Source: a virus
Direction: 5' to 3' (one strand)
Length of the DNA stretch: 23,304 nucleotides
IMG/VR virus record: IMGVR_UViG_3300042260_000165
Span: 1 to 23,304 of that record
Positions 1 to 23,304 of this stretch are shown piece after piece. The notes under the pieces were generated by a model that was not told where the DNA came from, searched no databases, and worked only from the letters and a program-made list of their open reading frames with translations. Each line of letters opens with the position of its first letter. Positions within the stretch are counted from its first letter, which is position 1. Position numbers and translations under genes: made by a program.

Positions 1-1441
1 TTGCACTCAATACACTAGTTGCATCTAAAGCTACAGTAACAGGAGCTGTAGAAGTACCTAAAGTAATTGTAAATACTGTTGTACTTACTACTTCATAAAT
101 GTATGCATTAGCTGAAATAGCACCTGTTCCAGAAGTCAATGTCACAACCATACCTGGTAACAAACCTGCAGTCGAAGCAACTGTAATAGTACTATATGCA
201 GGAACACCTCCAGAAGCTAGTGTATTACTAGAAGCTGCTGTTGAATCAAGACCTGCTACAGCATCCCCTTCGGTTACAATAATTTGCAACAAATACTGAT
301 CATTGTCAAAAGTACTTGATGGATTATTGAAACGAGGTACATTGTGCTGAATGTAGTAACGAGTATAAGAACTAGCACGGTCAATTACATTGTATACATC
401 AGTACCATTGGTAATCTCACGGATACGCAAATCCTGACCAGTATAGAAAGGTTGTTGCATGTAAGCTTCAGTCATGATCAAATCACGAATAACGCTTTCT
501 CCAAAACCTGTACCTTGATTACCAGCACATACATTAGCTACACAAACTCCACCAAATGCACAAGGATCACCATTCAAGTCTACTTCAGAAGCATAAACTT
601 TAACTGGTTCCAAGAAAGCAATAATTGAATCATTAGGATAGAAAGTACAATCTTGGAAACGAGTATCAGCATATGCACCAGTAATAATCAATCCTGCTTG
701 ATTAGCGTTAACATCTGGATATGCTGTAGTACCATTAATATAATTAGACAAAGTCAACAAATTATCCACAGAATTAGTTCCATCACCAATAGCTACCCAA
801 TTAGTGTCAGCAGAATTACGGTAAGTAATTTCAACTTGAATAAATGGAGAAATCAAAGGAGAATTCAACAACTGGTATGCCCATTGAATATATACAATTA
901 AAGGATTGACTTCAGCACCAATTCCATCAACACCCTCAGCACAACATCCTGTATAAGCGGCTGCTGTGTAGTAGTTATTACGAGTCAAATAACGAAGTAC
1001 AGGAGAACCTTTAATGTCCACACGCAAGTTGTAAGTACTATTACAAACAAAACTCTTAGCTTTTAATGTACCAGAGTTTAAATTACAGTCTGCATCTACA
1101 TTACTAGAACCTACAGTAATTTGCATTTGCTGCAAAGAACAAGGATCCACTTTATAAAAAGCAGAAACATACTTAGGGTTAATTGTTTTTGATTTTACAG
1201 ATTCGCTGTAACCTCCTGAAAAAGGTCCAATCTTGTCATTAGAATGGATAGATCCTGAAACAAGAACCAAAGGACACTTCAAAGTAGTAGAAGGGTCAAC
1301 GTTAGCTGGTACAGTCCATGATGAAGGATCAACAAATGCAAACTGACCTGTAGTCAATTGACTTGTTGCCACACCATTTTCTGTTACAAAACCATTCGTT
1401 CCCACGAAGGTTTTTTTAAATGCATGATCGAAATACGCCAT
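1..1441 (-). CDS. Large cysteine-rich virion protein, C-terminus cut by the window edge
   Basis: The frame is open from an ATG at 1441 to the window edge (480 residues, no stop), so this is a partial gene. The N-terminus reads MAYFDHAFKKTFVGTNGF, then a polar, glycine- and threonine-rich, beta-type sequence typical of phage structural proteins. At least ten cysteines are present, including pairs such as GCC, DPC and GVCVANVC, which is many for a phage virion protein. Around residues 418-465 there is a beta module with an LLPGMVV turn; a similar SVGMLV module sits inside the beta-propeller-like protein at 19448-21343. It is the last visible gene of the unit that starts at 4715, after a 60-base gap. 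The size and position after the capsid and connector-like genes suggest a major tail or appendage protein. I do not recognise the family, so the function is inferred. Confidence 0.8.
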   Translation of the reverse strand, partial: MAYFDHAFKKTFVGTNGFVTENGVATSQLTTGQFAFVDPSSWTVPANVDPSTTLKCPLVLVSGSIHSNDKIGPFSGGYSESVKSKTINPKYVSAFYKVDPCSLQQMQITVGSSNVDADCNLNSGTLKAKSFVCNSTYNLRVDIKGSPVLRYLTRNNYYTAAAYTGCCAEGVDGIGAEVNPLIVYIQWAYQLLNSPLISPFIQVEITYRNSADTNWVAIGDGTNSVDNLLTLSNYINGTTAYPDVNANQAGLIITGAYADTRFQDCTFYPNDSIIAFLEPVKVYASEVDLNGDPCAFGGVCVANVCAGNQGTGFGESVIRDLIMTEAYMQQPFYTGQDLRIREITNGTDVYNVIDRASSYTRYYIQHNVPRFNNPSSTFDNDQYLLQIIVTEGDAVAGLDSTAASSNTLASGGVPAYSTITVASTAGLLPGMVVTLTSGTGAISANAYIYEVVSTTVFTITLGTSTAPVTVALDATSVLSA

Positions 1442-1501
1442 AGTTTTTTGTGTTTATAAATATATAAGTAATATAAGAAGTCTTGTTTAAACTTCCAAAT
1501 T

Positions 1502-1927
1502 TTATTTCAAGAAAATCAACTTGTACTTAGTACTGTTAATCAATGACTTAATCTCATCGATTGTATTTATGATCTCAGAATGTTCACAGGTATCTTGAAC
1601 TTTATCACACATATCATATAGACCACGAAGATACTTTACGCATTCTTCTGATGTATTGCATGTAGGAAGTTGTGCTGTTGTAGGAAAATCTAGAAGTTTC
1701 TCTGTTACACCTTGCCATTGTTCAGCAAGACTATCCGCAAAGTCACCAACTCCATCATAAAAGTCACCCATTGCAACATGCGCTGAATAACTATTTGTTT
1801 TAAGGTGTGCAATGTGAATCTTAGTCACACCATTCATTAGTTCAAATACCAATGCTGTTATAGCACCAGTCATTTGTTTCATAGCAGTACCTTTAGTACC
1901 ACCACCTTCTATTTTTAACTGTCTCAT
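1502..1927 (-). CDS. Dps/ferritin-like helical protein (DUF5856-like)
   Basis: This 141-residue protein resembles a family found in phages, bacteria and giant viruses that I know from memory as DUF5856, with the signature HLKTNSYSAH...FYDGVGDFADSLAEQ. H38, H50, D65 and E69 are spaced 12, 15 and 4 residues apart. That is the same spacing as the ferroxidase residues H51, H63, D78 and E82 of E. coli Dps; the fifth Dps ligand (D67) has no exact counterpart, the nearest being D55. The rest is predicted helical, which fits a four-helix bundle. The ATG at 1927 lies 3 bases past the stop of the preceding gene; a later ATG (M16) is possible. A virion-packaged or DNA-protecting iron-binding cage is an inference. 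What is certain is a compact helical protein with conserved metal-type residues, located among structural genes. Confidence 0.85.
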   Translation of the reverse strand: MRQLKIEGGGTKGTAMKQMTGAITALVFELMNGVTKIHIAHLKTNSYSAHVAMGDFYDGVGDFADSLAEQWQGVTEKLLDFPTTAQLPTCNTSEECVKYLRGLYDMCDKVQDTCEHSEIINTIDEIKSLINSTKYKLIFLK

Positions 1928-1930
1928 TTA

Positions 1931-2638
1931 TTATGTGTTTTCTTGAACGTTTTGTTGTGAAATTTGATATTGTGTTGTTGACTCAATATCTCCAGATAAG
2001 ATATTAACCGCTTCATCTACAAGAATCTCAGCAATATCATCCTTAAATTCACAGATGATGTCCTTAGTAGATTGAATAGTAGTATAGGGATCCACACATC
2101 CATCAACTTGTATAAAAGTAGGAACTCTATAATACATGAGTCTTGTTTCATGAAAACCAAAATCTCCGTTTGTATAGATCCTAACTTTGTTTCCTACAAG
2201 TGTGCAGAAGGTTTCTCCCCACTCAAAGCTAGGTTTCTTTAACTCATCTCCTAGTAATAGAGGAACGTTCTCCTCTTCAGCTAAGTAAGTAATAGTCATT
2301 GCTAAAGGGTTATCGCAACAACCTTTATTAGCATGTCCATCTAAGCGCTTAAAAAATAAATAGTCTTTAGGTAATTCCTGAGACTCTACATATAAACCAC
2401 GGTCAGATAGAATAAGATGTTCTTCTTTTAATAATCTTTGAAGATCATCAATTCTAACCTTGGTTTGTTCGTCTCCGGTTTTAGTAACGTTTACACCCTG
2501 AACTTGACGACGCACCCACTCAACTTGAGCTTTATTGAATGCCTCAACTATTTGCCAACATTGAATGTTGTCATAGTCCTGACTATCAAGCTTGTTGAGT
2601 CGCTGTTTAACTTTAAGTTGTAGTGTAATGTTATTCAT
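1931..2638 (-). CDS. Probable head-tail connector or ring protein
   Basis: The product is 235 residues if it starts at the ATG at 2638 (MNNITLQLKVKQRLNKL). A start ten codons earlier, at 2668, would overlap the preceding small gene and is less likely. The N-terminal third is helical (QRLNKLDSQDYDNIQCW, then VEAFNKAQVEWVRRQVQG). The middle is beta-rich and includes FKRLDGHANKGCCDNP, and the C-terminus is helical (DDIAEILVDEAVNIL). Helical ends around a beta core, a place a few genes after the capsid gene and this size all fit the adaptor or ring proteins below a portal. I recall similar proteins in crAss-like phages, but no hallmark motif proves the role. It is followed 3 bases later by the Dps-like gene. 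Confidence 0.8.
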   Translation of the reverse strand: MNNITLQLKVKQRLNKLDSQDYDNIQCWQIVEAFNKAQVEWVRRQVQGVNVTKTGDEQTKVRIDDLQRLLKEEHLILSDRGLYVESQELPKDYLFFKRLDGHANKGCCDNPLAMTITYLAEEENVPLLLGDELKKPSFEWGETFCTLVGNKVRIYTNGDFGFHETRLMYYRVPTFIQVDGCVDPYTTIQSTKDIICEFKDDIAEILVDEAVNILSGDIESTTQYQISQQNVQENT

Positions 2639-2642
2639 AGTC

Positions 2643-2828
2643 TTACTTACGTTTTTTAACCATACCACCTTTTTTCATAGTGGATTTTTTAGCACCTGCA
2701 ATTCTATCAGCTGCTGTAGGTTTAGGATTATTATCCACACCTGCTTTTACTGAAAGCATTCCGAAAGATGTAGATCCACCAGATTTCATCTTCATGGATC
2801 CACCACATTTCATACATTTTTTTGCCAT
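2643..2828 (-). CDS. Small basic CxxC protein
   Basis: This 61-residue protein is very rich in lysine, glycine and methionine. It begins MAKKCMKCGGSMKMKSGGS, with one CxxC pair (C5, C8), and ends MKKGGMVKKRK. A single CxxC could form half of a zinc site or pair with another subunit. The gene lies 2 bases after the 47-residue gene and 4 bases before the connector-like gene, so it belongs to the same operon. Its basic, low-complexity ends resemble the 77-residue protein beside the capsid gene (6441-6674), with shared KKTGG/KKGG and terminal K-rich patterns. Nucleic-acid contact inside the virion is plausible but not shown. Confidence 0.75.
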   Translation of the reverse strand: MAKKCMKCGGSMKMKSGGSTSFGMLSVKAGVDNNPKPTAADRIAGAKKSTMKKGGMVKKRK

Positions 2829-2830
2829 AG

Positions 2831-2974
2831 TTATTTATTTTTTGCGATTCGTTTTAAAGTTTTAGCAAGCGCTTTTCTCTTAGGTGTACAAGTAGCTTTA
2901 GTCATGGGTGTACAATAACCCTTATGTTCAGGATTGATTGCTTTTTGAATCCATTTCTTATCTTTCTTTGCCAT
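2831..2974 (-). CDS. 47-residue basic protein (WIQKAI family)
   Basis: This short gene reads from ATG at 2974 to TAA at 2831-2833. The product starts MAKKDKKWIQKAINPEHKGY and continues with two cysteines in CTPMTKATCTP and a basic helix ending AKTLKRIAKNK. The WIQKAI...H.G.CTP...TCTP.R.ALAKT pattern is, from memory, common in small proteins of unrelated phages and large DNA viruses. It fits tightly between its neighbours: 7 bases after the stop of the 83-residue gene and 2 bases before the next gene. The net charge is strongly positive. The function is unknown. Confidence 0.8.
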   Translation of the reverse strand: MAKKDKKWIQKAINPEHKGYCTPMTKATCTPKRKALAKTLKRIAKNK

Positions 2975-2981
2975 AATCAGA

Positions 2982-3233
2982 TTAGCATTTCCATTTACGT
3001 AATGACTTGTTTATTCTGCTGTTTGGATCATTCGCTGTCTTAGATGATGTATTTTTCTTCTTCATACCTTCCATTCGAGCACAAAATGATCTTTTTCTAG
3101 GACCACCTCCGGGTTGTGGTGCTTTTAAATTTGATCCGGGATTCTGTCTTTCGTAAGACTTCCTACCTTTCTCATTAAGACCACCAGAAGGTGACTTACC
3201 AGCTTTACGTGTCCATGCTGCTGACTTTGCCAT
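2982..3233 (-). CDS. 83-residue basic protein (DUF6321-like)
   Basis: The start is taken as ATG at 3233 (MAKSAAWTRKAGKSPSGGLN), one base past the stop of the upstream gene. The longer open frame to 3341 would run inside that gene. The conserved blocks AWTRKAGKSPSGGLN, NLKAPQPGGGPRKRSFCARM and TANDPNSRINKSLRKWKC match a widespread family that I recall as DUF6321, present in cyanophages, bacteria and giant viruses. Two cysteines (SFCARM and the terminal WKC) are family-typical. The protein is strongly basic. No biochemical role is known to me; location in a run of similar small basic genes suggests a shared virion or DNA-related task. Confidence 0.85.
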   Translation of the reverse strand: MAKSAAWTRKAGKSPSGGLNEKGRKSYERQNPGSNLKAPQPGGGPRKRSFCARMEGMKKKNTSSKTANDPNSRINKSLRKWKC

Positions 3234-3234
3234 G

Positions 3235-3504
3235 TTATCTAAAGTTTTTAGATTTTTGTTTTGCTGATTTTGGTTGAGATACAAACTGTTTACCAGATTT
3301 GTTACCTTTTGCTTTAGCAGCATTAGTAGCAGCTTTTTCACCAGAAGTTAAAGCGTCCCATGCTGCTTTAGGTAAGTATCTCTTCTTACCTTTAGAAGGA
3401 ACCTCTTTAGAAGATCCCTTCTTTTTGTTAGCTGCAGTTCCTGAAGTCATCCATTCTTGACTACTCCAGTTCTTTAAACTCTGTTGTGATTTAGCTAATG
3501 CCAT
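3235..3504 (-). CDS. 89-residue basic protein (RYLPKAA family)
   Basis: The protein starts MALAKSQQSLKNWSSQEW and carries the blocks KKRYLPKAAWDALTSGEKAAT and GKQFVSQPKSAKQKSKNFR. From memory these are typical of a family of small basic proteins spread across phages, bacteria and large eukaryotic viruses. The start codon overlaps the stop of the upstream gene by one base (TAATG), which suggests coupled translation. The sequence is rich in lysine, serine and alanine, is probably helical in the middle, and has extended basic tails. The function is unknown; it is part of the basic mini-protein cassette. Confidence 0.85.
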   Translation of the reverse strand: MALAKSQQSLKNWSSQEWMTSGTAANKKKGSSKEVPSKGKKRYLPKAAWDALTSGEKAATNAAKAKGNKSGKQFVSQPKSAKQKSKNFR

Positions 3505-3689
3505 TACTTGTATCCTCCACCTTTAGACTTATACTCTTTAGCAAGTAATTGTGCTTTTCTAGCTGACCATTCACCAGGATCACCACCTTTAGTACCAGCT
3601 TTAATCTTTTTAAATAAAGATTCTCTCATACTAGGTTTAGTATAATTCCCAGCTGCGTTTACTTTAGATTTTGTTTTCTTAGCTGCCAT
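3504..3689 (-). CDS. 61-residue basic protein (SARKAQLLAKEYK...GGGYK family)
   Basis: This 61-residue protein begins MAAKKTKSKVNAAGNYTKPS and ends with the recognisable block GEWSARKAQLLAKEYKSKGG followed by GYK. The KAGTKGGDPGEWSARKAQ pattern is, from memory, shared by small proteins of cyanophages, giant viruses and Bacteroidota phages (possibly DUF5872; I am unsure of the number). It is the first of five consecutive mini-genes. It starts 12 bases after the stop of the 337-residue gene and is coupled to the next gene by a TAATG overlap. The basic charge suggests contact with nucleic acid, but this is inference. Confidence 0.85.
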   Translation of the reverse strand: MAAKKTKSKVNAAGNYTKPSMRESLFKKIKAGTKGGDPGEWSARKAQLLAKEYKSKGGGYK

Positions 3690-3701
3690 ACTAATAATAT
3701 A

Positions 3702-4715
3702 CTAATTATTCCAATACTTTTCTACAGTTTTGGTAGTATCAAGCAAAATACTTTCATTCAAAGGATTCTTCAAATACTCTACTACTTCAGCAATATTTCT
3801 ACCTAGTAAGGATCCAGAAGTTTTATGATAAATCATTCCGTCTGCTTTTGCTGTAAAAACTTTATAGTAAATACCGTCTTTAACAATCGCTTTAAGTTTC
3901 AAAGTTTCCATGTCAAGATTTGCAGTATCAAGAAACTCTTGAGCAGCACGTTTAGCATTACGTTCAGCACCATCACCCATGATGTACTTATCCATCATAT
4001 CATAGATAACGTCAATAGGAGTAGACTTACGGTATGTTGCACCTGCAGCATCTACCAACTTACCCACATAGAATAACTTGTTTGTATTCTTGTCCATAAG
4101 TTTTTGCAATTCAGCAAGTGCTTTGTTACGAAGTTTCTTAAGTTCAGTTCTTGTAGATGCAGTATCTTCATACTTATCTAAAAAGAACTTAGGTGCTTTA
4201 ACTCTTGTTTTTGCATCATCATATGATTTAGCAATAATGCTAAAACCACCAGATTCAATTGCATATATTTTAATAAGATCGTAAGGATCTTTAGAGGGAT
4301 CTAGGTTAACTGGTGTATTACCACAACGCATTGTGATCTTTGCCCAGAACTCATCATTATCAGGACGTAGTAGTTTTACTTTATTCCAGAATTCTGGATC
4401 GTCAGGATTGATAACATTTGCAGCAAGTTGTTTCTCCAACTCACATACAACATTTCTAATTTCTCTAACTTTAGCTTCTTTTACTTCAGGATCTTTAATC
4501 AATTTAATCTCAGGAGCAAATTCATTAAGACCTGTTACATAACGTTTAATTCCGTTATGCTCAATACAAGCTAATTGTTCTTCGTGATATACACCTTCAA
4601 AAAGTGCTAGTCCATAATTTTGAAGACCCATATTATCAATGGACTGATTGATATAAGGTTTAACTGCAATAGGACCTTTTTTAGACATAGGTTCCTGTAC
4701 CATTGTGAAACTCAT
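3702..4715 (-). CDS. 337-residue protein, probable minor head protein
   Basis: The start at 4715 (MSFTMVQEPMSKKGPIAV) is preferred because it lies just after a -7 box and the AAACCAAC leader shared with two other unit heads. The frame also extends upstream to 4772, through the promoter. The product has a helical, charged middle (KVREIRNVVCELEKQL; RTELKKLRNKALAELQKLMD) and beta-like stretches near the end (IVKDGIYYKVFTAKADGMIY). I do not recognise the family. As the first gene after the capsid protein and its terminator, heading a new unit of structural genes, it may be a head-stabilising, cargo or internal protein. There is no signal peptide, membrane segment or catalytic motif. Confidence 0.75.
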   Translation of the reverse strand: MSFTMVQEPMSKKGPIAVKPYINQSIDNMGLQNYGLALFEGVYHEEQLACIEHNGIKRYVTGLNEFAPEIKLIKDPEVKEAKVREIRNVVCELEKQLAANVINPDDPEFWNKVKLLRPDNDEFWAKITMRCGNTPVNLDPSKDPYDLIKIYAIESGGFSIIAKSYDDAKTRVKAPKFFLDKYEDTASTRTELKKLRNKALAELQKLMDKNTNKLFYVGKLVDAAGATYRKSTPIDVIYDMMDKYIMGDGAERNAKRAAQEFLDTANLDMETLKLKAIVKDGIYYKVFTAKADGMIYHKTSGSLLGRNIAEVVEYLKNPLNESILLDTTKTVEKYWNN

Positions 4716-4741
4716 AATTTTGTTGGTTTTTTTATGTTTGA

Positions 4742-4749
4742 CAAATATA
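4742..4749 (-). promoter_or_regulatory. -7 box of the promoter for the 4715 unit
   Basis: Read on the minus strand this is a perfect Bacteroidota -7 box, TATATTTG, 26 bases upstream of the ATG at 4715. A TTTG -33 element at the usual distance is missing; that stretch is occupied by the terminator stem of the preceding unit. The leader that follows contains AAACCAAC (4722-4729), as at the promoters near 7924 and 16998. Confidence 0.6.
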
Positions 4750-4751
4750 GT

Positions 4752-4786
4752 AAAAAAGGGGAGAGTTTGCACCCTCCCCCGTTTTT
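4752..4786 (-). terminator. Intrinsic terminator after the capsid gene
   Basis: A GC-rich hairpin pairs 4758-4763 (GGGGAG) with 4774-4779 (CTCCCC), with one further pair after a mismatch and a six-base loop. Read on the minus strand the stem is followed at once by six T residues (4757-4752). It lies 14 bases beyond the capsid stop. An A-run on one side and a T-run on the other would also allow function on the plus strand. Confidence 0.8.
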
Positions 4787-4799
4787 ACATTTTTTAAGA

Positions 4800-6419
4800 T
4801 TAGAATGAACCTCCGGTGATTGGATTGCGCATAACAATCTTCAATACCTTGCTTGGGTCTTTTACCCAAATAGCAGGCATCATTTGTGTCATGAATACGC
4901 GGTATCCATTGAATTGACCAGAAGACTGGAATCCTTGAGTACGTCCCATGTAATCCATAGTTCCGTTTTGGTACCACCACTTCAATTGATTATCCCATCC
5001 CAACTTCAACATATAGATGTTATCGTTAGTGTTATCAGTGATATCAAAAATAATGAAGTTGTAAGAAGACAATGGGAAACCATCGATGATTGGGTTTTCA
5101 ATGTCGTTAGTATGCAAGTTATCGAACGCAGGGTTCAACACGAACTTAACGTTTGCCAAGAATGGGATAACGTAAGAAGTGTAAGCGAAACCGAAGTTCA
5201 AGTCCATACCTTTACCAGTGATTGCACCGATATCAGCAGCTTGGATCAACAAACCAGAGTTCATTGCCTCTTTCTTAATAGCTTCGTTAACCATGCGCAT
5301 ACCACCCATACCAGTTTGTACGATCAATTGACGCTTAGGATCTGGTCCTTGGAAGTCAACTTTACCAGCATAGAAGTTATAGATTTCAGAACGGAACAAA
5401 TCCAAAGTGAAACCAGACTTGTTGTATACGCGCTTGAAAGAGTTATCCAACTGCTTCCACAAACCGACAGACAAACGGATATCATCTGGACCGTCTTGAC
5501 GAACACGACCACCTTGTCCCCACATCAAGTAAGTCTCGATGTCAGATGCAACTTTGGTCAAGTGAGCTGCTTCCATAGCAGTCAAGAAAGTACGAGACAA
5601 TGAACCGTTACCCATTGCACGCTTAACATAATCCTTACCCATCTTAGATACCATAGTATCCATAGAAGTGATAGAAGGATCAGTAGTCTTATCAAAGTTT
5701 CTCCAGATCTCTACAACTGGAACAGTACCGTCAGCATTCATACCACCTTTGATCATCAAGTCAGCACGAGATGAAACAGAGTAATGAACGTGAGCTTCAG
5801 CACCACCTACGAAGTTGTAGTATTCACGGAAACCTGATTGAATTTGGATGTCAGAGAAACGCTCTCCGTACTCACCACGAGCAGAACCTTTACGGAACAA
5901 TTTGTCACCAGGTTGCAAGTATACAGAAGTATCCAAACCTGCTGAGCTATCATTGTTTACCAATTGTACGGTATAGATGAAACCATCACCTGTTGGGATG
6001 ATATCGTCTACAGTGATGTACATCTCAGAACCGTTGTACTTGTCATAAGTGATGATATCACCATGTCCAAATTCACGACGTGAAATCTTGATTTGGAAAG
6101 TAGTTCCATCAGCACCTACTGTGTTACCATCGGTCAAAACACCATCAACAACGTAAGGAAGATCTTGAACGACAGGAGTCTGCCATTTGTACTCTCCGCG
6201 AGCGTTATCTACTGTGATTACGTTCTTTCCACCGAAGCTAGACATTTGATACAAAGGCATTTCTACTTTCTGAACCATTGCCCACAAGTCAACTGGTCCT
6301 AGATCCATAGGTTCTGCATTTCTCAACATGTTAACCAAGTGGTAAGAATCTACGTGTGAACTAGCTTGGTAGTTGGTATCTCGTAGAAATATACCATTGT
6401 TTAAAACTGGAGTTGCCAT
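4800..6419 (-). CDS. Major capsid protein candidate
   Basis: The 539-residue product starts MATPVLNNGIFLRDTNYQ and fits an HK97-fold capsid protein in size, in its lack of membrane or enzymatic motifs, and above all in its place right after terminase, portal and a scaffold-like gene. Long mixed alpha/beta stretches include QIQSGFREYYNFVGGAEAHV, LTKVASDIETYLMWGQGG and MDLNFGFAYTSYVIPFLANV. The gene ends in its own strong terminator, as expected for a highly expressed structural gene. Codons are cleaner and more uniform than in the neighbouring small genes. No prohead protease is visible in the window, and no N-terminal delta domain is obvious. The assignment rests mainly on context; a crAss-like-type capsid protein is my best guess at family. 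Confidence 0.85.
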   Translation of the reverse strand: MATPVLNNGIFLRDTNYQASSHVDSYHLVNMLRNAEPMDLGPVDLWAMVQKVEMPLYQMSSFGGKNVITVDNARGEYKWQTPVVQDLPYVVDGVLTDGNTVGADGTTFQIKISRREFGHGDIITYDKYNGSEMYITVDDIIPTGDGFIYTVQLVNNDSSAGLDTSVYLQPGDKLFRKGSARGEYGERFSDIQIQSGFREYYNFVGGAEAHVHYSVSSRADLMIKGGMNADGTVPVVEIWRNFDKTTDPSITSMDTMVSKMGKDYVKRAMGNGSLSRTFLTAMEAAHLTKVASDIETYLMWGQGGRVRQDGPDDIRLSVGLWKQLDNSFKRVYNKSGFTLDLFRSEIYNFYAGKVDFQGPDPKRQLIVQTGMGGMRMVNEAIKKEAMNSGLLIQAADIGAITGKGMDLNFGFAYTSYVIPFLANVKFVLNPAFDNLHTNDIENPIIDGFPLSSYNFIIFDITDNTNDNIYMLKLGWDNQLKWWYQNGTMDYMGRTQGFQSSGQFNGYRVFMTQMMPAIWVKDPSKVLKIVMRNPITGGSF

Positions 6420-6440
6420 TTTTATTTATTTATATAAGGG

Positions 6441-6674
6441 TTATTTTTTCTTTTTAATAGATCCACCTGTCTTCTTAGATTGTACTTTTGAAGCTATAAC
6501 TTTATCAGCAGTCTTTTTGTATAATCCCAGAACATGTGCATCCATTTGTTTTCGCAAATCGGACTTATAATTGGGTACACTTTTTAAACTAGCAGGTACT
6601 TCCCCCTGATCTACATATTTTCCACTAGCTTTTTTTGTGGTCCCGCCTGTCTGTTTTTTAGTTAATTTACGCAT
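6441..6674 (-). CDS. Small basic protein between scaffold and capsid genes
   Basis: This 77-residue protein has lysine-rich ends, MRKLTKKQTGGTTKKASG at the start and SKKTGGSIKKKK at the end, around a short helical core (SDLRKQMDAHVLGLYKKTAD). It lies 5 bases after the scaffold-like gene and 21 bases before the capsid gene. Its K/G-rich tails resemble those of the 61-residue CxxC protein at 2643-2828. Possible roles are a head-completion, decoration or DNA-binding virion component. No family is recognised with confidence. Confidence 0.75.
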   Translation of the reverse strand: MRKLTKKQTGGTTKKASGKYVDQGEVPASLKSVPNYKSDLRKQMDAHVLGLYKKTADKVIASKVQSKKTGGSIKKKK

Positions 6675-6679
6675 TTGTA

Positions 6680-7924
6680 TTATCGTTTAAAAAAGTTATC
6701 GTTTCTTGGTATCCTGCGTTGGCGTGTTTCTTCACGTTCAACTACAGGAGCACTTGATTGCATTTTAGCTTGTTCGGTTTTTAACTGACGAACAGTTTTC
6801 TCAACTGTTTGTTGTTGACCCTGATTTCTAATCTTTCCTTTATATCCTTCGGGGTCTGCTAATAACCATAACGCTTCAGCAATCAAATCATGGCGAGGTT
6901 CAACATACTGATACTTCTCTAGTAAGTGTCCCAACAAGTTTGTTGGTTTACCTGACATAGATGGGTATTGTGGTTGAACTAATCCGGCATATAACAATGA
7001 CTGTGTTTTTTTGTCAAGTTTTACACCGTTTAACTCACCGGGTTGTAGTGTAGTATAAACATTCTGCATATAGTGCTGTGCAGCAGCTTCTTGTCTTTTG
7101 CGGATTTGTTCTTGTTCCACAACTTTACGAGCTACCACTTGCTCCTGCATCTTGTCCAACTTTGGTTTGAACTTCATAGCTTTCGCTTCAAGTTCACCTC
7201 TGTCTTTCCATCCTATGATCTCTTCATCAATATCATCGTCTGTTCCAAAGTTTGTTGCTCTTAGATATTCGCGCAAGATTACTTCTTGATCACGCTCATT
7301 CTTAGGATTCAACTCTCTGTGTTCTTCAACTTCTGATAAGATCTTGAATAAACCTTTTAAGTCAGCACCACCGTCTGCTACATACTTTGCAGCATATTGT
7401 AGTTCTTCTGGAAGAGAATCAAAAAACTCTAGTGGAGTTTCTTGACGAAGTCTGTTTTCCATTTCGTTAAAGTTTGCATCAAGCAACTCTTCAAAATCTT
7501 TTACAGAGTACTCATCCAAAGGTTTATCATCATCAAAAGGAACAATCTTTCCCGATTCGATCATTTTATTGAACACTTCAGCAAGTCCACTTTTCTCAAC
7601 CTTTGGTCTACCTACAGGTTTCTCATTGGATTCAGTTTCTTTTGGACCAGAGAAGTCATCTTCAGGATCTGCTTCTTTGATGATAGAATCTACATCTACC
7701 TTTTTTTCCTTTGAATCATCTGAGTCATCCTCATCTAATTCGTTGTCAATAAATGACATGTCTGGTGAAGTTGAACTGAAGATATTTGGTTTTACTTCAG
7801 CTTTCTTACCATCATTGTCAGGAAGCATAACGTTTTCTGCTCCCGGGGTTCCTAGAATGTCATCTAGGTTGATTTCTACTTCTTCTACAGAGGTAGAATC
7901 ATTGTTTTGGTTAGTTGCGCTCAT
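6680..7924 (-). CDS. Probable scaffolding protein
   Basis: This 414-residue protein lies between portal and capsid genes, where scaffolding proteins usually sit. The first hundred residues are acidic and probably disordered (NELDEDDSDDSKEKK at 61-75), with an AT-hook-like VGRPKV at 104-109. The middle is helical (GADLKGLFKILSEVEEH; EQVVARKVVEQEQIRKRQEA). The C-terminus is short and basic (RQRRIPRNDNFFKR), like the capsid-binding ends of known scaffolds. The start at 7924 (ATGAG) follows a -7 box and the AAACCAAC leader, so it heads a unit that includes the capsid gene. The scaffold role is inferred from composition and position; a packaged internal protein is the alternative. Confidence 0.8.
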   Translation of the reverse strand: MSATNQNNDSTSVEEVEINLDDILGTPGAENVMLPDNDGKKAEVKPNIFSSTSPDMSFIDNELDEDDSDDSKEKKVDVDSIIKEADPEDDFSGPKETESNEKPVGRPKVEKSGLAEVFNKMIESGKIVPFDDDKPLDEYSVKDFEELLDANFNEMENRLRQETPLEFFDSLPEELQYAAKYVADGGADLKGLFKILSEVEEHRELNPKNERDQEVILREYLRATNFGTDDDIDEEIIGWKDRGELEAKAMKFKPKLDKMQEQVVARKVVEQEQIRKRQEAAAQHYMQNVYTTLQPGELNGVKLDKKTQSLLYAGLVQPQYPSMSGKPTNLLGHLLEKYQYVEPRHDLIAEALWLLADPEGYKGKIRNQGQQQTVEKTVRQLKTEQAKMQSSAPVVEREETRQRRIPRNDNFFKR

Positions 7925-7957
7925 AAAGTTGGTTTAGCTTTACATGATTAATATACA

Positions 7958-7965
7958 CAAAAATA
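7958..7965 (-). promoter_or_regulatory. -7 box of the scaffold-capsid promoter
   Basis: On the minus strand this is TATTTTTG, a match to TAnnTTTG, 33 bases upstream of the ATG at 7924. The upstream TTAAAGTTTA-type sequence resembles the spacer of the promoter at 17024-17054, but no TTTG -33 box is seen. The leader carries AAACCAAC (7928-7935) three bases before the start codon. It lies in the 102-base gap between the portal and scaffold genes. Confidence 0.5.
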
Positions 7966-7992
7966 TAACTTTAAACTTTATAGATTAATATC

Positions 7993-8039
7993 TTAAAAAA
8001 AGAAAATCATATTCTATAGCAAAGAGTTATTTTTTCTTT
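7993..8039 (-). terminator. Possible weak terminator after the portal gene
   Basis: On the minus strand AAAGAAAA (8039-8032) and TTTTCTTT (8006-7999) can pair around a 25-base loop, and the right arm runs into a T-rich tract. The stem is nearly all A-T and its first arm lies in the portal stop region. It would be inefficient at best and may simply be chance in AT-rich DNA. Confidence 0.25.
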
Positions 8040-10777
8040 GTTTTGTCACTGTCTTTTTTGTCGTATTTGTTCTTATTTTCTCTTGCAATTTGCAATTGTG
8101 TCTGTGCAATTTGCTGTTGAGTAGCAAGTTTCTGACGCTCGATATTCATTTTATCTGCATGTTCGATTCTTTTTGTACTTTCTTTTTCACGTTCGAATCC
8201 CATTGTCTGTTGATACTCATCAGAACTTTGGATTTGTTTAAGAGAGTCCATATAATCAGACTGCTGATTTTGATTCATATCTTGCATAGCACCATAACCA
8301 GCTGATCTGATTTGTGCTTCAACAATACGTGCTTCTCTATCTTTCTGATTCTCACCAGCTTCAAACTCCATCTTCTGACGTGCTTCTTCTGCTTTAGCTT
8401 GAAGTGCTTGTTCTTGCATTTGCTGTTGTTGTTGCATTTCAGCTTGTTTCTGTTCTTGCATCTTAACCTCAGCTTTCTTAAGAACATTAGATACTTCAGC
8501 GATAGATTCAGATTTAAGTACGTTACCTAGATCATAGATAGATGCGCCTGTTGTATTATTCTGAATCGCCATTTGTTTTAATTGTTCAAGAACAGCACGT
8601 TGATTCGCTTTAGTAGCAACAAATATATTTAGATCTCTAAGTAATAATTCAGTACCATTGATTTCAAAGTTCGTACGTTCATCTTCAGTAATCATGTATT
8701 GAAGACGTGTAGAAGGTTTTGTAGAATGGTAGTATTGTGCAAGGTCCGTACGCATCTGGTGCACGCGGGGCATCAAATAATCACAGTGTTGGATAAAGTA
8801 AGTCTCTGTCTGTGCATATGATGCATTGATAGACTGTTCGATACCCGTAGCTGTTTGTTGACCTATCTGCTGACCAAGACGCTGAGGAGTAATACCAATT
8901 ACTTCAAATGCTTGCATCTTAAAGTAATTAGCTAACTGTATACGTGACATCAAACGATTAGTCTGTTCAAGATCTAATTTCTGATAATGTTGGAATGCTA
9001 ATGCATTCTCTGTATTAGTAATAGACGTATCTAGAGGAAGCATCTGGAAGTTCTTCATAGCAACGTAAGCTTTCGCTAAGTTGTTCTTACCCCAGTCTTC
9101 TCCTAATGAATGTTTAGGTAAAGCATTCTGATCTAACAAGATCACTGTACCTAATTCATCTACAAGGATATCCGCTATCTGATTGTTTACAATGTTGTAA
9201 CCGATTTGGAAAGGTTTCATCAAATCTACTAGAGATACAGATCTTGTATTTCTATCTGAGAATACAGAACCCTCTACAGGAAGTTTACAACCGTATAAAC
9301 TAGAGTCACCCTTAAATTGGAATTTAAGAGGTTTAATATTATTTTGATTAACACCTAAGTAAATAGGATTAATACCACCTGGGTTATTACTACCCCAGAA
9401 TGTGGGTCTATTAGGACCAATCTTTACACCACCCCATACTTCGTTAATCCAGATCCAATCAATATGTTCACCAAAGATCAAATTATCTTTAGTCTTATTC
9501 TTAATTAAAGAAGTATTGTATTGAGGTTTATCCGTTACTTTATACGATTCATCTATGATATCTTGGGACACATCTCCATTATCATCAATCTTAGTCAAGT
9601 GACCTACTTTACGCTGTGACTTCCAATATGCTGTTGTTACACGTAACATATTAGACATACCCATATCAAAGTAATCTTCGTCTTGAGTCATGATCCAGTT
9701 TACAATATCACCACCGTATGCAGTATTATCCCACATAGAAGTGAACTGCCTGTATCCTAATGACGGTAAATTTGTATTCCACTCATAAGATTTAGTAGCA
9801 TCATAATAACTACCATCGTTTTGGTAACCTTGAATAGGGTAACCTGCTGAACGTACAGGATAGATAAGTTCTAGAGATTCTAATTGTTTCTCATTCATTA
9901 ACCATCCATACTTATCGATAACGTCAGCAACAGTCATCATATCAAACTTACCCACCCACTGACCTTGAGATATGTAACGATTATCTGGAGACTTTTGATA
10001 GAATGTCAATACAGGATTCCATAATTCTACATCATAGTCATCCTCCATCATTTTAAAATGCCAGAACTCTCTATCTGTGATAAGCATATCACGGAAAGCA
10101 CGTTCTTCCAATTCGTCCATTTTAAAACGATCGTTATCAACTTTATGCTGATGTTCTGCCCACTGCTCAACCATACTCTTGTAACTCTTAGAAAAGAATG
10201 CTTCAATTTCTGGTAATGTTTTTAATTTCTCAGGTGCCATCGCTTGTTGAAACTCTTCAGAGTCTTGGGGATATCCCATCTCAACAAGTTTCAACATCAT
10301 ATCTTGCTGAGCATTAAACATCAAGACTTCCTCAACTTGAGTACGCTTTTGTTCCAACATCTCATTATAAGAGATATCATCAACACCTGCATAAGTAACA
10401 CGTGTATTACGCTTAGCAAATTCTGACACAAGCGTATTAACCACATTAGGAATAATAGGATAAAACTTCAACTCTAGTGCTGATACATCATCTTGAGTAA
10501 GTGTTTCAATAAGATCAGCATATTCATTATCTTGTTCTACAATGTAATCACCCTTATCGATAATACCTTTAGCTAGCTTGTAGTTCTTCATCAAACGACG
10601 AGCATTTCTACGGATTTGTTTTAACCCTTGCCACTCTAACCAATCTAAATTCCATGCTGTCCAATCATCGTCTTTTTTAGAACGCGGTATGAACTGAATG
10701 GGTTGATTGAGTGTACCCATTCGGTTAGTTTCAGCTTTCGCACCATTCTTGAGCTGGAGACTGTTATATATTTGCAT
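8027..10777 (-). CDS. Portal protein
   Basis: The 916-residue product follows the terminase gene by one base, the usual portal position. The N-terminus (NQPIQFIPRSKKDDDWTAWN, then RRNARRLMKNYKLAKGIID) and the long helical and beta body match large portals of crAss-like and related podoviruses, which are much longer than typical portals of about 500 residues. Sub-sequences such as FYPIIPNVVNTLVSEFAKRN and LANYFKMQAFEVIGITPQRL suit the stem and wing helices. Roughly the last 150 residues are a glutamine-rich coiled coil (QEQKQAEMQQQQQMQEQALQ) ending in lysines, probably the barrel that projects into the capsid. The portal forms the dodecameric vertex through which DNA enters and leaves. The position and length make the call strong; the exact family needs a search. 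Confidence 0.88.
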   Translation of the reverse strand: MQIYNSLQLKNGAKAETNRMGTLNQPIQFIPRSKKDDDWTAWNLDWLEWQGLKQIRRNARRLMKNYKLAKGIIDKGDYIVEQDNEYADLIETLTQDDVSALELKFYPIIPNVVNTLVSEFAKRNTRVTYAGVDDISYNEMLEQKRTQVEEVLMFNAQQDMMLKLVEMGYPQDSEEFQQAMAPEKLKTLPEIEAFFSKSYKSMVEQWAEHQHKVDNDRFKMDELEERAFRDMLITDREFWHFKMMEDDYDVELWNPVLTFYQKSPDNRYISQGQWVGKFDMMTVADVIDKYGWLMNEKQLESLELIYPVRSAGYPIQGYQNDGSYYDATKSYEWNTNLPSLGYRQFTSMWDNTAYGGDIVNWIMTQDEDYFDMGMSNMLRVTTAYWKSQRKVGHLTKIDDNGDVSQDIIDESYKVTDKPQYNTSLIKNKTKDNLIFGEHIDWIWINEVWGGVKIGPNRPTFWGSNNPGGINPIYLGVNQNNIKPLKFQFKGDSSLYGCKLPVEGSVFSDRNTRSVSLVDLMKPFQIGYNIVNNQIADILVDELGTVILLDQNALPKHSLGEDWGKNNLAKAYVAMKNFQMLPLDTSITNTENALAFQHYQKLDLEQTNRLMSRIQLANYFKMQAFEVIGITPQRLGQQIGQQTATGIEQSINASYAQTETYFIQHCDYLMPRVHQMRTDLAQYYHSTKPSTRLQYMITEDERTNFEINGTELLLRDLNIFVATKANQRAVLEQLKQMAIQNNTTGASIYDLGNVLKSESIAEVSNVLKKAEVKMQEQKQAEMQQQQQMQEQALQAKAEEARQKMEFEAGENQKDREARIVEAQIRSAGYGAMQDMNQNQQSDYMDSLKQIQSSDEYQQTMGFEREKESTKRIEHADKMNIERQKLATQQQIAQTQLQIARENKNKYDKKDSDKTKKK

Positions 10778-10778
10778 C

Positions 10779-12989
10779 TTATCTTAAATTTCTAAAGGGT
10801 TGTTTTGGTATCTTCATTCCATTAAATGCTGAACTAGATCCACCAATATGACGGAACGGGCTCATATTCAATTTACTGAAATTATCTCGTTTATCCAACT
10901 TTTTCGCTTTATCAGTCTCCTCATATCGCTTTTTATAACCACGATTTGCTTGTTGGACTTTAGCAAATGCAATCAGTGCAGCAAACGCTACAAGTCTATC
11001 GACGTTTAATCCTTCCTGATATGCTGCCATTTCAGTAAGTAGCATGGTATCCGGTATACGTTCTACACCATATACAGTTTTAACTATTTCACCATCAGAC
11101 TTAGTTTCTACATCTAATTCCTCTTTTAAGAAATCAATAGCATAACTAAGCATATGACTCTTAAATAAAGTACCTGTATTCTTCCAACCATATTCTTGGA
11201 ATACGTTTGCGTTAGCACCAAGATCTTTAAGAAATAATATCTGTGATCTAGGAACCAAATACTTTTGTTTCTTTCTATAGAGCATGTGGTTAATAAACTG
11301 AGAAATATTATTTTCTACAATTGTCCATGCATTATACCACTCTATAATAAGTTCTAATCTTTCATGTGTTCTATTGATATCATCAAAACGACCACACCAA
11401 GAAGCTACTATTTTATCTCTTTCTATAAATGTTTCTACTTTCTCACCATCATTCCTAGTTACCTCAACTGCTGTCTTGTATACAAATATAGAACATAATG
11501 AGTCTGATGTAGTCGTCTTACCTTCACCCACCGGATCGACAGATGCATAATACATCCCGAACTCGGGATTCTTTACAGGTCTTTCGTAACATACAAGAAC
11601 ACCGGTTTTATCTTCACGCTTCTTATCTACAGGAAATTCCATGATAGGTAACTTAGATGTGGGTTTAACATCAACATCACCTTTCTCATCCCTGTATATA
11701 TCTAAATATTCTATAGGGTACTGTTTATCTTCAATCCTTCTTTGCTGAGCTCCAATAAGATTTAATGGAAAGATAGATACCTTTCTATATGCAAAAGCTT
11801 CCTCAATGTTTCTTGGATGCTGAGAAATACGCAACTGGTATTGTTCAGGACTAAGATCTTTCTTCCATTTTTCAAACTGTTCATCTAGTGCTTTTAGTGC
11901 GTCTTCTACTTTAGAGTTACCAAAGTCATCTATAAATGGAGGCATTGACCATTGTTCAGGAATAAATAATCCAGATCTACCAAAGGTACCTTTAGAGTCT
12001 ATAAGATTTGATTCTACTGCATAGATATCATTAGGGTCTGGACGTAGTGTCATCTCCTTAAGAGGTTCACACTGATCCAAATCACCCACAGAACCTGCTG
12101 CAATGAACATACCTGTAGTAACAAATCCTGACCTCATAGCAGGACGGATGTACTCAAAGGTAGTATCCATCTTAGGAGCAATACCAGCTTCCTCGTGGAA
12201 GAAATACTTACAAGGTCCCCCTACTCCGTTTGTAGGATCCTTCTCAAAAGACATTCCTTGAAGTACACCCTTAAGACCTACTTCTGTTTTACGCTTCTGT
12301 GGACCTTGTACTATTTCAATCTTTTGTTGCCATAACAAAACTTTTCCGGGGTTCATAGGACGGTACCAAGCTGTATGCTTATTCAAGAATGCTTCATATT
12401 CATTCAAGAATTTCCATGAACCTTTATCATTGATGTAGTCTTTAAGACTAGCACCAATCTTTAATGTAATACCTTCCTCAAACCAGATCTGATTAATCAT
12501 CTTACCCATATGGTAGTATGATGAAGCTATCTGACGTTTCTTTAAAATAGAACTATGCTTATAATGTAACTCAGCTAATAACTCATATAGTGCCATGTGA
12601 TACTGTGCATCGCGCACGTCCGCGAAACCAAACCTCTGAATCTCCTTATTAAAGATAGGTAGGAAGTTTAACCACATGTAGTAGTCTCTTGGAAGATACC
12701 AAGTATTGGTATCATTCTTAAAGATTACACCATACCTACATTTATTCTTCTCGTGATCCCAATATAGTCTATAGTCTTTACTTCCTTGGGGAGATATGCA
12801 GTATATTCCATTTTTGTTGAATAGTCTAGCTTGTTCGTTAAACAAAAAGCTAGTTTCGTCAAAATTATATTGACCAGGTTCTTTGAAAACAGATACTGCA
12901 AATTCTGTATACGCTTCTCTTGTATCAAAAGATGTTACAGTCCACGTACCATTTTCCCAAGTAGGTATATCTATAAAACTAGTATTCAT
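10779..12989 (-). CDS. terL: Terminase large subunit
   Basis: This 736-residue packaging motor has both an ATPase and a nuclease half. A long N-terminal region of about 140 residues precedes the ATPase. The position expected for Walker A reads KKRQIASSYYHMGK (about 150-163) and lacks the usual GK[ST]. Walker B with the catalytic glutamate is KYFFHEEAG (261-269), and the coupling motif is near FIAAGS (295-300). The RNase H-like nuclease shows ASVDPVGEG (D485), IVENN (E559) and NVDRLVAFA (D664), its three acidic clusters. It overlaps the PhoH gene by 11 bases and sits one base before the portal gene. The length and N-terminal extension resemble terminases of crAss-like phages. The small subunit is not identified with confidence; the 172-residue gene at 13785 is one candidate by position. 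Confidence 0.93.
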   Translation of the reverse strand: MNTSFIDIPTWENGTWTVTSFDTREAYTEFAVSVFKEPGQYNFDETSFLFNEQARLFNKNGIYCISPQGSKDYRLYWDHEKNKCRYGVIFKNDTNTWYLPRDYYMWLNFLPIFNKEIQRFGFADVRDAQYHMALYELLAELHYKHSSILKKRQIASSYYHMGKMINQIWFEEGITLKIGASLKDYINDKGSWKFLNEYEAFLNKHTAWYRPMNPGKVLLWQQKIEIVQGPQKRKTEVGLKGVLQGMSFEKDPTNGVGGPCKYFFHEEAGIAPKMDTTFEYIRPAMRSGFVTTGMFIAAGSVGDLDQCEPLKEMTLRPDPNDIYAVESNLIDSKGTFGRSGLFIPEQWSMPPFIDDFGNSKVEDALKALDEQFEKWKKDLSPEQYQLRISQHPRNIEEAFAYRKVSIFPLNLIGAQQRRIEDKQYPIEYLDIYRDEKGDVDVKPTSKLPIMEFPVDKKREDKTGVLVCYERPVKNPEFGMYYASVDPVGEGKTTTSDSLCSIFVYKTAVEVTRNDGEKVETFIERDKIVASWCGRFDDINRTHERLELIIEWYNAWTIVENNISQFINHMLYRKKQKYLVPRSQILFLKDLGANANVFQEYGWKNTGTLFKSHMLSYAIDFLKEELDVETKSDGEIVKTVYGVERIPDTMLLTEMAAYQEGLNVDRLVAFAALIAFAKVQQANRGYKKRYEETDKAKKLDKRDNFSKLNMSPFRHIGGSSSAFNGMKIPKQPFRNLR

Positions 12990-13641
12990 TAAGGAGTCTT
13001 AGTATTTCATTTAATGACTCATGTCTATGATTATCCTGCAAGACGATTTTATTCACCCATTGTGATTTATCAAGCTTTGCTATGTCGTGAATAGCTGAAT
13101 CATTTTTAAATTTTAAATCTATTTGTTGAGCATCCCCAGTAAAAATCATAATTGCATTTTTACCTAGACGTCCGATACACATTTGTAATTGAGCTTTGGT
13201 TAAATTCTGAAACTCATCAATAATACACACACAATCTTCAAAAGTTCTACCTCTAAAGTGTGTAAGAGATACAAGTTCTAAAGATTCATTTTCTTCTAAC
13301 TTATTAAGTATCTCAGGTTTGTTGTATACCTTACGGATATTAGACTTAATAGGAACCAACCATGGCTCCATCTTTTCTTTTTCAGAACCTGGTAAGAAAC
13401 CATTGTCTTCTGTAGATACAGTAGGTCTAGTGATAACAATCTTGTTTACCTGTCTTTTAAATAGCATGTCTAATGCTATCTGTACAGCTAATAGAGTTTT
13501 ACCAGATCCTGCTTGACCGATAACAAAATTAAACGGTCTTTGCAAGATTAATTCTTTAGCACGTTTTTGCTCTTCTGAAAGAGTCAATGAAAACTTAATG
13601 TCACCTTTAGGTGGAGTTTTCTCAATGTTTTGCTTTGCCAT
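12979..13641 (-). CDS. phoH: PhoH-like P-loop ATPase
   Basis: This 220-residue protein carries a full set of PhoH-family motifs: Walker A GQAGSGKT (42-49), RPTVSTEDNGFLPG (72-85), the FRGRTF block (129-134), Walker B CIIDEFQN (139-146), and sensor-like FTGDAQQID (167-175). It lacks the extra domains of longer PhoH proteins, as usual in phages. The family hydrolyses ATP and is linked to RNA or DNA unwinding, but its phage role is unsettled. It overlaps the upstream small gene by 20 bases and the terminase gene by 11 bases, so it is produced with the packaging machinery. The start at 13641 (MAKQNIEKTPPKGD) is the only sensible one. Confidence 0.92.
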   Translation of the reverse strand: MAKQNIEKTPPKGDIKFSLTLSEEQKRAKELILQRPFNFVIGQAGSGKTLLAVQIALDMLFKRQVNKIVITRPTVSTEDNGFLPGSEKEKMEPWLVPIKSNIRKVYNKPEILNKLEENESLELVSLTHFRGRTFEDCVCIIDEFQNLTKAQLQMCIGRLGKNAIMIFTGDAQQIDLKFKNDSAIHDIAKLDKSQWVNKIVLQDNHRHESLNEILRLLNEY

Positions 13642-13798
13642 CTTCTATCCTTTTAATCAAAGATAAGACATCTTTGTGAGAACTCGGTAAAGAAGCATCA
13701 TTCATATATTCTGCTACCTTGTCCCTAGGTATCGCTAACCATTCTTTTCTAAACTCACTATAGTATAGAAAGAAGTCTGATAGATTACATTTGATCAT
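13622..13798 (-). CDS. 58-residue hypothetical protein
   Basis: With the start at 13798 (MIKCNLSDFFLYYSEFRKEW) the product has 58 residues and overlaps the upstream gene by 14 bases, like other overlaps here. The open frame continues to 13936, with ATGs at 13840 and 13936, but these would overlap the upstream gene by 56 to 152 bases. The protein appears helical (YYSEFRKEWLAIP; DVLSLIKRIEDGKAKH). I do not recognise it. It sits directly before the PhoH gene. Confidence 0.65.
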   Translation of the reverse strand: MIKCNLSDFFLYYSEFRKEWLAIPRDKVAEYMNDASLPSSHKDVLSLIKRIEDGKAKH

Positions 13799-14303
13799 AT
13801 GCGAGTCCTTGTCCACCTCTAACGTGGCTTGTTTGTTCATCTTGTAAGTCTTTGTATGCTCCTTTGTAGCTTTCCCTGATTTGTTGGAACTTTGACGCAG
13901 CAGAGACCAACGCTGTAATATTTCCATCTCGTCCATGTGTGATAGGTGTTTTATCCATATAGTCAGCTAGTTTATCTAGCATCTTCTTAATACCATTGTA
14001 AGCTCGTGATGTAGGTGTTTCATATAACTTTTTACAGAAATGTAAAGCTGCTGGAATACCAGAATCTTCTGGACTAAAGTCAGCTTGAATTTCAGCTAAT
14101 ATAATCTCTTCTTTGTCTTCTTCCATCATATAAAAGAATGGATTAAGATCAGGATTAGGACATGTCATGTAAAACAAATACTGATAGACTTTTAAGTAAC
14201 TATCAGGATAAGTATCCATAAGATTCTTTAATGTCTCTAATGTGTAGCAATGCTCTGTTGGAATAACTACACCATTTTGTATATCGAATAATTTAATCGT
14301 CAT
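13785..14303 (-). CDS. Conserved phage hypothetical upstream of PhoH and terminase
   Basis: This 172-residue, mostly helical protein (TLETLKNLMDTYPDSYLKVY; SAASKFQQIRESYKGAYKDL) ends with an unusual polar tail, RGGQGLAYDQM. It overlaps the previous gene by 11 bases and lies two genes upstream of the terminase. A helical protein with a flexible end close to terL could be a small terminase subunit. No helix-turn-helix is clear, so I leave the function open. I recall relatives with similar RGG...AYD tails in other Bacteroidota or marine phages, without known function. Confidence 0.75.
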   Translation of the reverse strand: MTIKLFDIQNGVVIPTEHCYTLETLKNLMDTYPDSYLKVYQYLFYMTCPNPDLNPFFYMMEEDKEEIILAEIQADFSPEDSGIPAALHFCKKLYETPTSRAYNGIKKMLDKLADYMDKTPITHGRDGNITALVSAASKFQQIRESYKGAYKDLQDEQTSHVRGGQGLAYDQM

Positions 14304-14925
14304 TTTTTGTTTCTTTTATTTCGTAGTAGTAACTACTAGAATCTTCCGATACCCATTTATCAGATTGAGCTTCTACAGACTCTATGTGTTCATCTACTTT
14401 AAATGTAGACGGTTCAACTGGAAAAGGTTTAGTTATCCAGTTAGAATCCCTCCAGTATATTCTATTATTTGGTTGACATAGCAAGTAACCATCATCAGCT
14501 ATAAGAATATGACCACACTTATAGTCAGAGGGTTCGTCAGAGTATGCATTCTTATACCAATCAACAGTCATTAGATAGGTTGCCCATATCTTAGTTCCAT
14601 CTTTAAGAACTACCTGACATCTCTTCTCATAAAGATAGTCATATGTCGTAACGCTTACATTCTCCGAGAAACAATCCCATAGTTGCTTAAAGTGAAAAGG
14701 TATATCGTTCTCAGGTATCTTCATAAATATCTCAGAGATAGGTACTCTTGATCTAAGCATACCATAGTCTGTCATTACATGAAAAGTAAGTATCTTTCCC
14801 GCTATAGATTGTACAGCAAAAGCGTATGCTTTATGATATACATCATTATCTTCTTCTTTTTTAGTAAAGTGTGATGCTCTCACATAACACTTAAAAAGAT
14901 CTATATTTTCATTAAGAATTGCCAT
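14293..14925 (-). CDS. Conserved phage hypothetical, beta-rich
   Basis: This 210-residue protein begins MAILNENIDLFKCYVRASHF. It has a conserved-looking core: IAGKILTFHVMTDYGMLRSR, LWDCFSENV, then CQVVLKDGTKIWATYLMTVD and CGHILIADDGYLLCQPNNRI. Several Trp residues occur in short turns (WYKNAY, YWRDSNW). I recall similar proteins next to terminase or nuclease genes in podophages of marine and gut bacteria, with no known role. The last 40 residues are acidic and probably disordered (WVSEDSSSYYYEIKETKNDD). It overlaps its neighbours by 14 and 11 bases. Confidence 0.78.
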   Translation of the reverse strand: MAILNENIDLFKCYVRASHFTKKEEDNDVYHKAYAFAVQSIAGKILTFHVMTDYGMLRSRVPISEIFMKIPENDIPFHFKQLWDCFSENVSVTTYDYLYEKRCQVVLKDGTKIWATYLMTVDWYKNAYSDEPSDYKCGHILIADDGYLLCQPNNRIYWRDSNWITKPFPVEPSTFKVDEHIESVEAQSDKWVSEDSSSYYYEIKETKNDD

Positions 14926-15733
14926 TATCTCTGAGATAGTTAATTATGTTTATAATCTCTGATTTTAAGTAAGGTAACTCGTAAGTCACAATCTTATCTA
15001 CAACTGGTTCACCAAACTCATCATAATAGACAACTCTATTATCATAAGCATCTTTACCAGCTTCTTTAAATTGTATATGTTCAATAACAAGTTTACCTGG
15101 TTTCAATCTAGGATTATGTTTTAGAATCATGTACATATACAAACTCAACTGAATATTGTAATGATTAAGATTACAATCATCAAGATGACTCAAAGGATCT
15201 TGCATCTTATCTGAGATACCTTCCCAGTTAATGTAAGACTCTACTTTGATTTCTTTGTTGGTTTTGTAATCGTATACGTTTACTATTCCGTTGATTACTT
15301 CAACACGATCTGCTTGACCGCATATACCAGCAGACTTAAGATAAACCAAATGCTCAGGGTAAATACCATCAGTAAGCTTTTGTTCAGGAGCTTTTTTAAA
15401 TCCATCTTCTTCAATAGGTTTTATAATAGGAACAACAATATCTTCTCTACTTATACTATCGCATGAAAGTAAATCTTTCTCGCGTTGATTATGGTACCAC
15501 GTACCAAGATTCATTGCTTTCTGAGATTCATTCTTCCAAGCTTCTTTAATCTCTTCTGGTGTCATACCATACCACTTACTCTTCTTATTCTTAGAAGACT
15601 TAATAGCAATACCATCAGCATCAAAGTGCTTTTTAAATTTAGATATAACACCTGTTACGCTAGTCCATGTGATATTCTCACTAGGATCTATACTTACGTA
15701 ACTATGTGTTTCTGGTTTAAATATTAGTGCCAT
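14912..15733 (-). CDS. PD-(D/E)XK nuclease (Cas4/RecB-like)
   Basis: This 273-residue nuclease shows the RecB/Cas4-type motifs in order: GTWYH (H81), ICGQADRVE (D142), the core VYDYKTNKE (D155, K157) and IQLSLYMYM (Q195, Y199). E127 in IYPEHL is a further conserved acid. No four-cysteine iron-sulfur cluster is present, unlike in Cas4. Such phage enzymes act as DNA exonucleases in recombination, replication or host DNA breakdown. It sits 5' of the terminase genes in the same operon, overlapping the zinc-cluster gene by 17 bases and the next gene by 14. The start MALIFKPETHSYVSID fits family N-termini, which often read H.Y...G.....SVT. Confidence 0.92.
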   Translation of the reverse strand: MALIFKPETHSYVSIDPSENITWTSVTGVISKFKKHFDADGIAIKSSKNKKSKWYGMTPEEIKEAWKNESQKAMNLGTWYHNQREKDLLSCDSISREDIVVPIIKPIEEDGFKKAPEQKLTDGIYPEHLVYLKSAGICGQADRVEVINGIVNVYDYKTNKEIKVESYINWEGISDKMQDPLSHLDDCNLNHYNIQLSLYMYMILKHNPRLKPGKLVIEHIQFKEAGKDAYDNRVVYYDEFGEPVVDKIVTYELPYLKSEIINIINYLRDNGNS

Positions 15734-16037
15734 CTATATAGGTGTTTAAATTATCTTCGTCTTCTTCAGACATAATAGCTTTCCAGTATCCTTCTGGACA
15801 TTCTGATGACATGCTGTGAACTTTATAATCTAAAGAACATCCGCAGCTTCCACAACAAGGTTGAGTACCGGGTACTAAACACTTTGTCCCTGGAATATCA
15901 AATAATGGACAGTCTTTACAGATCTTCATTCTGTAATCAGCTATCTTCTTGTGCTTCTTCTTGGTAAAATAATAACCTATGACTCCTTCAAGAATCAACC
16001 ACTTATTATTCCAGATTGTTTTGATCTTCTGTACCAT
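15717..16037 (-). CDS. Small zinc-cluster protein with eight cysteines
   Basis: This 106-residue protein has an aromatic N-terminus (IKTIWNNKWLILEGVIGYYF) and then eight cysteines: C40, C43, C53, C61, C62, C65, C67 and C80. The pattern CKDC...C...CCGSCGC...SECPEGYW suggests one or two zinc-ribbon sites. I recall similar CxxC...CGCSL..K....CP.G.W proteins in many Bacteroidota phages and hosts, with no assigned function. It overlaps its neighbours by 32 and 17 bases. A DNA- or protein-binding role beside the nuclease is a guess. Confidence 0.82.
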   Translation of the reverse strand: MVQKIKTIWNNKWLILEGVIGYYFTKKKHKKIADYRMKICKDCPLFDIPGTKCLVPGTQPCCGSCGCSLDYKVHSMSSECPEGYWKAIMSEEDEDNLNTYIDGTNI

Positions 16038-16392
16038 TTAGTAATCCTTGTTTAAATTTGTTTCTAGCGTGAACTAAGTCGTATGCTTTAGTTTGTAAGT
16101 CTTTATATACTTGAAGACGATTAACTATATCATTGTATTTACTAATACCTTTATAATTCTTCTTATCCATACTTTCTATAAGTACGTGAGTCTTTGCAAT
16201 CTGTTGAGCAAGCTTCTTTCTATTGACAGAAAACTCACCCAAACCTATTAGAAACAACATTGGTTCTTTCTTAGCAACCATTTGTTTCCTGACTTCCGAC
16301 CAGTATAAGTATAAAAGATCTTGAACATCTTCAGGATACTCTTTCTCCTGGCAGTATTCTTTTATTAGTTCATTGACCGTTCTCGCTTTCAA
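16006..16392 (-). CDS. Conserved hypothetical, helical
   Basis: This 128-residue protein starts MKARTVNELIKEYCQEKEYP and is largely helical. A short glycine-containing turn, FLIGLGEFSVNRKKL, links an N-terminal helical part to a long basic helix pair (QIAKTHVLIESMDKKNYKG; YKDLQTKAYDLVHARNKFKQ). The GLGEFSVNRKKL turn resembles a loop I have seen in phage proteins near terminase genes. I cannot name the function. It overlaps the winged-helix-like gene by 23 bases and the zinc-cluster gene by 32 bases. Confidence 0.75.
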   Translation of the reverse strand: MKARTVNELIKEYCQEKEYPEDVQDLLYLYWSEVRKQMVAKKEPMLFLIGLGEFSVNRKKLAQQIAKTHVLIESMDKKNYKGISKYNDIVNRLQVYKDLQTKAYDLVHARNKFKQGLLNGTEDQNNLE

Positions 16393-16744
16393 CTCTCAAA
16401 AATTTAAAGTCTAGTAATATATTACCGTTAGTTTGAATCTTAAGATCAGGATTAATCTTGATCAGTTTATTGTAACCACCGTTCTTAACAACTAAGTTTT
16501 TCTTTTCTGCTTTTGTTACAGCGCTTCTAACAGATTGACTGCTACCGAAGATTTTATTTCCGGTAGCAGCATCACAAAAATCCGTTAGAGGTTGTTCTCC
16601 TCCCAATGCTAAAAACGTTAAACAGTTCAAGTCTAAATCCGATACATTAAGCTGCTTCAAAATACAATGGGTAGCTATCTGGAAACGTACAATGTTCCAT
16701 AGATCCATTCTTACAGTTTTCCGTACCTGATTAACTTTTGCCAT
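16370..16744 (-). CDS. Winged-helix-like DNA-binding protein candidate
   Basis: This 124-residue protein contains a likely recognition helix, SSQSVRSAVTKAEKKNLVVK (68-87), followed by a wing-like turn, GGYNKLIKINP (89-99). That is the layout of MarR- or replication-initiator-type winged helices. The N-terminus has a helix pair (TVRMDLWNIVRFQIATHCIL). The gene starts on a TAATG overlap with the stop of the preceding gene. It could regulate the middle or late operon it belongs to, or act in packaging as a DNA-recognition subunit. The fold is inferred from the pattern only. Confidence 0.72.
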   Translation of the reverse strand: MAKVNQVRKTVRMDLWNIVRFQIATHCILKQLNVSDLDLNCLTFLALGGEQPLTDFCDAATGNKIFGSSQSVRSAVTKAEKKNLVVKNGGYNKLIKINPDLKIQTNGNILLDFKFLRVESENGQ

Positions 16745-16998
16745 TACTTTTGTTTCTTAAGATTTCTAGGTTTAGGTGCTTCTTCCTGTTCTTCCATTTC
16801 TTCTTCAGGAGCAGGTGCGTAAATGCTTGCAAGTTTCTGCTGTACTAACGCTCTACGTAAACGCTGTTCGTCGATATCAGAGATCAAAGTTTCATACTCT
16901 TTTTGCACTTTAAGAAATTCCATTTCTTTTTGGAAGTGCTCAATCATTTCAGCTTTTCTTGCTTCGTACTCTTCTGGAGTAACATCTTGTTGACTCAT
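16744..16998 (-). CDS. Small coiled-coil protein heading the packaging operon
   Basis: The start at 16998 (MSQQDVTPEEYEARKAEM) is chosen over the frame's earlier ATG at 17058, which lies inside the promoter and terminator. The 84-residue product is a charged helix (FQKEMEFLKVQKEYETLISD) with an acidic, then basic tail (APEEEMEEQEEAPKPRNLKK). It is the first gene after the best promoter in the window and is coupled to the next gene by TAATG. No family is recognised; a small virion or regulatory coiled coil is plausible. Confidence 0.75.
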   Translation of the reverse strand: MSQQDVTPEEYEARKAEMIEHFQKEMEFLKVQKEYETLISDIDEQRLRRALVQQKLASIYAPAPEEEMEEQEEAPKPRNLKKQK

Positions 16999-17023
16999 AA
17001 TGTTGGTTTTTAAAAGTTTAATA

Positions 17024-17054
17024 CAAATATATAAATAAAACTTTAAACTACAAA
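17024..17054 (-). promoter_or_regulatory. Bacteroidota-type promoter for the packaging operon
   Basis: On the minus strand it reads TTTG (17054-17051), 19 bases, then TATATTTG (17031-17024). This is a perfect match to the Bacteroidota -33/-7 consensus TTTG-N19-21-TAnnTTTG. Transcription would start near 17017, leaving a leader of about 20 bases to the ATG at 16998. The leader includes AAACCAAC (17002-17009), as upstream of the genes at 7924 and 4715. Confidence 0.85.
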
Positions 17055-17059
17055 ACATT

Positions 17060-17082
17060 AAAAAACCCAGACAAGCTGGGTT
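17060..17082 (-). terminator. Intrinsic terminator of the appendage operon
   Basis: A hairpin pairs 17064-17070 (AACCCAG) with 17076-17082 (CTGGGTT) around a five-base loop. On the minus strand it is followed by a T tract. It lies 24 bases beyond the stop of the membrane coiled-coil gene at 17107. The next promoter begins 5 bases further on. Confidence 0.85.
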
Positions 17083-17106
17083 ACTTTAATCTATATGTGT
17101 CAAGAC

Positions 17107-17421
17107 TCACTCGTCTTTCTTTGCTTTAATGTATCCTGTTAACTCAGCAAGACTAGTACTGATAGTGTTCATGTGCTGATTTAAAGTGTCAATTTTAACT
17201 GATAGTTTTTCATGATCAGCTTTCTGTTCATCTTTAATTTCTGACATACGCTTATAAATTACTGTTTCTTTATGCATTAACTGACTCTCGATTTCCATTG
17301 TTTTAGACGCTGCTTTTTCAATGTCTTTCTTTAATGCAAAGTACGCTCCTAATACGGATACAGCAAGCATTATAATACCTATAACATCCTTAGCTGTAAA
17401 CATTAAACTTTCTGCTTCCAT
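17107..17421 (-). CDS. Membrane-anchored coiled-coil protein, possible holin or lysis accessory
   Basis: This 104-residue protein has one hydrophobic segment near the N-terminus (VIGIIMLAVSVLGAYFALKK, about 13-32), then a long heptad-like helix (EIESQLMHKETVIYKRMSEI; HEKLSVKIDTLNQHMNTIST). A single TM helix followed by a coiled coil resembles XhlA-type lysis accessory proteins and small holin-like proteins of phages. No endolysin gene is next to it here, so a membrane or virion anchor is also possible. Its start overlaps the upstream stop by one base (TAATG), and it is the last gene before the terminator. Confidence 0.78.
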   Translation of the reverse strand: MEAESLMFTAKDVIGIIMLAVSVLGAYFALKKDIEKAASKTMEIESQLMHKETVIYKRMSEIKDEQKADHEKLSVKIDTLNQHMNTISTSLAELTGYIKAKKDE

Positions 17422-17861
17422 TATACAATTGGATAAAATCTCATTTCAAAGTATACTGTATTTCCTGTACTAGAACCAAAACCTCTAGGGTCTTCGGTTG
17501 AGGATACTGTATTAACAGATACAATTCTATTTTCATAAGGATCGTTAGTACTAACAAGATCAGAAGAAAATATGCATGTGGGATGAAGAGGAGAACTTAA
17601 TATAATACTTGTTTTTCTATCATCATAGATCCCTACATCTATAGATGGTATTGTAAATGCTGCAGATCCGGGTAGACCTTGAGAATCAATAGTAAGTGTT
17701 AGACCAGCATCGTTATAAGCTTCTGTGTATGTAATGGGATAGACACTACCATCATCCTCTTGAGTAAAGAAACCTTGAATAGATTTATAGGGGACCCCAG
17801 TTCCGATATTATCATAAATACCCTTTAATAGGGTAATTGCATTGCTTTCAAATGTACTCAT
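17421..17861 (-). CDS. Small appendage protein with repeated N-terminal helix
   Basis: This 146-residue protein begins MSTFESNAITLLKGIYDNIG, an N-terminal helix that closely matches the 22-residue mini-gene directly upstream (LLKGIYNKV there). The rest is beta-type, rich in Ser, Thr and Asp (VYPITYTEAYNDAGLTLTID; GNTVYFEMRFYPIV), and similar in style to the fibre genes. It overlaps the mini-gene by ATGA and the membrane gene by TAATG. A part of the receptor-binding apparatus is likely by context; no catalytic motif is seen. Confidence 0.78.
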   Translation of the reverse strand: MSTFESNAITLLKGIYDNIGTGVPYKSIQGFFTQEDDGSVYPITYTEAYNDAGLTLTIDSQGLPGSAAFTIPSIDVGIYDDRKTSIILSSPLHPTCIFSSDLVSTNDPYENRIVSVNTVSSTEDPRGFGSSTGNTVYFEMRFYPIV

Positions 17862-17926
17862 GCTTTTACCTTATTATATATTCCTTTTAGCAACTCAATC
17901 ATCTGTGCTTTAAATGCTTCGCTCAT
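17858..17926 (-). CDS. 22-residue mini-gene, copy of the next gene's N-terminus
   Basis: An ATG at 17926 opens a frame of 22 codons ending in TGA at 17860-17858, in an ATGA overlap with the next start. The product, starting MSEAFKAQMIELLKGIYNK, is an amphipathic helix. It aligns with residues 1-18 of the next protein (MSTFESNAITLLKGIYDN) through LLKGIY. A second mini-gene of the same length is at 19380-19448. The start lies 24 bases beyond the upstream stop. Confidence 0.55.
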   Translation of the reverse strand: MSEAFKAQMIELLKGIYNKVKA

Positions 17927-17950
17927 ACTATAATATACAAAAAACTAGAC

Positions 17951-18148
17951 TTACACGCAAAATAAATTGAATGCTGTATTAGGATCATCAGCAAGTAATT
18001 GAGCAAAGACTTCAATACCTTTCTCTTCTAGTTTTTGCACAAAAACACCATAGTTATCTGAATCATTAGGATCCCAAGCAAAGAATATGCTATCGTTTAC
18101 TACAATGGTGGGTAAATCCAAGTCGTTTTGAAATGTTCTATACGTCAT
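17951..18148 (-). CDS. 65-residue hypothetical protein in the fibre operon
   Basis: This short acidic protein starts MTYRTFQNDLDLPTIVVNDS and ends DDPNTAFNLFCV. It has a central aromatic and acidic stretch (IFFAWDPNDSDNYGVFVQKL) and a probable helix (EEKGIEVFAQLLA). The start overlaps the fibre-like gene's stop as ATGA, so it is translated with the fibre. It could be a fibre chaperone or small fibre subunit; there is no recognised family. Confidence 0.7.
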   Translation of the reverse strand: MTYRTFQNDLDLPTIVVNDSIFFAWDPNDSDNYGVFVQKLEEKGIEVFAQLLADDPNTAFNLFCV

Positions 18149-19383
18149 ATAACCATTTTAAAAGAAAGTCCATTAACAGCACCTCCAGTAGTTGTAGCAA
18201 GATTTTGCCTTCTCAATGCAAATTTATCACCTACTGCAAAACTTACTGAATTTGCTAAATTTGAATAAGGGGTTGTTGTTGGCGCACTACCAGCAGCAAT
18301 AGTTATTACTAACGCAGTATCTACCCCATTCTTCCTTACTGTAAATATTTGAGCGCCTGTTGCAGGTTGAGCCGTAGTGTAGTGCATAGTGTACATATCA
18401 CTTAAAGTACACGCTACAGGCATAATAAGAGTTGATGTTGATTCATTACTGCCTGCTGTAACACCTATACCTACCCAAGTTGTAGCGTTTGCCGCTGCTA
18501 CGTTTGCTAATTGAAAAGAAAATATTTGAGTTGTTGACCCAGCTGTGGGAGTTACATTACTCCATAATGATGTTGCGGAGTTATATGTAAGTACTTGACC
18601 ATTAGTAGGTGATGATATTGCTACATTGTGTAATTCATCTAACTCATATCCATTGTCTACCTTTACATAAATCTGACCTTGAGTGATATGCGCCCTAACA
18701 ACATAACCCATAATTACAGTATGTATTGGGGCTGTAGGTTTTATATTTGTTAACTGACCGGCAACTGTCCCTGATAAATAAAGCATATCACCGTCAGCCC
18801 AAGTCTCACTTTGTAATGATCCTGTAGTGTTTATTCCCCTAACTAATCCAGATGTGGTGATAAAACCTTCATCATTATCAATAATAGTTTCTGTAACAAT
18901 TCCTAAAGTTTCAGCAGAGTTCGGGTCATTGTTAGCTTGAGCTAAATCAACCTTTAATCTATTACCCTGCACTCCAGATATTCTTACAGCCTGATAGTTT
19001 GCTTCTAACAAATCAGAACCTGTCTTGTTAACAACTCTAGTTAAAAGCTCTTGACCAATTTGAAGGGTTACGTTCCCTCCCTTCATGCCTAAATCAACAG
19101 TTCCATCCTGGTCATTCCATCTCATTATAGCAACACCGGCAGTCCCTGTTGGGGTTTGATCAAATTCTACTTGACCTGCTTTTAACTCATATTCTCCAAG
19201 GTCTACGTTACCTGTAGCGCCTGTGTAAGGAACTTTAGCATTTAACGCATTCTGAAGATCTGTTTGACTTGATAGGGTACCAACGATCGACCCCCAGGTT
19301 GTTGATCCCGGGGGTGAACTTGTAATCAAATCGTAAATAGTTTGAAGCTTTGCTAGTACCTTTATGTCAAATCCTTGAATCAT
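18145..19383 (-). CDS. Tail fibre or receptor-binding protein
   Basis: This 412-residue fibre-like protein has an N-terminal helix (MIQGFDIKVLAKLQTIYDLI) matching the mini-gene upstream. Next comes a block common in metagenomic phage fibres: VPYTGATGNVDLGEYELKAG, then FDQTPTGTAGVAIMRWND and GGNVTLQIGQE. A linker with NGQVLTYNSATSLWSNV follows. The last 120 residues form a separate beta domain (TQIFSFQLANVAAANATTWV; VSFAVGDKFALRRQNL) that is likely the receptor-binding tip. Such proteins trimerise at the virion tip and bind host glycans. The gene overlaps the mini-gene before it and the 65-residue gene after it by ATGA, so synthesis is coupled. Confidence 0.85.
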   Translation of the reverse strand: MIQGFDIKVLAKLQTIYDLITSSPPGSTTWGSIVGTLSSQTDLQNALNAKVPYTGATGNVDLGEYELKAGQVEFDQTPTGTAGVAIMRWNDQDGTVDLGMKGGNVTLQIGQELLTRVVNKTGSDLLEANYQAVRISGVQGNRLKVDLAQANNDPNSAETLGIVTETIIDNDEGFITTSGLVRGINTTGSLQSETWADGDMLYLSGTVAGQLTNIKPTAPIHTVIMGYVVRAHITQGQIYVKVDNGYELDELHNVAISSPTNGQVLTYNSATSLWSNVTPTAGSTTQIFSFQLANVAAANATTWVGIGVTAGSNESTSTLIMPVACTLSDMYTMHYTTAQPATGAQIFTVRKNGVDTALVITIAAGSAPTTTPYSNLANSVSFAVGDKFALRRQNLATTTGGAVNGLSFKMVI

Positions 19384-19448
19384 GGTGTTAAAGCGTCAAT
19401 AATTTTATTGAGTAAATTTAGTACTTTTTGTTGAAAGTTTTGAATCAT
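19380..19448 (-). CDS. 22-residue mini-gene, copy of the fibre N-terminus
   Basis: An ATG at 19448 shares one base with the stop of the propeller-like gene (TAATG). The frame runs 22 codons to TGA at 19382-19380, overlapping the fibre ATG. The product begins MIQNFQQKVLNLLNKIIDAL and aligns with the fibre N-terminus (MIQGFDIKVLAKLQTIYDLI), sharing MIQ-F--KVL. It has the same length and overlap geometry as the mini-gene at 17858-17926. Coupling on both sides and the sequence match argue that it is real. Confidence 0.6.
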   Translation of the reverse strand: MIQNFQQKVLNLLNKIIDALTP

Positions 19449-21343
19449 TATACTAGCGTATTCTTATGTGTATTATATCCACTTGTTGGTAAGTCTGCAA
19501 GATCAGTTGGGATATCTAAATAATCAGAATCCATAAGATCAAATTTAGACACTCCCGTATAAAAACCTTTTACACTTAAATACTCAATACCATATATAGT
19601 GTTTTTACCCGATAATAAAACTTTACCAATACTTTGAGATGTAGTTGGGAATGTAATAAAACCACCTTGTACGTATGCTGCGCCAGCTGTCCAACCGGTA
19701 TTAGTAATATTAGCACTCATTGTGCTTTTATTAAAGAAATTTGACCCATTTAACTTTACACTTCCCGCACTATTATTAGTATCTATTTGGATATTGTTCC
19801 GGTATCTATTTGCCGCTGTAGCATTTACAGCATTTACAGCAAATTGAAATCCATTAGGTAGCAAACCTGTTGCTGTAGTATCATACAGATTTGATGCAGG
19901 TGTTGATGGAAAAGTTAATGGTGTTAATGGAGTCAGCATATTTGTAGCAGTATCTAATTCAACAACATATCTTAATGTATCACCTATAAACTCACTGGGT
20001 GTTGTAGAACTAGCGAAAATAGGTAAATAGAATTTACCATTTACACCAGGTACTGGCGCGCCCGCAAACTTTTTATATGAGTTAGCTTTAACAGTATTGT
20101 AATTGGGAGTTCCTGATGCAATATTTACATTGGTGAGTGATAAACCTGCTGAAGTATTAATAGCATCTTTATTACTCCAGTTATTAGGATCTATCCAAAA
20201 AATTTGATTACCTGCACCAGGTAGTATATAAATTTTATTACTATTTGTATCTAAAAATCCAGAAAAAGTAATAGCTGAAGCATTGCTAGCATAACCTGCT
20301 AAATTTTGTTGAGGATGTCTACTTAATTGATATTTAATATCTTGTCCATCAGTGGACCAGTCAGCTAATGCTGCGGTTGTAGTACTATTGTAAGATCTGT
20401 TTAAGAAATTATACCACCTCCTATTAATTTGCGAAGTTGTATTTGCTAATTTCTTATTAACTGCCCTACAGAGAAGTCTACTATTATTAGCCATCGGTAT
20501 ACTAGGTACTAGACTTAATGTAAGTATTTTATTAGGTACATCAATATTTATTATTGTAGTATCTCCGTTAGGTGATAAAACGCCAGTTGAATCTCCAACA
20601 ATATTATAAGTACCAGGATTTGATTCTCCTGAAACAATCGTTACCGTTTTTACAAGCATCCCTACGCTAAGACTTGCTACACTGCTTACTTTAACTTGAT
20701 TAGCTGATAATCCTGTAGAAGGTTGTACAGTTACTATATCACTTGTATTTACCTCAGTGCCGTCATAAAAACTATATTCTACTGAGGGTGATGCACCTGA
20801 AACATCTAATCTGATTAAAGCAATTGAAGGTGATCCAGGAATAATGTATATTTTACCATCTTTTCCTAGTACAGCACCCAAAGAAAAAATATTTGCCGGC
20901 AATGTTCTAAATACCCAGCTACAGTTAGTGCCGGTGTTATCACCAGGATCAAACTCGCAATAAGTTGAAGAAGAGTTACTAAATGGAAAAAAATATATTT
21001 TACCGTTAGGTGCTAATATTCCTTTATTTGCAAAACTTTGTCCGGCTGAAAAGAACGGTTTACCTGAACTATTATCCGCTACTATTTGTGTATAGGTACC
21101 AGCACTATAATTAAAAAGTTTACCATTACCTGAACCAGGTTTAACTATTAGTACTGTTTGAGTATTATCAGAAGGTCCTGCGTTTGTAGGAATAGCATAT
21201 GACCATCCGTTTGGTGCTAACGTCAACCCAGAAAAAGTACCAATATTTACATTGGTACTTGCTGGTGCTGGTGAAATTATGGGTAGTTCTTTATTAGTCC
21301 ACCCCCAGAGTGAACCTTGAACAGATGATGATGATATAAACAT
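19448..21343 (-). CDS. Beta-propeller-like receptor-binding protein
   Basis: The 631-residue sequence has repeated blade-like motifs: LAPNGWSYAIPT (42-53), ILAPNGKIYFFP (109-120), VLGKDGKIYIIP (158-169), FLDTNSNKIYILPG (363-376), PGVNGKFYLPIF (432-443) and GLLPNGFQFAVN (493-504). Each reads roughly NGK-[IF]Y-hydrophobic-P, as in beta-propellers. Residues about 195-300 interrupt the pattern with an inserted beta module containing SVGMLVKTVTIV. Propellers at phage tips bind or cleave surface glycans; no catalytic residues can be named here. It starts one base after the upstream gene's stop (TAATATG) and ends on a TAATG overlap with the mini-gene. Confidence 0.83.
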   Translation of the reverse strand: MFISSSSVQGSLWGWTNKELPIISPAPASTNVNIGTFSGLTLAPNGWSYAIPTNAGPSDNTQTVLIVKPGSGNGKLFNYSAGTYTQIVADNSSGKPFFSAGQSFANKGILAPNGKIYFFPFSNSSSTYCEFDPGDNTGTNCSWVFRTLPANIFSLGAVLGKDGKIYIIPGSPSIALIRLDVSGASPSVEYSFYDGTEVNTSDIVTVQPSTGLSANQVKVSSVASLSVGMLVKTVTIVSGESNPGTYNIVGDSTGVLSPNGDTTIINIDVPNKILTLSLVPSIPMANNSRLLCRAVNKKLANTTSQINRRWYNFLNRSYNSTTTAALADWSTDGQDIKYQLSRHPQQNLAGYASNASAITFSGFLDTNSNKIYILPGAGNQIFWIDPNNWSNKDAINTSAGLSLTNVNIASGTPNYNTVKANSYKKFAGAPVPGVNGKFYLPIFASSTTPSEFIGDTLRYVVELDTATNMLTPLTPLTFPSTPASNLYDTTATGLLPNGFQFAVNAVNATAANRYRNNIQIDTNNSAGSVKLNGSNFFNKSTMSANITNTGWTAGAAYVQGGFITFPTTSQSIGKVLLSGKNTIYGIEYLSVKGFYTGVSKFDLMDSDYLDIPTDLADLPTSGYNTHKNTLV

Positions 21344-21344
21344 A

Positions 21345-22517
21345 TTAGTATGGTGCTAAGTCTCCGACTAAATAAAAAACAGTTGCTGATGACTTTATAA
21401 GTGTTACAAAACTTCCAACAGTTCTAGTATATGTCATACTATTTGCTGATGTTATTGACGCTCCTCCTGCAGCGACAAAAGATACAGATCCTCCTGTACC
21501 GCTATCCCAAACAAACATTGTTTGAGCACCTATTGCCATGCCAGATAAAGTCGTACCATTAACTGTAACTACAATATTTGTTGAAGCTCCTGTTTGACAC
21601 TTAACAAGTGTTCCTGCAGCAGTAGCTGCTACTATGAATGACGCATTCTCAGTACTACCCATATTAATAATAGCACCACCGTTTGCGCCAGCATATGATA
21701 AGTATTCGACAACAGGCGAACCACTTATTGATACTGTGCTAGAAGGATCAGTGTTATTATTTGTAAGTAATGTGTCTATTTTATATAGATGATATCCTGG
21801 AGTTGGTGCGGGAATCGTTGTAGTCCAACCATTTACAGTAACACCTGATACAGTCCATAATCCTGTTGCCCATGTATATGCTGCACTACCTGTGGGTAGA
21901 CTTGTTGATGGAGCTGTTCCACTATTAACCCACTTATATAATGTTAAGATAGCAGTTCTAAAACCATCAACACCTGGATTTCCTTCAACACCTAATTGAC
22001 CCCAAAAAGCATTACTTACTCCGGATGTGGGTGGCGCTGTAGCACCAGGTATAGTTTGATCATCTAAAGCAAACCATGTCTTGTACAAAGAAGGTGAACC
22101 TAAGTCTGTATAAACAACGTCATTTTGCAAATAATCACCAAGACCATCTGCAGGTGTTCCAGTTGTAAACTCACCCCTCCATCTTAAACCATTAGGAATG
22201 CTAATAGCGCTAATAGTAATAACACTATTTTCAGCTGGTGTAAAACTAGTAGATTTTATGGTGTTTTCTCCTTCACCAACCTGTTCCTGTAACTGAATAA
22301 AATTACCTGATTTTAGAGCAAATGATACACCACCTCCGCCACCACCAATAGCAGCTGCTAAGTCAGCAACGGTCATTGCGTAAGGTTGCCATTGATCCTG
22401 CTTCTTAAAAGTAGCTTTAGTTTGTGTTCCTAAGATGATGAGGTCATTGTTCTCATCACGTACTGTTTTCGATAGTCTTTTATTCGCTAAAAGATCTGAC
22501 CAGTTATTAATTTGCAT
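21345..22517 (-). CDS. Tail fibre or appendage protein
   Basis: This 390-residue protein has a compact N-terminal part (MQINNWSDLLANKRLSKTVR), a glycine run (AAIGGGGGGVSF, about residues 55-66) likely acting as a hinge, and a YLQNDVVYTDLGSPSLYKTW block with trailing WGQLG that resembles carbohydrate-binding modules of phage fibres. A short collagen-like GNPGVDG follows. The C-terminal 100 residues match a common fibre tip pattern (IVVTVNGTTLSGMAIGAQTM; VGSFVTLIKSSATVFYLVGD). The start follows the small proline-rich gene by 10 bases. It probably attaches to the tail and binds host surface glycans. Confidence 0.83.
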   Translation of the reverse strand: MQINNWSDLLANKRLSKTVRDENNDLIILGTQTKATFKKQDQWQPYAMTVADLAAAIGGGGGGVSFALKSGNFIQLQEQVGEGENTIKSTSFTPAENSVITISAISIPNGLRWRGEFTTGTPADGLGDYLQNDVVYTDLGSPSLYKTWFALDDQTIPGATAPPTSGVSNAFWGQLGVEGNPGVDGFRTAILTLYKWVNSGTAPSTSLPTGSAAYTWATGLWTVSGVTVNGWTTTIPAPTPGYHLYKIDTLLTNNNTDPSSTVSISGSPVVEYLSYAGANGGAIINMGSTENASFIVAATAAGTLVKCQTGASTNIVVTVNGTTLSGMAIGAQTMFVWDSGTGGSVSFVAAGGASITSANSMTYTRTVGSFVTLIKSSATVFYLVGDLAPY

Positions 22518-22527
22518 ATTCTGTTTT

Positions 22528-22983
22528 TTATAAATTGTAATAGTTATATAAGGTGTACCATGATGGTGATACTTGTGTGTCTGGAATCAATGTTACTGAA
22601 CTAACAGTACCCGGTGTTGCTGGCGCTGTGTAAGGATCTAAGTTTATAATATAACTAGTATCCCAGTTAATTGCAGCACCCATAGCATTCTCAACCTGCA
22701 CAAGATTTAATCCCATATTTATAATGGTAACTTTTTTAGGTTGTGTAACAACCGCTGGTAGAACGGGCATATAGATAGTAACACTTGAGACTAATGTAGT
22801 ATTTGCTACCATATAAATAGTCTCTAACGCGGTTAGATCATTATAGTTTAGCGCATACTCTGTCACACCTTCAGCAAACGGATCCAATATAATAGTTTTT
22901 GGATACGCTGGACTAGGAGGTGGAGGTGTAGGTTGTGGAACAACCTTACCCTGTACAATATCCCAATAGTTATTAGTCGCCAT
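22528..22983 (-). CDS. Small proline-rich appendage protein, first gene of the operon
   Basis: The start at 22983 (MATNNYWDIVQGKVVPQ) is preferred to an ATG five codons upstream, as MA is a frequent start here; both are possible. The 151-residue product has a proline-rich linker (PQPTPPPPSPAYP) followed by a small beta domain (TIILDPFAEGVTEYALNYND; VTIINMGLNLVQVENAMG). It is similar in style to the fibre tip at the end of the next protein. It may be an adaptor or small fibre. It is the first gene after the control region at the right edge and has a -7 box 33 bases upstream. Confidence 0.78.
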   Translation of the reverse strand: MATNNYWDIVQGKVVPQPTPPPPSPAYPKTIILDPFAEGVTEYALNYNDLTALETIYMVANTTLVSSVTIYMPVLPAVVTQPKKVTIINMGLNLVQVENAMGAAINWDTSYIINLDPYTAPATPGTVSSVTLIPDTQVSPSWYTLYNYYNL

Positions 22984-23015
22984 ATATATAATATACAAAA
23001 CTACAACGTATTATT

Positions 23016-23023
23016 CAAATATA
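23016..23023 (-). promoter_or_regulatory. -7 box for the appendage operon
   Basis: On the minus strand this is TATATTTG, a perfect -7 box, 32 bases upstream of the ATG at 22983. No TTTG -33 element lies 19-21 bases further upstream; that stretch includes the first GGGTAC motif (23036-23041), which could be an activator or operator site. A second match, TAGTTTTG at 23003-22996, is too close to the start codon to be the likely promoter. Confidence 0.5.
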
Positions 23024-23055
23024 AAAGGGTTTTTCGGGTACACTAGATAATATCC

Positions 23056-23095
23056 CATATAACGTACAAAACCACATATATAAGGTTGTTATATG
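23056..23095. repeat. Bulged hairpin (inverted repeat)
   Basis: CATATAAC (23056-23063) pairs with GTTATATG (23088-23095), and AACC (23070-23073) pairs with GGTT (23084-23087), leaving a six-base bulge and a ten-base loop. It lies between the left-facing -7 box and the GC-rich island. It could be an operator or an origin hairpin. Confidence 0.5.
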
Positions 23096-23155
23096 ACAAG
23101 TTATCCCCGGGTACTTCTGGTGGTGAACATACCCCCGGGGGGTACGGCGGTAAAA

Positions 23156-23163
23156 TATATTTG
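23156..23163 (+). promoter_or_regulatory. Candidate plus-strand -7 box
   Basis: TATATTTG on the plus strand is a perfect -7 match, the mirror of the left-facing box at 23016. The -33 position is filled by the C/G palindrome at 23132-23141, not TTTG. It would start right-facing transcription near 23170. Confidence 0.3.
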
Positions 23164-23177
23164 AGGAGGGGAGTGTG

Positions 23178-23291
23178 ATGGACCCCCTGCAACACCGACC
23201 CCGGCGCGCGTCCGAACTGGGGGTACCCCCCTTGATTCTGGGGATCAGTTATCTAATGCAAACAACGCAACAAGTAAAATTCTACACATGA
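23178..23291 (+). CDS. Doubtful 37-residue plus-strand ORF
   Basis: An ATG at 23178 follows GAGGAGGGGAGTGTG, a strong Shine-Dalgarno-like run unlike the leaders of the other genes. The frame reads MDPLQHRPRRASELGVPPLI and continues through the AT-rich end to TGA at 23289-23291. The GC-rich half gives an arginine- and proline-rich protein unlike anything else here. It may be chance in a GC-rich control element; I see no relatives. Confidence 0.15.
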   Translation: MDPLQHRPRRASELGVPPLILGISYLMQTTQQVKFYT

Positions 23292-23304
23292 CAAATACAT
23301 TTTG

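Follow-up and report, generated by a model that had tools for sequence, protein, structure and literature searches.

The window analysed here is the whole of a 23.3-kb virus record, a fragment of a crAss-like phage with a fibre operon on its minus strand. Its MCP matches PF23898 Crass_capsid in Pfam (E 5e-32), its terminase belongs to phrog_6681 (E 6e-57) with 23-26% identity to crAss-like terminases, and its portal is P22-like according to Pfam; capsid together with terminase and portal place the window in the Crassvirales. Crassvirus tail ring proteins are found in the close relative G001 (PF24228 Ring_1, E 8e-11; PF25702 Ring_2, E 3e-17). Within the operon, two very short genes, mini-genes A and B (hereafter minis), each lie directly before a fibre gene (Table 1). 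Two frames of exactly 22 residues with an ATGA overlap had been predicted at this locus, and both are present: each has an ATG start, and its end overlaps the following gene, at 19383/19380 (mini A) and 17861/17858 (mini B).

Table 1. Features of the fibre operon (positions are those of the window)
Feature	Position	Strand	Description
Mini-gene A	19380..19448	-	22 aa, MIQNFQQKVLNLLNKIIDALTP; pN/pS 0.22 over 6 genomes; homologous to class C minis
Fibre A	18145..19383	-	412 aa; phrog_25379 tail protein, E 5.9e-7
Fibre A docking-helix codons	19321..19383	-	MIQGFDIKVLAKLQTIYDLIT; 21 residues align with mini A
65-aa gene between fibre A and mini B	17951..18148	-	exchanged independently of mini B; Mantel correlation of upstream gene with mini 0.26, not significant
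Conserved TTTTGTATATTATAG element	17928..17942	-	1 nt 5' of the mini B ATG; putative promoter or initiation signal
Mini-gene B	17858..17926	-	22 aa, MSEAFKAQMIELLKGIYNKVKA; pN/pS 0.29 over 6 genomes; types i-iii in 12 contigs
Fibre B	17421..17861	-	146 aa; helix 3-18 and beta-domain; AF2 mean pLDDT 90
Fibre B docking-helix codons	17802..17861	-	MSTFESNAITLLKGIYDNIG
104-aa membrane/coiled-coil (holin-like) gene	17107..17421	-	directly 3' of fibre B; census anchor gene

Fibre A consists of a proposed docking helix (residues 1-21), an SSPPG linker, a W-G-[ST]-I-x-GTLS-x-Q-x-DLQ neck and an exchangeable body. Its AF2 model is of low confidence (pLDDT 44), with a helix predicted at residues 7-22, and no relative was found among PDB sequences. 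For fibre B, the search of PDB folds with the confident AF2 model gave nothing below E 0.1, leaving its domain without a name. Neither fibre has a match in Pfam, including the crAss001 head fibre families PF11133 and PF25641. The core of the conserved element upstream of mini B, TTTTGTATATTATA, stands 2 nt before the ATG in all seven clade-I relatives checked, and it is likely a late promoter or initiation signal. The TTTTGTATATTATA element is also seen at 22986-23000 (minus strand) of the window, where it precedes the first fibre gene and its 15-base form has one mismatch; in clade II it precedes the holin-like gene.

The likeness of each mini to the N-terminus of the protein that follows, which was at the heart of the original prediction, was confirmed. 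Against the first 30 residues of the next gene, mini A scores 39 (order-shuffle p 1.5e-4) and mini B scores 44 (p 5e-5, the lowest value that the test can give), and each matches the immediately following gene better than the 25 other window genes tested. When the window's 14 small intergenic ORFs were screened blindly, minis A and B were the only matches, both to the next gene. The codons for LLKGIY in mini B and fibre B are mostly different synonymous ones, and this divergence between the DNA of the mini and that of the fibre start indicates that the paralogy is old and did not arise by a recent duplication of DNA. All four helices of the window have the spacing F-x3-[VMIA]-x3-L-x2-I-x3-[LVI], which, as read from alignments, is kept in all minis and in nearly all fibre N-termini (heads), type-iii heads having G for F. 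The claim that these are four copies of one helix is supported by this common spacing, while the direct link between mini A and mini B is weak (p 0.07), and it takes intermediates from relatives to make it convincing: mini A matches the mini of L030 with p 0.002 and the class C minis with p 2-4e-4. The ending LTP of mini A is also found in some class C minis.

In frame, pN/pS is 0.22 for mini A and 0.29 for type-i mini B over six relatives, against 0.77-7.6 in the other frames, and for fifteen class C minis it is 0.24 with a pS of 0.76, synonymous sites being near saturation. By this measure, minis A and B are real coding genes under purifying selection. The frames are kept in relatives with the synonymous bias that had been proposed as a check, and none of the minis examined there is interrupted; stops or lost start codons did not occur in close relatives. 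One close relative, L039, has neither of the two minis and neither fibre A nor fibre B, and several distant genomes are without minis. G006, G008 and G009 keep class C fibres and have no minis, indicating that the peptide is not indispensable everywhere.

The class C minis come from more distant crAss-like phages and comprise 20 distinct sequences of 34-37 aa in 24 contigs, with the consensus MxLGNNNYxxGxKKSNFxFQLKVLQLLQRILNAL. They copy the fibre N-terminus M.LGNGN..G.KGSNF..ELKVLQGL, the fibres of these phages beginning MSLGNGNPKEGDKGSNFNYELKVLQGLEAIA. The other ORFs with a class C head are 46-749 aa long (one of 46 aa, the rest of at least 83), with no intermediates below 46. A single class C mini is found per two fibres in L050, L116 and L118, and mini and fibres are separated by other genes in L050 and L176, which argues against a leader-ORF role. 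The shortest form is a 19-aa mini, MSKFQLMVLELLQKIKQAI, which precedes the orthologue of fibre A in G012. The carriers of minis are some aquatic crAss-like phages, and the minis span 19-37 codons. Minis A and B have no PHROG match, the class C mini has no relative in 50,697 phage records, and the class C peptides gave no match by tblastn against the phage collection and in a scan of genome contigs. Against PDB sequences, the class C mini and the class C fibre head found no virion protein and no relative, the tectiviral P31 family included. Stand-alone minis were screened for in the isolated phages crAss001, Cellulophaga phi14:2 and Flavobacterium Fpv3 and none was found, Fpv3 giving one chance match (a homing endonuclease), and no cultured member of the mini-carrying group was found in the collections searched.

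The co-variation of the mini with its neighbours was assessed by Mantel tests on identity in 11 close relatives of the clade of the window. Three helix types occur in these 11 genomes, each with its own mini type, and the mini correlates with the head (rho 0.85, p 7e-4); its correlations with fibre body (0.15) and upstream gene (0.26) are not significant. In L048 and L033, the bodies are 86% identical, the heads 17% and the minis 35%, and in L034 and L027 the corresponding values are 80, 20 and 26%. In L035 and L030, the upstream gene is 85% and the body 70% identical, with 40% for the mini and 36% for the head; at the DNA level, identity in this pair drops at the ATG of the mini and comes back after the helix, with conserved sequence flanking both sides. 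Identical heads and minis occur with bodies that are only 31% identical. Part of the mini-helix co-variation may be due to physical linkage, given that the two are neighbours. The mini/head type goes with TerL, portal, MCP and P356 (the portal-to-P356 comparison covers only 6-7 genomes, in which types coincide with sub-lineages), whereas H104, although adjacent, and PhoH do not follow it, which means that proximity alone is no explanation. When TerL is taken into account with the usual partial-correlation formula, applied to the rho values, the mini-head correlation stays near 0.7. The simplest reading suggested by these comparisons is a mini and helix matched to the virion, with exchange of the fibre bodies; this would place the peptide on the anchor side. 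The docking role proposed for the peptide is in this way partly supported, given that the mini copies the anchor helix, co-varies with it, and has a type that tracks the virion lineage.

Two further genes of the window were considered as a lead to the docking protein. P85 (16744-17001, minus strand), which is small, acidic and helical, has an identity of 0.80 within a mini/helix type and 0.45 between types, and P128 (16006-16392, minus strand) has 0.72 within and 0.43 between, while some of their neighbours have no sharp difference between types. This lead, the co-variation of mini B with both genes, was rejected given that TerL, portal, MCP and P273 co-vary too, which indicates lineage and not a partner; P85 and P128 are possibly docking partners or only lineage markers.

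The class C minis and the fibre heads fall in separate clades (support 0.996), with fixed mini/head differences at positions 20 (Q/E), 29 (R/small) and 31 ([LY]/[ACI]). A few minis are fibre-like, and that of L243 has E20. In 26 of 28 pairs, the mini is more basic than the fibre head from the same genome, the mean difference being about four charges, and these pairs are related and not independent; in class A, the charge difference between mini and helix is small (mean +1.2). The fixed differences and the more basic charge make it unlikely that class C minis are spares that could be exchanged for the fibre helix. The original prediction had the same peptide made alone or fused to a fibre; fixed differences and charge favour a mini in a neighbouring, non-equivalent position, for example with basic helices beside acidic ones.

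This bears on the idea, also part of the original prediction, that the free peptide is a plug or decoy that sits alone at the site of the fibre helix and caps empty docking sites or limits fibre loading. A plug would be expected to have the register and length of the helix, to stop at the start of the linker and to co-vary with the helix, as the minis do, but the fixed differences at 20, 29 and 31 run along the whole helix and, with the more basic charge, point to a non-equivalent position, and this explanation is rather unlikely. The peptide could instead be an assembly factor that pairs with the fibre helix in folding or trimerisation and is absent from the virion, as the ATGA translational coupling to the fibre in clade I and the heterotypic charge pattern might suggest. 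However, other genes can stand between class C minis and fibres (L050, L176), and the co-segregation with the portal/MCP lineage points to a virion platform, leaving a role confined to assembly distinctly improbable.

A cationic amphipathic lysis peptide of the disruptin-like kind would account for the type ii and iii B minis, which are amphipathic, have a holin-like gene nearby and carry charges of +3 to +5. The minis nonetheless resemble the N-termini of fibres specifically, a resemblance that extends to the non-membrane LGN..G.K.SN arm, and class A minis have a charge of 0 to +2 and precede a fibre and not a holin, so that lysis is a very unlikely function. There is equally little to be said for a leader ORF or recombination scar, that is, a truncated 5' copy that serves translational coupling or fibre exchange with no function of the peptide itself. 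The minis do lie mostly just 5' of a fibre with the ATGA overlap, but such a copy is contradicted by the selection data (pN/pS of 0.22-0.29, and class C synonymous sites near saturation). The divergence of mini and fibre-start DNA, the separate clade of the class C minis and the minis that are not adjacent to a fibre also speak against it.

The best reading, to which a probability slightly above even is given, is that the mini would be a docking-helix microprotein that lies beside the fibre helices at an attachment site of the virion and fills positions without a fibre. The minis would then be structural microproteins and base-only paralogues of the fibre docking helix. The fibre anchor would be formed by the ~20 N-terminal residues, or 35 in class C, as an amphipathic helix that in some cases follows a Gly/Asn-rich arm, and the mini would be the same helix, ending where the fibre enters its linker. 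Mini and fibre helices may stand side by side in one docking assembly, for which the head hexon pocket and the tail-collar hub are candidate sites. Basic minis would pack against neutral or acidic fibre helices, and the mini would occupy helix positions left empty by the oligomeric fibre, or cap sites without a fibre. We infer the presence in virions, the hetero-oligomer and the identity of the docking site, and the last of these is a guess, given that no credible match to the crAss001 tail hub A (PF25724) or auxiliary capsid protein (PF25650) was found in 13 records, in which divergence may hide homologues.

In crAss001, fibres are attached by N-terminal anchors, with residues 1-38 of gp21 (a trimer) and 1-58 of gp29 (a dimer), the head fibres, in head hexon pockets, and residues 1-26 of the tail fibre gp22 in the A2B tail hub (PMC10172136). 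This phage belongs to the same order and likewise anchors its fibres by the N-terminus, but no sequence likeness was seen in the N-termini, and no free-standing anchor peptide was found in it. A parallel in function is given by the tectiviruses PRD1 and PR772, where P31 is a short, base-only paralogue of the N-terminal anchor of the spike protein P5. The penton base of PR772 is built of three P5 and two P31, P31 being similar to the P5 N-terminus, and this hetero-oligomer resolves a symmetry mismatch (PMC6750898). As in that system, a free protein homologous to the fibre anchor is found here in the same genome, and the mini would work like P31/P5 by analogy, not by homology. P31 is a folded domain of 126 residues from an unrelated, membrane-containing virus, whereas the mini is one helix of 19-37 aa with no homology to it, and its hetero-oligomer is putative. 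The trimeric fibre of adenovirus is docked by a short N-terminal tail on a penton base of different symmetry (PMC6750898). The likeness lies in the short N-terminal peptide that docks at a base of other symmetry. No separate peptide is known to occupy the unused grooves of the adenovirus penton base.

More broadly, and with a probability somewhat short of even, these sequences may represent an undescribed family of virion microproteins (19-37 aa) that join fibres in mixed docking bundles on the virions of crAss-like phages and resolve a symmetry mismatch, one peptide partner serving several interchangeable fibres. If true, few structural proteins known from tailed phages would be as small as the minis, and one of the most abundant phage groups would gain a class of tiny structural genes that lack annotation. 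The minis would explain how one anchor carries many swapped fibres and offer a testable answer to how multimeric fibres are fitted on sites of other symmetry. They would also be a warning that gene callers drop real structural genes of 20 codons.

Other candidate anchors were observed in the same group of phages. A further class, MDILNWLYL..K......D[LI]..LGADVS..KRGDKYQ.YAM, stands at the start of several fibre genes in each genome (L122, L130, L203, L204), and the MQINNWSDLL gene of the window (21345-22517) looks like a diverged member of it; for this class, no free mini was seen. Two adjacent genes on the minus strand of L207 (G001:C1:5209-5643 and 5661-6143) have the common N-terminus M[SA]FIDIFN[YF]KKYF.KSSD.QVAR.GHVNALYDALS, a candidate shared anchor domain. 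Finally, one body, assigned to phrog_1645 (virion structural protein), is common to L077:4820-6178 and L048:4242-5486; it carries a SIGNLKD..GNNFPWQLKMLQGL anchor in one of the two phages and another N-terminus in the second, indicating shuffling of heads and bodies.
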